From: a virus
DNA length: 64,000 nucleotides
Strand: one strand, 5' to 3'
Virus record (IMG/VR): IMGVR_UViG_3300031658_000002
Location: 1 to 64,000 of that record
Both the position numbers and the translations under genes were made by a program. Each line of letters opens with the position of its first letter. Within the stretch, counting starts at the first letter, position 1. This document shows positions 1 to 64,000 of the stretch, one piece after another. The notes under the pieces are model-generated. The model was not told the origin of the DNA. It searched no databases and worked only from the letters and a program-made list of their open reading frames with translations.

Positions 1-362
1 TCGGTTGCATCCTTTGTTTCAGAAGCTATTGTATATGGGCCTTTTGGTGCGCCTTTCCAATAATCTAGTGTTGATACACTAGCTAATTGCTCTGTCCCTG
101 GTGATTTCAACCAAACAGAAGACTCAGTGATGAGCTTATCGCCAGCAAGTATCTTGCCTATTTCAACGCAAAGTTCTTGAAAGTCTTTTGTAGGTGTACT
201 AGGGTTTGAAATACTTTTAATATATTCTGCTATGAACTCTTCAGAATATTTGTGATCTCGAAGTGTTGCCTCGAGTAACTCAAGATGGTTTCTATTTTTT
301 GGATCAGGCATTCCATCGTTAACTCTGTAGGCCCAATCTGTGATTAAATAATTTATGTCCAT
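1..362 (-). CDS. Unknown protein, N-terminal part (runs off the window)
   Basis: An open frame of 120 codons starts at ATG 362 and is still open at the window edge. It begins MDINYLITDWAYRVNDGMPD. I do not recognise the family; the start is acidic and rich in helix formers, with no signal peptide or membrane segment. An AAGGA ribosome binding site lies just before the ATG, and a late-type GATATTTATA motif sits between it and the upstream polymerase gene. It is therefore probably expressed late, unlike the polymerase. Function unknown. Confidence 0.7.
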   Translation of the reverse strand, partial: MDINYLITDWAYRVNDGMPDPKNRNHLELLEATLRDHKYSEEFIAEYIKSISNPSTPTKDFQELCVEIGKILAGDKLITESSVWLKSPGTEQLASVSTLDYWKGAPKGPYTIASETKDAT

Positions 363-377
363 AGTATTCCTTTTATC

Positions 378-390
378 TATATAAATATCA
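378..390 (-). promoter_or_regulatory. Late-type promoter motif
   Basis: The coding strand reads TGATATTTATATA between the polymerase stop and the start of the unknown gene at 362. It is one of 17 copies of this motif in the window, and the ATG follows about 15 bases later. Confidence 0.6.
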
Positions 391-392
391 AA

Positions 393-1403
393 TTAAAGGT
401 CCAAAGACCTCATATTGTGATAATCTCTGCCTATCTTAAGCTTAGTAGGATAAACCATTAGTTTCTTTATCTCCTTAAGAAGTTCCTTCCCATCATCCGA
501 ACTAACGTCAAATACAAATGCATCGTATACATAGAGAACCATCTTACTAAATTTGTTTTCTAGCATAGCTAAAATGTTTTTTAGATTTTCAGAATTCTTT
601 TCTGTTTCGAAAGCTTGTATAAAGTAGTTGAATAATTTTTGAGGATTCATATCCTTAAAGTTTCTTTTATAAAACCTACGCTTTAAAATTGGTGTTTCTA
701 TATAACCTTTACTATTATAAATATCCCATAACTTAAAAATATATTCGTTAGTCTTTTTAAAATAATCGATGTGTAAAAACTCTTTTGGTATACCTCCATA
801 AAGTATTTGGAAGCTTAATTTTTTAGAGTCATTGTATTGTTCATCTGTAAGATTATCGGTATCAAAGTAAAGTGCACCTAGATATCTATGAAAACTACCT
901 TCTGGCTGTTTTACTCCAATCAATTCTGCTATAAGTCTCAAATGATACGCATCATAATCAAACTCTGCAAGTATTCCGCCTGGATATCTGCTTATATATT
1001 TTGATCTTGTGCCATCTTCTTTATTCAATGCTGCATAATTTGTGCCTTTGTTAGAATTCGAAGGCCTTCCTGTCGAAGTAAAAAGATTATATCTAGTGTA
1101 TTCAGGGCCCGCTTCAGTCCAAAAGCCGCTTTGTTCAATTTTTCTAAAAGTACTAACAACATTATCATTATATGATTGAATCATGGTTTCAGGTACATCA
1201 GGAATCGCATGCGAGATAGCGTCTAGATGATCGATTTCTTCTCTGATCTTGCTTTCAGGTATTATATCATATATGTTATATCTGTTGCTGTATAACCTTT
1301 TATAGAATGTATTTATTGGAGGATCTAAAGTCGATTCGTCTATAGATTTGTTGTTGTGCAGGTAGTGTTTTATCTGCAGTTTATTTCGAAGTTCAGTTAA
1401 CAT
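393..1403 (-). CDS. Short family A DNA polymerase (palm/fingers only)
   Basis: Template-directed DNA synthesis is predicted. The 336-residue protein carries the three family A motifs: motif A as FDYDAYHLRLIAEL (Asp149), motif B as KKLSFQILYGG (about 194-204) and motif C as YDAFVFDV (Asp294). An NYFIQAFETE segment near 259 matches the conserved Asn/Gln block between B and C, and TSTGRPSN (109-116) resembles the TGRLSS block. It is much shorter than Pol I or T7 polymerase and has no 3'-5' exonuclease domain. T4 itself replicates with the family B enzyme gp43, which is not in this window. There is no clear Shine-Dalgarno; the ATG sits directly in an extended -10 motif. Role in replication or repair is inferred. 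Confidence 0.85.
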   Translation of the reverse strand: MLTELRNKLQIKHYLHNNKSIDESTLDPPINTFYKRLYSNRYNIYDIIPESKIREEIDHLDAISHAIPDVPETMIQSYNDNVVSTFRKIEQSGFWTEAGPEYTRYNLFTSTGRPSNSNKGTNYAALNKEDGTRSKYISRYPGGILAEFDYDAYHLRLIAELIGVKQPEGSFHRYLGALYFDTDNLTDEQYNDSKKLSFQILYGGIPKEFLHIDYFKKTNEYIFKLWDIYNSKGYIETPILKRRFYKRNFKDMNPQKLFNYFIQAFETEKNSENLKNILAMLENKFSKMVLYVYDAFVFDVSSDDGKELLKEIKKLMVYPTKLKIGRDYHNMRSLDL

Positions 1404-1421
1404 GTATCTAATATAACAAAA
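1404..1421 (-). promoter_or_regulatory. Early/middle-type extended -10 promoter, leaderless
   Basis: The coding strand reads TTTTGTTATATTAGATAC directly before ATG. TGTTATATT fits an extended -10 (TGn plus TATATT). With six bases from hexamer to ATG, the transcript would start at or next to the start codon. The same arrangement precedes the primase gene. Confidence 0.6.
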
Positions 1422-1439
1422 TTATATGATATATGAAAA

Positions 1440-2294
1440 TTATGGGAGTTTTATTTTTGGCTTGTAATATAAGTCGACACCACCATCTGTCAAGTATTTA
1501 GCACACCAGTATTCTTCCCTTGCTTCAGCATCCCACTTTTTACAGAACCCTTCTTCGAAAAATCTGCAACCTCCGCAATCCTGTCTAGGAGGTATTATCT
1601 TGTTAAGCTGCTCTGTGTCAGAGTTGCCCAGTTGATATGACATAGGAAGAGGACCTGGTATGAAGTTATTACCTTCTTCTTCTCCATCCTTCTCTTCGTT
1701 TGCGGGATACATTCTACGGCTATCAGGGCCTACTTCTATTCCTTTAAGAAATGCTGGCCATTTCATATGATCAGTAGGTAAAACAAAGTTGCGGATTGTT
1801 CTTATAACTTGTACAGCTTTTAATATTTCTTCGTAGTTAAGCGTTATCCCAAGTGTGGAGAGCTTTAATTTTATTTCTACCCATGCAGCATTTTTATGAT
1901 AAGGTGTACTATTTTTCTTAAAGTATTTGTATTGTTCTTTATCTATCTCACAAACAGACCCTGTGTTTAATATCTCTGCAAAGTATCTAGTATACTCACC
2001 TTTTTCAATTTCTTTTTCTGTAAGTTTGTGAGCAAAAGGCACGGGTTCTATAAAGTCTCTACGGTACTCAGGCTTCAGCTCATCATATAATATCACAGCT
2101 TTCGACATATCGTATGGGTAGAGTTTCATTTCCTTCTGAGTTTTCTTGTTCATCTCCTCACCACCAAATGGTGTACCTACATAAAATACTATAGGGCCAA
2201 TATACTCTTTAAACTCACCTTCGCGGATTTTTATCATCCACTCCTCGCCGGCTGTGAAACCTTTTTTTATATATTTCTTTTTATATACTCTCAT
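1440..2294 (-). CDS. Late protein with C-terminal four-cysteine cluster, unknown
   Basis: This 284-residue protein follows the hub-like gene and overlaps its stop in a TAATG junction. I chose ATG 2294, which has GAGG five bases upstream, over an upstream TTG at 2330. The body is soluble and lysine/glutamate rich. Near the C-terminus is CGGCRFFEEGFC followed by WCAKY (Cys 240, 243, 251, 264), a spacing typical of a bound metal or iron-sulfur cluster and reminiscent of HiPIP-like motifs. Neighbours are baseplate genes, so a virion or assembly role is likely. Function unknown. Confidence 0.75.
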   Translation of the reverse strand: MRVYKKKYIKKGFTAGEEWMIKIREGEFKEYIGPIVFYVGTPFGGEEMNKKTQKEMKLYPYDMSKAVILYDELKPEYRRDFIEPVPFAHKLTEKEIEKGEYTRYFAEILNTGSVCEIDKEQYKYFKKNSTPYHKNAAWVEIKLKLSTLGITLNYEEILKAVQVIRTIRNFVLPTDHMKWPAFLKGIEVGPDSRRMYPANEEKDGEEEGNNFIPGPLPMSYQLGNSDTEQLNKIIPPRQDCGGCRFFEEGFCKKWDAEAREEYWCAKYLTDGGVDLYYKPKIKLP

Positions 2295-4285
2295 TATATC
2301 CTCAACGCAGTTTCTAAACTCGTTGTCCAATCACCTTGACTTACTGAATGTTTGACTCCAGTTACTTGGAACTTGTGCGTTACAGTAATTACTGCAGATG
2401 TCTGATCGGTCACGAAGAGCTGTCCCCAATGTATACCTCCTATACCATCAAAAGTTCCATCAAACCCAATAGGTATTACAGAACCTCCTTGATCAGTGGG
2501 TGGCGCTTGAGCATTCCAGAAAGCTTTCATAGCACCTTTAACTTCGTCGACAGCCTCATCATCTCTGTTGTCAGCTAGTGTTGCCATTGCATCTTGTAGG
2601 ACTGTCTTTAAATCAGCAGGATCTAGAGTTTTAGTCTTCTTAGTACCACCTCCCGATTCGTCGCATCCCTCGCCTGGATTATGTTTTGTACTTAACTCTT
2701 GCTCTCCCATTAAAGTGTCTTTTATATTTACTGCATAGTCAAGATATGCACCTTGAGGCTCATCTGTATTTTTCGCACCTTTTTTCGTCCTTCTCTGTGT
2801 ACCCATCATTATAGAATGTCTTAATGCCTGTGGAATATCAGTGCTCATCCCCCAGCTACGACAAGACGTATTGCCATATATGTTTATCTTTGGTGCAGCG
2901 ACGTCAGGTACAAAGTTTTTATCTATTATTCTCATCGTTGATGGATCATTTGGATCATCTACTAGTTCTAGATTCCAAAACCCTCCACAGACATCGTTGA
3001 CTTTTTTCGCAACCTTTAATACGTATTCATCTATTGTTTTAGAATCTTGAAACGTGTTCCAAAGAAAATATGTATTAAGAAGTATTTTACCTAAGTGTAG
3101 ATAACCACCGCTGAAAACAGCTGCTGGTGCACCATTAGTTCCTTGTGCTTTCTTGATACCGAACGAAGAGCCATTATCACCGCCTGTTGCGTTGTTCCCT
3201 TTCCAATGCTCTCTGCCTGGGATAAGACAAACCCAAGGATCTGCTGAAGCGTATGGCAGCCCTGGAGGAACTTTCATTCTTGATTCTGAACTATCCAATC
3301 TCCACACGTGTTTTCCTGGGAATTTTGCCTGAGGTGTATCTCCGTATACATCTGTTAATGCTGACGCTGCGGAGTGACCATCACTTACAGGTGACATACC
3401 TGATACTATAGAAGACTCCCACCATGCCCAGGTTACATAGTAATTCATTGTTGGAGAACCAAAAAACCCTGTAACATCTTGCCACCAGGTGGTGTCTTCT
3501 TTCGCATCTTCGTCTAAGTTTACAGAGCCACCGCAATAACCGTTAGGTGACCAAGGTGTATTTTCTTGTATATTTCTTTCTGCTACATCTTTTAGTACTA
3601 CTTTCATCCAATTTCCAGAACCGTCACCTTTATCATCATCTTCTTTTCCAGCGCAGCCTGCATTACCTTTGTTTGCAACATCAATAGGGCCGCTAATGTA
3701 CGCCTTGCCTGGAGAATCTAATGTCAATTCGCAGGAGTAAGATTTAGAGCCCGGGTCAAATGACCAATTGAAGTCTGATATTATTCCTAGCATTGCATCC
3801 ATACCACCATTATTTGCTGCTATCTTTGCAACTACATCCTTCTGACCTTCACTAAAGCTCTTTATTGAAGTCGTGGAAAGTCTAGTCACAGGACTGCCGT
3901 CACTTGTCATATTCCAGCCCCACTGTACTAGTGCTGTAATACCCGGTATGAAGAATGCTTGCTGAGCCTCTTTCAATTGGTCTGTTGAATATAGTGTAAA
4001 TTTAACTTTACCTTTTCTCATAGATCCATTAGTACCAGTCGAGTTGACATCAACTGAATTTAATGTGGGTGCTGCCACTAATCTACCAGATGCGGCTTTA
4101 TCGTAAAAATCTGCTTGTGTTCTTTTCTCGTATCCTGCTATTGTCATAGGTTTGCTAGAAAAAGATACTAACGACATCCAGGGTTTTTTAGAAACTTTCC
4201 AAGCACTGTTCGGGGAAACTGCCCCTCTAGCATTTATTTCAGTTACGGAAGCGGCAGGCATCGATACACCAGTTAAATAACTCAT
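2294..4285 (-). CDS. Baseplate hub-like structural protein (gp27-position candidate)
   Basis: This 663-residue protein lies in a chain tube cap - gp53 - this gene, with an ATGA overlap to gp53. It has a beta-rich first third (FTLYSTDQLKEAQQAFFIPG, then ALVQWGWN and FNWSFDPGSKSYSCELTLDSP), a Gly/Ser/Asp-rich middle, and a C-terminal strand pattern (ITVTHKFQVTGVKHSVS). The pattern fits a central baseplate hub component, and no other gp27 candidate is in the window. No diagnostic motif proves it, so the gp27 assignment rests on position and composition. Confidence 0.55.
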   Translation of the reverse strand: MSYLTGVSMPAASVTEINARGAVSPNSAWKVSKKPWMSLVSFSSKPMTIAGYEKRTQADFYDKAASGRLVAAPTLNSVDVNSTGTNGSMRKGKVKFTLYSTDQLKEAQQAFFIPGITALVQWGWNMTSDGSPVTRLSTTSIKSFSEGQKDVVAKIAANNGGMDAMLGIISDFNWSFDPGSKSYSCELTLDSPGKAYISGPIDVANKGNAGCAGKEDDDKGDGSGNWMKVVLKDVAERNIQENTPWSPNGYCGGSVNLDEDAKEDTTWWQDVTGFFGSPTMNYYVTWAWWESSIVSGMSPVSDGHSAASALTDVYGDTPQAKFPGKHVWRLDSSESRMKVPPGLPYASADPWVCLIPGREHWKGNNATGGDNGSSFGIKKAQGTNGAPAAVFSGGYLHLGKILLNTYFLWNTFQDSKTIDEYVLKVAKKVNDVCGGFWNLELVDDPNDPSTMRIIDKNFVPDVAAPKINIYGNTSCRSWGMSTDIPQALRHSIMMGTQRRTKKGAKNTDEPQGAYLDYAVNIKDTLMGEQELSTKHNPGEGCDESGGGTKKTKTLDPADLKTVLQDAMATLADNRDDEAVDEVKGAMKAFWNAQAPPTDQGGSVIPIGFDGTFDGIGGIHWGQLFVTDQTSAVITVTHKFQVTGVKHSVSQGDWTTSLETALRI

Positions 4286-4656
4286 ATATTGCGCTCTTCC
4301 AGCATTTTGTTGTAATCATCTATAATCTCAGGTATTCTATCAGGATGCGGTATTCTTATCCTCTGGCCTGGTTTTACGTACATAGACCCTTTGCCAATTC
4401 CTTCTTTCATACTCTTAGTTATACCATATTGAGATGCTCTGTCAAGCTTGTTTCCATTTGCTATCACCCACCAAAGAGTTACATCTTCATAATATTGGTA
4501 CGCTAAATTATCTAATCTGTCTTCCTGTATAATATCTATATAAAAATCTTCAACGCGTCTTTCTATCTTAGGATATATTATTGTCGAAAATACTTTTTTT
4601 ATCTTGCCGTTAAACCTTTCGGTCATCTTTGTTTGATTTTGATTATATCGTTTCAT
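4282..4656 (-). CDS. 53: Baseplate wedge subunit, gp53-like
   Basis: This 124-residue protein has the gp53/LysM-like core: DRLDNLAYQYYEDVTLWWVIANGNKLD, then PGQRIRIPHPDRI. In T4, gp53 joins wedges around the hub. The length is below T4 gp53 (196 residues), but the LysM-like half is complete. It sits between the tube-cap-like protein (3-bp gap) and the hub-like protein (ATGA overlap), a coherent baseplate operon. The ATG at 4656 lacks a strong ribosome binding site, so translation may be coupled to the upstream gene. Confidence 0.75.
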   Translation of the reverse strand: MKRYNQNQTKMTERFNGKIKKVFSTIIYPKIERRVEDFYIDIIQEDRLDNLAYQYYEDVTLWWVIANGNKLDRASQYGITKSMKEGIGKGSMYVKPGQRIRIPHPDRIPEIIDDYNKMLEERNI

Positions 4657-4659
4657 TTT

Positions 4660-7431
4660 TTATGCCCAAATTTCATCGTTAAAGAATTTACCTCCTGACT
4701 GCCAAATTGTTCCATCTGCGTTAACTAAGAACTTACCAGATAGTTTTATGTCGAATAACATTGGCAATTCGTGGCCTGATGTTTCTTTGCCGTCACCATG
4801 ATTTATATCCCAACCTGCGTCCAAATTCACTGTGTAGTCAAATGAATCTACGATACAAGGTACTTCCTGCCAGAGCGAACCGACAGTAATATTCTGTATT
4901 CTACCTCCACCTACACCACTGTACATCTTGGGAGATACGTAGCCCATAATATCATTCATAATTTTATAATTATTCTTTAATTCTCCAGATGTAAATGCTG
5001 GCATAGTAAGACTCAAGCTCCATTCCCTGGATATTTTGTCGAACATATACGCATCAACAGGGTTACCTGCATAAGATATTGTTGAATATGTCGGCTTAAG
5101 GCCATCTGATATTTCTGTAATATATGCACGAAGTGCAATATCGCTATTAAATCTAATTTTTACATAGTCACTATCATAATTAGTATCGTCTTCTGATTCA
5201 CCTGGCTTTGTAACACCGTAGTCTTTTATACCTATCCTTGATACTGAATTTCCATCGTAAGAATCTCCATCATCTTTCTTTCTAAAATCCCTAAATGCTT
5301 TTGGAGCTCTTCTGTAGTTACCTATGTCTACGTGACCGAATACATCAAATGTCTTATCGCCGCTACCTGGTGCTATTTCTCCGCTGTTTGGTAGTGACGT
5401 ATGAAACAGTTCATCTCCTGTGTTTCGCTTAGCGGTTGGAGCTCCTTTGTTATCTGCATCTGTTCCGAACTTAGATTGATCAAAGCTTTCAAGATCAGGG
5501 TTTCCATACTTGTCATCTCCAGCATCGTTCCCAATCTTATCGTGTATTTCGTCGTAATTTCTTGTTGTATATTTTCCAGTGTTTACTCCTGCTGGATCTA
5601 TATTACCTAAGCTTGATGGGAAACCTTTCCAACTGTCCGGTGTGTCTTGCACAGATGTCTGATAGCCATTGTCGCCTTTGAATGTGAGTATACCTAAAGA
5701 AAGATCTTCATTTTCTTCACCTTTTTGAGCCTCAGATACTTTGCCATCGTCGTAGTGAGTTGTTGCTTTTTGTTTATAGTAAGGTTCCCCTGGAGTATAT
5801 AGGAATAAGCTTTCTAATCTTCTACCAGATGTATGTTTGTACATTGTAGATTGGCCGATACCAAAGAAAGAATGGGGGCCCATCACACCTGAAAGTCTTT
5901 TTATGGGCTCGCCTTTACCTCTCATCTTAGCCATCATAGTTGTAAACTTAGTGTACAGCATTTCTAAGCCTTTTAACTTCTGAGGCATTAAACCTTTTTT
6001 AGGATTCTTAAACAATCCAACCTCCATATCTTCACCTAGTTTAACAAGTCTATTACTATCACCGGGGCTTGAAGGGTTTAGATTTTCTATTGATCCTACT
6101 ATCTTTTCGTAAGTTATATCTCTAGTGTTTAACTGGCCCAAGAAATGTCTGTCGCCGTGTATACCTAAAGCGCTTAACGGAACTTGTAGGGCTAGAGCTA
6201 AGGGATTGTATATTCTATCAGCATTTGGCAGACCTAGTTGCCAAAACTGTTTTTTAGGGTTTGTTGCCTGAAGTCCGAATTGCTTTAGGTTGAAAAATAA
6301 ACCATCTGGACTTATCATATACTTCGCTATTCTTACAGCATCAATTACAGGTGCTGTTAATGCGTTTATTCTTTCAAACAAGCCTGATGGATTATCCTTA
6401 CCTCTCTGTATACCTCGCTGTATAAACGGAGATTTAAGCCACAATGGAGATCTTGGGTTATTTCTTTCAGCTTCAGTGCGTATATCTACAAAATCGTTTT
6501 TACCTACTTTCTTATAAAACATATCAGCCTGATCGTTAGATATTCTCATACTTCTAATGTTATCAGTTACTCCTGCAGGTACAGAGTCATTTCCAGTCCA
6601 GGGATCATCAGTAGGTCTTACTCTTGCAAAATACTTATTATATTGTAATCTTGTAAATGTACTTGATGATCCACCTTGTGGAAGTGTTTCACTAAACATA
6701 AATTTAGAAGTACCATCGCGCTTATCAGGCTGTGGGTCAATCTGTAAAAAGCCTGATGTCATATTGTTCATATGATTGATTTTTGGAGAACCTTGTGCAG
6801 AAAATATAGGTGTTCTATCACTTGGGCCTAGACTTGCAAAGAGCTCTAAAAGAGCTGTCATCTTTTCCGGTGTCTTAGCCATAGGCATTAAAGGATTTTG
6901 AGTAGACTTTAACGGTGTTTCGGCCATAGGAGTCAAGGGGATTGCTGTTGATTTTCCTGGCGTAGCACCAAAAGGTCTTGGTGGTACTGTTGATTTTTCT
7001 GGTGTGCTACCAAATGGTCTAGGTGATATTGTTGATTTTTCAGGTGTACCAACCAAGGGAGTAATAGGATTTTGAGTACTATAATCAACGCCATTCTGAT
7101 CCATGTTAGGCTCTTGAGTAGAAAAATCTATAGACTTATCAAATGGCTTTGGTGACTGAGTAGAAAAGTCTACTTTGTTCTGGTCTGTATTTATTTTTTG
7201 AGTAGAAAAGTCTACTTTATTCTGCTTTGTATTTATTTTTTGAGTAGAAAAGTCTGTCTGCTTTTGATCTGTATTTATCTCTTGTGTCGGGGATTCATCT
7301 CGCTGACTAAACTGCTGCTGTATGGGTTTGGGTGTAAATTTGCCCAATGGGTTTACACTAGTCCCTACAGGCTGCTTGTTTTTCTCGCTCTGTAAAAAGT
7401 ATTGTTCTAGATTTTTAAATTTGAATGCCAT
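4660..7431 (-). CDS. Baseplate tube-cap-like protein (gp48/gp54-like C-terminus) with N-terminal 14-residue repeats
   Basis: This 923-residue protein has three regions. Residues 1-50 are polar. Residues 52-191 are ten 14-residue repeats, first with a DFSTQ core, then with a TPEKST core. The remainder is structural. The C-terminal part (VDSFDYTVNLDAGWDIN, ELPMLFDIKLSGKFLVN) resembles tail-tube/baseplate adaptor proteins of the gp48/gp54 type. The gene directly follows the tape measure and precedes gp53, which fits the cap position. A strong AGGAGG ribosome binding site precedes the ATG. The repeats look disordered and may be a flexible tether; their role is unknown. Confidence 0.6.
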   Translation of the reverse strand: MAFKFKNLEQYFLQSEKNKQPVGTSVNPLGKFTPKPIQQQFSQRDESPTQEINTDQKQTDFSTQKINTKQNKVDFSTQKINTDQNKVDFSTQSPKPFDKSIDFSTQEPNMDQNGVDYSTQNPITPLVGTPEKSTISPRPFGSTPEKSTVPPRPFGATPGKSTAIPLTPMAETPLKSTQNPLMPMAKTPEKMTALLELFASLGPSDRTPIFSAQGSPKINHMNNMTSGFLQIDPQPDKRDGTSKFMFSETLPQGGSSSTFTRLQYNKYFARVRPTDDPWTGNDSVPAGVTDNIRSMRISNDQADMFYKKVGKNDFVDIRTEAERNNPRSPLWLKSPFIQRGIQRGKDNPSGLFERINALTAPVIDAVRIAKYMISPDGLFFNLKQFGLQATNPKKQFWQLGLPNADRIYNPLALALQVPLSALGIHGDRHFLGQLNTRDITYEKIVGSIENLNPSSPGDSNRLVKLGEDMEVGLFKNPKKGLMPQKLKGLEMLYTKFTTMMAKMRGKGEPIKRLSGVMGPHSFFGIGQSTMYKHTSGRRLESLFLYTPGEPYYKQKATTHYDDGKVSEAQKGEENEDLSLGILTFKGDNGYQTSVQDTPDSWKGFPSSLGNIDPAGVNTGKYTTRNYDEIHDKIGNDAGDDKYGNPDLESFDQSKFGTDADNKGAPTAKRNTGDELFHTSLPNSGEIAPGSGDKTFDVFGHVDIGNYRRAPKAFRDFRKKDDGDSYDGNSVSRIGIKDYGVTKPGESEDDTNYDSDYVKIRFNSDIALRAYITEISDGLKPTYSTISYAGNPVDAYMFDKISREWSLSLTMPAFTSGELKNNYKIMNDIMGYVSPKMYSGVGGGRIQNITVGSLWQEVPCIVDSFDYTVNLDAGWDINHGDGKETSGHELPMLFDIKLSGKFLVNADGTIWQSGGKFFNDEIWA
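6853..7281 (-). repeat. 42-bp in-frame tandem repeats (ten 14-residue units)
   Basis: Five units of the INTDQNKVDFSTQK type are followed by five of the PRPFGSTPEKST type in the same 14-residue register. The shared core is (F/K)ST. The DNA is near-identical in adjacent early units, around the aaaagtctacttt stretches. Confidence 0.85.
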
Positions 7432-7432
7432 A

Positions 7433-10400
7433 TTATCCTCCTATAGGTCCTGATGCTAGTTGAATTACTTTACCTACTTCTTTTCCATCCATAACCACCT
7501 TACCTCCTGCTCTTATAACAGATATAAGCTCATCAAGCTTATTGATAATTTCTTCGTTTCCTTTATCTTTCGTGTCCCCTTCTGAAGTTTTTGATTCACC
7601 TCCACCTCCTTCCATCCCAAATAAACCTAGTGACCCAAGCTTATCAAGTACTGGCATAAGAGGTACCAATAATAATAATGATGCAGCAAATAACGTTAAC
7701 GCTCCTGCCATAAGTGTAAATCCAAGCGCTCCAGGAATTAAAACTATCCCCGCAAGACCTAACGCTGCTGTTCCTGTTGCAAAACCTAGAACATCTAAAC
7801 CTTCAGGTATCAAGCCTAGAGATTGAGCGTATTGAGGTAGTACTGCAGAAATTGCAGCCAAACCTAATGTACCCATCAATATAGCACCAAACATCATTCC
7901 CATCCCGGCTACTGCAGCTGCGATTAAACCTAAGCCAATTGAGAATGGTATTATTGCTGCTGGGTCAATACCTGTTAAACCGCCTAGCGCTTCTGCAGCA
8001 GGTGCGATTGCCATTCCTAAAGCTTGGGCTGACATTGCACCTAATAAAATAAATGGCAACATAAGCCCCATACCTGCAACAGCTGCTCCAATTAAACCTA
8101 AGCCAATTGAGAATGGTATTATTGCAGCTGGATCAACACCTGTTAAACCACTCAAAGCTTCTACAGCTGGGTTGATTGCCAAACCTAGAGCTTGTGCGGA
8201 AACTGCACCTAATAAAATAAATGGCAACATAAGCCCCATACCAGCAACTGATGCTGCAATTAAACCTAGCCCTACCCCGAATTGTATTATTGCATTACCA
8301 TCAATACCTTCCAAGCCACTTAAAGCTTCTACAGCTGGGGTAATTGCAAACCCTAGAGCATGAGCTGATAATGTACCTAGTAATATGAACGGTAGCATAA
8401 GTCCCATACCTGCAACTGCTGCTCCCATTAAAGCAAGCCCTAATGCAAATCCTATAATTGCTGCAGGGTCAACTCCTCCTAATTGCTTCATAGCCATTGC
8501 AGCTGGAATTATAGCAAGACCTAGAGCTAATAGCGCAATTGATCCCATGAGTATTGGACCTATCAAGAACCCCATACCTGCTGCTGCTAGACCAAGTATA
8601 ATTAGTGATCCAGAGAATGCTATAATTGATAGTGGGTTAACACCTTCAAGTAAGCTGAATGCGAATGCTGCTGGTATCATTGCAACACCTAATAATCCTA
8701 GTACAAGTAGACCTTTCAGTATACTTGAGAACCCTTTCCCGAGTGATTTAAGTCCTGATGCTAAAAATTTGAAGTTTGTAGCTAGCATTGCTAAAGGTAC
8801 CATACCCATAAATAATAAGAATGGTATTGAAGGTAAAGCCATTAACAAAGCAGGGCCAGCAAGTGCCAATGCTAATATACCTTTGAACGTTCCTTTACCC
8901 ATTGATCTTAAACCAGCAGCTAAATCTTGCATTTTCTTTTTTATGCCGCCTTTTTTACCACCAGCTCCAAGCTTGTCACTACTCTTCATTTGCTTCTTGC
9001 CCATATCTGCCATGTCACCAGCTTTATCTTTTCCATGACCTAATGCGCCTCCAAGTTTTGAACCTTTTAATTTATCTACAACTTTACCTCCCATACCTTT
9101 CAGTGCCGGTGCAAATCCACCTAGTGCTTTTACCCCTGAGCCTAGTAAGTTTGTAGTTGCTGCTATCGTTGTTGCGTTTTCTTTTAAGTAACCACCCATC
9201 CTAGCTGTAGTTTCCATTGCAGTTGCAGCCCAACCTGCTTGTTTTTCGCCTGATTCTGTAAGGCCTGCTGCTTTGTTTAATTGTTTTTCCAAATCAGCTG
9301 TTGTAGTATTCATTAACTCAGCTGTAGCTTTCTTCTGGAAGTAGTCCATTTTACCGAAGGCTTCCAGTCCACCTACTTGTTTAAGCATTTCTGAATAACT
9401 TTCATCTATCTTACCTTCGTACATAAGCTGCTGAGCTTTATCTACATTTACCTGGCGGCCAAGTAACACAGATAGTTCCATTGCACTTGCTCTTGCTGTA
9501 TCTATGTCCATTAACTTGTCGCCTAGTGCTGACATTTGTGAAAGGCTTGTCCCTAGCTTTCCAGCCTGAACTGCCATTGCGCCTAGCTCTTTTACAGATA
9601 TATTACCAAATTTAGATGTAAGCTCCATATTGTCAGCAACATCCTCCATTACTTTTCCTATAGGGAGGCCTGCACCACGAGCTAAATTTGAAACTACTTT
9701 CAATGTTTCTTTAGATGATTCTACTGACGAACCTTCTACAAGCTTCATATGACCAACTAACTTTCCTGCACTTACTTCTGATAACCCTGTCTGCCTTGCT
9801 ATGTTTGAAACTTGAACTATTGCGCTTGCTGAGATATCATTAAGATCTCCCATACCTTCTGCCAAACCAGCCATTGAATCTGCATTTTGTTTAGCAGATA
9901 CTCCAAATGCTGCACCTAATATATTTGCGCCTGCCATTTCTCCAGCCATTGAGGCTGTCTGAGTCCTTGACATCTTCATACTATCACCTGCAGTTGCCAT
10001 TGTATCTGCAAACTTGCTAGCCTGTCTACCCATTTCAACAATGAATAACCCTGTTGCTACTGAGGGATCTTGAATTATATCTATAAAGTCTTCAAACTTT
10101 TCTTTATACTCATCAAAATCTTTTGTTATTTCTTTCTGTCTATCTTTACGCTTCTGCATTTGCTCCAAGAGCTTATGTGAAGGGTCTAATTCTTTTTCTC
10201 TCTCAACTGCCTGGTCTCTTACAAACTTAGCTATATCTTCTTCTATGCTTGCTCTTTGGTCTGCGATTGCTGATGCTTGTAGATCTAGTTGGTATGATTT
10301 ATTTTTTGTAAGTGCTATTCTTTTGAGTGCATCGCTAGTTGCTTCGACAGAAGCTACTCTAGCATTGTCTACTGTCAATAAAAGTTTAGACTTTTGGAGT

Positions 10401-10933
10401 TCATCATCGTAAATAAGAACTAATGCTTCCTTGTTTGAATTGAAGCCTTCTGCAACTGATACTCTAGCGTTGTCAGCAGCCACCAGTTGATTTGATTTCT
10501 GCAGCTCACCATCAGCCATGACAGACATCTTGCCTTTATTTGTAGCTATAGATTCTATGTTTGAAAGCTTAGAGTTATCAATATCTAAAGCCGTTTTTGC
10601 TTTCTGTAAAATTGAATTTGAAAGAACCGCGAGCTTGGCCTGGTTGTTTAGTGTTGTAGTAGAATTGGAGGCCTTTTCAGCTAATATGGCATTTATCTTA
10701 GTCTGTCTTTGAAAGTCCTTATTAGAATTTTCAAGTATTGTTTCACTGCTAGTCTGAGCTGCTGCTTGTAAAACTGAAATACTCGATTGAAGTGATTCTT
10801 GCTGAGCCAATGCTTTGTTCTGTCTCTGAAGTGCCTGTTCGCGCTTCGCATCGTTTGCTGCAGCCCTTGCTGATGACTTTGCAATCTTATCGTAGTACTC
10901 TTGATTCTTTTTAGGTTGTTTATCGCCTGCCAT
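7433..10933 (-). CDS. Tape measure protein (gp29 position)
   Basis: This 1166-residue protein sits between the tail-chaperone genes and the tube cap, where a tape measure is expected. Residues 1-300 are coiled-coil rich (ARAAANDAKREQALQ...). The middle is an Ala/Gly/Met-rich helical region. From about residue 680 there are many hydrophobic helices, including 56-residue repeats with the core GAAVAGMGLMLPFILLG. A conventional Walker or lysozyme motif is absent. T4 gp29 is 590 residues; at about 1.5 angstrom per residue this one implies a tail near 170 nm (inference). The hydrophobic helices may insert into the host membrane during DNA entry. Confidence 0.8.
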   Translation of the reverse strand: MAGDKQPKKNQEYYDKIAKSSARAAANDAKREQALQRQNKALAQQESLQSSISVLQAAAQTSSETILENSNKDFQRQTKINAILAEKASNSTTTLNNQAKLAVLSNSILQKAKTALDIDNSKLSNIESIATNKGKMSVMADGELQKSNQLVAADNARVSVAEGFNSNKEALVLIYDDELQKSKLLLTVDNARVASVEATSDALKRIALTKNKSYQLDLQASAIADQRASIEEDIAKFVRDQAVEREKELDPSHKLLEQMQKRKDRQKEITKDFDEYKEKFEDFIDIIQDPSVATGLFIVEMGRQASKFADTMATAGDSMKMSRTQTASMAGEMAGANILGAAFGVSAKQNADSMAGLAEGMGDLNDISASAIVQVSNIARQTGLSEVSAGKLVGHMKLVEGSSVESSKETLKVVSNLARGAGLPIGKVMEDVADNMELTSKFGNISVKELGAMAVQAGKLGTSLSQMSALGDKLMDIDTARASAMELSVLLGRQVNVDKAQQLMYEGKIDESYSEMLKQVGGLEAFGKMDYFQKKATAELMNTTTADLEKQLNKAAGLTESGEKQAGWAATAMETTARMGGYLKENATTIAATTNLLGSGVKALGGFAPALKGMGGKVVDKLKGSKLGGALGHGKDKAGDMADMGKKQMKSSDKLGAGGKKGGIKKKMQDLAAGLRSMGKGTFKGILALALAGPALLMALPSIPFLLFMGMVPLAMLATNFKFLASGLKSLGKGFSSILKGLLVLGLLGVAMIPAAFAFSLLEGVNPLSIIAFSGSLIILGLAAAGMGFLIGPILMGSIALLALGLAIIPAAMAMKQLGGVDPAAIIGFALGLALMGAAVAGMGLMLPFILLGTLSAHALGFAITPAVEALSGLEGIDGNAIIQFGVGLGLIAASVAGMGLMLPFILLGAVSAQALGLAINPAVEALSGLTGVDPAAIIPFSIGLGLIGAAVAGMGLMLPFILLGAMSAQALGMAIAPAAEALGGLTGIDPAAIIPFSIGLGLIAAAVAGMGMMFGAILMGTLGLAAISAVLPQYAQSLGLIPEGLDVLGFATGTAALGLAGIVLIPGALGFTLMAGALTLFAASLLLLVPLMPVLDKLGSLGLFGMEGGGGESKTSEGDTKDKGNEEIINKLDELISVIRAGGKVVMDGKEVGKVIQLASGPIGG
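7860..8700 (-). repeat. 168-bp tandem repeats in the tape measure
   Basis: The segment equivalent to ctaataaaat recurs at 8041 and 8209 and in diverged form at 8377 and 8545, an exact 168-base period (56 residues), with a weaker unit near 7873. Each unit encodes a hydrophobic pair of helices ending in (V/A)EALSGLxGxD. Confidence 0.9.
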
Positions 10934-10939
10934 AATCTA

Positions 10940-11227
10940 TCAGTTGTATATATCTAAACGCTTTGCTAACTCATCGGCGTGTTTAATTCCATCCTTTGCA
11001 GCTTCTATCTTGTCCATTAAATCCTCTACTGCTTTCTTGCCTTTTGGGCCAGAAGCTGAAATTCTTTCTAGACTAGCTCTATATCTTTTATCGTTTGATT
11101 TTTTTAGTATGCCTGATATATGGTTTAGTACACCATCTACCACGCCTTCTTTGGTAAGACTATTGTTTTCTGAAAGTTTTTTAGAAATTATCTTTCTAAC
11201 GTATTCCCTTAACTTTTTCTGCTTCAT
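10940..11227 (-). CDS. Small basic protein with capsid-targeting-like N-terminus
   Basis: This 95-residue helical, lysine-rich protein starts MKQKKLREYVRKIISKKLSE. The LSE followed by NN looks like a T4 prohead-protease site at the end of a short amphipathic helix. It lies six bases before the tape measure and behind its own late motif (11259-11271) with a GGAG ribosome binding site eight bases from ATG. It may be an internal head protein or a small tail-assembly factor. No family recognised. Confidence 0.7.
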   Translation of the reverse strand: MKQKKLREYVRKIISKKLSENNSLTKEGVVDGVLNHISGILKKSNDKRYRASLERISASGPKGKKAVEDLMDKIEAAKDGIKHADELAKRLDIYN

Positions 11228-11258
11228 TTATACACTCCAGCTTGCGCTTAATTAGTTT

Positions 11259-11271
11259 TATATAAATATCA
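11259..11271 (-). promoter_or_regulatory. Late-type promoter motif
   Basis: The coding strand reads TGATATTTATATA, 31 bases before the ATG of the 95-residue gene and directly after the stop of the frameshifted ORF. Confidence 0.6.
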
Positions 11272-11274
11272 ACG

Positions 11275-11520
11275 TTATTTGGATTTCGAGAAGTTTGGAC
11301 GCCTTATAGATGTATTACTGCTCTTACCTTTTTGAGACTTGTCCATCTGCTCTCTCTCAATCTTGTGCTGATCATTTAGCTTTCTTAAATAAAATAGCCT
11401 TAGATATACCGGCATCTTATATACGTCATCATGACTAAATCCACCGTTTGAGAAATAAAGCAGTTGGAATATCTGCTCGTGTAGAATGGCCTTATAGTTA
11501 AGACCTAGGCCAAAAAAACT
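11275..11520 (-). CDS. Second frame of the gp26-like tail/baseplate chaperone, probably made by frameshifting
   Basis: An 81-codon open frame overlaps the end of the gp26-like gene and has no ATG, GTG or TTG start before its conserved-looking body. It encodes GLNYKAILHEQIFQLLYFSN, then FSHDDVYKMPVYLRLFYLRK, and ends in a polar tail. This resembles the short gp51-like proteins found next to gp26 in T4-like phages (from memory; moderate certainty). The frame is joined to the upstream gene by a +1 or -2 shift on seven T residues (coding strand, 11512-11518). The only in-frame ATG would give about 46 residues and omit half of it. The order tube - this pair - tape measure is that of classic tail-assembly chaperones. 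A homopolymer sequencing error is the main alternative. Confidence 0.7.
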   Translation of the reverse strand, partial: SFFGLGLNYKAILHEQIFQLLYFSNGGFSHDDVYKMPVYLRLFYLRKLNDQHKIEREQMDKSQKGKSSNTSIRRPNFSKSK

Positions 11521-12358
11521 CTACGGTCATGGGAATATTAACTGAATCTTCGTGACCACATTCATCGCATTCAAAGTATATTGACATGTCAACATCAGGT
11601 GTAACCTTTTCAAGATTGTTCCTGAATGCTAAAGAGTCTCTAGATATGAATTCGTTTTCAACAAAGTTGTTTATAGCCTTTACTGTCTCATCACCATCTA
11701 CAGCTGTTATCACTTGCTTAAGTCTACTTGTTAAATCATATGAAATTACAGATGAATGAGTTTTCTTTTTCATTCTCTTTACTTCAGCTTGAATTTTCTC
11801 TTCGTCTGAATGAGAAAGTAACTTGAATGTAAGTGTTTTCTTGCTTAAAGGTAGTTCAAATTCAAATGTGTTTGAATCGGTTGTTATTTCAACGTCTTTG
11901 TTTTCCAAACCTGCTAAGTCTACAGTTTCGCTTTGCTTAGACTGGCACTTAGGACAAGGTATCTCTACAGGATATTCAGCACCATAACCTAATACTCTTG
12001 CTGCTACCATTACAGCGTTTTTATCACCTAATAATAAATCATCGTAGTTTACTCTTACGCCAGCACCATTACTAATAATTAGTGAACGCAATAGCATATC
12101 TATAACTACACCTTTTTGTATTAAATTTTGAGATGTAAGAATATCCTCTTCCTTTGCAGTCATATACTTCATTTCTATCTTACCTGTTCTCAGAGGATGC
12201 CCTTCTGGATATAGCTTACCTTCGCTTGGTAGATCAATAACTTCAGTTGGGAATTTAGAATCTTCAGTTTTCTTTACTTCAGTTTCTTGTATTAGTTGCT
12301 GCTTAAGTGCATCTGTTGTGATTTCCTTTCCAGGATAATCGTCTGTCATTTTTGCCAT
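11498..12358 (-). CDS. 26: Baseplate hub/tail-assembly protein, gp26-like (T4_baseplate family)
   Basis: This 286-residue protein starts with a disordered 35 residues. It then has IDLPSEGKLYPEGHPLRTG..IEMKYMTAKEEDILTSQ, the hallmark of the T4 baseplate gp26-like family, and two CxxC knuckles (CPKC at 135-138, CDEC at 264-267) that could form a zinc site. It follows the tube gene behind its own late motif and an AAGGAG ribosome binding site. Its last codons (EFFWPRS) cover the T7 run where the second frame begins. By position and pairing it may act as a tail-assembly chaperone rather than a structural hub protein. Confidence 0.8.
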   Translation of the reverse strand: MAKMTDDYPGKEITTDALKQQLIQETEVKKTEDSKFPTEVIDLPSEGKLYPEGHPLRTGKIEMKYMTAKEEDILTSQNLIQKGVVIDMLLRSLIISNGAGVRVNYDDLLLGDKNAVMVAARVLGYGAEYPVEIPCPKCQSKQSETVDLAGLENKDVEITTDSNTFEFELPLSKKTLTFKLLSHSDEEKIQAEVKRMKKKTHSSVISYDLTSRLKQVITAVDGDETVKAINNFVENEFISRDSLAFRNNLEKVTPDVDMSIYFECDECGHEDSVNIPMTVEFFWPRS

Positions 12359-12394
12359 TGTATAACTCCTTTTGTATTTTTAATATAACTAGTA

Positions 12395-12407
12395 TATATA
12401 AATATAT
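12395..12407 (-). promoter_or_regulatory. Late-type promoter motif
   Basis: The coding strand reads ATATTTATATA within an AT-rich stretch, about 37 bases before the gp26-like ATG and just downstream of the tube terminator. Confidence 0.5.
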
Positions 12408-12425
12408 ATTAACTTAAAAGTTTGC

Positions 12426-12453
12426 AAAAAAATAGCCTGAATTAACAGGCTAC
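12426..12453 (-). terminator. Intrinsic terminator after the tube gene
   Basis: A seven-base-pair stem (TAGCCTG with CAGGCTA, six-base loop) is followed on the coding strand by seven T residues. It lies 27 bases past the tube stop. Confidence 0.85.
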
Positions 12454-12479
12454 TTAATTTTATATAATAAATGTAATTA

Positions 12480-12971
12480 TTAGTATTGTAGAATCCAGTA
12501 GTCACATCTTATAGTTAAAGCTATGATAGCAGGTACACCGTCATTTTCCCAAGAGATTTCACCAAAGTCAGCATCTGTTAAGAAAGCACCTTTACCAGTC
12601 CATTCTTCTACCTTATCACCTACAGGTCCAAGAACGTTGATTGTTACATCTTTCTTATAGAAGTCTGCATAACCATTTCTACCTGTTACTGATTCATGGT
12701 GGAGCCTTGCCCATTCCATAACAGCCTGAGCACCTGATGGTACAATAGGATCGTATAGTTCTACAGTTATAGCGTCCCAATTACTTCGTCCTTTGATGAA
12801 TCTGGAATTGTTTATGTGCTTAATTTCAGTTTCACCATTTACTAGCTTTGGTCTTGCTGCTTTTCTTATTAAATATGAAGGTATTCCATCTACGTAAAAT
12901 ACGAATCTATTTGTTACCTTTGGTTCAAAGGCCGTGAACATTAGTTCTGTTGGGTCTATTAAATTTGCCAT
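12480..12971 (-). CDS. 19: Tail tube protein, gp19-like
   Basis: This 163-residue protein is the length of T4 gp19. It has the N-terminal pattern MANLIDPTELMFTAFEPKVTNRFVFYVDGIPS, the central VELYDPIVPSGAQAVMEWARLHHE and the closing strand IIALTIRCDYWILQY. These are typical of gp19 tubes, which stack as hexameric rings inside the sheath. It lies directly downstream of the sheath, has its own late motif and a TAGGAG ribosome binding site, and is followed by a terminator, giving a high-output single-gene transcript. Confidence 0.95.
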   Translation of the reverse strand: MANLIDPTELMFTAFEPKVTNRFVFYVDGIPSYLIRKAARPKLVNGETEIKHINNSRFIKGRSNWDAITVELYDPIVPSGAQAVMEWARLHHESVTGRNGYADFYKKDVTINVLGPVGDKVEEWTGKGAFLTDADFGEISWENDGVPAIIALTIRCDYWILQY

Positions 12972-12990
12972 CTTGTTTTATCTCCTATTT

Positions 12991-13003
12991 AGTATAAATA
13001 TCA
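12991..13003 (-). promoter_or_regulatory. Late-type promoter motif
   Basis: The coding strand reads TGATATTTATACT directly after the sheath stop codon and about 20 bases before the tube ATG, whose ribosome binding site is TAGGAG. Confidence 0.6.
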
Positions 13004-15274
13004 CTAATCGTTAAATGTTGCGCCTGTTGGCATTATGTTAAAGTCAACAACAATGAATTCAGCTGCTTTAGCTGGTTGAATAAATATATCACCTTTCATG
13101 ATGTTTCTATCAATGATATCAGGTGTATTGTTTGTTTCATCCATTATAACCTTGAATGCATAAAGACCTTGTCTTTGTTGTACTGATTCCATGTAAGGAT
13201 TAACTTGTGATAAGAATCTGTTTCTAGTTGCTGTTGTGTTGTTTTCGAATATTAAGTATTTAGATACAGATGCAATAAATTTCTTAAGGTTAATTAACAA
13301 CCTTCTTACATTTACACGGTCAAGAGCAGAAGCTTTCTTTTGAAGAGTTTTCTGTCCCCATACAACCACACCTTCACCAGGGAATGAAGCTACCGGGTTA
13401 ACGTTTGATTCATATAATGTATCTCTGTTAGCATGTGTTAATTTTCTTGCAGCCTGTACAACTGTTTCCTGTCCACCTCTATTTAAACCTGCAGGTGCGA
13501 ACCATTCAGCAGATACCTTATCATTAAATGCATAGATACTTGGCATAATTACAGATTGTGGAACCCAGATATATTTACCTGTTGCAGGGTCCGCAATTTG
13601 TACCCATGGCCAATACATTGCTGCATAGCTTGAATCAAAGTTTTCTGCTTGTTGTGTTACTGAAGCTATATTGGTAGTTGTATAATCAACTGGATCAATG
13701 ATTGTCATCATATCGCCACGTTCTTCACATACAGAAACCATTTTGTTAGTTAAAGCAGGAGACATTTGGTATGTAATTCCTGGAGCTATAAGCAAGTTGA
13801 TATCGAATTCATCTTGATTTGCTAAAAGATTGAATGCACAGTTATATGCAATATATCCAGTATCTGATACAGATGCTATATCTAACCCTTGGAAGTTTCC
13901 AGCTGTTGATGCAGAATAGTAATTAGCTATACCTGTTGCGCCTAATGGAGAATCTACAAAGAAGTTAGTACCATCAGCACCACCAGTAAAAGATCCTGAA
14001 CCTATCATCGGTAAAGATGCTGTCAAGTTAGTATCTCTGATATCTCCGTTTTCAGTTAAATAATCGATTGTATTTTTTATAGAGTCTTCATCGATATAAA
14101 CGAACTGTGATCTGTTTTTGTAATTTCCTTTTGGCTGAATAAATGGATACGCTGTTGTTGAATCCTCGACCGACGGTCTTTGAGTTCCAATTACAGCACC
14201 TATATAATTATTTTCATTTGGATCTAGTGAGCAGTTGTTCCATGTTTCAAGAATAACTTTTCTCTTTTTAGAATCATCAGCTCTACGAATCATCAAGGTA
14301 AATGAACCTTTCTTTTCGTTTACATTTGATACTTCCCATCTAACATTGTTTCTTGTACCGAACTTAGTACCAACACCTCCAACTGATTTAGATACAAAAA
14401 CATCATTTGCTGATATCTGTAAATTAGTTAGTGATGAACCTGGTATACTATTCATAAGTCTACCGTCAGTGTGTGTTTTAATTTGAAATGATACATTATT
14501 AACATTGTATGTAGAACCAGATGTCATAACACCGGATCTTGCAGCTAATGATGAAGATGCAGCTACTGCATTTGTTGAAGCAGATGCTGCCATCGCCCAT
14601 GATCCTGAATGGAAAAATATTTGATTTTCGCCAGTTGAAGAACCTGTAATTTCAATTTCTGATACTGCACCGCCTGTGCCTGAGCGAGAAACAAATGTAT
14701 CTCCTGTTATTCCTGCAGGTGTAGTGTTTGAAGTTGTGTTACCAGCAATAAAGTTTGCAGAAAAACTAACTAGTGATGAAGATGCAAAGTAGTATATTGC
14801 AGGTGTTACAGAAGTATTATTTTGTGGCATCGGTGCATCTACACCAACGAATTGATATGCAAGACCTGATGATGCTGTATACTGAACTATCCCTCCGTCA
14901 TGAAGTGATTCTGATGTATGCATAGACATAGAAGCTCTGAACCCTGTGTTTGCAGTTCTCTGTAAATGTGTATGTGAGTTTGCGTTACCAGCGTCTGTTG
15001 GCATAACTCTTACAATAGTTGCAGGTCCACCGTGCTTTAAGTATTCTTTTGCAGTTATTGATGTTAAGTATTGGTAGTAATTACTACCTGACTTAAAAGC
15101 ATCCCCATAAAGAGCTTGATACTCCGAATATGAAAATACTTGGGTTGGTATCAATGCCGGACCTTTTACTGTTGGTCCTACGATTGCAGCTCCTATTGCC
15201 GCAACACCTTGCTGTACAAATGATAAATCATTTTCTCTTGTAAATACACCAGGGCTAATTATTTTTTCAGCCAT
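13004..15274 (-). CDS. 18: Contractile tail sheath protein, gp18-like
   Basis: This 756-residue protein (T4 gp18 is 659) opens with MAEKIISPGVFTRENDLSFV, the sheath N-terminal arm that links subunits. It continues with AAIVGPTVKGPALIPTQVFSYSEY and closes with the conserved assembly core (KYIWVPQSVIMPSIYAFNDK, WFAPAGLNRG, VVVWGQKTLQ, NRFLSQVNPYMESVQQRQGLYAFKVIMDE, KGDIFIQPAKAAEFIVVDF). A Ser/Thr/Ala-rich insertion around residues 130-260 is probably a surface domain. It has a strong GGAG ribosome binding site and its own late motif. Confidence 0.97.
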   Translation of the reverse strand: MAEKIISPGVFTRENDLSFVQQGVAAIGAAIVGPTVKGPALIPTQVFSYSEYQALYGDAFKSGSNYYQYLTSITAKEYLKHGGPATIVRVMPTDAGNANSHTHLQRTANTGFRASMSMHTSESLHDGGIVQYTASSGLAYQFVGVDAPMPQNNTSVTPAIYYFASSSLVSFSANFIAGNTTSNTTPAGITGDTFVSRSGTGGAVSEIEITGSSTGENQIFFHSGSWAMAASASTNAVAASSSLAARSGVMTSGSTYNVNNVSFQIKTHTDGRLMNSIPGSSLTNLQISANDVFVSKSVGGVGTKFGTRNNVRWEVSNVNEKKGSFTLMIRRADDSKKRKVILETWNNCSLDPNENNYIGAVIGTQRPSVEDSTTAYPFIQPKGNYKNRSQFVYIDEDSIKNTIDYLTENGDIRDTNLTASLPMIGSGSFTGGADGTNFFVDSPLGATGIANYYSASTAGNFQGLDIASVSDTGYIAYNCAFNLLANQDEFDINLLIAPGITYQMSPALTNKMVSVCEERGDMMTIIDPVDYTTTNIASVTQQAENFDSSYAAMYWPWVQIADPATGKYIWVPQSVIMPSIYAFNDKVSAEWFAPAGLNRGGQETVVQAARKLTHANRDTLYESNVNPVASFPGEGVVVWGQKTLQKKASALDRVNVRRLLINLKKFIASVSKYLIFENNTTATRNRFLSQVNPYMESVQQRQGLYAFKVIMDETNNTPDIIDRNIMKGDIFIQPAKAAEFIVVDFNIMPTGATFND

Positions 15275-15300
15275 TTATTTTTCTCCTATTATGTAAAAAT

Positions 15301-15315
15301 TAACCCTATGGGTTA
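15301..15315 (-). other. Short hairpin in the sheath leader
   Basis: TAACCC and GGGTTA pair around a three-base loop, between the late motif and the sheath ribosome binding site. If transcription starts about 8-10 bases past the motif, this hairpin lies at the very 5' end of the sheath mRNA, where it could stabilise it. The A/T tract after it is too short for a strong terminator. Confidence 0.4.
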
Positions 15316-15325
15316 TGTTATTTCT

Positions 15326-15338
15326 AATATAAATATAA
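15326..15338 (-). promoter_or_regulatory. Late-type promoter motif
   Basis: The coding strand reads TATATTTATATTAG, about 52 bases before the sheath ATG. It lacks the leading TGA of the best copies. Confidence 0.5.
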
Positions 15339-15357
15339 TGTATGAAGTTCAAAGTAC

Positions 15358-15621
15358 CTATTGCTGAGGAATAAATACGCCTGTTTCCAGGTTTAATTCA
15401 CCAGTACCGTACTTTGTTGAGAGTTCTTTTACAAAAGATTTCTCATCACTTCTAGTCTTTTTATATTCTTCTTTTATCTGCTTTTCTGATTCGTCTAATA
15501 CTAACTGGTCCATTGCTAGCTGACCATAACTTACTGTCAACGTATCATATTTGCTTTTGAAGTCTTCTACTTTCTTCATTTCTTCTTCTGTAAACTTTGT
15601 GCTTTTTTTAATTTCAGCCAT
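15358..15621 (-). CDS. Small coiled-coil protein between tail terminator and sheath
   Basis: This 87-residue, highly charged protein (KFTEEEMKKVEDFKSKYDTL...) is predicted to form one long helix, then a short tail ending ETGVFIPQQ. It has an AAGGAG ribosome binding site and follows the gp15-like gene in the same operon. No named family recognised. Position suggests a tail or neck accessory or assembly factor. Confidence 0.8.
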   Translation of the reverse strand: MAEIKKSTKFTEEEMKKVEDFKSKYDTLTVSYGQLAMDQLVLDESEKQIKEEYKKTRSDEKSFVKELSTKYGTGELNLETGVFIPQQ

Positions 15622-15644
15622 TTTTAATTCTCCTTATAACTTGT

Positions 15645-16451
15645 TTAGAAACCTTTATTTTTTTTAAACTCATCTTCACCAGGACTTAGGTTTCTTTTTA
15701 CATCCTCTAATGATGAAACTGTTTCGCTATTTATTGTTATACTTACTTTCCCATAGTCTTTAGGGTTGTAACTGCTCATTGCCTTCTGTATATTATCAGG
15801 TATTATGAACCCATTCATTCCTATTGTAAACGTCGCTTTGGCTATTCTATCCTCTCCTTGAGCAGTTGCTGATTCTATATCAAAACTATCAATTTTAGAA
15901 AGAAACTTGAATGTATTATCCTTGCCCCAATATTGACCTTCAGCATAATTTATATCTTCTACTATCTTATTTAGCTGTTCTAGATACTCTGCATATATAA
16001 CGCAATCATAGCTTAGCTTTACATAATCAGGTATTACAACGTTGTGGAATTCAGTCTGTGGCTTTCTGCCTATTAGTATATCGAAGTTGTCATATCTATT
16101 TTTTGAAGAATAATTCTTTTGAAAGCCGTAGTAAAGAGGGTTACTTGTATCTACCTTGCTCCCTAAATCCCTTCTCTTCTCTACACTTGTTCTTTTGTAT
16201 ATAATTGCTGGATACTGAATCTTGCCTTTTTTATCTCTGTATACCCCTGTCTTTTGTATCGACTTCCATCTTTCAGGTGAACCATATACTACAGGTACAT
16301 TTATTCTTTCGCCATCTTCCATTACACTTGGCTGTATTATGTTGTCGAAGTAGTATTTTATTACAGTATCTACATCATATAGATTTACTGATAAGTCTTT
16401 TGCGTTGTCATCACGTCTAATCTGATTAGATCTATCTACTTTTTTATCCAT
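15645..16451 (-). CDS. 15: Tail sheath stabilizer/terminator, gp15-like
   Basis: In T4, gp15 caps the sheath and tube and connects to the neck. This 268-residue protein has ERINVPVVYGSPERWKSIQK and YPAIIYKRTS near the N-terminus, then LSYDCVIYAEYLEQLNKIVEDI and a TFTIGMNGFIIPDN strand, the pattern of gp15 homologues (T4: 272 residues). I chose ATG 16451, with AGGTGG upstream, over GTG 16460. It overlaps the end of the gp14-like gene by 8 bases and precedes the small coiled-coil and sheath genes. Confidence 0.75.
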   Translation of the reverse strand: MDKKVDRSNQIRRDDNAKDLSVNLYDVDTVIKYYFDNIIQPSVMEDGERINVPVVYGSPERWKSIQKTGVYRDKKGKIQYPAIIYKRTSVEKRRDLGSKVDTSNPLYYGFQKNYSSKNRYDNFDILIGRKPQTEFHNVVIPDYVKLSYDCVIYAEYLEQLNKIVEDINYAEGQYWGKDNTFKFLSKIDSFDIESATAQGEDRIAKATFTIGMNGFIIPDNIQKAMSSYNPKDYGKVSITINSETVSSLEDVKRNLSPGEDEFKKNKGF

Positions 16452-17046
16452 AAAGTCCACCTCTCTGCTCGTCTATTTTTGTCCCTGCAATATATTCGTC
16501 ATACCCTGCTCTTACATTTTCAAGTGTGTTTATTTTGCTTCTTCTCATCTCGTGTGTTTCTATGATCACAGACCAACTTGCCCCATGGGTACCTCCATTG
16601 CTGTCAGTATCATGGTTCTTGCCAAACAAATACTGTCCTTGTGATATCGTATCGACTTCGCAGTACATATTGTCCCAAAATATAACGTCACCAATTTCTA
16701 AGTATACATTTGCATTCTGTGCATTTTCGTTTGGAAGTAAAGTGTTGTTTGTACTGCCTAGTTCTAGCGATGCTAGATCGTCTCTAAGGAATGAAAACTT
16801 GATCTGTCTAGAATAATCTACACCTATGTCTTCTGATGTATATGATTTTGCGTCTTTCTCTATAAGACCTGCAACTCTAACTCCCGCTTTAAACACCTTG
16901 CTAAGAGCTTCACCATAAAGATTTTCTTTACTATCGAATATAGAATGCTTGAATATATCACATCTAGTATCAATAATTTCGTTTATCAATTCTCTGTTTA
17001 AATGTCTGAATAGACTTATGTCTCTGCTTCCTCCGAATAGTGCCAT
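16444..17046 (-). CDS. 14: Neck protein, gp14-like
   Basis: This 200-residue protein has an N-terminal helix (DISLFRHLNRELINEII), then NLYGEALSKVFKAGVRVAG and a beta core (VYLEIGDVIFWDNMYCEVD). These match gp14-type head-tail connector proteins (T4: 256 residues). It follows the gp13-like gene with a one-base gap, as in T4, where gp13 and gp14 form the collar that admits the tail. Start ATG 17046. Confidence 0.8.
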   Translation of the reverse strand: MALFGGSRDISLFRHLNRELINEIIDTRCDIFKHSIFDSKENLYGEALSKVFKAGVRVAGLIEKDAKSYTSEDIGVDYSRQIKFSFLRDDLASLELGSTNNTLLPNENAQNANVYLEIGDVIFWDNMYCEVDTISQGQYLFGKNHDTDSNGGTHGASWSVIIETHEMRRSKINTLENVRAGYDEYIAGTKIDEQRGGLYG

Positions 17047-17047
17047 A

Positions 17048-18175
17048 TTACCCTATGTATATATTAAGCGGCGCTTTGTTTAATTGGCCTTGTTGAAATT
17101 CAGTTATCTCCGTTTCCTTCTCCATTAAGTTTCTTCTTGATGCAGCCTCTAAATCTTCCCTCAAAGTAGCTATCAAAGCTTCACCTTCTGCAATACCTTC
17201 AGATCTTAATGTGTCGCCATCTAATGTTGTTTCAGCACCTGGAATTGGTATGGACGAGTACTTGCTCCTTACAGAACCTAATATCTGTTTTGTAAGTGCT
17301 AATGTGTATTTTTTTATCCACTGTAACCCTGGATCGTTTATGCTTGCATACACCATATTATCGTAACCCATATTAGAATAGTCAGATACAGCTGATGTGG
17401 TCACAAGTGTGTCTCTGTCATCAGTAAGTACGTATTGTATATGGAACTTAAATGAAGAGTTTGGTGATGGGAATATTCTAAGCTTATTGTTTATAAGTTC
17501 AAATGTGTAATGAGATTTCCTAACAGTATCATTGAATTCAGTCTGCTGTATCTTAAGTAAATCATCGTATATTGGTATTGCTAGATATTGCATACCTCCT
17601 TGTGTATTCCCCCATGCAAAGCTATTCAGTGCAGGGTTTTGACTTATATCTCGTCTGCCAACTGCCGGTGATTGGTGGTGGAAAACACGCTTTACTTCTA
17701 TATCTGTAGTTGAAGGGACAACTGCACCAGCTGAAGATGACAATACTAAATTAAGATCGTATTCTTGTTGGCTTGCCGTGGTGATTATGTGGCCTGATTT
17801 CCAATCGACTGTACCTCCACTTCCTACTTCAGAACCGTACTGCTTTGATAATGCTATAAGTCGTCCTAAGTTTGGAGTTATTGATTGATGTGTAAAATTT
17901 GTTGATGTTGAGTTACCTTGGGCACTTAATAGATTTTCTCTTATATTGAATCTATTTACCTGAGCACTATATTCTGTTATGGCTTCTTCAAAACATGCAA
18001 ACAATTGCACATCTTGCAGTTCTATATCTACGATTGGATATCCCAGTCTCTTGGCACACCAATTTGCAACTTTAGGTCCATCAGACTGAAACGTTGAGTC
18101 ACTATCATATAACCCGAAAGGTGTGTTATTATTTATGGATGTTGCTGATCCATCATATATTGCTATGTTTGCCAT
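17048..18175 (-). CDS. 13: Neck protein, gp13-like
   Basis: This 375-residue protein (T4 gp13 is 309) has the recognisable core RLGYPIVDIELQDVQLFACFEEAITEY. Its C-terminal segment WIKKYTLALTKQILGSVRSK, then PIPGAETTLDGDTLRSEG, ends in a Glu-rich helix. Both segments are features of gp13 homologues that join the portal to the tail. It has its own late motif with a GGGAA ribosome binding site, and heads the operon gp13-gp14-gp15. Confidence 0.85.
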   Translation of the reverse strand: MANIAIYDGSATSINNNTPFGLYDSDSTFQSDGPKVANWCAKRLGYPIVDIELQDVQLFACFEEAITEYSAQVNRFNIRENLLSAQGNSTSTNFTHQSITPNLGRLIALSKQYGSEVGSGGTVDWKSGHIITTASQQEYDLNLVLSSSAGAVVPSTTDIEVKRVFHHQSPAVGRRDISQNPALNSFAWGNTQGGMQYLAIPIYDDLLKIQQTEFNDTVRKSHYTFELINNKLRIFPSPNSSFKFHIQYVLTDDRDTLVTTSAVSDYSNMGYDNMVYASINDPGLQWIKKYTLALTKQILGSVRSKYSSIPIPGAETTLDGDTLRSEGIAEGEALIATLREDLEAASRRNLMEKETEITEFQQGQLNKAPLNIYIG

Positions 18176-18197
18176 ATTATATTCCCTATCTTAGTTT

Positions 18198-18210
18198 TAT
18201 ATAAATATCA
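18198..18210 (-). promoter_or_regulatory. Late-type promoter motif
   Basis: The coding strand reads TGATATTTATATA, preceded by AGTACT. The identical 19-base block AGTACT-TGATATTTATATA also precedes the 1510-residue fibre gene. The gp13-like ATG is 22 bases on. Confidence 0.65.
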
Positions 18211-18226
18211 AGTACTAATCTCTTTG

Positions 18227-18889
18227 TTACATACCCATTAGCATTTCAAACACATCGTTTATTGCTACGTGACGATGGTTATCTTCTAATACTCTTTTGT
18301 ATACATACTGAGAATCGTTTATCTTTGACAGATCAACTATTGCAGAATAGTTTTTGTCTTTCAAATCAATCTGCTGGTTATCACCACAGAATATCATTGT
18401 TGATCCTTTTCCTAATCTACCTAGCGCCATTCTAAATTGTGATCTAGTTAGATTTTGAAACTCATCTATAATTACTACACTGTTTTCAAATGTTCTACCT
18501 CTGAAATGTGCTAAAGAAACAAGCTCTATAGATTCTTCCTTCTCCATCTTATCTAGAATCTCAGGTTTGTTGTAGATCTTTCTCATATTAGATCTGATGG
18601 GTACCAACCAGGGCTCCATCTTTTCTTTTTCTGATCCTGGTAAAAACCCGTTGTCTTCAGTAGAGACAGTCGGTCTTGTAATTACTATCTTGTTTGTCAT
18701 CCTTTTGAAAAACATATCTAGTGCTACCTGACATGCTAGCAGCGTCTTTCCACTACCTGCTTTACCTACTATGAAATTGTAAGGGTGATGCAACATTGCT
18801 TGCTTTGCTGCTTTCTGCTCTTCTGATAATGTTATTGAAAACTTTATGTTGCCTTTGGGAACAGATTTTTCTATGTTTTGCTTTGCCAT
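18227..18889 (-). CDS. phoH: PhoH-like P-loop ATPase
   Basis: This 220-residue protein has Walker A VGKAGSGKT (41-49), TRPTVSTEDNGFLPG (71-85), Walker B VVIIDEFQN (138-146) and the FCGDNQQIDL sensor, all diagnostic of PhoH ATPases. It lacks the N-terminal RNA-binding or PIN domains seen in some relatives. PhoH-like genes are common in marine phages; the phage role is not established and may involve RNA. It is separated from the capsid gene by a strong terminator and has its own late motif and GGAGG ribosome binding site. Confidence 0.93.
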   Translation of the reverse strand: MAKQNIEKSVPKGNIKFSITLSEEQKAAKQAMLHHPYNFIVGKAGSGKTLLACQVALDMFFKRMTNKIVITRPTVSTEDNGFLPGSEKEKMEPWLVPIRSNMRKIYNKPEILDKMEKEESIELVSLAHFRGRTFENSVVIIDEFQNLTRSQFRMALGRLGKGSTMIFCGDNQQIDLKDKNYSAIVDLSKINDSQYVYKRVLEDNHRHVAINDVFEMLMGM

Positions 18890-18910
18890 AATTAACCTCC
18901 ATTGTATTTA

Positions 18911-18923
18911 CTATAAATATCAT
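18911..18923 (-). promoter_or_regulatory. Late-type promoter motif
   Basis: The coding strand reads ATGATATTTATAG between the capsid terminator and phoH, about 21 bases before the phoH ATG. Confidence 0.6.
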
Positions 18924-18929
18924 GACACG

Positions 18930-18956
18930 AAAAAAAAGCCCCTCCGAAGAGGGGCC
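18930..18956 (-). terminator. Strong UUCG-loop terminator after the capsid gene
   Basis: The stem is seven GC-rich pairs (GCCCCTC with GAGGGGC on the coding strand) around a TTCG loop, and eight T residues follow. It sits 40 bases past the capsid stop and is the most stable hairpin I see in the window. Confidence 0.95.
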
Positions 18957-18994
18957 TTAATAATAATATAAATTACTTTTAGTTTAACTTGTAA

Positions 18995-20623
18995 TTATGA
19001 AGCGAATGAAGCAGTTACACCACCAAATCTTGAAGTCCAAGTAGAATCGTTAACTATCAACTTAGCGTAGAAGTCGTTTCTTACAACTTTCTTAGCGTAT
19101 CTAGTCATCACACCTTTTCTTGGAGTAAAGTTTGTTGGATCGTAAACAAGTGGAGTCATAATCAATGGAATGTATGGAGCAAATACTGCACCAGTTTCTA
19201 AGAATTGAGTCCCTCTAAATCCTGTTAAGATAGTGTTACCTGTCCAATATGGATTTTTGTAAATTGTAAATCTGTTCGATAAAGAACCGATTGCAGTTAC
19301 ACCCATTGCAAAGCTTTCAGCAGTACCATCAGTATTAGCAGCATATCCAGCGATAGACTCTAAGTAAGTAGCGATCTGTGGAGAACATACAGCAAAGTTA
19401 GCTCCTCCTCTCATCGTTGATTGGTGGATAGTGTTTGATAAAACTTGCATTGAAATACCCATTTGAGCAAAAGCATCGCCGTAAGATTCACCAGCAGCAG
19501 GAGCAGCAGCTACAAATGTTTGTTCGAATGCAGCAGCGTTGTTAAGCATTGCTAAAATTTCCAAGTCAATTTCCATTGAAATGTATTCAGATAACATTGA
19601 AGTTAATTCAGCTTCAGCATCAATTGAATGATAAGCATTAAGATCTTGCGCAAATTCCGGTGACCATTTAACTTTTAACTTTCTAGTCTTAGCAACTAAA
19701 GCCTCTTGAGTTAATTGAACATCGATTTCTGGAATTTCTAAGTCATCAGACAAAGTACTTGATACAATTTCCGGTCCTACAGTATCTTCAAAGTCACCTC
19801 TTAATAATGCTTTTTCAGTGTTTTGGTAATAGTACAATTTATACTTGTTATCATCACCAGAAACAGCAATAGAAGAACCATCTTTTATAGAGTGGAACGT
19901 TGCAGCTGTTGTTGCAGGTACAAATGCTGAACAAGTAAATACTTCAGCAGTTGCAAGTGCTGCAGCATTGTCACCGCTGTCACCAGCAGTAAATCTAGCA
20001 GCACCAGCAGAAGCAGACATAACATAGAAAGCAGATGCTAATGACCAGTCAGCGTCAACACCTAATGTTGGGCCGTTGTCTAGTCCGTTAAGAATTACTG
20101 AAGCAGAAGATTCAGCTTTAAGTAATAAAACACCTTTTTTAGATAATGAATATCCAGCAGAACGTCCACCCATATCTGTGTCAGAACTTCCGTATAATCC
20201 ATCGTTTAAGTTTGGTGCAGTTTTTCCAGAACCACCGTACAAAGAATTACCATCTTCATGGCGTCCTTTAGCTGTTCCGTATTTAAAATCTAACCAGAAA
20301 ACTAGACCTGATGGTAAGTTCATTGGCTGTACACTGACGAATTCCTTTGCAGAAATTTCAGCGAAGATTCTTCTAACTAATGGTAAAGCTACCCCATTCC
20401 AGTTTTCTCTATTAGTACCTGAATCGATACTGTTAGATTCTGAAATAAGTTGTTTAGCTTGGTTTTCTAAAAGAATTGCAGTGTTGTGCATTGTATACTC
20501 ATCACTGATTCCTTCTAAAAGACCTGTCTTTTCCCACTTAGTTACAAGACCTTTTGTTTCGTTTCTCTGTGCATTAAATGATGCCTGAGAAGCTTGTAAT
20601 AAATCATTAATTTGATTTGACAT
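18995..20623 (-). CDS. 23: Major capsid protein, gp23-like
   Basis: This 542-residue protein (T4 gp23 is 521) has ALPLVRRIFAEISAKEFVSVQPMNLPSGLVFWLDFKYG at about 78-116, the gp23 core. Later come KVKWSPEFAQDLNAYHSIDAEAELTSMLSEYISMEID and the C-terminal PLVYDPTNFTPRKGVMTRYAKKVV. A candidate prohead-protease site, LISE-SNS, ends at Glu62, close to the T4 cleavage after Glu65; the first 62 residues would then be removed on maturation. It has an AAGGAG ribosome binding site, lies 26 bases past the scaffold gene and ends at a strong terminator. Confidence 0.97.
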   Translation of the reverse strand: MSNQINDLLQASQASFNAQRNETKGLVTKWEKTGLLEGISDEYTMHNTAILLENQAKQLISESNSIDSGTNRENWNGVALPLVRRIFAEISAKEFVSVQPMNLPSGLVFWLDFKYGTAKGRHEDGNSLYGGSGKTAPNLNDGLYGSSDTDMGGRSAGYSLSKKGVLLLKAESSASVILNGLDNGPTLGVDADWSLASAFYVMSASAGAARFTAGDSGDNAAALATAEVFTCSAFVPATTAATFHSIKDGSSIAVSGDDNKYKLYYYQNTEKALLRGDFEDTVGPEIVSSTLSDDLEIPEIDVQLTQEALVAKTRKLKVKWSPEFAQDLNAYHSIDAEAELTSMLSEYISMEIDLEILAMLNNAAAFEQTFVAAAPAAGESYGDAFAQMGISMQVLSNTIHQSTMRGGANFAVCSPQIATYLESIAGYAANTDGTAESFAMGVTAIGSLSNRFTIYKNPYWTGNTILTGFRGTQFLETGAVFAPYIPLIMTPLVYDPTNFTPRKGVMTRYAKKVVRNDFYAKLIVNDSTWTSRFGGVTASFAS

Positions 20624-20649
20624 TTTTAAGTCTCCTTATTTTTTTAAAA

Positions 20650-21576
20650 TTATTTTAATCCTGCTAACCTTTGCATTCTTGTTGCAAAAGTATTTGATTC
20701 AACAATAACATCTTTCGATGGTTTTGTAGAACCGATTGTTTTTGATGCGAAGCTTTCAGTAACGCGTTTCTTTGGAGTATATCCTGAAATTGATTCAGCT
20801 AAAGTAGAATAAACTAACTTAACTTCTCTTACAGAATTTGCTCTATCGAACGTTTCGATAACTTTCATCTTTTGTGATTCTGATAAACTGTTAGATCTGA
20901 ATAGTTTGTTAGAATAAAGTAATTTAGAATTTAATAAGTTTACTTCGTTAATTTTAGATTTTAAAAATCTAATAACTTTGTAAGCTTCTTCTAATTCTTC
21001 TTCATTTTCAACAACTTCTTCTTCTTCTTCAAGTTCATCTTCTTCTCTTAATGCGGATATAATCTCATCGAGATCCATTTCCTCGTCTTCACCTTCTTCG
21101 TCCATAGTCTCAGCGTCATCACCTTCTTCAATTTCCATTTCCTCGTCAGCTTCAGCAACAGTTGGGTCTTCACCTTCTGCTTCTTCTTCTTCTAATTCTT
21201 TGATAATTGATTCTAGTTCTAGATCGTCTTCGTCCATGTCGTCCATCTCATCGATTTCCTCAGCCTCATCGTATGATTCTTCAGCAGGCAAGTCTTCACC
21301 TGTTTCTTCTGTTTCATCATCCGCAGAGCCAGTGTCTGCCGAGTCAGCAGTAGTGTCAGCAATAGCAACTTCTTCGTCCTCCATAGAGGTATCAGTAGTT
21401 TCTAAATCGTCTTCTTCTTCTAATTCGTCATCCATTTCTTCGGCAATCTTATTTGATAGCATAGATTGTAATTTCGGGGTGAATGCTTCTTCGAGAGCTA
21501 ATCTCGCATTTGCAATGGCAGTTGAACGAACTGCTTTTGCATCGGCAATTGCCTCTTTTAATAAGTCTTTTGACAT
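20650..21576 (-). CDS. 22: Prohead core scaffolding protein, gp22-like
   Basis: This 308-residue protein has an extremely acidic middle (runs of E/D from about 48 to 200). Flanking it are an N-terminal helix and a basic helical C-terminus ending MQRLAGLK. Position immediately before the capsid gene and the composition match gp22, which builds the prohead core and is digested by gp21. The N-terminus MSKDLLKE followed by AIADA looks like a protease site, and more candidates occur (VTESF, VESNT). I chose ATG 21576, seven bases after GGAG, over ATG 21582, which is too close to it. Confidence 0.85.
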   Translation of the reverse strand: MSKDLLKEAIADAKAVRSTAIANARLALEEAFTPKLQSMLSNKIAEEMDDELEEEDDLETTDTSMEDEEVAIADTTADSADTGSADDETEETGEDLPAEESYDEAEEIDEMDDMDEDDLELESIIKELEEEEAEGEDPTVAEADEEMEIEEGDDAETMDEEGEDEEMDLDEIISALREEDELEEEEEVVENEEELEEAYKVIRFLKSKINEVNLLNSKLLYSNKLFRSNSLSESQKMKVIETFDRANSVREVKLVYSTLAESISGYTPKKRVTESFASKTIGSTKPSKDVIVESNTFATRMQRLAGLK

Positions 21577-21696
21577 TATCATTCTCCTTTAATTTGTTTG
21601 TTCTGGAAATAAGGTTATTAGAAACCTTAATAGGGTAGTTATAGTTTTGTGCATTGTATTATATAGAGATAATACTTTTTGTATACACCTAAATCC

Positions 21697-21709
21697 TATA
21701 TAAATATAC
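21697..21709 (-). promoter_or_regulatory. Late-type promoter motif
   Basis: The coding strand reads GTATATTTATATA, leaving a leader of about 115 bases before the scaffold ATG. That leader contains an AAGGTT/AACCTT hairpin near 21613-21632. Confidence 0.5.
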
Positions 21710-21728
21710 ATGACAATCATTAAAGACT

Positions 21729-21754
21729 AAAAAAGAGCCTATAAAAAGCTCTTC
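21729..21754 (-). terminator. Intrinsic terminator after the bS21 gene
   Basis: AAGAGC pairs with GCTCTT around a nine-base loop, and six T residues follow on the coding strand. It lies 30 bases past the bS21 stop. Confidence 0.75.
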
Positions 21755-21782
21755 TTTATTAAAAATATTTGTTTATTGTATG

Positions 21783-22136
21783 TTATCTAGCTTGGCCGTC
21801 AAAGATACCTACCCAGACGTAACCTTTACCATATCGCTTACTCATCTTATCTCTGTACTGTTCAGTCCTAACTGCCTCTTCTTTCTGAATCCTTCTCTTT
21901 TCGCTAGGCTTAATGTACTCCCTCTTGTCTCTGTACTTTGTGATCTTCTCAGTATCTTTCAATTGTCTTTTTAGATACTTCAAAGCTCGCTCTAATGAAT
22001 ATGAACTTGAATCTGGTATCTTGACTGCTTCAGGGTTTCCTTCTACGTAGAAGTCGTGTCTACCAAAATGCTTCTTTTTAAAGGGCTTTTTTTGATAGTC
22101 TTTCTTTTGATAATCTTTCTTGTAATTTTTTTGCAT
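21783..22136 (-). CDS. rpsU: Ribosomal protein bS21 homologue
   Basis: bS21 sits on the 30S platform near the anti-Shine-Dalgarno and helps initiation. This 117-residue protein has the bS21 core at about 46-93: SLERALKYLKRQLKD, then KYRDKREYIKPSEKRRIQKEEAVR. Bacterial bS21 is about 70 residues. Here a Lys/Tyr-rich N-terminal extension (four KKxYQ-like units) and a C-terminal GYVWVGIFDGQAR tail are added. Phage-encoded bS21 is known in marine phages, where it may favour phage mRNAs. It is a single-gene unit with its own extended -10 promoter and terminator, inside the head-gene block. Confidence 0.85.
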   Translation of the reverse strand: MQKNYKKDYQKKDYQKKPFKKKHFGRHDFYVEGNPEAVKIPDSSSYSLERALKYLKRQLKDTEKITKYRDKREYIKPSEKRRIQKEEAVRTEQYRDKMSKRYGKGYVWVGIFDGQAR

Positions 22137-22164
22137 TGTTATGTTTTATGTTAAACTTGATTTA

Positions 22165-22181
22165 TATCTAATATAACAAAA
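22165..22181 (-). promoter_or_regulatory. Early/middle-type extended -10 promoter for bS21
   Basis: The coding strand reads TTTTGTTATATTAGATA, the motif also found before the polymerase and primase. Here a leader of about 28 bases without a clear Shine-Dalgarno follows. Confidence 0.6.
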
Positions 22182-22209
22182 AAAATCGACATATGAAAAC
22201 ATATGCCGG
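22177..22209 (-). terminator. Intrinsic terminator after the 222-residue gene
   Basis: A nine-pair stem (CGGCATATG with CATATGTCG, one G-T pair, TTTT loop) is followed by an eight-T run. The T run overlaps the upstream edge of the bS21 promoter. Confidence 0.8.
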
Positions 22210-22240
22210 CCTTTTTAATATCTGTTATTTTGCTATCTTT

Positions 22241-22909
22241 TTATTTAAATGTTTTACGCATCCATAAAAGAATATAATGTGTTAATTCTTTTGCAGCAGG
22301 CTTGACATCTTCCTTGTCTGTCATAGGACCGCGTTTCCAATCTAACCATTGCATTTCAATTGCCGACAGGTGTTTATCTATAGCTTGATCATCCATAGAT
22401 TCTATGTATTCTTCGTTTATCTTACCTTCGTACATTAAATCAAACATAGTATCTTGAAGTTTAGAATCTATAAATCTACCACCTGCTTTTTCAATAGCTC
22501 TTCTTGCTTTCAATGCGTTTTTCTTAAGAACAATGAAATATCCTTTTCGTGGGCCACCCATCTTTTTTGTATATTGTGATCCTTGAGATTTTGAACCTAC
22601 CGGTCTTGCATTACCTCTTGGATCTATCACTACAAATTCTCTAGATTCAGTTAATGTACTTTCGTTCATTACTATATACTTCGCAAGTCCGTTCGTATCT
22701 TTATCTTTTATACTAAAGCCACTTAGCACTTCCCAATCAGCTACCATATCTATAAAGTCAGCCAGACCATTGACATCTTTCTTGTCAACAAGTTTGTAAA
22801 ATTCTTGCTGGTCCTGTCTGTCGTTTGGCATCCATTTTTCTATTTTGTCATGCGCTAAACTAAAGTTTGGGCCTTCATTTAAAATATCTTTGAATTTAAT
22901 ATTTGCCAT
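22241..22909 (-). CDS. Candidate internal head protein (222 residues)
   Basis: The N-terminus MANIKFKDILNE followed by GPNF matches the T4 capsid-targeting pattern: a short helix, then a cleavable (I/L)xE. Further candidate sites occur at VMNE-ST and TLTE-SR. After these comes a compact domain starting EFVVIDPRGNARPVGSKS, with a basic, beta-alpha appearance. It overlaps the stop of the 425-residue gene (TAATG) and lies between the protease and scaffold genes, the place of T4 core and internal protein genes. Function unknown. Confidence 0.75.
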   Translation of the reverse strand: MANIKFKDILNEGPNFSLAHDKIEKWMPNDRQDQQEFYKLVDKKDVNGLADFIDMVADWEVLSGFSIKDKDTNGLAKYIVMNESTLTESREFVVIDPRGNARPVGSKSQGSQYTKKMGGPRKGYFIVLKKNALKARRAIEKAGGRFIDSKLQDTMFDLMYEGKINEEYIESMDDQAIDKHLSAIEMQWLDWKRGPMTDKEDVKPAAKELTHYILLWMRKTFK

Positions 22910-24186
22910 TATGAATCCCCTAATTTTTTCACCATATTATATGGAACAACTTTTGCATCGACAACAGTGCCAAGCAAGCCTTTAAAGAACTTTGAATCGC
23001 CATCATTTTTAGCAATCTCATGTTTCAAATGGCTTATTAAAACGTTACAGTCTTTTTCAAACTTTTTCATAAAGCTTTTGTCCATTGGAGCTTCAGTCAA
23101 TTCTGTTTCTTGTAGGTGTTTTTTTGCAGCGTATGCTTTCTGTACATCTTCCAATGTAGGTAAAGCTTTACCAGAAGTGCGATCCCATGCAGCTTCTTTT
23201 AAGATATTATTAAATTTTCTCTTTGCACCTTCTCTTACGATATCTCTATATTCACCATCGTTAACGTGCTTCGCTTTTTTCAACATATCTCTATAATAAT
23301 CTCTTACTTCTTTCATATAATTTGCAACATAATCACGTCTCCAATTATCAAGATCTCCATCTGGATCTATAGCTTTAGATCTAACCGCCGCTTTTTCTTT
23401 TTCTTCAGCAGCGAATTCCACCTTATACCTAACATATGAGTCAACCATTCTTGCGTATGCATCTGTTACTGATTTGTATGTATCCCACGATGTTTGATAT
23501 TTGCCTTTTTTAAGCATCTGCGTGTTTTTAGCTATTGACTGCTGAACTACCTTTGCAGCATCGGCCATCAACTTATCCATACCTTCTGCACCTGTTGCTG
23601 CAACCTTGAGCGTTAAAGCTTTTTTGTATTTTGCATGATTCCTGTTAGCGTGATCTACAGCTGACATAAGAGCAGTGGCACCTTTTTGAGCTTCAGCTCT
23701 AGCCGCTTGTTTTTCTTTTGCTGATGGTATATCTGATAAAGCTATAGTTAGTACTCTGTCAGCTACTTCAGAATATCTTTTGTAATTGTCAACTGACTGC
23801 TGTTGGTTACCTACCATATTTGGTGAAGAAGAATATCTCTGCTTCGGCCAGTACATAGATTTTTTACCTATAGTAATTCCTATGATACCTTTCGAAAGCT
23901 GGCCCCATTCTGATGTTTTTTGATATGGGTTTTCTTTCCTGCTGTCTAGGATAAATATATTCATATAATCGTTAGAAGAGTTAGGTGAACCTCCGCCAAC
24001 AGCGGTATCAGGTACATCTGACCATGCAAAGCCTCTACCTTTTGCAGTCATAGCAAAGAACTTCTTGTCGTGGCTATCCATAATTTGATACAGTTTAGTT
24101 ATTGCTTTAGATGCAAACTTTTCTGTTATTAGAGATTTCATTATTTCTTCTCTAACAAGCTTCCTTAATTTAGTTTCTGATTTCAT
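22909..24186 (-). CDS. Candidate internal head/prohead core protein (425 residues)
   Basis: A basic, helix-rich protein starting MKSETKLRKLVREEIMKSLI, then TE-KFAS, a capsid-targeting-like leader. Additional candidate gp21 sites are NNILKE-AAWD (about residue 330) and ELTE-APMD (about 368), which would split it into pieces. The middle is long charged helices (YKSVTDAYARMVDSYVRYKV). It sits two bases from the gp22-neighbour gene and overlaps the 222-residue gene. No enzyme motif seen. Confidence 0.75.
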   Translation of the reverse strand: MKSETKLRKLVREEIMKSLITEKFASKAITKLYQIMDSHDKKFFAMTAKGRGFAWSDVPDTAVGGGSPNSSNDYMNIFILDSRKENPYQKTSEWGQLSKGIIGITIGKKSMYWPKQRYSSSPNMVGNQQQSVDNYKRYSEVADRVLTIALSDIPSAKEKQAARAEAQKGATALMSAVDHANRNHAKYKKALTLKVAATGAEGMDKLMADAAKVVQQSIAKNTQMLKKGKYQTSWDTYKSVTDAYARMVDSYVRYKVEFAAEEKEKAAVRSKAIDPDGDLDNWRRDYVANYMKEVRDYYRDMLKKAKHVNDGEYRDIVREGAKRKFNNILKEAAWDRTSGKALPTLEDVQKAYAAKKHLQETELTEAPMDKSFMKKFEKDCNVLISHLKHEIAKNDGDSKFFKGLLGTVVDAKVVPYNMVKKLGDS

Positions 24187-24187
24187 A

Positions 24188-25027
24188 TTATCCTATCTTT
24201 TCTAATTTGTGAGTTTGTGTTGCCATCCAATCACTACCTTTTAAGCCAGCCATCTTAGATGCTTTCTTAATTGCTTCGACAGTTGATCTTGCTTTTACTG
24301 TATAAACTTTTTCTTTTCTCAGTTCAACACCTGATAGATTCATATCTGCAAATGACATTTTCCAAGTTGCAAATCCTTCGTTGACGGGTTTTTTGTTTCC
24401 CATGTTTATTGCAATTCCTGGAGATGATATTACGTTTCTCATGCCTTCGAAAGCTTCGTTAACGTCACCTTGAAATGATGTTTTATTTTTAGATTCGTTT
24501 TTACCTTTATGCATCTTATCAATTTTATTGAAAAAATCTTTCTTTTCTTCGTCATCCAAGTCAGCAGGAGAATCTACACCTTCATCTTCCAAAGCATCTT
24601 TGAATTTAGCTTGATACTTATCTTGAGCTTCAGTTTCGTTTAACTCTTTTATCTCATAGTATTTACCAAGCTTGGCGCCCATATCTTCAAATACAGATTC
24701 TAATCTTTGTTGTAATGTAGATATTTCTTTGAATGTTCCTTCAAACATTTTTATAGATTCGCCTATAGATTTAGTGTCTCTTTTTACAGATACGGCATCG
24801 AACCAATCTGCAGTTTCTTCTATAGCCATCCTGCTAGCATTTTCAGCCATTACTTTGACAGTTTCTACAAGTTCGCTTATTTCGTTTGTCTTGTATATAT
24901 TCTGACCTAGTTCGTTAAATCTAGAAACAGCTTCTAAAGTTTGTTTCTTCTCGTCCTCTGTCATTCTTTTGTTTTGGCCTGTAGATTCGTTTAATCTGTT
25001 CCACTTTCTGATATCGAATTGATTCAT
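24188..25027 (-). CDS. Prohead core/internal protein (279 residues) with several candidate protease sites
   Basis: It starts MNQFDIRKWNRLNE-STGQ (capsid-targeting-like). Helical coiled-coil sequence follows, with candidate sites ELNE-TE, DVNE-AFEG and PVNE-GFATW. The C-terminal 70 residues (EKVYTVKARSTVEAIKKASK) look like a separate small fold that cleavage would free. It lies directly after the protease (no gap) with its own CAGGAG ribosome binding site, and a late motif lies inside the protease gene 88 bases upstream. Role inferred from position and sites. Confidence 0.7.
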   Translation of the reverse strand: MNQFDIRKWNRLNESTGQNKRMTEDEKKQTLEAVSRFNELGQNIYKTNEISELVETVKVMAENASRMAIEETADWFDAVSVKRDTKSIGESIKMFEGTFKEISTLQQRLESVFEDMGAKLGKYYEIKELNETEAQDKYQAKFKDALEDEGVDSPADLDDEEKKDFFNKIDKMHKGKNESKNKTSFQGDVNEAFEGMRNVISSPGIAINMGNKKPVNEGFATWKMSFADMNLSGVELRKEKVYTVKARSTVEAIKKASKMAGLKGSDWMATQTHKLEKIG

Positions 25028-25660
25028 TTATTTACTCCTGTTTGGTAGTGTGCATTTGCAAGTTAGATCGCAAAGCATTTCGTTAATTATATTGTTTACC
25101 TTGTCGTATTTATTTATATAAATATCATTGACAGATTCCTTAAGCGGTGCCATGAAAGCTCCATGTGTCGATGGGTTAGAGACAAAATCCCAGCATACTA
25201 ATTCAAAGTCAGATTGTACTTCGAGGGTTCCGTCCTCTGAAAGCTGCTTAACTGAACCTAAGCCTCTAGAACTGATCCCTAATTTCACACCAGCTTTAAG
25301 CAGTTCTTTTAGTATGTTACCAGAAGGTGTACCTAGTACCTCAACTGTGCCAACTAAATCATCACCTTTCCACCATATCTTTTTTATATTGTGAGAAACG
25401 TTTTGCAAATTAACTACAGATGATTCTGGATGGTCTAATTCTCCAAGTGCTCTGTTTTCTGCAATTTGTATCTTTGAATATTTGTTAGCTTCACGCATTA
25501 AGATTTCCTTAGGATATACTCTTCCGTTTTGGTTTTTCGCACCGGCTCTTTGTAGCACGCCACTTACAATAACCTTTCCGTCGTTGCTTTCCTCAGACTC
25601 TTTTATCATTTGAGGTGTTATTTCAAACGATGTATAATCTATTAGTACTTCTTTTGACAT
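25028..25660 (-). CDS. 21: Prohead maturation protease, gp21-like
   Basis: This 210-residue serine protease (T4: 212) has the U9/S78-type fold motifs NGRVYPKEIL (45-54), GELDHPES with His77, and KLGISSRGLGSV with Ser130/131, then FELVCWDFVSNPSTHGAFM with Asp158. It processes capsid, core and internal proteins after (I/L)xE sequences before DNA packaging. The gene order portal - core - protease - scaffold - capsid is as in T4. It has an AAGGAG ribosome binding site. An unusual Cys-containing tail (MLCDLTCKCTL) ends the protein. Confidence 0.93.
   Translation of the reverse strand: MSKEVLIDYTSFEITPQMIKESEESNDGKVIVSGVLQRAGAKNQNGRVYPKEILMREANKYSKIQIAENRALGELDHPESSVVNLQNVSHNIKKIWWKGDDLVGTVEVLGTPSGNILKELLKAGVKLGISSRGLGSVKQLSEDGTLEVQSDFELVCWDFVSNPSTHGAFMAPLKESVNDIYINKYDKVNNIINEMLCDLTCKCTLPNRSK
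25115..25127 (-). promoter_or_regulatory. Late-type promoter motif inside the protease gene
   Basis: The coding strand reads TGATATTTATATA within codons for NDIYIN near the protease C-terminus, 88 bases before the next ATG (25027). It would allow independent expression of the internal-protein operon. Confidence 0.5.
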
Positions 25661-26121
25661 TAGAATCTCCTTAATTTGTTAGATAATCGTTCCATTTTCT
25701 CAGAAATTTTAGAAAGATTACCTCTTGTTGATTTCCAGTATTTGTTTTCATCTATACCAGCTTCAGTCTTTAACTTTATATTCTGATTGATGATTCTTTC
25801 TATCTTGAACAGCTTACTATTAACTTCTCTTATAGCTCTATTTACTTTCTGTTTAGATGTAGCTGTATCATCGCTCTTGTATTCGTTGTAATTTACTTCG
25901 TTCATAAGCGTAAGCTTTGCCATTTTCATAAACGTAGATTCCTTTACTTTTTTCATACCTGCAGCCCCTGTTGTCTTATCATCTGTTTTTTTACCAAAAG
26001 CAAATTTTGTATCGTATTCGCCGCCTCCAGATGTTGTCGTATTCATTTCGTCTAAGTCTTCTTCTTCGATCTTCTTGAAGTCAGCTTCAAACATTTTATC
26101 TAACTTTTTACTTAATGACAT
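25660..26121 (-). CDS. Small prohead core-like protein (gp67/gp68 position)
   Basis: This 153-residue charged protein starts MSLSKKLDKMFE-ADFKK and has TLMNE-VNYN inside, both plausible gp21 sites. The C-terminal half is helical and basic (KVNRAIREVNSKLFKIERII). It lies between the portal-proximal 281-residue gene (14-base overlap) and the protease (one-base overlap), where T4 encodes prohead core proteins gp67 and gp68. Assignment is by position. Confidence 0.65.
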   Translation of the reverse strand: MSLSKKLDKMFEADFKKIEEEDLDEMNTTTSGGGEYDTKFAFGKKTDDKTTGAAGMKKVKESTFMKMAKLTLMNEVNYNEYKSDDTATSKQKVNRAIREVNSKLFKIERIINQNIKLKTEAGIDENKYWKSTRGNLSKISEKMERLSNKLRRF

Positions 26122-26953
26122 TCTTAACCTCTCTAACTAAATCATAAGCACGCATTACTGAAAGCATATGCTTATCTTTAATTTTTCTTTCCTTCTTGAT
26201 CAATCTTAGTTGAGTTGCAACCTCATTAAGCTTTATAGAAACAATCTTGTCTTTTACTTTTTCAGAAAGCTTCTTTACTTCAGAAGATGTTTTTGTAATT
26301 TCTGAATGTAAATATGTTTTAAGTTTTTCTGTGTTTGATATATTGTTTATATATTCTCTTAGCAAAGTCTTTTGGCCAGAACTTAAAGTTCCATACTTAT
26401 CGTTGAATTTTTCTAACATTATCTTGTAAGAAAGTATTCTAATATCCTTGTCTTGCTTAGAATATATCTGATATGTCTCATCTATTCTAGATGCTTTGTT
26501 TTTCTTATTTGTAATGGATTCTATAAGACTATATCTAAACCTTACAGATTGAGAAGGGTTTACTTTGTTTTCAAACAGACAGAATATAGAAGCGTTTTCT
26601 GAATAGTTTTCTACTTTAGCTTTGAAGAACTCTTCTATGTTGTAGTGTTTTTTAACTTCTTTTATCAGATTATATTTGTGTTTTCTAAGCTCTACACCAG
26701 AAAGTTTCTTTCTTTCGTTGAGCACCGCGGTGATGAAAGACTCAGCTTTCTTTTCGGTGTTGAACTTTTCTTTTAAAAGAGTTTGGTATAAACCTAGCTC
26801 TTTTTTAAGAGTAGTATTTTTCTTAAAAAATTCTCTGATAATGGATATTGCAGGTGAATTTTCAACTCCATTGATAGTATCACTTGTTATCTGTCTGACC
26901 AATAGCTCAAATAGTATTCCTGTGTTTTTGTATTTAGAATGTTTTGCTTTCAT
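26108..26953 (-). CDS. Prohead core-like helical protein next to the portal
   Basis: This 281-residue, highly basic, all-helical protein (starting MKAKHSKYKNTGILFELLVRQ) occupies the core-protein slot after the portal. It lacks the protease-site leader of its neighbours. Its own late motif lies 32 bases upstream, though the ribosome binding site (GGGAAAG) is imperfect. No enzymatic motif. A role in prohead core or portal attachment is inferred from position. Confidence 0.65.
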   Translation of the reverse strand: MKAKHSKYKNTGILFELLVRQITSDTINGVENSPAISIIREFFKKNTTLKKELGLYQTLLKEKFNTEKKAESFITAVLNERKKLSGVELRKHKYNLIKEVKKHYNIEEFFKAKVENYSENASIFCLFENKVNPSQSVRFRYSLIESITNKKNKASRIDETYQIYSKQDKDIRILSYKIMLEKFNDKYGTLSSGQKTLLREYINNISNTEKLKTYLHSEITKTSSEVKKLSEKVKDKIVSIKLNEVATQLRLIKKERKIKDKHMLSVMRAYDLVREVKNVIK

Positions 26954-26984
26954 TTTTTTCTTTCCCGCGTATATCTTTATATAT

Positions 26985-26997
26985 CATATAAATATAC
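26985..26997 (-). promoter_or_regulatory. Late-type promoter motif
   Basis: The coding strand reads GTATATTTATATG between the portal stop and the 281-residue core-like gene. Confidence 0.5.
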
Positions 26998-27007
26998 TAA
27001 AACTTAT

Positions 27008-28813
27008 TTATATGTCGTCTTCCATTATGTTGCTTTCGTTTAAAAGATCAGATTTATATTTACTTTTTTCAGCAAACAAACCTCTTATCTTCCGTGATTC
27101 AAATCTTCTGTTTGATTTATTGTTCTTCAGTTTTGTATCACGCTTTCTTTCTTCTCTACCAATAGTATCTCTACCTCTTGCAGAGTCTTGAGATCCATAC
27201 TTTGTACTTTCTTCTGGTCTACCCTGACCTGGCTCGTTGGGCTCATCGTTTCCGAACATAGAAAGATTGTCACCTCCATCATCTTCTGCGTCTACAGTTG
27301 CTAACGTGTGAGGAGTACCAAGTGCTTCACCAGATTCTTGAGGATCGTTACCTTCCATTTCTATCTGAGATTTTCTAAACTTCTGTTTTATATCTTCTAT
27401 TACGTTATGCTTTTCTTCTTTAACTTCTTCTTCGTTCATGTTAAATACATTTTTGTATATCCAATCTTCAGATACCATCTGACCGTCTTTAATAGTTGAT
27501 GCTAAGTCTAACTTGCTTGACCATAACTCTAGCTTTTCTTGCTCTGCTATTGATGAAGGGTTTGTTAGTTTTAATTCAAACTCTACCATCTCTTCGTTTG
27601 AAAATCCTTGAGAGTATAAATGTACCATTGCAATTTTTGTAAGCTCTGATAAAAATATCCTCTGTATTCTTTCTATTGTTCTTGCAAACCTGACATCCTG
27701 AGCTGCAAGGGTTGCTTTTCCTTCTACACCTTCTTCATAGCCTAAGAAAGCCTTAGGTACTTTAAGTGCTGCAAACATTCTTGATTTTAAATAGTCCACA
27801 TCATCTATGCTATTGTTTTCCATTCCTGATAAAGTATCTATCTCAGTACCAGATTGACCGCCTCTTACAGGAAGGTATACATCTTCAAGCATATTCGACA
27901 TATTAAATTTAAGATTATATTGGCCAGTCTTCTCATCTATATAAGGAGTCTTTTTCATCTGGTTAACAACTCTCTGCATATATGCGTCTACCTCGTTTGG
28001 TGGGATGTTACCTATATCTATTTTATATACTCGTTTTTCAGGTGCTCTCATGATTCTGTGAATTAACATTGCATCTTCCATAAGAGTTAATTGTTTCCAA
28101 GTCTTTCTAGCCGGTTCGATCATAGCTTTACCATAAGGTAGAAAGTTCATATCGTTAAGCATTCTAAAGTGAGCTATTTCGTAGTTTTCATAGTGCGACT
28201 GCATACCTTGTCTTGAAGCTCCTTGCTGACCGGCCATTGTAGGATCATGAGTAAACTTAACCATATCAGGATTATTTGGATCAGTACCTTCTTCTCTAAA
28301 CATCTCGTATGAAGACAGAGGAACTGCATTTGTTATCCCTACTTTTTCTGTTATATCTAACTTCAAATAGAAGTCACCATACTTACACATGTTTCTTACC
28401 CACGGCCAAGCGTTGAATTCTATATTAAGTACATCATAAAACAGATTGTTTAACACCTTCTGCACTTTTTCATTATCTGTATTTATTTCGAGTACATTAC
28501 CGAATTCGTTTTTAAGAGTTGACTCATCTGAGTATATGTCTAGAGCAGATGAGATTATAGAATCTTCGTCCATAATCTCATAGTCAGAATACAGCTGGAG
28601 TCTAAGTGTATGAAAATTAGCCTGTTGGTTGTAACCGTAACTGTCTGTTTGATATATTCTGTTGTATCTGTCTACTAATCTGTTTGTTGCTAGTTTTGGA
28701 TTTGCTTGCACTTTGCTTAAGTCTGCAACTTTTAATCCATTGTCAGTCCTTCTTATAATTGTTCCTGTTGAAAACAATGTCTGTAATCTTCCAAAAAATG
28801 TTTTTTCTGCCAT
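27008..28813 (-). CDS. 20: Portal vertex protein, gp20-like
   Basis: This 601-residue protein (T4: 524) has HTLRLQLYSDYEIMDEDSIISSALDIYSDESTLKNE (68-103), FNAWPWVRNMCKYGDFYLKLDI, EIAHFRMLNDMNFLPYGKAMIEPARKTWKQLTLMEDAMLIHRIMRAPEKRVYKIDIGN, and VKVP-type KVPKAFLGYEEG. These are classic gp20 features. The portal forms the dodecameric DNA channel and nucleates head assembly. A longer acidic, low-complexity tail ends DLLNE-SNIMEDDI, a possible gp21 site. It follows terminase by 19 bases with an AAGGAG ribosome binding site. Confidence 0.96.
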   Translation of the reverse strand: MAEKTFFGRLQTLFSTGTIIRRTDNGLKVADLSKVQANPKLATNRLVDRYNRIYQTDSYGYNQQANFHTLRLQLYSDYEIMDEDSIISSALDIYSDESTLKNEFGNVLEINTDNEKVQKVLNNLFYDVLNIEFNAWPWVRNMCKYGDFYLKLDITEKVGITNAVPLSSYEMFREEGTDPNNPDMVKFTHDPTMAGQQGASRQGMQSHYENYEIAHFRMLNDMNFLPYGKAMIEPARKTWKQLTLMEDAMLIHRIMRAPEKRVYKIDIGNIPPNEVDAYMQRVVNQMKKTPYIDEKTGQYNLKFNMSNMLEDVYLPVRGGQSGTEIDTLSGMENNSIDDVDYLKSRMFAALKVPKAFLGYEEGVEGKATLAAQDVRFARTIERIQRIFLSELTKIAMVHLYSQGFSNEEMVEFELKLTNPSSIAEQEKLELWSSKLDLASTIKDGQMVSEDWIYKNVFNMNEEEVKEEKHNVIEDIKQKFRKSQIEMEGNDPQESGEALGTPHTLATVDAEDDGGDNLSMFGNDEPNEPGQGRPEESTKYGSQDSARGRDTIGREERKRDTKLKNNKSNRRFESRKIRGLFAEKSKYKSDLLNESNIMEDDI

Positions 28814-28832
28814 GTTTTTCTCCTTTATAACC

Positions 28833-30410
28833 TTATAATAACCAAGTTAAATCTTCGTCATCATTTTTAATTTTCATATTCCAAGGGTTAGTTCCAGGAA
28901 AACTATTTCCTGTATACGCACCTCTTGTGTTGACTATGTTGTTTATTGCGTTCTTGTTCATATTCAATCCTTCAGTAGCCAATCTGACTGCATTATCTCT
29001 AACAAATAGCGCGATAGCAAGTGCCATTGTTAGATCATCATTATATCCTCGCTGAGCTTCAGCTCTATGGCCATTCCAGATGAAAACAAATAACTCATCT
29101 ATCAGTCTTTTAGATTTTATAGTGCACGCCTTTTCTCTAAAATAAATATCTAACTTCGATATCAAAAGAGGCCTTGTACGGGTTGAAGTAGTAAATCCAG
29201 GGGTCATATTTTCACGGTTCTTTAAGTCATATCCTTTACTTAACTGAGTAGTGGCATCGTGGACACCTTCGTGTTTGTACGTGTAATAAAGATTTCTGTA
29301 CCCTCTATCTATAGCTGGCTGTAGTGCAGCCCAACCTATGTTTGCATTTTCTACAACCAACAAAGCTTCGTTGTATTCTGTAGCTATATTTACTAGTAGA
29401 TTTCCGAACTCTTTCGTCCCTATCTGATTTCTATATTCTGCTACCTGTTCCATCTTTTCTATATCTATTACATGAAAAGTAGAGTAGTCACTACCGTCAC
29501 CTCTGGCAACATCGGCAACAACCATATATGATCTATTATAATCTGCATAGTTCCATATCCACAGCTCGTCTTCTACACCTCTCTTTTCGATTGGCTCTAC
29601 AACAAGATTGTCCATATACCAAGTAAGAAGTTCTGCAGAAACAACTGAATTACCAGAAGTAATAAAGTCACAGTCACATTCCTGTGCTGCCATTTTAGGT
29701 CCAAGTAATTCGTCTTGCAAATCTCTCCACTCTTGATCTCTATCAGGATGCTCTGTCCAGTGTAATTTTATAGGATTAAACTGACCTTCTCCTCTCTCAG
29801 CCTGAGTCCATATCTTGTGGAATAAGTTTCCTGTACCATTTGGTGTTGAAAGTAAGATTGCAGAACCACCAGTTGCTAATGTTTGCTGTGCTGAAGTCCA
29901 TATCTCTTCAACCTTATCTATAAAGGCAGCCTCATCAATAACTAACAGGGAAAGTGCTTCAGATCTTGCAGCATCAGGAGCAGATGATACTGCTTTTATC
30001 TGTGATCCGTTTTTAAGTCTAAGTGAAAGTCTGTTATCTTCTTCAGATCCAACTCTTAGCCATGAAGGTAGCAAGTCGTGCATTACCCTAACCTTAGTAA
30101 TAAGATTCTTTGCAGTGTCTTGTTTTATAGCAATAACTAATACATTAAAGTCTTCTCTGAAAACCATGTTCCATACAGAAAATCCAGCTGTCAAGGTTGA
30201 TATACCCATCTGTCTGGATTTTAATATTACATTAAATCTGTGATCTTTGAAGTCTACTAAAGAATCTTCCTGGAATTTGAATAAATCGAACTTTATCTTA
30301 CCTCGCTGAGGGTGCTGGATAAAGCAGTACTTCTTCATAAAGTACACAGGGTCTTGTGAGCACTTGATATACTCATCAACTAAAGCTTGTTTTATTGTTT
30401 TATTTGCCAT
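28833..30410 (-). CDS. 17: Large terminase subunit, gp17-like
   Basis: The packaging motor ATPase/nuclease. This 525-residue protein has the adenine-binding FKFQEDS (45-51), Walker A SRQMGIST (65-72), Walker B LLVIDEAAF (155-163), coupling motif LLSTPNGTG (186-194), and nuclease acidic residues in VVADVARGDGSD (Asp300), VVENANIG and GYNDDLTMAL. T4 gp17 is 610 residues; the N-terminal extension is shorter here. A late motif ends eight bases from the codon region before the ATG. No small terminase (gp16) was recognised nearby. Confidence 0.97.
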   Translation of the reverse strand: MANKTIKQALVDEYIKCSQDPVYFMKKYCFIQHPQRGKIKFDLFKFQEDSLVDFKDHRFNVILKSRQMGISTLTAGFSVWNMVFREDFNVLVIAIKQDTAKNLITKVRVMHDLLPSWLRVGSEEDNRLSLRLKNGSQIKAVSSAPDAARSEALSLLVIDEAAFIDKVEEIWTSAQQTLATGGSAILLSTPNGTGNLFHKIWTQAERGEGQFNPIKLHWTEHPDRDQEWRDLQDELLGPKMAAQECDCDFITSGNSVVSAELLTWYMDNLVVEPIEKRGVEDELWIWNYADYNRSYMVVADVARGDGSDYSTFHVIDIEKMEQVAEYRNQIGTKEFGNLLVNIATEYNEALLVVENANIGWAALQPAIDRGYRNLYYTYKHEGVHDATTQLSKGYDLKNRENMTPGFTTSTRTRPLLISKLDIYFREKACTIKSKRLIDELFVFIWNGHRAEAQRGYNDDLTMALAIALFVRDNAVRLATEGLNMNKNAINNIVNTRGAYTGNSFPGTNPWNMKIKNDDEDLTWLL

Positions 30411-30416
30411 AACCTA

Positions 30417-30429
30417 TATATAAATATAT
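30417..30429 (-). promoter_or_regulatory. Late-type promoter motif very close to the terminase start
   Basis: The coding strand reads TATATTTATATA, ending only about seven bases before the terminase ATG. Either the leader is extremely short or transcription arrives from upstream. Confidence 0.45.
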
Positions 30430-30447
30430 ATGTATATAAAAGTTGCG

Positions 30448-30843
30448 TTATTTTTTGATACGTTTTTCTAGTGATCTACCACCAAAATATGCACCAATAG
30501 TTGTCATTAAAACTAACTGCAGTAAATCTGTCCACTTTTCTTCCACATTAAATGATACTGCACCTGCATCAATGAATATCATTAGTACCGTACATATTAC
30601 TAAAAATATCAATACCATAGGTCTTACATTCTTACTTAACCAAGAGTCCGAGTTCATATCAGATTTCCAACGGTCTGTTATGTTAGCCTCCATATCTGTT
30701 TCATATTTTGCTATAAGCTCTTGTATCTTTTGCTCTGCTGCTAACTTCTCTTCTTTTGAAGTTGTTAAATTGTCCAAGACACCCCCAACACTTTTAACTA
30801 ATGTTGCAGCTCCGCTTGAAAATATTTGTGTCAATATACTCAT
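30448..30843 (-). CDS. Holin-like membrane protein (GTA_holin_3TM type)
   Basis: This 131-residue protein has an N-terminal amphipathic helix and a charged coiled segment. These are followed by WLSKNVRPMVLIFLVICTVLMIFIDAGAV and KWTDLLQLVLMTTIGAYFGGRSLEKR, a layout like the 3-TM holins of gene-transfer agents. It would form the lysis pore or time lysis. It overlaps the zinc-protein gene by four bases and has an AAAGGAG ribosome binding site. No endolysin was recognised beside it. Confidence 0.7.
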   Translation of the reverse strand: MSILTQIFSSGAATLVKSVGGVLDNLTTSKEEKLAAEQKIQELIAKYETDMEANITDRWKSDMNSDSWLSKNVRPMVLIFLVICTVLMIFIDAGAVSFNVEEKWTDLLQLVLMTTIGAYFGGRSLEKRIKK

Positions 30844-31427
30844 TCTTGTTCTCCTTTTAATAATCTTTCTGTTAATTCTTTTTCAGAATCTATCCAGTCT
30901 ATGAAGCGTTGTTTTATATTTTTCTTATCAGTAGAAGAAAGCTTTGACCAATCTTCTATCTGACCTGATTCTGTAATTAGATTGCTTGAGTCTAAAGATT
31001 CGAACCAAATGTTAAAGTTCTGTTCTTGTGTCAATGTCCAAGAACTAAAGTTTTTTCTAACTTCTTTCTCAAACCATTCTTTGTATATACCTTTAGATAC
31101 CATACCGTGCTCGTGTTTGTTCTGGCACATGAGACAGTGGCTAAATAATCTATACATTTTTTTGTGTGCAGAGTTGTTCATTCTGCCGCTACACTTTGGA
31201 CAAGCTAATGGGATCTGCATATCTTTTCTAGCTTCACCTAGCTTAGTCTTGTTCTGTTTGATACCGTTTTTAAGTGTCCAGGTTTTTCCGCCTTCTTCCC
31301 AAACATCCCCCTCGTATCTTTTTGTTTCGTAGCTTGTATACCCCGAACTTGTTTTTGTTTTTGAGCCATAGTCACCTGTTGCCAAGTTTCTCATTCTCTG
31401 TATTTTTTGTTTTGAAAACTGTTTCAT
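30840..31427 (-). CDS. Zinc-ribbon-containing protein of unknown function
   Basis: This 195-residue protein has a central CPKCSGRMNNSAHKKMYRLF, then SHCLMCQNKHEHG. The two CxxC pairs plus nearby His suggest a zinc ribbon, with an acidic Trp-rich C-terminal half (FNIWFESLDSSNLITESG). It sits between the ligase fusion (12-base gap) and the holin. DNA or RNA binding is possible. Small terminase is an alternative by position, but nothing in the sequence supports it. Confidence 0.7.
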   Translation of the reverse strand: MKQFSKQKIQRMRNLATGDYGSKTKTSSGYTSYETKRYEGDVWEEGGKTWTLKNGIKQNKTKLGEARKDMQIPLACPKCSGRMNNSAHKKMYRLFSHCLMCQNKHEHGMVSKGIYKEWFEKEVRKNFSSWTLTQEQNFNIWFESLDSSNLITESGQIEDWSKLSSTDKKNIKQRFIDWIDSEKELTERLLKGEQE

Positions 31428-31439
31428 ATTATAACCTTT

Positions 31440-33722
31440 TTAGAAATACATCATACCTGTGATTTGGTTTACAGGTGCAAAAGCTCCAGTTAGTTTGTAT
31501 GTACTTCCTTTATATACAAATACTAAACCTTCACTTGGCACTATAGAATCCATACCTCCGATTGAATTTAATTTATTTAATTGCTGTGCTAATCTGTTTA
31601 TCTTCTTTATATCGCCGCCTTTTCTTACGATTGATATGGCCTGCTTTATCTGCTTTCTTATATTCTGTACTGCTTTGTCTGGATTGGCTGCCAAGAAACC
31701 TTCCGCGTTTTTCAATACTTCAGCACCCAATTCAAAGAATAACTTTTCAAATGGTAACATATTCTTTTTAACTTGATCTGCATGTTTCTGCTTGTCGATA
31801 TCTATAGCTTTAGATAAAAGCTTTTCATCACCTATAGTTTTCTTATTAAGTCTGAATGACTTATCAGAAAAAGCCCACCGCTTAACAAGCCCCATCTTTA
31901 TTCTGTTATCTACACCTTTAAGATTTTTGTCAACATATTCTCCCCACCAAGCTTGATGGTATTCACCAAACGTACTTGAGTCAGACATACTAAACTTTTT
32001 CATAAGAGAGTTTAGCTTGCCTAAGAAATAGGGTTTTTTAGCAGAATAATCTTGGTGTGGATTTATCTTTAAAAACTGAGGGCCAATTATTTTAAAACTC
32101 TTCTGTACGTTTTGATTTACCTGAGCAATCATTCCCGCAAGCATCCTAGCGCCATCGGGTACTGAACCTATAGGTGTCCCATCTTTATATTTTAATACGT
32201 TGTGAAACTGTAAATGTGGTGCATCATAGTTTATTACGTTTGAAGATGCTGGGTACATGATTTCCATATTTATCCAGTTATTGCCATCATCAAATATCTT
32301 TTTAAGCTGCTTGTCGTTTAGAGACTTTATAGCTTTTGATAAATCGTTCATAGCATAGTTAAAAGCTTTTTCTATGTTTCCTCTACCAGAGAATTTTTTA
32401 GCTATTGCGCTAGAATCAACACCTCCTCGTTTTATATCACCACCATTTCTTGCAGCAAGAAGCTTTTTGTTCCATGTTATGAATAGGTTTTGGCCATCTG
32501 TTTTTTCTGTTGCAGCTGATTCCAGATTAAGCTTACCTTGTAGAGCTATATCTATTATCTGTCTAAAGTCGCCGAATGTCAAACCTTTGTCATCAAACGG
32601 ATGAGACATGTGGCCATAAGCACCACCTTCTAAAAGTAAACCTTCTTTCATTAGTTTGCCTGGCTTTGGTGCCTTAACTGGTTCTTTAGTATTTGAAGTT
32701 GAAGAAATTTCTGCACCTAAATAACTAACGAATTCGTATCCTATACTAGTAGCTATATATTTAGACCATTTAGTCCATCTATCAAAAGCAACTCTTCCTT
32801 TTTTATCTTGAAGTAAATTTGTACCTGATCTTGCTCCAGGTACTCCAACTGGCCAGTATGAAACTGCACCTGTAGGACCTCCACTCATATCTGTTTTGAA
32901 CTCAGTATCATGTTTGAAAAACTCTTCGTTACCAGTAAGATAATTAAGAACTTCCATTCCAGGATTTATATATTTCTGAAGGTTATCTCCAAATTTCTTC
33001 CATGACTTTTGATTTCCCCAATAACCTCTAGGGCCATCGTCAACAGTATCCCCTCCGGTAGTTGTCAAGTTTTCACTTAGCAGTTTTGGTATATCAAAGT
33101 GTACACAAAAGCCTTCCATTATTTCATTTAGCTTTTCAAGCTTTTGTGTTATTAAATCGTAATTTTTAGTATGACCGAATATACCTTTGAATATTTTAAC
33201 TTTCTGCTTTTTATCTAGCTGAGTATCACCTAAAGCTTTTCTTATTGCTGTTCCGCTCATCTCGCCATATCCTGGTACACTCATTGAAACATGAGGGGCT
33301 ATTATCAAATATGCGCCATCTCTATATCCAACATCAGCATTTCCTTTCCAGGGTTGAAAAAACTTTCCTTTAAGTCTACCGGCATCTTTTTCTCCAACCA
33401 TAAACACAGCTGCTGTAGTTTCAGGATCATATTTCTTTAGAATTTCTTCTGCCTTGTATGGATTCTTAACCTGAACTACTTTAGATATTCCGTGAGAATT
33501 TATTATCTTTTTCTTTTCATTGAAAGAGAATGGTGATTTTGGTAAGTCTACTTTCCCACTCGTTCCAACATATGCGTCTTTGAATTTTGACTGTAGCCAT
33601 TTATATGCTTTTGCGTGATGTGCTCCCATAGGTTGAAACCTACCAGGGTATATTGCAACAACAGTCTTTATCTTTGAATCTTCAGCTATTATTTGTTCTG
33701 CTAACCAGTTTCCTAAACTCAT
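31440..33722 (-). CDS. NMNAT-like adenylyltransferase fused to a KxDG nucleotidyltransferase (RNA-ligase-like), candidate virion cargo
   Basis: This 760-residue protein has two catalytic units. Residues about 19-200 are a cytidylyltransferase/NMNAT fold with YPGRFQPMGAHHAK (the HxGH motif altered to GAHH) and SGTAIR (156-161). Residues about 365-700 carry LLLEGGAYGHMSHPFD, then TEKTDGQNL, the covalent-lysine KxDG motif (Lys407). They also have NWINMEIMYPAS and LQFHNVLKY, like motif III of ligases. The N-terminus MSLGNWLAEQIIAE-DSK resembles a capsid-targeting leader, and LLLE-GG between the domains is a second candidate cleavage site. I chose ATG 33722 (ATGA overlap with the kinase) over an ATG at 33755. 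Roles in NAD metabolism or RNA/DNA repair are inferred. Confidence 0.75.
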   Translation of the reverse strand: MSLGNWLAEQIIAEDSKIKTVVAIYPGRFQPMGAHHAKAYKWLQSKFKDAYVGTSGKVDLPKSPFSFNEKKKIINSHGISKVVQVKNPYKAEEILKKYDPETTAAVFMVGEKDAGRLKGKFFQPWKGNADVGYRDGAYLIIAPHVSMSVPGYGEMSGTAIRKALGDTQLDKKQKVKIFKGIFGHTKNYDLITQKLEKLNEIMEGFCVHFDIPKLLSENLTTTGGDTVDDGPRGYWGNQKSWKKFGDNLQKYINPGMEVLNYLTGNEEFFKHDTEFKTDMSGGPTGAVSYWPVGVPGARSGTNLLQDKKGRVAFDRWTKWSKYIATSIGYEFVSYLGAEISSTSNTKEPVKAPKPGKLMKEGLLLEGGAYGHMSHPFDDKGLTFGDFRQIIDIALQGKLNLESAATEKTDGQNLFITWNKKLLAARNGGDIKRGGVDSSAIAKKFSGRGNIEKAFNYAMNDLSKAIKSLNDKQLKKIFDDGNNWINMEIMYPASSNVINYDAPHLQFHNVLKYKDGTPIGSVPDGARMLAGMIAQVNQNVQKSFKIIGPQFLKINPHQDYSAKKPYFLGKLNSLMKKFSMSDSSTFGEYHQAWWGEYVDKNLKGVDNRIKMGLVKRWAFSDKSFRLNKKTIGDEKLLSKAIDIDKQKHADQVKKNMLPFEKLFFELGAEVLKNAEGFLAANPDKAVQNIRKQIKQAISIVRKGGDIKKINRLAQQLNKLNSIGGMDSIVPSEGLVFVYKGSTYKLTGAFAPVNQITGMMYF

Positions 33723-34420
33723 GATTTTCTCAACTTTAATTCTTTTTCTATCCACTTCTTTGCAATGTGGTTTTGTATCGGTCGACTTACAAATTCTCTA
33801 GCATTTGACTTTACAACTTTTTCGAAATCTCTGTATTCTGAATTATCTACAACCAACATATTGCTTGCACCAAACAAAGCTTGGAATTTACCCATGTTGT
33901 TATTTACAGCTTGCCATGATTTTTTTACCAACTCAGATGGAAGTGTTCTCTCTCTATTTTGATTTCTTTCAAGAGCAACGTCTAAGTCTGTGTTTACAAA
34001 AACCATAAAACAATCGTAGCCTGCTGATTCTAGTTTTTTCTTTTGGTCTGCTATATTAGGATAGTTCTTACCAGTACCATCAATAAGAAGTCCGAGCCTT
34101 CCATTGATATAATTTTTAAGTGCAGCGTCTCTAGCCTTTTTACTCTTTGCTCTAAGTAACATCGCTTGTTCGTACTCATCTGGATTTAATTTGGCTATGT
34201 CTTTGCTCAAACCTTTCATCTGTAAGTATGTTTCAAAGTACTTGTCGCTGTTGACGGCTTTCAGTCCCTGTGCAGAAACGAAAGGCATTTTCTCTGGCAT
34301 TCCAAATAATGAAGATGCAGCAAATGATTTACCACTCCCTGGTCCACCGGCTGTAAACACAGCTTTGAATATACCCGGATCGTATACCCCTTCAATCAAT
34401 ATGTCTGTTAACTTTATCAC
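33719..34420 (-). CDS. P-loop kinase (zeta-toxin/polynucleotide-kinase-like), candidate virion cargo
   Basis: This 233-residue protein has Walker A GGPGSGKS (25-32), a DGTGKNY block after strand LLIDG (about 110-119), and NRERTLP, like the lid arginines of small-molecule and nucleic-acid kinases. The start is GTG 34420 with GGAG six bases upstream. The N-terminus MIKLTDILIE-GVYD matches the capsid-targeting pattern seen in T4 internal proteins. It overlaps the ligase fusion (ATGA), which suggests joint action, perhaps end-healing before ligation. The substrate is not determinable here. Confidence 0.75.
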   Translation of the reverse strand: MIKLTDILIEGVYDPGIFKAVFTAGGPGSGKSFAASSLFGMPEKMPFVSAQGLKAVNSDKYFETYLQMKGLSKDIAKLNPDEYEQAMLLRAKSKKARDAALKNYINGRLGLLIDGTGKNYPNIADQKKKLESAGYDCFMVFVNTDLDVALERNQNRERTLPSELVKKSWQAVNNNMGKFQALFGASNMLVVDNSEYRDFEKVVKSNAREFVSRPIQNHIAKKWIEKELKLRKS

Positions 34421-34421
34421 C

Positions 34422-34625
34422 TTAATCTCCTGACAATGCGCTCTTGATAGTATTAACTTCAGCTGTTAGCTCATCTATCTTCAAAATCATCTTCTTAAGC
34501 ACTTCTGCCACGTCTTGGTATTCACCATCCATAAGTGCTGTTTCAATATCTACTGTAGCTGCAGCTGATTGTGTTAAAGCTACTAACTCTGCTATCTCAG
34601 CTGTTGCTGTCTTTACGTCTGCCAT
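34422..34625 (-). CDS. Small coiled-coil protein after the tail fibre genes
   Basis: This 67-residue helical protein has heptad-like leucines and isoleucines (EVLKKMILKIDELTAEVNTIKSAL) and starts MADVKTATAEIAEL. It has a GGAG ribosome binding site and is packed between a fibre gene and the kinase (gaps of 4 and 1 bases). It could be a fibre assembly chaperone or trimeriser. No family recognised. Confidence 0.75.
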   Translation of the reverse strand: MADVKTATAEIAELVALTQSAAATVDIETALMDGEYQDVAEVLKKMILKIDELTAEVNTIKSALSGD

Positions 34626-34629
34626 ATTA

Positions 34630-35781
34630 CTACTCCATTCCTATTTTATGTCTAAATACCATCGTGAATTGGGCCCTAACAGAGTCGCCTGTTTGGTCAC
34701 CGCAGTGTACTCCAGCCCACACTTTATCTCCTGCAAGTAGCTGATACGTCTGTGACATATCTTCCCAATGGTTGTTTCTTTGATTGTAACTACTGTCGAT
34801 GCCGCTTGATGCTGTAGCAAAAGCTCTAAGTGTCATTTTTGTTGCAGCATTAGAACCAAATTGAGTTGCAGCTACAAATAACCCGGCTGACATAATATGA
34901 CTGCCTCCAAATCTATGTAGGGTCCCTGTAAAACCTACAAGTTCACAGTCAAACGGCACTGTATAACAAGGATGTATATATTGTGCTGCTGACATTGTTA
35001 TTTGAGAAATTCCTATTTCTATACCTCCAGCTGCATCAGATGCCTCGTCATGGTTAAATGTACCTAAAGCAGCTGAGTTGTATTGGTGGTTGTTACCAGC
35101 ATTACCAGTACCTACAAATGAGCCAGATACACTAGCATCTTGGCCGTATTCGTAGTGAGTGAAATAAGCATATAGATTTGAATCTGCTCTAGTTAATCCT
35201 TGACCAGTTTTTTTAGTGTTTACCGCTATCCCTTTTGTTGGTGATATGAGGACTCCACTTCCTGTTATTGTAGATGACGAAGACACCGCACCTGTAACAG
35301 TAATGCCACCTGTGAATGGTGGTGAGACCAAATCAGCCTTTGTAGCAAATTCTACTATTGCTAGATCCGAAATTACTTTGTCGGCGTCTGCAGTATCTTG
35401 TGCTGATGTTAAACCTACCATTGCTTTAGTTATACCACCTACTGTTCCAGTAAATGTTGGGTCTGCAGTATTTGCTTTTAAACCTAATGCTGTAGTTGTA
35501 GCATATACTTCTGACAAAAGACTACCGTTTTCATATACCCTACCCGCATAAACATTACCACTTGCACTTATATTACCTGTACCTGTATGATTACCTAGAT
35601 GGTTTAATATCTTGTTTGATGCAGTTATCTCGCCGAACGTAAAACTTGATTTAGTTGCATTGCTAGAACCTGAACCATACCATAGTGAACCTGATGATAC
35701 GTTTATTGCTAGCTCACCTTGCGCCAATGTTGCCGGGGCTGATGAACCTGTTCCGTTTTTTATTTGAATTGTTTGTGCCAT
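34630..35781 (-). CDS. Tail fibre/virion decoration protein with GNISASG repeat
   Basis: This 383-residue protein begins AQTIQIKNGTGSSAPATLAQGELAIN, the attachment-like start often seen on phage fibre proteins (T-x-Q-I-K-x-G-...-P-x-L-x-x-GELA-N). It continues with beta-solenoid-like GTGNISASGNVYAG, and ends with a globular beta domain containing HYEYGQDASVSG and KVWAGVHCGDQTGDSV. It is probably trimeric and involved in receptor binding. It has a late motif and GGAAG ribosome binding site. The DNA encoding GNISASG is shared with the next gene. Confidence 0.75.
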   Translation of the reverse strand: MAQTIQIKNGTGSSAPATLAQGELAINVSSGSLWYGSGSSNATKSSFTFGEITASNKILNHLGNHTGTGNISASGNVYAGRVYENGSLLSEVYATTTALGLKANTADPTFTGTVGGITKAMVGLTSAQDTADADKVISDLAIVEFATKADLVSPPFTGGITVTGAVSSSSTITGSGVLISPTKGIAVNTKKTGQGLTRADSNLYAYFTHYEYGQDASVSGSFVGTGNAGNNHQYNSAALGTFNHDEASDAAGGIEIGISQITMSAAQYIHPCYTVPFDCELVGFTGTLHRFGGSHIMSAGLFVAATQFGSNAATKMTLRAFATASSGIDSSYNQRNNHWEDMSQTYQLLAGDKVWAGVHCGDQTGDSVRAQFTMVFRHKIGME

Positions 35782-36212
35782 ATTATTCTTCCATTATTAT
35801 ATAAATATCAAAAAGTCCCGCCTTTTATATTATTAAACTGTATTTCTCCACTTGCACTTATATTTCCCGAGGCTGTTACATTGCCCCATATATTCAACCC
35901 TGTGTCTTTGATCCACAGATTAGTATCGTCATAGTCAATTCGCTTACCTTGAAGATGTAATTCACCCGTTGTATAAAGTTCAGATCCAGCTATTTTGCCG
36001 CTTGCACTTATATTACCTGATGACGTTATATGTGTTGCTGAGATTGTAGAGCTGCCGTATATTGGTCCAGCTATCTTAACAGGGCCTGAGCCATCAATAT
36101 GAAGCCCTCCTCCGGCGAGCTCTGAAATTCTTACGGTATCATTGGAAAATCTGTACTGAGTTCTTGCAGTGATAAAATTAGCTGTTAAGTTGCCACTTGA
36201 GCTTATATTACC
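35561..36212 (-). repeat. Dispersed GGTAATATAAGTGCAAG-type repeats in two fibre genes
   Basis: Four 17-base copies (35561, 35851, 36001 and 36196; two with single differences) encode GNISASG in adjacent fibre genes. They could serve as homology for fibre recombination. Confidence 0.8.
35798..35810 (-). promoter_or_regulatory. Late-type promoter motif
   Basis: The coding strand reads TGATATTTATATA, overlapping the stop of the 299-residue fibre gene and 16 bases before the ATG of the 383-residue fibre gene. Confidence 0.6.
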
Positions 36213-36707
36213 AACAGGATCAATTAACGCGACTGTAGTTCGATCCTGTATGAAGAGTATCGATGCTGTGTGGTACGGTTCAGCAAACCCTATCCCCATT
36301 CTCTGGCTTTTGTTTGCAAATGCTGGTGTTGCGCCTATTTGAAAGGATGGTGGATTTTCTGGTAGTGCGGTAGCATATACCGAATAGAAAGCAGGGGAAG
36401 TGTTGAATGCAACGTTTTGCATATTTGCAACATAACCCCACTGAGTAGCTGAAATGTTATCGGCATTTGATCCCATGCTGGATAGTGATGTCCACTCCGC
36501 TGCAGATATTGCCGCGTTGCCAATGTGAGCTATTTCAAGCCACTCTGTGTTTGTTATATTTGCAGAGCCCATTACCTGAAGTGATGCTAACGCTGCTGAT
36601 GACAGGACTGTGTTTCCTGCACCATCGTATATTGTATTACCGTCGGTATGCATTACACGCTGGTAAGTGTCTTGTATTAGTGAACCTGATAGATTAGGTA
36701 GTGCCAT
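35808..36707 (-). CDS. Tail fibre-like protein with SGNISASG repeats
   Basis: This 299-residue protein is beta-rich. After a helical N-terminal region with repeated SAAEWTSLSSMGSN-type units (ITNTEWLEIAHIGN, ISATQWGYVANM), it has three SGNISASG-like turns near residues 170-290. No catalytic motif or S74 chaperone at the end. It lies between the 186-residue protein and the next fibre, with an AAGGG ribosome binding site. Probably a fibre segment or adaptor. Confidence 0.7.
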   Translation of the reverse strand: MALPNLSGSLIQDTYQRVMHTDGNTIYDGAGNTVLSSAALASLQVMGSANITNTEWLEIAHIGNAAISAAEWTSLSSMGSNADNISATQWGYVANMQNVAFNTSPAFYSVYATALPENPPSFQIGATPAFANKSQRMGIGFAEPYHTASILFIQDRTTVALIDPVGNISSSGNLTANFITARTQYRFSNDTVRISELAGGGLHIDGSGPVKIAGPIYGSSTISATHITSSGNISASGKIAGSELYTTGELHLQGKRIDYDDTNLWIKDTGLNIWGNVTASGNISASGEIQFNNIKGGTF

Positions 36708-36716
36708 CTATAACCC

Positions 36717-37277
36717 TTATTTTCGTTTTTGTAAAACTTTAATAACCTTCTCAATCACAGGAAGCTTTATATCTTCTTTGATTGGATTTTCTTGTATGTA
36801 TTCTGCTACTATATTGTTAAGCTTGTTTTTTCTTATAGTCAAATTGCTTATGTTTATATCTTCCTTGATAAGCATTTTGACTAAATTTAAAATATGCTCT
36901 TTTTCCGTTAATGTAGGTTGGGATAATATATGTACTGTATCTTTGGTTTTTTTCAATATTGGTTTTTCCTGAGATATAACCTCCACTGTAACCTTTTTAG
37001 ATTGCTGTACTTTGAATTTAGATTCCCAAGGAGTGAAATAAGTGTCTTCTGCAATTATTTCTAGCCTTATTGTACCTTCAGTGCTTTCGTCTATAAGACC
37101 TCTAAGTCTCTTAACAGGTATTTTAACTTGGCCTGATTCAGATATTGTGCCTTTAAACATTATATCAAAGCCATCTGCTTCTACAACTAATCTAGCTTTA
37201 GATTTTTTTAAAGACGCTCCTTCAAGTTTTATCTTTGCTTCAAAATTCTCTATTTTATCCGTGTATAATTTGTACAT
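36717..37277 (-). CDS. Conserved beta-domain protein with helical C-terminus, unknown
   Basis: This 186-residue protein begins MYKLYTDKIENFEAKIKLEG. It has a beta-sandwich-like half (ARLVVEADGFDIMFKGTISESG, GTIRLEIIAEDTYFTPWES) and a charged helical half ending VIEKVIKVLQKRK. It overlaps the preceding 98-residue gene by 23 bases, suggesting translational coupling. It lies among fibre genes, so a structural or assembly role is likely; no family named. Confidence 0.75.
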   Translation of the reverse strand: MYKLYTDKIENFEAKIKLEGASLKKSKARLVVEADGFDIMFKGTISESGQVKIPVKRLRGLIDESTEGTIRLEIIAEDTYFTPWESKFKVQQSKKVTVEVISQEKPILKKTKDTVHILSQPTLTEKEHILNLVKMLIKEDINISNLTIRKNKLNNIVAEYIQENPIKEDIKLPVIEKVIKVLQKRK

Positions 37278-37551
37278 TTCTTTTGATCTCCTCAGCTATT
37301 AGTTTTATATCATCCAAATATATTTCTATATTTTGTATTTCTTTTTCTTCGTCGTAAACTTTAATACCTTTTCTAAACATAACAAGCTTTATTACTTTAC
37401 GTCGCTTCTTTTTATCTTTGTCGTACTTGTTCCAGCCCTTGCTTTTACCTCCATGCTGGATTATATCGATTACTTCATTCCATAAGCTATCGTTATCGTT
37501 CCAAGCAATGGCTGCTGTGTTCCAAGCTATCTCTGTTGATTCATGCGACAT
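37255..37551 (-). CDS. Small charged protein, start overlaps a late motif
   Basis: This 98-residue protein has an N-terminal half with a Trp repeat (EIAWNTAAIAWNDNDSLWNE) and a lysine-rich helical C-terminal half (KKKRRKVIKLVMFRKG). Its ATG at 37551 is the last three bases of a TGATATTTATAT motif, so it cannot be translated from a transcript starting there and must use upstream transcripts, or a non-standard start. No Shine-Dalgarno. Unknown function. Confidence 0.65.
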   Translation of the reverse strand: MSHESTEIAWNTAAIAWNDNDSLWNEVIDIIQHGGKSKGWNKYDKDKKKRRKVIKLVMFRKGIKVYDEEKEIQNIEIYLDDIKLIAEEIKRNVQIIHG

Positions 37552-37563
37552 ATATAAATATCA
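37551..37563 (-). promoter_or_regulatory. Late-type promoter motif overlapping a start codon
   Basis: The coding strand reads TGATATTTATATATG, with the final ATG opening the 98-residue gene. It would still serve the overlapping 186-residue gene downstream. Confidence 0.5.
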
Positions 37564-37572
37564 TCCTCAGTT

Positions 37573-38901
37573 CTAAAAATTACCACCATCAATTGCAATG
37601 ACACTTCCCGTAAATGCCGGCATATTAGCTGTGGTTACTTTTGCAAATGTTACATTATCAGCTATCCGTATATTCTGGTCCATCATGTGGACTTCCGTAG
37701 CTCCCTGTCCTGATTGTACTTTCAAGCAGCTTAAGTTTCCGCCGATTGTGAGACCGCCTCCGCCATAGAATATAAAGTCCTGGCCTGATGAAGGAATATT
37801 TGCTGAATGATTTTTGTCTATTACAAATGCATCTGCTGATATATCTACTCCGGCCACCCATCGTTTAGTTGACGTACTTGTAAGAAAACTCAAATACTTG
37901 TCACTATCACCATCTGTTACGTTTCCTATTGTTATCCTCTGACCGGTCATAGTCATGTTGCTCGCTGTTACAGATACCTGGCCTTCTGATATTACAAGAT
38001 AATCACGTACAGGCTCACCAGCCTGAGAGGCTCCAATTCCAAAGTGCATAGAGCCCTTGATTGCCGAGCCATCAGATGCAACTCCATCTACTTTACCATA
38101 TATCTCCATTGCAGTTGCATCTTCATGGGAACCTGCAGAACTTATTGAAAGATCTTCCCAAGTTATAGTACCCAGTCTATCACCTTCAGATGCAGTTGAT
38201 GGCGCTAGAAAAGTACCTGGAGAATATGCCATTACCAGCTCTGAACCTGATGTTTCTGTAGTGACGGCACCACCTACTGCTATATTTCTATATTTCTTAG
38301 TTATTATCCTTCCGCCTCTGAACTCCATCTCTTTTGTTCCGTCATCAGATCTAAATTTTATATTGTCAGCTTTAAAATCTATATCGTTTTTTGGATCAGT
38401 TGTCTTAAACCCAAGCTTGCCAGATTTAGAAACATACATAAAAGTTTTTTCATAATTAAGATATTCATTTGTAGGGTTGGCCTCATGAGGCTTTCTTATG
38501 CTCCATTCTCCAGTTGGTGTAAAACCCATCTCCAAAGATGCTGAAGGTATGGCAAGCATCCCTGAGGCTGAACCTTCATAATCAAAAGATGTAAATCTTG
38601 ATGAAGTGTAAGTTCCATTAGAATTTGATATAGCTGTAGGGTAACCAAAAGACCCTGTTGTTGTAGTATCTCCAAAATGAAATAACGATTGTGATACTGA
38701 GTATGATACGTATGAAGTTGTTATGAATGTGATAGATGCTGTAGGTACACCGCCAAGAGACATTGATACATTGTTTGCTGGGTTTGAATTTGCAAAGTAT
38801 GGATGTTCTGATGTACTACCCGTTGGGCTTACTGGTAGATAAACTAAACTTGAAGTTGAGAAAATAAGTGAACCTGATGAGTATATTATTGTTTGAGGCA
38901 T
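37573..38901 (-). CDS. Tail fibre protein (442 residues)
   Basis: A Ser/Thr-rich beta protein starting MPQTIIYSSGSLIFSTSSLV. It has a central segment typical of fibre beta-helices (LGFKTTDPKNDIDFKADNIKFRSDDGTKEMEFRGGRI) and a C-terminal end PAFTGSVIAIDGGNF. It overlaps the 1510-residue fibre gene by one base and has a GGAGAA ribosome binding site. No S74 domain. Probably a distal or accessory fibre subunit built with the larger fibre. Confidence 0.7.
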   Translation of the reverse strand: MPQTIIYSSGSLIFSTSSLVYLPVSPTGSTSEHPYFANSNPANNVSMSLGGVPTASITFITTSYVSYSVSQSLFHFGDTTTTGSFGYPTAISNSNGTYTSSRFTSFDYEGSASGMLAIPSASLEMGFTPTGEWSIRKPHEANPTNEYLNYEKTFMYVSKSGKLGFKTTDPKNDIDFKADNIKFRSDDGTKEMEFRGGRIITKKYRNIAVGGAVTTETSGSELVMAYSPGTFLAPSTASEGDRLGTITWEDLSISSAGSHEDATAMEIYGKVDGVASDGSAIKGSMHFGIGASQAGEPVRDYLVISEGQVSVTASNMTMTGQRITIGNVTDGDSDKYLSFLTSTSTKRWVAGVDISADAFVIDKNHSANIPSSGQDFIFYGGGGLTIGGNLSCLKVQSGQGATEVHMMDQNIRIADNVTFAKVTTANMPAFTGSVIAIDGGNF

Positions 38902-41900
38902 TATTTATTCTCCAAAGCTTTAATTCTGCTAGTCAAATCATCTATGACTGTCTGTTGTTTGTTTATCATATCTTGTTGGTCTTGCACTGATTTGACTAAC
39001 AAGGGTAAGAATGCATTATAATCCATAATTATAGGTGCCTTCTCTGGATCTGGGTTTGATTCTTCGTTTCCATGTACAGCATCAGGGAAATATTCCTGTA
39101 CTTCTTGTGCGATAAACCCTGACTGTCTCATCCCACCTTTTGACGAAGGAGTAGCTATCCACTCAAAGTCTCTTACAGGTATACCCATCAAATTGTCTAT
39201 ACTTAATACTGTATCGGTTATGCTTTCTTTAAGTCTTCTGTCAGATACAGTTTCATATATAACTTTTGTCTTATAATTGAAGTGATCTTTTCTAACGCCT
39301 CCTGCATAGTAGCCTTTTATAGAACCGTCGTGACGGGCTTCTTTATGTTCGAATGAAATATAAAACACATTTCCTAGACCGCAATCTCCTGGATAAGCTA
39401 CACTCTGCCAACCTTGTCCTTGTATATAAGTCGACTGATACGGTGGTTTGTTGTGAGTACCATTTTCTGCGCATGTTAAATAAGGAGGCATTGATGTATT
39501 AGCTGTTGTCTGAGGAGGGTATTTCAAATCTACTGTTCTAGGTATAGATGAAACGCCTATTTTTATACCATGACCTGCACCGGCCATATTACATTCATGG
39601 TTATCGTTATGCGCGTTTCCGGGATCCGCCATCTTATTGAAGATTGCTGCATACTGCATTCCTACGTTAGTACTGGCGAAAGATGAGTGGTGAGCTGCTG
39701 CTCCAACTGGACAGTCCATAGCATTAAAACCATTGACAGTAAGCCAGGCTGTTTCGTCATACAGTCCGCCAAATGAGTTCCAACCTACAGCTGCTGATAG
39801 TGATGGATCATACAATGGCGGGCCAATGGTTGTTGTACATGATATATAAGACCACGATCTTAAATGATTACCACTTCCAGCTCCGTGATATGGGTTAAAT
39901 CCTATTGTCGCTACAGTATCCTTATCAAGTAGACCTGAAGACATACAAGCGCTACCTCCTGAACTTATGTTGTTTTCTCTAAAGTAAGTTATCTCGTTTG
40001 TAGACGTATTATATTTTAAAGAATAATATGTATCGGCTTCTTTAAGGCTATAGTAGAAAAGGTCATTGTTTGCTGCTATCTGCATACCTCCATGTGTACT
40101 TGCTAGTGATGCAGCCATAGTTAAATTATCTGGCTGAAGTCTTATACCTGCTGAGCCATCGCTAATCTTTATTGCATTGTTTTTCGATCCTTTGTTTCGT
40201 ATATGAAAGTCATCAGCAGCTGTTCTGTGCACTTCAGCATAATCTGTAAACTGAGTACCTTTCCACATATGTCCGTATCCATCGCTCTGTGTTATCCAGT
40301 TAGCGCCCATCTGTAATGCTGTTGTTGCTGTGTGATTTCCTAAGTTGTCTGCACTACCACCACTACCGCCAGAACCACCTGTGTTGCTTGAGATTGTAAT
40401 GTGATCTGTCCCAGCGTTTGAAGATAGAGTGACATTTGTTCCACCAACTAGATATAAATTATCATTTGCAGAGGCAACTAAATCAGCCTGTGCAGCATGA
40501 GGTGTTGTCCCTGAGTGAGTTACTTTTATTTTGACGAATGCATTAGCAGCGGTTGATGCAAAAGTTATAGCATCAGTCGCTGTAGTTAGTGTCATACCAG
40601 ATCCGGCTACCAATGTCATCGTGTCAGTAGCGGTATTGGCTGTCTGAGAAGTCTGGCCTGCTACTGCAAATGTTTTATATAGATCTTGATCTGGTGCACC
40701 CGTTGAAGCGCCGTTTGTTATTGTTAACACGTCACCTGAAATAGCTGTTGTTATACCTGTACCTCCGGCTATTTTGAATGTATCAGTAGTTGAATTTGGG
40801 GATGTAGATGTTGAATCTGCCTCAATTGTGTGCCATAAGTTCTGGTCAGAAGCACCCGCGGGGTTATTGTTTGTTATCGTAAGAGTGTCGCCTACTATGG
40901 CTGTTGTTATACCTGAGCCTCCAGCAATTGTTAACGAATCAGTGGTTGTATTCGGTGTTGTTGATGACGGGCCGTCAGCATTTATTGTATGCCATAAGTC
41001 TTGAGCTGCTGCGCCAACTGTTGAGGAAACAAAATCTGCAGCTGAAATTGTTTTTAGCTGACCTGTAACTCCGTCCCAGTTAACTAGCTTAGATTGAGAT
41101 GCTGCTGGTAAACAAGGAAGATATACTGACCCTGAAATTATCCAGCTATCATTACAGCTATCTCCGAATAAGCCAGGGCCTGACATTGTAACAGGACCTG
41201 AGAATGAAGTTGTGCCATTTATAAGATTGGGGCCTGACATCGTAACAGGACCTGTGAATGAAGATGTGCCTCCGAACGTATTTGGGCCTGAGAAGATAGA
41301 TGGGCCAGTTGAGGTTACAGTATTAGATACTACATTTGTAAACGTAGCAGTTAGTTCATTTTTCCAAGGTACATTAGGTATCACTGCAGTATAATCTGCT
41401 ATATCACCGTAATCGTTATAGAATTCAAATTTAAAATCTAGTGAGTCATACTCGGCAACATTACATTTTATTGTTGGGAATATAACGTCCCAAGTTCCTG
41501 GTGTAAATCCTTTTCTATCCCATGGCTTTATTGATATATCCCATAAGTACCATACGCCAGAATCTATTTTAAATCTTGGACCTCCACCTTCAGTACCATC
41601 TGCTTTAAATATAAACTTCTTACCTACCTCTTTCTGATTATTATTATAGTCATAGTCAACTTGTTTTTTCTTTATAGCTGTGTCTTCTATTAGACCTATA
41701 AACTTACCATGTGCAGAACCTCCATCGGTAAATGCAGAACCTGACATATATAATGACAACTTGGGCTCTTCTATTGCATCGTCATAAGTCGTTGTCCATG
41801 TAGGTATTTGAGTTTTTTGAGATACTGCCTTGAATGAAAGTTCATACCACTGATCTTGGTAGAAAGAAGCTGTGTTTGAAGATGATGGTTCGAATACCCA

Positions 41901-43433
41901 ATATGCTGTTCCATCAAGGCTAAGAGCTTGCTGATTGTCACCTATTACTACGCAATCTTGCACTGGTGGGTTTTCTGCAGCTGTCTGCTGTTGGTATATA
42001 CCTAAAAATGGATTTGGCGTACCTACACCGGAAGCAGTCCAATAAGTATTTAGTGACGTTGCTCCATTAAATGCAACACCTTGTTTAGTGAAGTCACCCA
42101 TAGGTGCACGGAATTTCTGATAGTCCCTTCTATACAATAACTCCTGAGCTGCAACTGCATTATCTGATGCAAGAACCCAGTCAAATGGAGCTTGTTCATT
42201 TTTCATATAACACTTAACACGTGTAACGTCTCCAGTCATTGGCTGTAGATTATTGAATGTTACATGTGCATAAGAAGTATTAAGCGGCTCCCCGGTTGAC
42301 CCTGTAGGGTTTGCACTGTAGCTTGCGGGAGCCTGTGCCCACATAAGTTCAAAGTCAGAATCTGTAAATTCAAAGTGTTCGAAGTCTTGATACTGTGCTC
42401 CTGTTGTTCCTTGTATTGTAGTATGTGGTGATGAAGTTCTTATCTCGAAAGGTGAGATTACTTCTTCGACCATAGATACATACGCACCTGTTATAAATGA
42501 TGGTATGTTGTTTGTTAGCAGATTGTTTTCAAATAATCCATCGCCTTCCTCTTCAGGGGCAAAGACTGGATTTGATGGTGTATGTTCTGTTGAATATCCT
42601 AGATACGAACCAGGTCTAGGAGTTTGAGGGGATCGTACTATTATTACACCACCTACCATATCACTGGTAAACCCTCCAAAGTCTATATAATTAGTACCTT
42701 GAGGTTTCGCTGTTATAAAAAACTTACCTCCACTCTTTTTATATTCTACCTTAGTTGTTGTGTTAGGGCCTTGAACTTCTGCAGCATAACCATCAGACGA
42801 AAGCACATAGCTTGATGTAGGATTTCCGTTCCAATATAGAGATGGTGTAGACCCTGATAGATCTTGATTGTGTGTTAGTGCGTAAAATGGCTTTAATATC
42901 TCCTCTATCTTTATTACAGGTCTAGAAGTCTGGCCGTATAAAACAGGTGACTTGTTAGAGTTGCTAGGCTTAGTTGTAAATATCCTAGTCCATCTAAAAT
43001 TAGGTATACCATACCATGCAGAAGGGATTGGCGTACCATCCGGTCCTTGAGAAGCTACTCCTATTATTGTAACTATAGTGTCTCCTGGTGGAGTATTGGT
43101 AGTTACATCTATTGATATCACTTTAGTATCTAGATCGTCGCCTAAACCATATACCTGTGACTTAAGTACTTGACCGTTGGTATCTAACACTTCGACTAGT
43201 ATCTCTGAGTTTAGAAGCATTGTAGCTGCAGTACCTCTTATTCCTATAAAATTCTTACCGCCAGTAAAATTGAATGAAGGATCATAGTCTAATTTAAAGT
43301 AATTGCTAGACTTGTCATCAAAATCTTCGAAATACACATTTCTATTATATAAATCTTGGAAGAAGTATTGACCTACGGTGGTCTCTATCTGAAGTCTTTC
43401 TATTCTATCTGTCGCTGTTGTGTTTGATGCCAT
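38901..43433 (-). CDS. Long tail fibre with C-terminal S74 intramolecular chaperone
   Basis: This 1510-residue protein is likely the main host-binding fibre. The first 650 residues are mixed beta domains. Residues about 690-730 are GPxxFxGPVTMSGP repeats, and about 800-940 are three 53-residue repeats (DLWHTI.AD...TTDTxxIAGGxGITT). The end is a Peptidase_S74 domain from Ser1397 (SDRRLKESI, then SGFIAQEVQEYFPDAV and DYNAFLPLLVKSVQDQQ). S74 domains trimerise the fibre and then cleave themselves off, with Ser and Lys of SDRRLK as the expected catalytic pair. Its own strong late motif and GGGAA ribosome binding site precede it. Confidence 0.88.
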   Translation of the reverse strand: MASNTTATDRIERLQIETTVGQYFFQDLYNRNVYFEDFDDKSSNYFKLDYDPSFNFTGGKNFIGIRGTAATMLLNSEILVEVLDTNGQVLKSQVYGLGDDLDTKVISIDVTTNTPPGDTIVTIIGVASQGPDGTPIPSAWYGIPNFRWTRIFTTKPSNSNKSPVLYGQTSRPVIKIEEILKPFYALTHNQDLSGSTPSLYWNGNPTSSYVLSSDGYAAEVQGPNTTTKVEYKKSGGKFFITAKPQGTNYIDFGGFTSDMVGGVIIVRSPQTPRPGSYLGYSTEHTPSNPVFAPEEEGDGLFENNLLTNNIPSFITGAYVSMVEEVISPFEIRTSSPHTTIQGTTGAQYQDFEHFEFTDSDFELMWAQAPASYSANPTGSTGEPLNTSYAHVTFNNLQPMTGDVTRVKCYMKNEQAPFDWVLASDNAVAAQELLYRRDYQKFRAPMGDFTKQGVAFNGATSLNTYWTASGVGTPNPFLGIYQQQTAAENPPVQDCVVIGDNQQALSLDGTAYWVFEPSSSNTASFYQDQWYELSFKAVSQKTQIPTWTTTYDDAIEEPKLSLYMSGSAFTDGGSAHGKFIGLIEDTAIKKKQVDYDYNNNQKEVGKKFIFKADGTEGGGPRFKIDSGVWYLWDISIKPWDRKGFTPGTWDVIFPTIKCNVAEYDSLDFKFEFYNDYGDIADYTAVIPNVPWKNELTATFTNVVSNTVTSTGPSIFSGPNTFGGTSSFTGPVTMSGPNLINGTTSFSGPVTMSGPGLFGDSCNDSWIISGSVYLPCLPAASQSKLVNWDGVTGQLKTISAADFVSSTVGAAAQDLWHTINADGPSSTTPNTTTDSLTIAGGSGITTAIVGDTLTITNNNPAGASDQNLWHTIEADSTSTSPNSTTDTFKIAGGTGITTAISGDVLTITNGASTGAPDQDLYKTFAVAGQTSQTANTATDTMTLVAGSGMTLTTATDAITFASTAANAFVKIKVTHSGTTPHAAQADLVASANDNLYLVGGTNVTLSSNAGTDHITISSNTGGSGGSGGSADNLGNHTATTALQMGANWITQSDGYGHMWKGTQFTDYAEVHRTAADDFHIRNKGSKNNAIKISDGSAGIRLQPDNLTMAASLASTHGGMQIAANNDLFYYSLKEADTYYSLKYNTSTNEITYFRENNISSGGSACMSSGLLDKDTVATIGFNPYHGAGSGNHLRSWSYISCTTTIGPPLYDPSLSAAVGWNSFGGLYDETAWLTVNGFNAMDCPVGAAAHHSSFASTNVGMQYAAIFNKMADPGNAHNDNHECNMAGAGHGIKIGVSSIPRTVDLKYPPQTTANTSMPPYLTCAENGTHNKPPYQSTYIQGQGWQSVAYPGDCGLGNVFYISFEHKEARHDGSIKGYYAGGVRKDHFNYKTKVIYETVSDRRLKESITDTVLSIDNLMGIPVRDFEWIATPSSKGGMRQSGFIAQEVQEYFPDAVHGNEESNPDPEKAPIIMDYNAFLPLLVKSVQDQQDMINKQQTVIDDLTSRIKALENK
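40610..41030 (-). repeat. 159-bp in-frame repeats in the long tail fibre
   Basis: The segment tgccataagt recurs at 40831 and 40990, a 159-base period, with a diverged third unit around 40672. Each unit encodes about 53 residues with (D/N)L(W/Y)(H/K)T and ITNxx turns. Confidence 0.75.
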
Positions 43434-43454
43434 TTATTATTCCCAGTATTATAC

Positions 43455-43467
43455 TATATAAATATCA
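43455..43467 (-). promoter_or_regulatory. Late-type promoter motif
   Basis: The coding strand reads TGATATTTATATA preceded by AGTACT, identical over 19 bases to the motif before the gp13-like gene. The fibre ATG follows 21 bases later. Confidence 0.65.
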
Positions 43468-43471
43468 AGTA

Positions 43472-46400
43472 CTACACAATAACCTTACTCAATCCTTTAG
43501 TTATGTTGATCTCTACTAGACCATCAACCATATCTTTCATGATATCTATGTGAGATATTATCATTACAAAGTCAAATTCTGCTTTAAGATAATCAAACAA
43601 CATAGACATAGAGTTTATATTCTCTGAATCTAAATTACCAAAGCCTTCGTCAACTGCCAAGAAATTAGGACGTGGTAAGTTAGATATTTTTATAAGCGCT
43701 ACCCGTATTGCTAAAGAACTTATAAACTTCTCCATACCCGAAGTAAGTTCTAAAGGCCATCTGTCTTCTTCTCCATATTTTATATAACTTAATATATTTT
43801 TGCCATCTACATCGAACTCTATTTCGAAGTCAACTATTTGAGATAAAGTATTATTTATCTCCTCTTCAAGATATGGCAACGTCTCAGCTATTATCTCGTA
43901 AGGTATACCGTCACGTTTAATTGCATCTAAATAAAACTCATATGACTTCAGCTTTAACTCCAACTCGTGTGCATCGCTTATAGTACTTGTTATATTAGAT
44001 ATGTTTTGAGTAGTTATGGAGACGTTACTGTATGCTTTCTGTATATCGTTTTGTACTTCGTCCAATTCTACTTTTATATTTGCTTTTTCTATTTCTAGAT
44101 TGTCTATAGATGCGTTTATCCGTTCATTAGCCTTGATAGTTTCCTTGTTTCTATGATACTTCTCTATATCCTTATCTATACCCTTTAGTTCAGTTTTCTT
44201 GGCGCGTAGGTCAGACTTTCTCTGCTCCGATTTGATTATAATTTCCGATTCATATTGGCTAATAGTCAACTTTTCACTTTCTAGTTCTCTATATATATTT
44301 ATTAGATTTTCAACCTCAGTCTTCTCCAGTAACACACTATCTGATATTGATCTGTCGCTTAAAAGCTTGTTAACAATAATCTTGTCTTCTTTAAGTAAGT
44401 CTTTTGCTTGCATTGCAGATTTTACAAATTCATTGTCGCAGCAATAATTACAGGCAGGGTCGTACTCGTGCACATCAAGTTTTGATATCAAGTCTAGCTT
44501 GTTTCTTACGCTTACCTTTTTAACTTCTATTTCTCTTACCAATCTAGAGTTATTATCTTTTTCTATATCAAGTACTGCCTTTTTAGCTACAAGATCTTTT
44601 ACATCTATCTTTGACATTTTTAGATTTATCTCAGTTGACTTTTTCTTATTAACCTTTGCGTACTCTTTGTATTTGTTTAACTTGTAGTTATATGCACTTA
44701 TGGTTTCCTCGGCAAAACTTTTCACTCTTTCTAACTTTTCAATATTATCTGATGTAGATATATTTTTAAGCTCCTTGACTTTGGTGTGTATACTTTTCTC
44801 TTTATCTGAATATCGTTTCTGTATAGTATTCTTGTCTCCGTCTAACTCTGAGTATACTTTGCTGTATCTTTTCTGATTCTCTTCTTCGTCTATTAGCTGT
44901 TGAGAGTAGTCTGTCTTTCCAAAATTTCTAAGAAGTATCTGCACCTCCTTTATCTCCTCATTTGCTAGATTATAAAGCTCTTCAAATACAGTTATATCTA
45001 AGAATTGAGAAAGAAGATCTTTCTTCTCCGTCTGTGACTGATCAATAAATCCAGTACTATTGTTTTGTACTGACATTGATGTTAACACAAAGTCATTATA
45101 TAAACCTAGATAACCTCTTATATTTTTATCAGTCTGAGTTCTCTGCTCTCCATTTAAAGATATTATCGTATCGTCTTCACCTATCATCCAGAAATTAACG
45201 TCAACTCTAACGTGGCCCTTTTTTTCTTTAACACCTTTTCTTTCTATGAAATATTGTATACCGTCTATCTCAAAGTTAAGCTTACATGAAAAATTCTTTT
45301 TCTTATTGTTCAGTACATCAGATGCGGATTTAGTTCTAGAGCACTTATGGAAAGCGCAAAACATTAGTGCATCAAGTATTGCAGACTTCCCTGCGTGGTT
45401 GGGAGCAAATACGCCTACGACATCTCTAAGTTTGCTAAAGTCTATTACATTGTCTTCACCATAACTGAACATGTTAGAAAATTCAAACGTTTTAGGCAGC
45501 CACCTAACACCTCTAGATATTTCTATTGCTGAAAGATGTTTATTAAGTTCAGTGTTTATATTTTTTATTCTGCGTATAGTCTCAGAGTCAGCTGAATGAT
45601 TTGTTCCTATGTATTCTTCAAGCAATTCGTTTTGATATTGTACATCTCTTATATCTCTTGTTAACGAGCGTGTTGTTTTATTCTGAGCATTGAGTTTGTC
45701 GTTTTTTATTATAACTATGTCTGTAGTTTTACATTTGCATTTTATTTCTTTTATTATATCTTTCAGCTGAGCCCTTGTTGTGTTGTTAGTACGTATTCTT
45801 ACTCTAGGATATTTTGGTATGCTGTCTATATTTGGCAGTATGCCTTCGCTGACGTTTATAGTGTAAAACCCATGCACATTTTCAAAGTTCCTGAATTCAG
45901 CTTTTCTTTTCTCTACATCCCATATAGCACAACCGTGGTTATCAAACGATTCTCCAAAATTCTGCTGTATTAAAGACCCTACCTGGAGTATTGTTTCATC
46001 TGTATCGTAAAACTGTCTCTTGTGTATATCTCCAAGCATAGTCATATCATAGCCATCAAACATAGATGATTTTAAACTATCACTTTCAACTTTATATCCT
46101 GCATCAGTGTATGACATATCAAGTGCTCCGTGGAAAAGAGCAACTTTAGTCTCACCTTCAAAAGAATTAGATTTTATAAAAGTCTTCGGGTCGTCGAAAA
46201 TACTAAACACTGCAAAGTGAGTGTCGGCTATTAAATGCACTGCAGAGTCTTTAAGATAGTGAAGCTGTGGGTGGTTTAAAGATTCAATCATCGGAGTAAG
46301 AGAGTCAAGCCTAGACGAGTTATTTAGATTTGCATCGTGATTACCAGTTATAACTATCGTATGCCGTCTGTCTGCTAGATTTTTTAAAAACTCGCACGTT

Positions 46401-46618
46401 AGCTTTATAAGCTCAGGTGATATATCAGTCTTACTATGTACGACGTCGCCTCCTACATATACTATTGAGTTTTTAGGAAGATCGTCAACTTCTTTATACA
46501 GCTGTCTAAATACTTTTCTATATTCCTTATGTCTCTGATAATTTCTTATGTGTATATCAGCAACATGCAATACTTTTTCTAATTTGTTAAATCCTACATC
46601 AATCTTGTTAAAGTCCAA
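43472..46618 (-). CDS. Fused Mre11-Rad50 recombination nuclease (gp47-gp46 in one chain)
   Basis: Processes DNA ends for recombination-dependent replication. Of 1048 residues, 1-340 are an Mre11/SbcD phosphoesterase with HVADIHI (Asp21, His23), VGGDVVH (Asp58), TGNHD (His94, Asp95), LFHG and LGDIH. Residues 380-1048 are Rad50/SbcC, with Walker A FAPNHAGKSA (404-413), long coiled coils, a zinc hook CNYC (723-726), LTSGMEKFISSLAIRVAL and Walker B FLAVDEGFGNLD near the end. T4 encodes these as separate genes 47 and 46. The start is TTG 46618 with GGAG seven bases upstream, overlapping the primase end by 11 bases. No frameshift or stop separates the halves. Confidence 0.93.
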   Translation of the reverse strand: MDFNKIDVGFNKLEKVLHVADIHIRNYQRHKEYRKVFRQLYKEVDDLPKNSIVYVGGDVVHSKTDISPELIKLTCEFLKNLADRRHTIVITGNHDANLNNSSRLDSLTPMIESLNHPQLHYLKDSAVHLIADTHFAVFSIFDDPKTFIKSNSFEGETKVALFHGALDMSYTDAGYKVESDSLKSSMFDGYDMTMLGDIHKRQFYDTDETILQVGSLIQQNFGESFDNHGCAIWDVEKRKAEFRNFENVHGFYTINVSEGILPNIDSIPKYPRVRIRTNNTTRAQLKDIIKEIKCKCKTTDIVIIKNDKLNAQNKTTRSLTRDIRDVQYQNELLEEYIGTNHSADSETIRRIKNINTELNKHLSAIEISRGVRWLPKTFEFSNMFSYGEDNVIDFSKLRDVVGVFAPNHAGKSAILDALMFCAFHKCSRTKSASDVLNNKKKNFSCKLNFEIDGIQYFIERKGVKEKKGHVRVDVNFWMIGEDDTIISLNGEQRTQTDKNIRGYLGLYNDFVLTSMSVQNNSTGFIDQSQTEKKDLLSQFLDITVFEELYNLANEEIKEVQILLRNFGKTDYSQQLIDEEENQKRYSKVYSELDGDKNTIQKRYSDKEKSIHTKVKELKNISTSDNIEKLERVKSFAEETISAYNYKLNKYKEYAKVNKKKSTEINLKMSKIDVKDLVAKKAVLDIEKDNNSRLVREIEVKKVSVRNKLDLISKLDVHEYDPACNYCCDNEFVKSAMQAKDLLKEDKIIVNKLLSDRSISDSVLLEKTEVENLINIYRELESEKLTISQYESEIIIKSEQRKSDLRAKKTELKGIDKDIEKYHRNKETIKANERINASIDNLEIEKANIKVELDEVQNDIQKAYSNVSITTQNISNITSTISDAHELELKLKSYEFYLDAIKRDGIPYEIIAETLPYLEEEINNTLSQIVDFEIEFDVDGKNILSYIKYGEEDRWPLELTSGMEKFISSLAIRVALIKISNLPRPNFLAVDEGFGNLDSENINSMSMLFDYLKAEFDFVMIISHIDIMKDMVDGLVEINITKGLSKVIV

Positions 46619-47519
46619 ATTTCATCTCCAGTAATTTTGCAAAATCTACAGGCTTTGATTTACTAATCAGCTCTGTTATCTTTTTATGTCCTAATGTGCT
46701 AGGATCTTCGTCATCTTGCATTTCAATTATTCTAACGTCTATATTTTCTGATTGCAAGTATTCGCATAGTTTTATAGATTCACTCTTTGCATCGCTATCT
46801 AAAACTATGTTAACTCGCTTAACTTTGTTCTGTCTTATTTTCGCTCTTAACGACTTAGGGAGGAACTTTCCAAATATTGGTATGGAGTTCTCGCCAACTG
46901 CTATTGCATCAAAAACACCTTCGCATATATTTATATCTTCATTCCAGTTTATTAGTAACTCAAACCCTATAACATCTTTAGATGTCTTAGGATTCTTGTG
47001 CTTGAAGTCACTTTCGTAATAAGCTCTACCTACAAAGTAATTTAATATACCAAAGCTATCGTAGCTAGGTATTACTACCATTCCTTTATATTGGCCTGAA
47101 TCACAATAACCTATATTATATCTAAGCACATCTGTCTTTGTAATTCCTCTTGATTTTAAATACCTTGCAGCGTTTCTGAATTCAGGGTTGTTTTTATCGC
47201 CATCTACAATCGGCTTAAACTCTAAAGGAAGTGATACATGTTCTACTTCTTTTTCACGGTCAACTTTACGTTTAACACCCGTAAGCATGTGTAACTCTTT
47301 AACTCTGCCGTGTGATCCCACCTGCCTAAATATTCTTTCAGCACCTACTCCTTTAACTCCACATACCCAGCAGTGCCATTTTTGAGTTATAATGTTTATA
47401 ACAAGTTTCTTTTTGTGATGATTGCAGTATGGACATGTGAAAGTTGCTTCATTTCCACTAGTCATTGATTTCCCTAATACATTTTCAAAAAGATTGAGTA
47501 AGCGTCTACTTTTATTCAT
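46608..47519 (-). CDS. 61: DNA primase, gp61-like
   Basis: Makes RNA primers for lagging-strand synthesis with the replicative helicase. This 303-residue protein has a zinc domain (CPYC at 29-32, CWVC at 50-53, as in CHC2 fingers). It then has a TOPRIM core: FVGRAYYESD, INICEGVFDAIAVG with the catalytic Glu, and RVNIVLDSDAKS with the metal-binding Asp pair. It is slightly shorter than T4 gp61 (342). The ATG at 47519 is embedded in an extended -10 motif with no ribosome binding site, so a leaderless mRNA is likely. It is co-transcribed with the Mre11-Rad50 fusion. Confidence 0.88.
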   Translation of the reverse strand: MNKSRRLLNLFENVLGKSMTSGNEATFTCPYCNHHKKKLVINIITQKWHCWVCGVKGVGAERIFRQVGSHGRVKELHMLTGVKRKVDREKEVEHVSLPLEFKPIVDGDKNNPEFRNAARYLKSRGITKTDVLRYNIGYCDSGQYKGMVVIPSYDSFGILNYFVGRAYYESDFKHKNPKTSKDVIGFELLINWNEDINICEGVFDAIAVGENSIPIFGKFLPKSLRAKIRQNKVKRVNIVLDSDAKSESIKLCEYLQSENIDVRIIEMQDDEDPSTLGHKKITELISKSKPVDFAKLLEMKFGL

Positions 47520-47537
47520 GTATATAATATAACAAAT
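47520..47537 (-). promoter_or_regulatory. Early/middle-type extended -10 promoter, leaderless
   Basis: The coding strand reads AATTTGTTATATTATATAC directly before the primase ATG, matching the polymerase promoter at nearly every base. It drives the primase and recombination nuclease pair. Confidence 0.6.
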
Positions 47538-47549
47538 TTTTCCGAGTTA

Positions 47550-47990
47550 TTAAAGCTTTATCTCGTTTATTTTCTTTTCAGTGTCATCTGTAAATCTAAC
47601 CCTAGCAAATCTTCTAGGGCCTATACAGTCGTTATAAAAGTCGTCTTTAACTGACACGTGGTATCTATGATGTATATTTTCTTCTAAGTAGTTTACTTGT
47701 CCTTTGGTTTCCCCTATTATCAATATTTCAAACTTGAACTTATCTTTACCTAATGTTTCAATATCTTTGTTCAATGATTTTGATGAGCCTGTATATTCTC
47801 TCCAGTTAGAATCTTTTCTGATAATCTTGCGTCTTTTCTTGCCTGCTACTTTGACACGTCTCGTTGTACCAAAGTACTTTCGGCCTATATATTTCTTACC
47901 TGATATTATGTTTGTAATTAAGTAGACAAAACCAAAAAGATCTTCAGGTGCCTCGCTTATAGGCTTTCCTTTATATAACCAATGACTCAT
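47550..47990 (-). CDS. GIY-YIG endonuclease
   Basis: This 146-residue nuclease has FVYLITNIISGKKYIGRKYF: FVY (21-23) stands for GIY and YIG (34-36) is exact, followed by Arg37. WREYTGSSKSLNKDIETLGKDKFKFEIL and YLEENIHH with the metal-binding Glu complete the domain. This two-part start is typical of T4-like phage Seg/homing-type and stand-alone nucleases. It lacks a recognisable DNA-binding module, so it may be a repair or host-DNA nuclease rather than a homing enzyme. It follows a structural gene by four bases and has no clear ribosome binding site. Confidence 0.85.
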   Translation of the reverse strand: MSHWLYKGKPISEAPEDLFGFVYLITNIISGKKYIGRKYFGTTRRVKVAGKKRRKIIRKDSNWREYTGSSKSLNKDIETLGKDKFKFEILIIGETKGQVNYLEENIHHRYHVSVKDDFYNDCIGPRRFARVRFTDDTEKKINEIKL

Positions 47991-47993
47991 ATT

Positions 47994-49916
47994 TTATGTA
48001 TCGAATGCTACAACAAAAGAAGTGTCGTAGTGAGGGGATTTCTGTATTGGTCTAGAGAGCTTTCCAACTGCCAGTAGTCTAGCTTGGTCATCATATAAAC
48101 CTATTGTTGTGATATATGGGCCCCAGTCTGAAGCAGTTACAAACGTATGGATTGTACTCAGCTTTTTATCGTCGAGAAGAGTAGGATTCATAGTGAAGCC
48201 ATACTCCTTTTCTTTTATGTGACAATTATATTCATGTTCTATTATTGTATGTGTATTTCTAAAAGACATAGTACATTCTGAAAATATACTGCCGTTTGCA
48301 CTTGTATAATTCTCTTCAGGTGCCGTGAATGTAATTAGACCATGATTGTAAAATACGTTACCTACCTTGTTTTCAAATGAAGGGTTAGCCTGCACAAAGT
48401 TAACTTCTTTTACAGCTAAATTATCTTGGAATATCATTATCTGGCTTATGCCGCCTTTGAATTGATTTTTATATTCAGTAGTATCTTTATATTTTCTAGA
48501 ATACATAGCGTCAGTTGACTGTCTTCTATACTTTGTTCCTGGATCCCAAGGTCTCGCACCTATAACTAAGTCAGCTTTATTATATGTAGAACCTGAGGGC
48601 ATTGTTGCTGAAGACTGGAGTGACCCATCTACATAAAAATAAATGTGGCTGCCTGATTTTGTAAGTACTATATTGTTAAAGGCCGTGGACTGACTTACTA
48701 CATGAGGGCTGTTTAAGTATACTGTTTGGTGGCCGTTACTCACAGCTGCTTGGTATGTCCCTGCATTTCCTATAGAAACACTACCTGAGTTTGCTCCTTT
48801 TGATCCTTCAGAATTAACATATCTTATAGAAAATGGAAACGCACCTTCATTGTGAGGGTCGTGTTTAGAAATTATATAGTTGTGGTGTTGGTGATTAGAT
48901 CCGTCTGCGCTTGCTGTAACTTGGAAGCGTGAAGCTGATACTCTTACATATACCGAAAAGTCATCTGCTATAGTGTTATCTTTTAGTCTCGCTGTTCTGA
49001 AGTCAAATTGGTGTCTGTCTTTTATAACTAACATACTAGATTTTTCTTTGTTCAATCTAGATCTTGTAGTTTCAGGGCGTATACCATCAAGCTCTATAAA
49101 TGTCATCTCAGCTGCTGATGAGGTTCTAGGCTTAAAGTTGTGACCTTCTACTCTGTTTGGATATGGAGACCGTTCAAAAAATCTTGTCTTGTTTTTTAAA
49201 TCATAGTATTCCTTACCTTTGTCTCGATAATAACTACTACTTGCAAGTGCGTTTATACTGTGTGCACTGGTCTTTTTACCTGCTGTGTTATACATATCTG
49301 TAAAGTTCATTGAGAATAAACTTTTTGATGTGTAGCTTATAGTTTCGCCTGGCACATCTAGATATAGAGAAGAATCTATCAAGTTACCAAACGTGTCATC
49401 AACAAGAGTTGTACTACCAGAAATTATAGATACAGAGCCTTTTTTAATAGACTCACCAAACATTTTCTGAGGGATTGATATTATACCTGCTGATTTACCT
49501 AGTGCTCTTATTTCTTTTTCATAGCCATTATTATCTAATGTCCAACAAGGATCATCTGGATTTGTATAATACATTCCCTGTATAGAGTCGTGTAAACTTC
49601 TTTTGAAATATCCGTTAGTAGTTACCGGGTGGAGTGATGGTGTTACAACTTGTAAATAAGAACCCATTTCGCTTGCAAGAAACTGAGTATCGTCGAACAC
49701 TGTATCATAAGCAAACACGCTCAGAGATACTATTCGTATATCCTGAGGGTTATGTTGAGATGATGTTTGCCAATGGTCAATTATCTTATACTGTTCGTAG
49801 TGCTTTTCGTAATAACTACCAGTATAATTAGAAATGGTAAACTTATATTCTTTATGTGCCTCGAACGGAGTAAATTGTATATCGTCCTTTCGAAACTTCT
49901 TAAATATACCAGACAT
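47994..49916 (-). CDS. Virion structural protein with LamG-like domain and shared C-terminal module
   Basis: This 640-residue protein starts MSGIFKKFRKDDIQFTPFEAHKEYKF. Residues about 330-480 form a LamG/concanavalin-like sandwich (HIYFYVDGSLQSSATMPSG, then LVIGARPWD and FKGGISQIMIFQDNLAV), a common carbohydrate-binding or spacer fold in tail proteins. The last 80 residues (EYGFTMNPTLL, YITTIGLYDDQARLLAVGKLSRPIQKS) are homologous to the end of the neighbouring 407-residue protein. It has an AGGAG ribosome binding site. Likely a peripheral baseplate or fibre-attachment subunit. Confidence 0.75.
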   Translation of the reverse strand: MSGIFKKFRKDDIQFTPFEAHKEYKFTISNYTGSYYEKHYEQYKIIDHWQTSSQHNPQDIRIVSLSVFAYDTVFDDTQFLASEMGSYLQVVTPSLHPVTTNGYFKRSLHDSIQGMYYTNPDDPCWTLDNNGYEKEIRALGKSAGIISIPQKMFGESIKKGSVSIISGSTTLVDDTFGNLIDSSLYLDVPGETISYTSKSLFSMNFTDMYNTAGKKTSAHSINALASSSYYRDKGKEYYDLKNKTRFFERSPYPNRVEGHNFKPRTSSAAEMTFIELDGIRPETTRSRLNKEKSSMLVIKDRHQFDFRTARLKDNTIADDFSVYVRVSASRFQVTASADGSNHQHHNYIISKHDPHNEGAFPFSIRYVNSEGSKGANSGSVSIGNAGTYQAAVSNGHQTVYLNSPHVVSQSTAFNNIVLTKSGSHIYFYVDGSLQSSATMPSGSTYNKADLVIGARPWDPGTKYRRQSTDAMYSRKYKDTTEYKNQFKGGISQIMIFQDNLAVKEVNFVQANPSFENKVGNVFYNHGLITFTAPEENYTSANGSIFSECTMSFRNTHTIIEHEYNCHIKEKEYGFTMNPTLLDDKKLSTIHTFVTASDWGPYITTIGLYDDQARLLAVGKLSRPIQKSPHYDTSFVVAFDT

Positions 49917-49931
49917 GTTATACTCCTATTT

Positions 49932-51155
49932 TTAGAACTCTAATTTAATTCGGATCAGTGCTTCTCGTGTAAATGATTTTAACAACGGCTTGCTTAACTT
50001 TGCAGTTGCTAACAATTCGTTTTTATCGTTGTACATTCCAACAGTAGTAATGTATACTTTAGGATCTTTATACATTGAAGGGTGTGAAAATGTCCCTTGA
50101 GATCCAGAAGTAAACGTAGGATTATTTGAGAAGTTATATTCAGCATTTTTTAACCTACAGAAGTAATGTGTTGCAAACACTCTTTCAGAACTACGAGCAG
50201 CAAACGAATTAGATACCTGTCCTTGCGGTACTGTTGTGTTTGATGATGTGAAGAAACCTACAACTTGGTTTAATGTAGCATTTGCATTTGACGCACCTAT
50301 ATTACCACCTTGTCCAGGACACCAGCAGTAATTTGTCTCATCTATATCTTGACTTAAAAGTCTAGGTGATAACATTATCACACCCATATCTGGATAAAAC
50401 CATCCGTATTGAGGTGAACTTGGTATTATCGCTCCAGTGTCTGTTGTGATACCTATTGATCCAGAAACTACTTTGTAAAGTGCACCAAAGTCTCCTTTTG
50501 TTGCTTGATTTGCAGAGCTGTCGTCTGTAAGTGTTATGTTAGAACCTACAGTTGGATTTGGTGAATGTCCTTTATGTATATTGGAACTTGAAATTGTAAT
50601 AGCCCAATTTCCTGGATCTATTCTTTCTTTAAATCTTTGTCTATTTACATTTATGAAAATAGAAGATGTTTCGTTTACCGAGCCTATAGTAAACTGCTCA
50701 TCACCTGCTGACAAAAGTAAATTTGCATATTGAGAGTATATAGTCTTTGTAGGTGTCTTACCAGCACTAGCATATTGACTTATAGGTGCTGAACCAGAAC
50801 CATGATAATGGCCGTACGCTATTGCAAACTGAGGTTCAGCTGATGCTGTAAGTTGTGGGTTATCTCTATAGAATTCTTTATAATATACTCCTGATGCTGC
50901 GTCTTGGACTGATGATGTGAATAACTCGTTATCCCCCATTTTCATTTCGCCGTCGTTGTTACTCCACATTGCTGATGTTATAACATCTGCCTGAGCATTT
51001 TCTACTATATCCCCGCCTTCAAATCTAGTAAATAGTGGTGTAATTGGTCTTCTATAAGGCCTTGATATTCTTCGGTCGCTTCTACCTACTCTCGTCGAGT
51101 AATTCCTAGATAGTGCGCCTTCTCTGTTAAAACGTGGTGATTTTGAGTGTGCCAT
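49932..51155 (-). CDS. Virion structural protein sharing a C-terminal module with its neighbour
   Basis: This 407-residue protein has an arginine-rich N-terminus (NYSTRVGRSDRRISRPYRRP), then beta-rich sequence with a GWFYPDMGVIMLSP block. Its end, EYNFSNNPTFTSGSQ then YITTVGMYNDKNELLATAKLSKPLLKS, matches the end of the 640-residue protein downstream. The GGGAA ribosome binding site and 15-base gap suggest one operon. Position after the baseplate genes suggests a peripheral baseplate or fibre-network protein. Confidence 0.75.
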   Translation of the reverse strand: MAHSKSPRFNREGALSRNYSTRVGRSDRRISRPYRRPITPLFTRFEGGDIVENAQADVITSAMWSNNDGEMKMGDNELFTSSVQDAASGVYYKEFYRDNPQLTASAEPQFAIAYGHYHGSGSAPISQYASAGKTPTKTIYSQYANLLLSAGDEQFTIGSVNETSSIFINVNRQRFKERIDPGNWAITISSSNIHKGHSPNPTVGSNITLTDDSSANQATKGDFGALYKVVSGSIGITTDTGAIIPSSPQYGWFYPDMGVIMLSPRLLSQDIDETNYCWCPGQGGNIGASNANATLNQVVGFFTSSNTTVPQGQVSNSFAARSSERVFATHYFCRLKNAEYNFSNNPTFTSGSQGTFSHPSMYKDPKVYITTVGMYNDKNELLATAKLSKPLLKSFTREALIRIKLEF

Positions 51156-51168
51156 TTTTTATTCCCTG

Positions 51169-51846
51169 TTATTGTTCGAAGTAGTAATCTTCAACTAAGT
51201 TAGTCGCAGTAGCTTCCTTCTTAACAGTGATGTTAATAGTAATATAACCACCTGTTTCGTTTCCAATTAAAGTTAATGTAGTTGTTACGTCTGCAGTTGG
51301 TTGAGGTTTTGCAACTATTTCAAATCTTGTACCTATTGATGTCACAGAATTTCCTGTGTCGCCTATATAGTCTGCTGTTGTTGGTGCACCTGAAGTGTTT
51401 ACTCTACCGCCTGGAGCTACATTAAGATAACATGCATCTGAGTTAGCTAATATTGCAGTGTATCCGTAAGTCTTGTTGCCGTTTGCAAAGTTTGCAGTGT
51501 TAGGCGTTATAGGTGCCTTATCGCCACCGTATGTTAATGTTATATCAGTAATACCTACAGTTACAGTTGGCATTCTTGAAATGTTTTTAGGTAATGTAAC
51601 TAACTTATGTTTCATAACATAGTTTTCGTTAGGTACTGCTTCTACTAACGGCATAGCTTCAATAGCTTGCCCATAATAATTAGTACCTAGCTGGTGGTTC
51701 ACATCCCATAAACCGTAGTCTACTTCGTCATCTGCTAATGCAAATTGAGTTATGTTAAAAAACTCACTTCCTTTAGCTAGCAACTCCCTACCTTTTTTGG
51801 TAAGAATCGCATCGACTGTTATTGTTGTTTTATCTAAATATCCCAT
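51169..51846 (-). CDS. Virion structural protein (225 residues)
   Basis: It starts MGYLDKTTITVDAILTKKGRELLAKG, then NITQFALADDEVDYGLWD, a start I associate with conserved structural proteins of marine T4-like phages, though without a T4 name. The C-terminal two thirds is beta-rich, with repeated strand-turn units and a TTTLTLIGNETGGYITINITV Ig-like-looking end. It heads an operon with its own late motif and continues into the 407-residue gene. It could be a fibre hinge or baseplate connector. Confidence 0.75.
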   Translation of the reverse strand: MGYLDKTTITVDAILTKKGRELLAKGSEFFNITQFALADDEVDYGLWDVNHQLGTNYYGQAIEAMPLVEAVPNENYVMKHKLVTLPKNISRMPTVTVGITDITLTYGGDKAPITPNTANFANGNKTYGYTAILANSDACYLNVAPGGRVNTSGAPTTADYIGDTGNSVTSIGTRFEIVAKPQPTADVTTTLTLIGNETGGYITINITVKKEATATNLVEDYYFEQ

Positions 51847-51874
51847 ATTTGTTTACTCCAAATCTTTTTTATTA

Positions 51875-51887
51875 TATATAAATATAT
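51875..51887 (-). promoter_or_regulatory. Late-type promoter motif
   Basis: The coding strand reads TATATTTATATA after the 1455-residue gene and about 28 bases before the 225-residue gene, which has a TTGGAG ribosome binding site. Confidence 0.5.
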
Positions 51888-51900
51888 AGTTCTTTTATTT

Positions 51901-54900
51901 TTATCCTATGTTTCTTGTTGTGTTTACTGCTTGTATAGATCCAGCTCCAGCTGATGGTGAAGAAATTACAAGCTGATTAGGATTTGTATCTGTAAATTCT
52001 ACAACAGGGCCGCCATCTACAGTTGAGGTTACAGGCATGTTAAAGTCTGAACCTACGAGTTTGCAGCCACCGTATAGTATATTATTAGTTGCATTAAGCT
52101 TATAGTCTTGATGTTCTGCTATTTTCAAGCTCTTACTTACAGGTCTGATACCTGATCTATAAAAACCATTTGATAGGGCAGATCCTGGATATCCACTCAT
52201 ATAAACAGATGAATGCTTTCCACCAGTAGACGCACTATTCTGCATATTGTTTTTAACTGCGAAGTAATGGTATTCGTATTCCATTGCTGTTCTTGAGTGT
52301 TTCTGATGGTGATAATACTTTATATTACCTCTGTCGTTAAACTTAGCAACTTGAGTTGATCTCTGGCTGTGTCCATAACTAGGGTGGTCAAATGCCGAAG
52401 CGCTTGTTTTGAAATTAACAGATGATAATGATGGAAGTGGGTGGTGAGTATGCTCAAGGTTTGTTTTAAGGAAAAAATGTCCTTTTGCTTCTGCAGCACC
52501 TACATTTAGTAAAAAGTCTCCAGCATTTTCGTAACTTGCCCCACCTTGTATTACACTGGCTGATGGGTTGTTTTCGTATGTTCCTGGAACAGTGATTCCC
52601 GAACCATTAACGCTAAACTGTTTATACCAAACCATGTTATCCCAGTAATATCTTGAACCGTCAACATCTAAATCTTGTCCGAAGTGCTTTCTAGTATCTA
52701 TAGATATCTCTAACTCTCCAGCTGATTGTTCTGAGCCAGAAAGATAACCTGTATGTGATTGTAACGCATCGCCTATTTCCCATTTGTTGTTTTTAGGGTT
52801 AAGCCACTTATGATATTCACCTCCTAGCACACCTGTGTTTGCAGTTGTTTTGTAGTTGCTGAAGTCTAAAGTTCCTTCGTAGTGATTTTCTTCTACTGAC
52901 TCTTGTAAGTTTGCAACCTTTGGTTTTTCTAGTAAGTTACCTTTTACAAGTAATCCTATTTGTGCGTTTGCTCTTGCAGGTACAAGGTGCTCTATCTGTT
53001 TAAACAGAGTGTGGTCTATATACCTTAATATTTTCAAATATTCAAAGAAATTGTATGGATTTGTATGCTTCTTCCAATAATGATTTCTAAGAAACCTAAG
53101 TCTCTTGTATTCATCATCTCTATAATCTAATGGGTTACCTACGTAATTATGAAAGTCAGCACCACCTAGTTCATGAGCTATATCTAAGTCTATTTCAAAG
53201 TGAGGTGCAAAATATACACCAAGTCTATTAGAATCCAACGGAGCTGAATCAAACTGTGACCTTTCAACTTTTCTTCTATCATTTAATCTACCTAGTAGTG
53301 TAGAGCTTTCTATTCTTATCTTATCGCTTATTGCTCTAGTGCTAACCAAGTCAGGCATTGCTGTATAATGTCTTTCTTCTTGTGTTGACCAGTCGTTAAA
53401 TAAGTTACCTGAGAATCCAGACGCTGTAGCATTTGTAAGATGCTGTTCCCACCAAGGTGTCCCGCCATGATGCAATGTATTTATAGCTTCGCCTATATTT
53501 GGACCTACCCATCTATGATTTGCTTGCTGTGCTGAAGATGATAGCACTACATTTCCACTGTGCCATGAGCCATCGTTGAATTGATTTGCGCCTGCTCGGT
53601 TTAGATCTACACCTAATGAATATCTCTGGGAAAGCTGAGCAAATGAAGACGTTGCGCTGTTACCTTCTATGGAAAGTGGGGCCCGTACATGATTCCAAAA
53701 GGGTGCAGGGTCGCTACTTGTCATATTGTGACTTATGTGACTTGGGTTCCAGTTATCAAATGCATCCTGGTTACCTGGTATATACCATGTTCTTATTTCC
53801 TGCAGCGAACCTGTGAATGGTGTTTGTGTACCTGCCTGCAGCGGGCAGTTTAGTGTATATTTAGTTCCAAAGTCTATGTCGTTAGGTGCTTGCCACCCTG
53901 CTTCCTCTGCAGCAATAGATATAGCTACAGAACTTGTGTGTGTTATTCTTGCTTTTGAGTGATCAGGAGATTTTGCAACAGTAACTATTATTCTTTGAGC
54001 GCCAGTCATAGTAGCTGCAGATGGCCGCTTTACATTTGCCCTTGATACCATAACTGACCACCAGTCGTTGTCATATAAAGGAAGCCAATCAGTACTACCA
54101 GAAACTTGGTTAGCATAGTTGTTTGCTGCTGTGTTTTCTCTAGATGTATATAGCAACTTGCCATATTTTGAAAAACCAGAAGTAGGTTTTAAAGCGTTTG
54201 GATGTGGTACTATACTCAATTGGTTGTACATTTGGCCAGAGCTTTGAAAATTCGAAATATATAAAGATTGAGTCGTTATTGTATTAGTATTGAATCGAAA
54301 CTCAAGTGCATCAGGACTTCTGTCTTCAACATTGTCTGGCTGCATTGGGTGGAGTGGGGTTAAATCTGGCCATTTGATATGTAAGTTTGAGCCAGCGCTG
54401 CCAGCCTCACCAAATTCTAAAGCATATGAGAATTTATCGTATGCAGCATAAGAATCTGTTTTCTTTGCCTTTTTAGGGCCGCCGTATTCAAATATTCTCA
54501 ATAGTGTAGGAGGTAGACCATAAGTAGTTGTAAGTGCACGAATACCTCTTTCACCTCCCTTTGTTTTAAGCAGATAAGGAAGATTATTAAGCATACGTTT
54601 CCAAGTTTCTCTTGAAAGATCTTCCCTTGATGTTAAAGCATCACCTTGAGACACAGAAGATGTAACATATTGTACTGATCCAGTTGTGGGCATACCGTTA
54701 GATAATTGAGCAGCTATACTGGAGCCTGGTGTTACTATTGAAAAAGTAGGTTGAGTGTTTGCGTTAGTACCATCCATGTTTTGGCCAAATGAATATTCCC
54801 AAAGATCTGTAAATTGAAAACCTTGATATGATTCGAATCCAAAAGAAGACAGCACATTGTATACTAAGTCTTTTGAGAGATCTTCGTAAAGAGGGTTACT

Positions 54901-56268
54901 CCTTTTGTGTATCTGCATTGTCCCATCTATATAATTGTATACAGTGTCAAAGTGATGAGCTATCATATTTACAAATAGTAAATAATTTGCGTTGTCATCA
55001 CCGTCTCCTGCTTCCCTTATATGAAACGGTATTGTATTTTCTAAATTGTGTGGATTATGTACATCATAGTCTAATGCTACATTCGATTGAGATGCGAACC
55101 ATGCAACTGATATAGAATCAGCTACTGGTCTATTTGTGTAAGGCTGTACTGTCCCTGTCTTGGGCCAAGTTCTCTCGTGTCTTACTCCATTTGATGTAGA
55201 AGAGTATGAAGACGACTCAAAGTATAAATAACTTTCATATCCATCAAACCCCTGAACAACCTCTTCCTTCTTTATACTGTAATTTGATCTATTCTTATCA
55301 ACATATACACCCGCATTTGTCATTGCGTCTAATGAAGCTATCTGAGTATTATAATGTTCTACTAACCCTAATTTATATTTGAAATTCTCAAGTCTTTCTT
55401 TGGCAGAGCTAAAATGTACAAATTTGCTGAAGTCGTTATAATCTATGTTTAGATGTGCAGACTCTCCTGCTGATCCAGAAGTAAACTTGTTCATTAACTT
55501 CTGTTTCGCTACTGCATTTGTTCCCAACAAAGAATCCCAAGTTTCCCATCCTGTGGCACCACCTGCACCTTTGGATATATCTACTGAGAAGTTAGGGCCA
55601 GCTATCTCGCTACCTTCTTTCTGTCTTTCTGCTGGTATGAGCTTTATTACTTCTGTGTGTGAAGTTATAACCTCTTTAACAATCCAAAGTTGCTCTTTTA
55701 ATAATACATCTTTAGGTAAAGGCTCATATAACTTTAACAGTATACCGTCTTCACCATCATCTTGCCAGTTTGTTATAAGTACAACAGTATTGTTACCAAA
55801 GTTAGCTAATAAATCCTGCCAGCCTTCATCTACAAAATCATCTACGTTTTTTTCCTGTAGTTCTTCAAACTTTCTTATAAACTCTTCGTCTTGAGAAGTA
55901 GTTTTTATTCTAACCTCAGTTCTTGATGGAGATATTTCAGATACGTGCAGTCCATTATTTGTGTTCCACGAACCTAGTATATCTCTAAAGAAATTGTAGT
56001 GTACTTTATATAAACCTGATGAGAAACCTAGCTGACGTATATCATTGTGTATGTCAAGCTCTATTCTAGGTCTTTTTCTCTTTCGGCCTTTGCTTATATA
56101 TTTGTCTATTACAAAACCGTCTACATCATAATCCGAAGATAACAATGTCTTACCGCCGTATACATGTAGCTCTACTAAATCAATATCTCCTTCGCCAAAG
56201 TTTGTAAATATCTTTTTAGAAGGGATATTCTGTAAGTGTTTTATGTCGTACCTTTCAATTCTATCCAT
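51901..56268 (-). CDS. Very large baseplate/tail structural protein (1455 residues)
   Basis: It starts MDRIERYDIKHLQNIPSKKI and has an N-terminal beta domain region, a conserved-looking RETWKRMLNNLPYLLKTKGGERGIRALTTTYGLPPTLLRIFEYGGPK block near 555-600, and a LamG-like stretch around 750-830 (IDFGTKYTLNCP then FTGSLQEIRTWYIPG). A YLKILRYIDHTLFKQIEHLVPARA segment follows near 1090. It lies after gp6 and two smaller wedge-associated genes, where T4 has gp7 (1032 residues), but I see no gp7 signature. Probably a peripheral wedge or fibre-anchoring protein. Confidence 0.75.
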   Translation of the reverse strand: MDRIERYDIKHLQNIPSKKIFTNFGEGDIDLVELHVYGGKTLLSSDYDVDGFVIDKYISKGRKRKRPRIELDIHNDIRQLGFSSGLYKVHYNFFRDILGSWNTNNGLHVSEISPSRTEVRIKTTSQDEEFIRKFEELQEKNVDDFVDEGWQDLLANFGNNTVVLITNWQDDGEDGILLKLYEPLPKDVLLKEQLWIVKEVITSHTEVIKLIPAERQKEGSEIAGPNFSVDISKGAGGATGWETWDSLLGTNAVAKQKLMNKFTSGSAGESAHLNIDYNDFSKFVHFSSAKERLENFKYKLGLVEHYNTQIASLDAMTNAGVYVDKNRSNYSIKKEEVVQGFDGYESYLYFESSSYSSTSNGVRHERTWPKTGTVQPYTNRPVADSISVAWFASQSNVALDYDVHNPHNLENTIPFHIREAGDGDDNANYLLFVNMIAHHFDTVYNYIDGTMQIHKRSNPLYEDLSKDLVYNVLSSFGFESYQGFQFTDLWEYSFGQNMDGTNANTQPTFSIVTPGSSIAAQLSNGMPTTGSVQYVTSSVSQGDALTSREDLSRETWKRMLNNLPYLLKTKGGERGIRALTTTYGLPPTLLRIFEYGGPKKAKKTDSYAAYDKFSYALEFGEAGSAGSNLHIKWPDLTPLHPMQPDNVEDRSPDALEFRFNTNTITTQSLYISNFQSSGQMYNQLSIVPHPNALKPTSGFSKYGKLLYTSRENTAANNYANQVSGSTDWLPLYDNDWWSVMVSRANVKRPSAATMTGAQRIIVTVAKSPDHSKARITHTSSVAISIAAEEAGWQAPNDIDFGTKYTLNCPLQAGTQTPFTGSLQEIRTWYIPGNQDAFDNWNPSHISHNMTSSDPAPFWNHVRAPLSIEGNSATSSFAQLSQRYSLGVDLNRAGANQFNDGSWHSGNVVLSSSAQQANHRWVGPNIGEAINTLHHGGTPWWEQHLTNATASGFSGNLFNDWSTQEERHYTAMPDLVSTRAISDKIRIESSTLLGRLNDRRKVERSQFDSAPLDSNRLGVYFAPHFEIDLDIAHELGGADFHNYVGNPLDYRDDEYKRLRFLRNHYWKKHTNPYNFFEYLKILRYIDHTLFKQIEHLVPARANAQIGLLVKGNLLEKPKVANLQESVEENHYEGTLDFSNYKTTANTGVLGGEYHKWLNPKNNKWEIGDALQSHTGYLSGSEQSAGELEISIDTRKHFGQDLDVDGSRYYWDNMVWYKQFSVNGSGITVPGTYENNPSASVIQGGASYENAGDFLLNVGAAEAKGHFFLKTNLEHTHHPLPSLSSVNFKTSASAFDHPSYGHSQRSTQVAKFNDRGNIKYYHHQKHSRTAMEYEYHYFAVKNNMQNSASTGGKHSSVYMSGYPGSALSNGFYRSGIRPVSKSLKIAEHQDYKLNATNNILYGGCKLVGSDFNMPVTSTVDGGPVVEFTDTNPNQLVISSPSAGAGSIQAVNTTRNIG

Positions 56269-56271
56269 TCC

Positions 56272-57579
56272 TTATCCTCTGTATTGTGCTATATTATCGT
56301 TTTTCAAATAGTAAGGATTATTTTGCTTCTTGTTGAATACTTCTACTTGAGAAAAATCTTTTTTGTAGCCCATCTCTTCCCTATGCCTGTAATATTTTTG
56401 AACGTTGAAGAATGATACTATACCGTCAGAATCAGACCAGTATACAATTGAACCGACACTGTATTTCCAATATCCCATCTTTCTACCATACCCTGGATCT
56501 ATAGTATTTCCTTTCATGGAGTTTTCCTTCACCCACTTTATTTTTTCGTTAGTATTCCAAGGTGTTTTTCCAGGTGTTTTGTCAGGGCTAGCAAGATCAG
56601 CTCTTTCATATGCGTTTGCTTGAGAATTATATTGCATAGGAACCCAAGTCTCTTCTTCTAATATATAATCTTTATATGGTCTTAGCTTTGGATGTTTTTT
56701 ATCAAAGTCGGCAGTTGTTTTTATAGGGGCCCATTCAAATCTTCCAAGCGGTATATTGTTTTCAGCACCACCAGTAAGCTCCACGATCCTTCCGTCTCGG
56801 TATACATTAACATAGTGAGGCATAGTTCTAGTTACACCTTTATCATTTGATATTTCGCAATAATATCTACCTGTTGTAAATCTCTGCACGTTGTCTAACA
56901 AAAGCTTTCTTCCTTTTCCAACTATTTTATTCTGTACATCTGTGTTGAAATTACGCTTTGTATCTGCAGAGAAGTACCAAGTATAATTCATCTTGTCTCT
57001 GTTTTTACGGCCTTTTGCATCCTCATAGTTATATGCGTTTGCAACAAAAACTATTATTCCGTTTGCCCAGCTAGATAATACATGTGTTTCTCCTATATTA
57101 TATGCTAGCTTTCTAGCCCCTCGCTTAAACTCATCTGCTTCGTGATATGTTACGTTTTCATATTCAAATTGATCTACAATAGGTAAGCCGTAATTCGGAT
57201 CCTTCTTCTTAAATAGCTCTTTGAATTCAGTATCAGTGTATGCTTCAGATGTGTCTCTATCAAATATAAATCTTGCAGAAGCTAGCTCTAGTTTCCAGTT
57301 ATCTATACCCTCTCTCGATACTACTATACCAGTTTCGCTTCTTTCGTTTTCTTTGTCTATGTCAAATTCGAACTGATCCCTAAGTTCAAAGTTGGCATCG
57401 GAATACAGATCAGAAGACTTTATACTTGTTGCAGATTTTATAGGACTTATCTTTTTAACCTTTACTTGTATCTGTCTTTCTGGTGTCTTTACAAACTCTA
57501 TTTCGGGAAGAGCTTTTTGTATATTTTTTTTAGCATAATATGCTTTACGTGCCGCAGCTTGTCTTTCTACATTTCCCAT
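56272..57579 (-). CDS. Baseplate-associated protein with an Ig-like domain
   Basis: This 435-residue protein carries an Ig-like fold at about 195-262: MNYTWYFSADT, then KLLLDNVQRFTTGRYYCEIS and NDKG, the Y-x-C-x-(V/I)-x-N signature of Ig-set domains. The N-terminus is basic and helical, and other regions are soluble beta/alpha with aromatic clusters (YWKYSVGSIVYWSDSDG). It lies between two structural genes and overlaps the 389-residue gene by one base. Ig-like domains on phage virions often bind carbohydrates weakly; the function here is not known. Confidence 0.75.
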   Translation of the reverse strand: MGNVERQAAARKAYYAKKNIQKALPEIEFVKTPERQIQVKVKKISPIKSATSIKSSDLYSDANFELRDQFEFDIDKENERSETGIVVSREGIDNWKLELASARFIFDRDTSEAYTDTEFKELFKKKDPNYGLPIVDQFEYENVTYHEADEFKRGARKLAYNIGETHVLSSWANGIIVFVANAYNYEDAKGRKNRDKMNYTWYFSADTKRNFNTDVQNKIVGKGRKLLLDNVQRFTTGRYYCEISNDKGVTRTMPHYVNVYRDGRIVELTGGAENNIPLGRFEWAPIKTTADFDKKHPKLRPYKDYILEEETWVPMQYNSQANAYERADLASPDKTPGKTPWNTNEKIKWVKENSMKGNTIDPGYGRKMGYWKYSVGSIVYWSDSDGIVSFFNVQKYYRHREEMGYKKDFSQVEVFNKKQNNPYYLKNDNIAQYRG

Positions 57580-58748
57580 TATCTAGTCACCTTGAATATA
57601 TCTTTAATTGGATAGTAACCAATTATATCTGTCGTACTTCCTTTTGCTTTAAGCTTTATTTCTATCTGGTAATATCTTTCAGGTGATAGATTTGATGTAA
57701 AAACTTCAAAGTAGTTACCATTTGAATCACAGCTGATTTTAGTAAAGGTATCGTCATAAGGTATTACAGTTTCTCCTGTCCTAAGGTCTTTAACTGAATA
57801 GAATGCTGAACCAGAGGGCATATACTTAACCTTCAGCTCTGCTGAGGTATTCCCATATGTCTTTGCAGGATATTTTTCTCTACCTATAATTCTGAACTTA
57901 GCTTTTTCGCCTAATTTGTAATCTGCTCTGTTGTTTTTTAGATACATAAATATAGATGAAGGGTCATCTGTTGATAGTTCAGATAGACCAGTGGTTACAA
58001 ACTTAGAATCATCCCAGCAGAATTCTAAACGAGGCTGATATATTGTATGCGTCTCTGTAGAGTAATATTTAAAACTGCCCTGTTTGTTTACATCGGCTTC
58101 TATTGCGTCTGGCCTTTTTATTAAAAAGCCATTGTTTTTTATATGATCTAAACCGTTAACACCTGAAGACATTGTCATTTTAGTAGTCCAATAAGAAACA
58201 TCTTGTCTTATATCTAAGTTAGCTCCACTTGCAGAAGTGTAACTAGCGAATATGGCAGGGTTGGCTGCTATAGAATGTGTTGAACAACCAGGTTGGTTTA
58301 TGCCAAGATTGTTTTCCCATAGTGACTGACCATACTTTACTGGATAGCTCCAACTAGCACCTTCTGTTACAAGAGGTTTATTGCCTACTCTACCAATACC
58401 CACATTCCATGATTGTGATACTGCTTTAATCTCTAACTTGTCATCCAAAGCCAGGCTTTCATCTTTATTTGCTGAATATATTCTTACGAACGTTGTTGGT
58501 GGTGAAAACTTAGTACCGTCAGGATTTTTAAATGTGTTTACAGTATCAGACCCAGAGTACATAGTAAGAGGTATATCAAACTTTACTATAAATCTAGAAT
58601 TGAAGGGACCTGCACCTAATGACCCTGACATGTCTTTATTTATTTCCAGTATCTCATCTATGCCTGCATTCATGCTCGAAGAGAATGGGCCTTCTTTCAC
58701 TTTTTCGTATAATGTTGTGTCAGCTGATGCTGTTATTGAATATATCAT
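57579..58748 (-). CDS. Baseplate-associated structural protein (389 residues)
   Basis: It starts MIYSITASADTTLYEKVKEG, then NAGIDEILEINKDM and NSRFIVKFDIP, resembling DNRLRE-type beta domains that present strain-resistant surfaces. Later parts are beta-rich (KAKFRIIGREKYPAK, YYQIEIKLKAKG). It directly follows gp6 (2-base gap), where T4 has gp7/gp8, but has no gp8 signature I can point to. A wedge or wedge-associated role is inferred. Confidence 0.7.
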   Translation of the reverse strand: MIYSITASADTTLYEKVKEGPFSSSMNAGIDEILEINKDMSGSLGAGPFNSRFIVKFDIPLTMYSGSDTVNTFKNPDGTKFSPPTTFVRIYSANKDESLALDDKLEIKAVSQSWNVGIGRVGNKPLVTEGASWSYPVKYGQSLWENNLGINQPGCSTHSIAANPAIFASYTSASGANLDIRQDVSYWTTKMTMSSGVNGLDHIKNNGFLIKRPDAIEADVNKQGSFKYYSTETHTIYQPRLEFCWDDSKFVTTGLSELSTDDPSSIFMYLKNNRADYKLGEKAKFRIIGREKYPAKTYGNTSAELKVKYMPSGSAFYSVKDLRTGETVIPYDDTFTKISCDSNGNYFEVFTSNLSPERYYQIEIKLKAKGSTTDIIGYYPIKDIFKVTR

Positions 58749-58750
58749 TT

Positions 58751-60673
58751 TTAATATCCTACGATTCTACCTTTAATATCGGTATCTAAATTTTTAACTT
58801 CAAACAGACATGGATCTTGCGAAGGATATACAACTCCATCTCTTGTCGCTCCCTTTATATCATATATGTTTCCACTATATCCAGATGCAATATCAAATAG
58901 GTTAAATATTCTTAAACTCTTAACTGTCTGCACACCTTCCACTTTATCTAGCTCTGTAGCTATATTTGGCAATACTATAGGTTCGTTTATAGACCAGTTA
59001 TCCGGATCAAATATACATCTTAGTTTTTTAACACATCTTAACAATACATCCTTGTTTTGAAAGCCAGGTCTTGGTAAAATACCAAAGTCTACGCCTATGT
59101 TTATTATCCATGCATCTTTTATATTTATTGCATCCGTTAACATTCTATATTGAGAAAGATATGTCTGCATATTCTCTTTAGCTAAAGGTGTTAAAGGTAC
59201 ATAGTTTTTATTGTCATCATAAGTAGCTGTATATAAGTTTAATGCTAATGGATTTTTTATCTCGTGTGTACCTACAGTCTGCATCCAGTATTGTTCATCT
59301 TTATCTAGATAAGCTTTTGCAACTGATCCGTATTTAGCGGGCATTGCATAGATTCTTGCAATATAATCTTCTCTAGTTACAGCTCTGTTCTGTGAGGCAA
59401 AATGTCCAAGAGCGTTCTGTTTAATATCATCTGTTGTCTCTGCCGATCGACCTCCTACTGCTGGTCTTATGTTTATAACAGCTAGCGATTTCTTTACTGT
59501 ATCTAAAGTACCTGCGTTTAATCCATCTTCGTCTAACCATGCTGAAGATTCTATTATTGTGTCAATTTTTCTTGCAGCTACGTTAGAACCTATACCGCCA
59601 CCAGCAATATACTTTACAGTAAGCGTTGTATCTCTAGGTGCCTCCCCATATTGTCTAGTAAACATTGTATTTACAGGATCAAACGCAACATCGATATAAC
59701 TGCTTCCGTTTATAAAATTCTGAGCTGTGTTACCATAAGGTAATGCCATTCCAACATTACTAGGACTAGGAACTATAAGTTCGTCCGGTTGAGTTGAGAT
59801 TCCAGAACCAAACCACAGCTGAGTTATATTATCAGCTTTAACATGTGTTGTAAATCTACGGCCAGTTCTTCTTAATTTAAGAATATACGGAGCGTCATAG
59901 TTATATACAGCCATTGCAGGGTCTGATGTCCAGTTATTTATTACATCTTCAAATATATTGTCTTGTGCAAGATATTCTACTTCACTCCAATTATTACCGT
60001 CAGAATCTTTTACTGACAGTACTGAAACTACGTTGTCTAAGCTTAATGATAGTTTATCAAATTTCTTTGGTGTTGTAAATTCAAAAGTCTCAGTCTCTAA
60101 CTTTCCACTCATAGCACTTACATCTTTTTTCAGCAAATAGTAAGTTGGTTCACCTGATACATTGTCAATTTGATATACAGATGTTTCTGTTGGGTTTCTA
60201 GAACTACTTGAATTAAAGTTTACTGTATCTTGAGTTATGAATTCGTGATCGCCGCTTGTGACTACCATACCTTCGGCTACTTCCATTGCATAAGACATAT
60301 CAGGTCTTCCAGAACTACCTGCTCCAATTGCTGGCACTACTTGATATACTGATAATTCTGCTAATGAAGGTACTGAGGGCTTTACGGAATATCCTAGAGC
60401 TCTTGCTAAGTCTACAACATTATCTCTTTCTTCAGCATGCATCAACAAGCTTTCTTTAAGCTGGTCGTCTACATAGTATGATAAAACATCACCTACGTAT
60501 GATGCCATTTCTATAAACATCATCCCTGGAGAAGACTCATTGAAGTCGTTGTATGTTTCAGGAAAATATGATTTAGCGTAATTAACTAAGTCGCTTCTAA
60601 ATCTTCCAAAATCTTTATTAAGATACTTTATATCTTTTGTTTGTTTTTTATCTATGTTACAATCGTTAGCCAT
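58751..60673 (-). CDS. 6: Baseplate wedge protein, gp6-like
   Basis: This 640-residue protein (T4: 660) has the gp6/baseplate J N-terminal pattern DFGRFRSDLVNYAKSYFPETYNDFNESSPGMMFIEMASYVGDVLSYYVDDQLKES (19-73), and VDLARALGYSVKPSVPS. Later come AVTREDYIARIYAMPAKYGSVAKAYL and INIGVDFGILPRPGFQNKDVLLRC. gp6 forms the ring that links wedges. It overlaps gp25 by one base, the same pairing as in T4-like phages. Confidence 0.95.
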   Translation of the reverse strand: MANDCNIDKKQTKDIKYLNKDFGRFRSDLVNYAKSYFPETYNDFNESSPGMMFIEMASYVGDVLSYYVDDQLKESLLMHAEERDNVVDLARALGYSVKPSVPSLAELSVYQVVPAIGAGSSGRPDMSYAMEVAEGMVVTSGDHEFITQDTVNFNSSSSRNPTETSVYQIDNVSGEPTYYLLKKDVSAMSGKLETETFEFTTPKKFDKLSLSLDNVVSVLSVKDSDGNNWSEVEYLAQDNIFEDVINNWTSDPAMAVYNYDAPYILKLRRTGRRFTTHVKADNITQLWFGSGISTQPDELIVPSPSNVGMALPYGNTAQNFINGSSYIDVAFDPVNTMFTRQYGEAPRDTTLTVKYIAGGGIGSNVAARKIDTIIESSAWLDEDGLNAGTLDTVKKSLAVINIRPAVGGRSAETTDDIKQNALGHFASQNRAVTREDYIARIYAMPAKYGSVAKAYLDKDEQYWMQTVGTHEIKNPLALNLYTATYDDNKNYVPLTPLAKENMQTYLSQYRMLTDAINIKDAWIINIGVDFGILPRPGFQNKDVLLRCVKKLRCIFDPDNWSINEPIVLPNIATELDKVEGVQTVKSLRIFNLFDIASGYSGNIYDIKGATRDGVVYPSQDPCLFEVKNLDTDIKGRIVGY

Positions 60674-61182
60674 TATAATTCACCTATATCTAGTGCGATT
60701 GACTGCATATCCATAGTGTTACCTTTGAATAAAGACCAATCGATTTTTATGTTCATTCTATTTTCATTTGCTTGCGTAAAATTAACCAGTACGCTTTTAA
60801 GATCTACATAAGGAAGCCATACCGATACTTGTTTTTTTATAAGTTTTTCTAAATCCTCTCTAACAACTTTAGTATTGTTTTCAAACAAAGTCTTGAAAAT
60901 GTCACATCCGAATTCAGGGTGCATTGGTCTCTCACCTCTGTTTGTTAGTACTAAGTTTATTAAATTTGATTTAGTCTGATCGATTGTAGTATAAGACTGT
61001 TTAAAACCTCCACTGTTCTGACCTTTAACACTTGTATTATGAGGTAAAGGTGCCGACATCTTTGTTTCATAGCTGTACCTACGCTCAGCACTAGAATCGT
61101 TAGTAAGAGGTAGAGTAAGACCTATTGCAATGTCTCTTTCAAAATCTAAAGGATTAAATTTATATATAGGTCTTTTTCTCAT
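60673..61182 (-). CDS. 25: Baseplate wedge protein, gp25-like
   Basis: This 169-residue protein (T4: 132) has the GPW_gp25 signature SNLINLVLTNRGERPMHPEFGCDIFKTLFE (about 92-121), with the lysozyme-like-but-inactive fold that starts sheath polymerisation at the baseplate. The N-terminal 70 residues are an extension. It overlaps the 129-residue gene and gp6 by one base each, forming a tightly coupled operon. Confidence 0.95.
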   Translation of the reverse strand: MRKRPIYKFNPLDFERDIAIGLTLPLTNDSSAERRYSYETKMSAPLPHNTSVKGQNSGGFKQSYTTIDQTKSNLINLVLTNRGERPMHPEFGCDIFKTLFENNTKVVREDLEKLIKKQVSVWLPYVDLKSVLVNFTQANENRMNIKIDWSLFKGNTMDMQSIALDIGEL

Positions 61183-61571
61183 TACTTAAATCTTTTCACT
61201 AATTCTGAATAATCTCTTGTCAATGCTTTATCTAAACCATCTGGCAAAGCTTGAACATCAACTGGTCTGTTATTCATATCTGTATGTTGTGTAACCCCGC
61301 CTCCTTGCATTGAGGAGAATTTACTTCTTAAACTATCTACTGAAACTTCAGGATAAGGTTCGAATTCAGTCGAAGCTCTTGTCTCGTTAAGTATTTCATT
61401 CAACATAGAATTACTTGTATAGTTTTTTCCTGCGCTTGGTTTTCTTCTTTTCAACACTGGCTTTTTTTGCTCCAACATATTAAGTGCCTCGTTCATTTCG
61501 TTTTGAACAGCTGATTTTATTTCAAGCCTAACAACCTGTTTAATGAGTTTTACTAATTCTTTCTTTGTCAT
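61182..61571 (-). CDS. Small helical protein at the head of the gp25-gp6 operon
   Basis: This 129-residue protein has a long N-terminal helix (MTKKELVKLIKQVVRLEIKS, QNEMNEALNMLE) and a polar, disordered C-terminus ending DYSELVKRFK. It is led by a late motif and a GGAG ribosome binding site. The MLNEILNE-TRAS stretch could be a gp21-type site but is far from the N-terminus. Probably a wedge assembly protein; no family recognised. Confidence 0.75.
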   Translation of the reverse strand: MTKKELVKLIKQVVRLEIKSAVQNEMNEALNMLEQKKPVLKRRKPSAGKNYTSNSMLNEILNETRASTEFEPYPEVSVDSLRSKFSSMQGGGVTQHTDMNNRPVDVQALPDGLDKALTRDYSELVKRFK

Positions 61572-61591
61572 ATATGTACTCCATTACTTTA

Positions 61592-61604
61592 TATATAAAT
61601 ATAT
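61592..61604 (-). promoter_or_regulatory. Late-type promoter motif
   Basis: The coding strand reads TATATTTATATA, 20 bases before the 129-residue gene ATG, with GGAG in between. Confidence 0.55.
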
Positions 61605-61617
61605 AAAAAATACGTTT

Positions 61618-62097
61618 TTACACCCAAGGGCCTGCGGCACCTGATGGTATATTTACCCATGTCCCAGATTGTACCCAAGTGGCTATTGAGTTACCAACAT
61701 TTTGGGCCCAGTCAGTATGGCCTAGTCCGTCCATACCTGCTGAGAATTGAGCTGCTATTGGAGCTTGCATTGGCGGTACTGCAGCATGTAGTGGCAGCAT
61801 CCCTAAAGCCAAAGTGGCATAAAAAACATCTATTGACGCTACTAGCATATCCCCTGCTGAATCATTGCTAGTACTCCAGCCAGCGAGCATCCCGTACATA
61901 GCCCCTTCAGCTGCAGCTATAGTTACAGATGGTGGGAATATTGCTGCTGATGCAAGCTTCATAGATTCAGACCAACCTTTTGCAGTTCCTGGAGATGCTA
62001 CCTCTGAAATATCTCCAGATGCTGGTGAGTATAGCATACTTTCCGAATCAAAGTATTTTGCCATGTTCATTTGAAATATAGGTACTAAAAAAGGCAT
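61618..62097 (-). CDS. Hub-adjacent protein of unknown type (159 residues)
   Basis: I chose ATG 62097, which overlaps the gp5-like stop as TAATG; an upstream frame to 62175 is unlikely. The protein is small-residue and Met rich (MYGMLAGWSTSN, LALGMLPLHAAVPPMQAP) with a WVQSGTWVNIPSG end. Some stretches are hydrophobic enough to hint at amphipathic or membrane contact, but no clear transmembrane helix stands out. Coupled translation with gp5 suggests a hub or needle-tip partner. Function unknown. Confidence 0.75.
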   Translation of the reverse strand: MPFLVPIFQMNMAKYFDSESMLYSPASGDISEVASPGTAKGWSESMKLASAAIFPPSVTIAAAEGAMYGMLAGWSTSNDSAGDMLVASIDVFYATLALGMLPLHAAVPPMQAPIAAQFSAGMDGLGHTDWAQNVGNSIATWVQSGTWVNIPSGAAGPWV

Positions 62098-63137
62098 TAT
62101 TGTTGCATCGCTTCCATTTGAGCCTTCAACATTCCGTATACAGCTGCCTGCACTGGTGGAGCTGACATACCACAAGCTGTAGGGTGTGTCTCCATCTCTA
62201 AATTTGTTAACATCTCTAAAACAATATCAGCAAGTGCACTTACGTTTAACTTCCATGATGCAGTTGAAAGACCGATTTCTTTTTTAGCTGAAAGTATTAT
62301 ATTTTCAGTCTTGGAATTGAATACAAGTCTGTCTGAGTTTATTATTACTTGTGAAGTACCTGTATATTCACCTACAGCGACCATAGGTGAAGGTCCTCCT
62401 GAAGGTACTGGTACTGTCTCATCAGCTATAGCGTTTGCAGGTATAAGATCTATCTTCTGAGTCTTTGTTAGCATTATAGTTGAGTCGTTTTCGTTTATAT
62501 CTTCTATATGAGAATCACCCGTATCAGCATGGCCATTTGATATGATCATTATAGGATCTCCGTCTGTACCACCTACCGACCATGTGTTCTCTGGCTTACC
62601 TGCAACTGCAGTTGCGCCAAGTCTAATACTATTATCAAATCTACCTTGCATTACTGTATCGCCTTCATAATGCTGTAGTGGAGCTACCTCTTTTTCTACA
62701 AATGTTTCTCCCAATGTGTCATTGACAAAGTTTTTTGGATTGAATGCTATATTAGGCACAGCATTAGAGTTTATGTCACCCCACATATTAACAACTGACA
62801 GCCAATAGTAACCTGTATCTTTTGGGTTTATCATTGCGCCTAAAGTTGCTGCTCTTAATAAAACTACAACTTCACCTTTGAGTGGATATGATGTTATGTT
62901 TTTATTTAAAGGAGGTATCCAGTGTCCTTGTATCTCGTCTGCAAGAGCATAGTCTACCTGCTCACCTAATAGCTTTACTTTTACATATCCCAAGTCTGCA
63001 CCTGGTGTATCTGTCTTATACCATTGATGGTCTGGATTCATTACGACATCTACAACTTCACCCGATGCTACTGGGGGATTACTAGCTGCATTAGCATTAG
63101 TAAACTTAGCCGAACTTCCTTTATCTCCAAAACCCAT
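62097..63137 (-). CDS. 5: Baseplate hub OB-fold protein, gp5-like without lysozyme
   Basis: This 346-residue protein has an N-terminal OB-like domain (DVVMNPDHQWYKTDTPGADLGYVKVKLL, then YPLKGEVVVLLRA) and a RFDNSIRLGATAV then DPIMIISNGH block. It continues with needle-type beta repeats (IMLTKTQKIDL, QVIINSDRLVFNSKTENIILSAKKEIGL), the order seen in gp5. T4 gp5 (575 residues) carries a lysozyme between OB and needle; here the spacing leaves no room for one. The cell-wall enzyme, if any, must be elsewhere. It follows the 112-residue gene with a one-base overlap. Confidence 0.9.
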   Translation of the reverse strand: MGFGDKGSSAKFTNANAASNPPVASGEVVDVVMNPDHQWYKTDTPGADLGYVKVKLLGEQVDYALADEIQGHWIPPLNKNITSYPLKGEVVVLLRAATLGAMINPKDTGYYWLSVVNMWGDINSNAVPNIAFNPKNFVNDTLGETFVEKEVAPLQHYEGDTVMQGRFDNSIRLGATAVAGKPENTWSVGGTDGDPIMIISNGHADTGDSHIEDINENDSTIMLTKTQKIDLIPANAIADETVPVPSGGPSPMVAVGEYTGTSQVIINSDRLVFNSKTENIILSAKKEIGLSTASWKLNVSALADIVLEMLTNLEMETHPTACGMSAPPVQAAVYGMLKAQMEAMQQ

Positions 63138-63475
63138 TATTTATTGTCCTCTAAATCCTGGACTGAACTTAATAATTGCTTCTTCTCATCTTCAGTAAGT
63201 AATCCTGTTGAGTTTTCACTCTCAGGTCTTCCCATTGCCCTCTGTACAATTGCAGCCATCTTTATCAAATGCTCATCATTCTTTACACTGACTTCCAAGT
63301 ACTCTTTTATTATCGGTACTAATATTGTTGCATCACCCATATTCTTTATCATGGGCTGCAGCTGTAGTATCAATTCGTTTATCTGTTTTTCTTTCTTTGT
63401 GGAATTGTTGTATATATCTTGGAGTAAACTTTCAAAAGATTTACCTTCAAATATATGATCTTCACTTATTGCCAT
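63137..63475 (-). CDS. Small helical protein upstream of gp5
   Basis: This 112-residue, all-helical protein begins MAISEDHIFEGKSFESLLQD and includes VKNDEHLIKMAAIVQRAMGR. It has a strong AGGAG ribosome binding site and late motif, and overlaps gp5 by one base. I recall similar short proteins beside gp5 in marine T4-like phages but cannot name a function. Likely a hub assembly factor. Confidence 0.75.
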   Translation of the reverse strand: MAISEDHIFEGKSFESLLQDIYNNSTKKEKQINELILQLQPMIKNMGDATILVPIIKEYLEVSVKNDEHLIKMAAIVQRAMGRPESENSTGLLTEDEKKQLLSSVQDLEDNK

Positions 63476-63492
63476 TATCTTTCTCCTATTTA

Positions 63493-63505
63493 TATATAAA
63501 TATAC
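63493..63505 (-). promoter_or_regulatory. Late-type promoter motif
   Basis: The coding strand reads GTATATTTATATA just downstream of a terminator and 17 bases before the 112-residue gene ATG. Confidence 0.55.
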
Positions 63506-63510
63506 AAAAC

Positions 63511-63540
63511 AAAAAACCTGGAGCTTATGCCCCAGGTTTC
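63511..63540 (-). terminator. Intrinsic terminator before the gp5 operon
   Basis: An eight-pair stem (AAACCTGG with CCAGGTTT, ten-base loop) runs into a T tract on the coding strand, ending the small membrane-protein transcript. Confidence 0.85.
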
Positions 63541-63561
63541 TTTAAATATAACGATTGTAAT

Positions 63562-63786
63562 TTACTTCTTAATAAAGAATGACCCTACAATTACTAATAC
63601 TACCAACCCTGCAAATCCACCTTGTCCTAGTGAGTTTACAAGAGAGGTTAAGTTAGCAATTACGTCCATTCCAAATACAGTTCCGCCTGTTAAGACAGTC
63701 CATAAGATTGTTACTGGTAAAATTGTCATCATCACTGATAATAATCCACCGAAAAATCCATTTACATATTTGATTACTGAATCCAT
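63562..63786 (-). CDS. Small two-helix membrane protein, holin-like candidate
   Basis: This 74-residue protein has two hydrophobic helices, about 10-32 (GFFGGLLSVMMTILPVTILW) and 50-71 (LGQGGFAGLVVLVIVGSFFI), joined by a short polar turn and ending KK. Size and topology fit a class II-type holin or a small membrane effector, but there is no motif. It has a GGAAG ribosome binding site and is followed by a terminator. The 3-TM holin at 30.4 kb makes this a second candidate. Confidence 0.7.
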   Translation of the reverse strand: MDSVIKYVNGFFGGLLSVMMTILPVTILWTVLTGGTVFGMDVIANLTSLVNSLGQGGFAGLVVLVIVGSFFIKK

Positions 63787-63854
63787 AATTTTCTCTTCCT
63801 TTTCTTTGTTGTTGTTTGGGCATTATTGCCAAGCGCGCAACTTCGTTTAGTTAA

Positions 63855-64000
63855 TTAAAATTTTAGACCAAATCCTAAAGTAAGATTCGTTGTTTTTGCT
63901 TCTGTGTTGTAAACTATTTTTGGGTCTACGTACACACCTTTATGTATAGTAAACATTTTACCTAAACCAATACTTAACGACTCTGTATCTAGTCCACTTG
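63855..64000 (-). CDS. C-terminal end of a possible outer-membrane beta-barrel protein (partial)
   Basis: The last 48 codons of a gene that begins beyond the window, stop at 63855. It reads SLSIGLGKMFTIHKGVYVDP, then VYNTEAKTTNLTLGFGLKF. Alternating polar and nonpolar residues and a terminal Phe match the C-terminal beta-signal of bacterial outer-membrane proteins. The following 68 bases hold a G-C-rich inverted repeat but no convincing terminator, so it may share a transcript with the small membrane protein. Confidence 0.5.
   Translation of the reverse strand, partial: SGLDTESLSIGLGKMFTIHKGVYVDPKIVYNTEAKTTNLTLGFGLKF

Follow-up and report, generated by a model that had tools for sequence, protein, structure and literature searches.

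Internal head proteins, polyvalent proteins and phage RNA repair are already known. In phage T4, the gp21 protease cuts after L/I-x-E and a 10-residue capsid-targeting leader suffices for packaging (PMC9026906), RNA repair by phages has been described (PMC7824862), and for polyvalent proteins a release by embedded peptidases has been described (PMC5512222). In the open-access literature, no paper was found on enzyme polyproteins diced by a prohead protease or on packaged kinase-ligase pairs in T4-like phages.

The window, meaning the whole stretch of DNA analysed, is 64,000 bases long, out of 78,904 in the virus record, and carries the structural block of a marine T4-like phage. Its long open reading frames (ORFs) lie on the minus strand, and the block contains a piece of DNA polymerase, the major capsid protein (phrog_138), the portal, the terminase large subunit (TerL), and sheath and wedge genes. 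Inside this block, upstream of the terminase and adjoining TerL, sit a kinase gene and a gene for a multi-module fusion protein. Their features are as follows, with a slash marking each predicted cut.

33719..34420 (-), P-loop kinase, polynucleotide-kinase-like, 233 aa, GTG start
34391..34420 (-), predicted capsid-targeting leader of the kinase, VIKLTDILIE (GTG read as M), expected cut after Glu10 (LIE/G)
34325..34348 (-), Walker A motif GGPGSGKS, residues 25-32, conserved in the alignment of kinase relatives
31440..33722 (-), NMNAT-middle-ligase fusion, 760 aa from ATG 33722
33681..33722 (-), fusion leader MSLGNWLAEQIIAE, expected cut after IIAE
33072..33680 (-), NMNAT-fold nucleotidylyltransferase module, with GRFQPMGAHH at 33615-33644 and SGTAIR at 33240-33257
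33072..33074 (-), predicted cut LLSE/N (Glu228), in a low-confidence model segment (217-237)
32628..33071 (-), middle module 'VDDGP...', conserved in the alignment of NMNAT plus middle modules, low model confidence
32628..32630 (-), predicted cut LLLE/GG (Glu376)
31440..32627 (-), ligase-like module, 395 aa, AF2 pLDDT 81.5
ligase-module motifs (-): EKTDG 32493-32507, AARN 32445-32456, NMEIMYP 32250-32270, SEGLVF 31518-31535, YKLTG 31485-31499
25028..25660 (-), prohead protease of gp21 type, the candidate cutter, phrog_207 at E 3.8e-57
22241..22909 (-), protein of 222 aa in the head block, leader of similar type MANIKFKDILNE/G, no PHROG match

An alternative start at GTG 33755 would give a fusion of 771 aa; ATG 33722 is the likelier start, as it makes an ATGA overlap with the kinase stop. 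This overlap, reported in the first-pass annotation of the sequence, was confirmed, and the same ATGA occurs at the kinase stops of 21 of 23 relatives. Our best overall reading, to which we assign a probability of about 0.5, is that the two genes encode head-packaged, prohead-cut cargo that performs T4-like RNA end repair early in infection. Elsewhere in the window, a single 1048-aa ORF (43472-46618) joins SbcD-like and SbcC-like parts, and a holin-like protein (30448-30843; phrog_3427, 2e-29; GTA_holin_3TM) adjoins the terminase. Rfam and tRNA scans of the 64,000-base window were empty, and PADLOC returned no defence-family match.

The kinase had been recognized as a P-loop enzyme from its GGPGSGKS, and this is borne out by Pfam, in which Zeta_toxin is the best match (1.4e-8) and AAA_33 also matches (2e-6), and by a profile match to T4 Pnk; among PHROGs it matches phrog_12810 at 2e-39. 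Comparison by hhalign of T4 Pnk with a 23-relative kinase alignment gave an E of 1.3e-5 over 151 columns, with the Walker A motif, catalytic Asp and RNxxR lid of T4 Pnk in register. Walker A, D59, R152-N153 and R156 are invariant in the kinase alignment, and from their positions against T4 Pnk we take D59, R152, N153 and R156 to correspond to its Asp and RNxxR lid. Structures in the PDB matched by the kinase profile (hmmsearch) include seryl-tRNA(Sec) kinase (PSTK), adenylate kinase, zeta toxin, 4mde, 4gp6, T4 Pnk and others; 4mde and 4gp6, which carry the PDB name 'metallophosphoesterase', are presumably the Clostridium Pnkp kinase domain. The NadR kinase domain, by comparison, aligns at the Walker motif alone, over 25 columns, and as judged by alignment T4 Pnk appears the closest to the phage kinase of the two. 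A 5'-OH RNA kinase activity is predicted for this Pnk-like enzyme.

The nucleotidylyltransferase fold of the NMNAT module is established. The module profile finds the archaeal NMNAT 1f9a at 1.7e-4 and likewise NadM 2qjt, NMNAT being the nearest sequence family. Structure prediction, which the first-pass annotation had proposed as a check on both halves of the fusion, gave a model with pLDDT of about 80-92 over residues 20-200, whose Foldseek matches are the nucleotidylyltransferases PPAT, NadM and NMNAT (E about 1e-5, prob 1.0). The NMNAT fold named in that annotation from GRFQP and SGTxIR is therefore backed by both profile and Foldseek. Both motifs are indeed present, the latter as SGTAIR, but the canonical HxGH is not found, as GRFQP-M-G-A-H-H replaces it in the clade of this phage (GxHH), while other relatives have HKGH or HSGH. 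The second His and SGTxxR are invariant across relatives of the module. The NMNAT module has no evident part in RNA sealing.

The ligase half represents a family for which sequence searches of Pfam, PHROGs, NCBIfam and the PDB gave no convincing match. EKTDG and EGLVF were found in the fusion as stated earlier, and the placing of a ligase lysine in TEKTDGQNL is supported: an alignment of 19 relatives, the most distant at 23-24% identity, has 26 invariant columns, with E41, K42, D44 and G45, R60, E122, E366 and G367, and K378 at the expected places of motifs I, Ia, III, IV and V. The nine best PDB matches of the AF2 model (pLDDT 81.5, pTM 0.75) all belong to the covalent nucleotidyltransferase superfamily (T4 Rnl1 three times, fungal tRNA ligase (Trl1) twice, T4 Rnl2 three times, and T7 DNA ligase), although none was better than E 0.03 and none reached 1e-3. 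In BFVD, members of its own family come first, and after them several proteins that are unnamed or named as cytidyltransferases, together with many RNA ligases. Beyond the family itself, the fold matches are mostly RNA ligases, a weak but consistent pointer. Membership of the T4 Rnl1 family by sequence profile was considered and rejected, with no Pfam match; an hhalign comparison placed the motif I and motif III pairs in register without being significant, and it was not used as evidence of membership because block-shuffled profiles reached its score in 13 of 60 cases. Kinship to T4 gp30 or to the cyanophage KWDG family was likewise not significant by hhalign. From the invariant motifs, the fold matches and the non-significant Rnl1 profile comparison, we regard the module as likely a member of the ligase superfamily, and its model as suggestive of an Rnl1-like enzyme, not of an Rnl1-family member. 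Low confidence around LLLE in this model was not taken as disorder because the alignment there had one row.

In order to evaluate the proposed cut sites, relatives were made non-redundant at 85% identity, and random windows in the same proteins served as background; counts of leader-like sites among the window ORFs alone were not discriminating, and these comparative counts were used instead. Immediately ahead of the kinase (distance 0), the motif [LIVM]xE is present in 21 of 22 non-redundant relatives. For the NMNAT domain it stands no more than 14 residues away in 30 of 31, and for the middle module no more than 26 residues upstream in all 46; at the ligase, 42 of 51 have it ahead of the module, and the nine exceptions read LLLM/GG. 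The middle residue varies freely. As 82-100% of relatives carry the motif at each junction against a background of 12-23%, these sites are not a product of chance, and the suggestion that both proteins start with candidate gp21 sites is well supported. The earlier annotation had missed LLSE/N at residue 228, where the Glu is invariant in the alignment of NMNAT plus middle modules. It had also proposed that LLLE/GG separates the two catalytic halves. As a boundary this stands, yet the site is not universal because the junction is [LI]xE/GG in 107 of 134 relatives and LLLM/GG in the other 27. Those 27 loci (L099-L153) form a clade, often reading NGKELLLMGG, in which the junction may be uncut or the protease may differ. 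Freshwater and jumbo-phage relatives have a free-standing ligase ORF, whose leader ends at the same place (KE/GG or LE/GG), such as MIRLHKILNEVLLKE/GG (L046 and others) and MKFLKSYEEFLNENLILE/GG (L076), and these separate ORFs offer the clearest support that LLLE/GG is probably a real boundary. The NMNAT model has low confidence around both internal sites, which we count as compatible with cutting and no further because the alignment there is thin.

The leader is portable. A scan of IMG/VR for DNA encoding MIKLxDILxE returned at least 120 stretches with at least 150 leader-bearing ORFs (of 60 aa or more), which fall into at least 65 unrelated clusters once the leader is removed. Among the matches listed, 130 of 149 stand at an ORF start, and at least 25 stretches have two or more matches, sometimes two to three per contig (L204, L205, L206-L324). 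Control motifs behaved differently: with Gln in place of Glu, 24 stretches were found, and with Asp 37, none of either set having two matches, and the control matches began an ORF of at least 60 aa in 12 of 24 (Gln) and 9 of 35 (Asp) cases. Leader-tagged proteins include one Nudix hydrolase and one cell-wall hydrolase. The distribution of MIKLxDILxE looks as that of a packaging tag should, and we infer that it works as one. We lean slightly towards a general cargo-loading code in T4-like phages of natural waters, made of a portable leader of about 10 residues and LxE sites between modules. Under such a code, which we hold to be somewhat better than an even bet, any enzyme could be loaded before injection, alone or as a polyprotein diced by the prohead protease, and the RNA-repair-like trio would be one conserved load.

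The kinase, NMNAT and ligase modules are linked beyond this genome, and Microcystis phage Mel-JY01 is an isolate that has the fusion. At 62 assessable NMNAT loci, a kinase ORF lies upstream in 22, kinase, NMNAT and ligase are fused in one ORF in 10, and a kinase is absent upstream in 30. Nine contigs without an upstream kinase were searched. The two largest of them, at 170 and 145 kb, have the kinase gene at another place, with a MIKL.DIL.E leader and beside other ORFs with such a leader; the seven without any kinase are shorter fragments. One relative has a canonical Rnl1 besides the ligase-like module. No 3'-phosphatase was seen beside the kinase-fusion pair, and a search of eight relatives, whose records are possibly incomplete, yielded no 2H phosphoesterase. 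Within the reach of sequence comparison, the leaders, module boundaries, catalytic motifs, NMNAT fold and linkage can be regarded as established.

Several relatives contain further domains. In L135 (2326-7221), L044 (435-3926) and L049 (3087-6419), VDE/C or LDE/C is followed by I(A/I)(I/V)AK..GKNRDRNY, which by eye is Ntn-hydrolase-like, and cutting by the prohead protease there would make the Cys nucleophile the N-terminus. The polyprotein at L096 1450-5058 has a Zn_protease-family domain (PF05618, 4.5e-7) and a nucleotidyltransferase-like GSISNYNWSKFSDVDLHL, that at L131 2136-6914 an HExxH segment, and that at L119 642-5183 a ParB-like segment. Two contigs filed as rumen Firmicutes MAGs (L195, 410 kb; L196, 400 kb) look like jumbo phages. 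Their ligase relatives, 23-26% identical, lie among several ORFs whose leaders have the form MKSL..Y, and one of these ORFs encodes a HAD-family hydrolase (PF00702, 1.6e-7). In Agrobacterium phage Atu_ph07 (L005 7275-9611), a fusion joins a domain that by eye is ADP-ribosyltransferase-like to the kinase, which comes second and is preceded by VTE/G; the ADP-ribosyltransferase-like domain occurs in several copies upstream.

A parallel case is seen in Pelagibacter phage HTVC008M and in cyanophages. HTVC008M, which shares the kinase family with Methylophilales phage Melnitz, has consecutive genes for a KWDG ligase-like protein, a short protein, a kinase and an NMNAT-like protein. Relatives of the KWDG protein occur in 469 phage records, mostly cyanophages, and in the phages looked at the gene stands beside a 'cytidyltransferase' gene, phrog_455 spanning both. 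The cyanophage cluster T4-GC_71 (L002 8260-9492; L197-L201), annotated as hypothetical, conserves KWDG, EG[YF]V and K[LF]VxR; it too probably belongs to the ligase superfamily. NMNAT-like proteins of the cyanophage type have leaders such as MKSFLQFLKE/A (S-SCSM1) and MKKFSDFLSE/A; those of Syn1 and S-CAM3 lack such leaders. The S-SCSM1 protein was detected in virions by mass spectrometry, for which its authors allow carry-over after CsCl purification (PMC9602691), and a cytidylyltransferase is present in S-CREM2 virions (PMC10665884).

Taken together with the leader statistics, the finding that S-SCSM1 virions contain an NMNAT-like protein bearing a leader of this kind supports the earlier proposal of virion delivery, and a gp21 homologue is encoded in the same block as the kinase and fusion. 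Judging by their leaders and junctions, the two proteins are probably packaged into the head and cut. The short N-terminal leaders ending in [L/I]xE would send both into the prohead core, where the gp21-type protease would trim the leaders and cut the fusion at IIAE/D, LLSE/N and LLLE/GG, yielding an NMNAT-fold enzyme, a small middle module and a ligase. Because the enzymes carry head-packaging tags and cut sites, the phage probably injects this repair kit with its DNA. The injected kinase would then phosphorylate the 5'-OH ends of RNA, which the ligase would seal once its EKTDG lysine is adenylated. T4 Pnk and Rnl1 treat tRNA cut by the host in this way, but here no gene expression would have to be awaited; the NMNAT-fold module would contribute a nucleotidyl transfer. 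The ligase fold, packaging, cutting, injection and RNA sealing are all what we infer from these data. RNA end repair by the kinase and ligase after injection is the more tentative part, rated slightly short of even. Such a role had been suggested for the pair and is made plausible by the Pnk-like kinase, the Rnl1-like model and the fusions, with the caveat that the Rnl1 profile match is no better than shuffles. Countering host defence from the first minute of infection might follow.

A role in NAD supply had been suggested as well, in which the NMNAT module would make NAD+ from NMN and the kinase NMN from nicotinamide riboside, as in NadR, offsetting NAD-depleting defence early. NMNAT is the closest sequence family, NadR joins a P-loop kinase to an NMNAT, and virions of cyanophages contain NMNAT-like proteins (PMC9602691, PMC10665884), all of which favours the idea. 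The kinase, on the other hand, aligns with T4 Pnk over 151 columns and with NadR over just the 25 at the Walker motif, and the ligase module would be left unexplained. We consider NAD supply unlikely because NadV and Nudix were not found in eight relatives, possibly incomplete, and every surveyed phage with NadM also has NadV (PMC9503650); it is less likely than RNA repair.

Instead of repairing RNA, the packaged and cut enzymes could serve to take over the host by acting on its nucleic acids, nucleotides or proteins, for example by nucleotidylating or phosphorylating a host target. T4 packages Alt, a modifier of host RNA polymerase according to database annotation, the relatives carry non-repair modules, with the leader also tagging Nudix and cell-wall hydrolase proteins, and the best Pfam match of the kinase is Zeta toxin. 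This host-directed action seems improbable given that fusion links a Pnk-like kinase to a ligase whose fold matches, beyond its own family, are mostly RNA ligases. It is far less probable still that the modules are kept in the head as core fillers with their enzyme activity lost: the genes do adjoin TerL in the structural block and HxGH is altered to GxHH in the clade of this phage, but the catalytic motifs of kinase and ligase stay unchanged among widely diverged relatives, and the second His and SGTxxR of the NMNAT module are invariant too.

If head-packaged RNA repair is the correct reading, many T4-like phages inject a ready enzyme set, kinase-ligase pair included, before any gene is read, and could answer RNA-cutting defences faster than the expressed system of T4. 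The leader in turn would be a sequence rule predicting the head cargo of uncultured phages, making injected contents testable at large scale.

Finally, the locus can be set against the described systems. It resembles polyvalent proteins (PMC5512222) in being multi-domain, enzyme-rich, predicted to be co-injected with DNA and encoded among virion genes, and it would differ in a proposed release via prohead-protease sites, in its occurrence in T4-like phages, and in its RNA-ligase and kinase modules. Phage NAD pathways (NadM-NadV and NARP) share a phage NMNAT-fold enzyme in the NadM-NadV case, whereas here a ligase and a Pnk-like kinase are found instead of NadV and Nudix. The cyanophage T4-GC_71 and T4-GC_190 (cytidyltransferase) pair of phrog_455 likewise has a KWDG ligase-like protein beside or fused with an NMNAT-like one, several NMNAT-like members having LxE leaders and one having been found in virions; it belongs to other subfamilies in the opposite order, and a kinase beside the pair was seen in HTVC008M only. 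T4 tRNA repair by Pnk and Rnl1 is alike in its Pnk-like kinase, Rnl1-like ligase model and linked modules, while here an NMNAT module is added, a 3'-phosphatase is unseen and the ligase forms a sequence family of its own; to our knowledge the T4 pair is not head-packaged. With the T4 internal proteins (IPI-III, Alt) the locus shares a short leader ending in [LI]xE, a gp21-type protease and unrelated mature parts behind one leader, but here a single chain strings together several enzyme modules, each preceded by a predicted cut site, and the cargo is a kinase, an NMNAT and a ligase.
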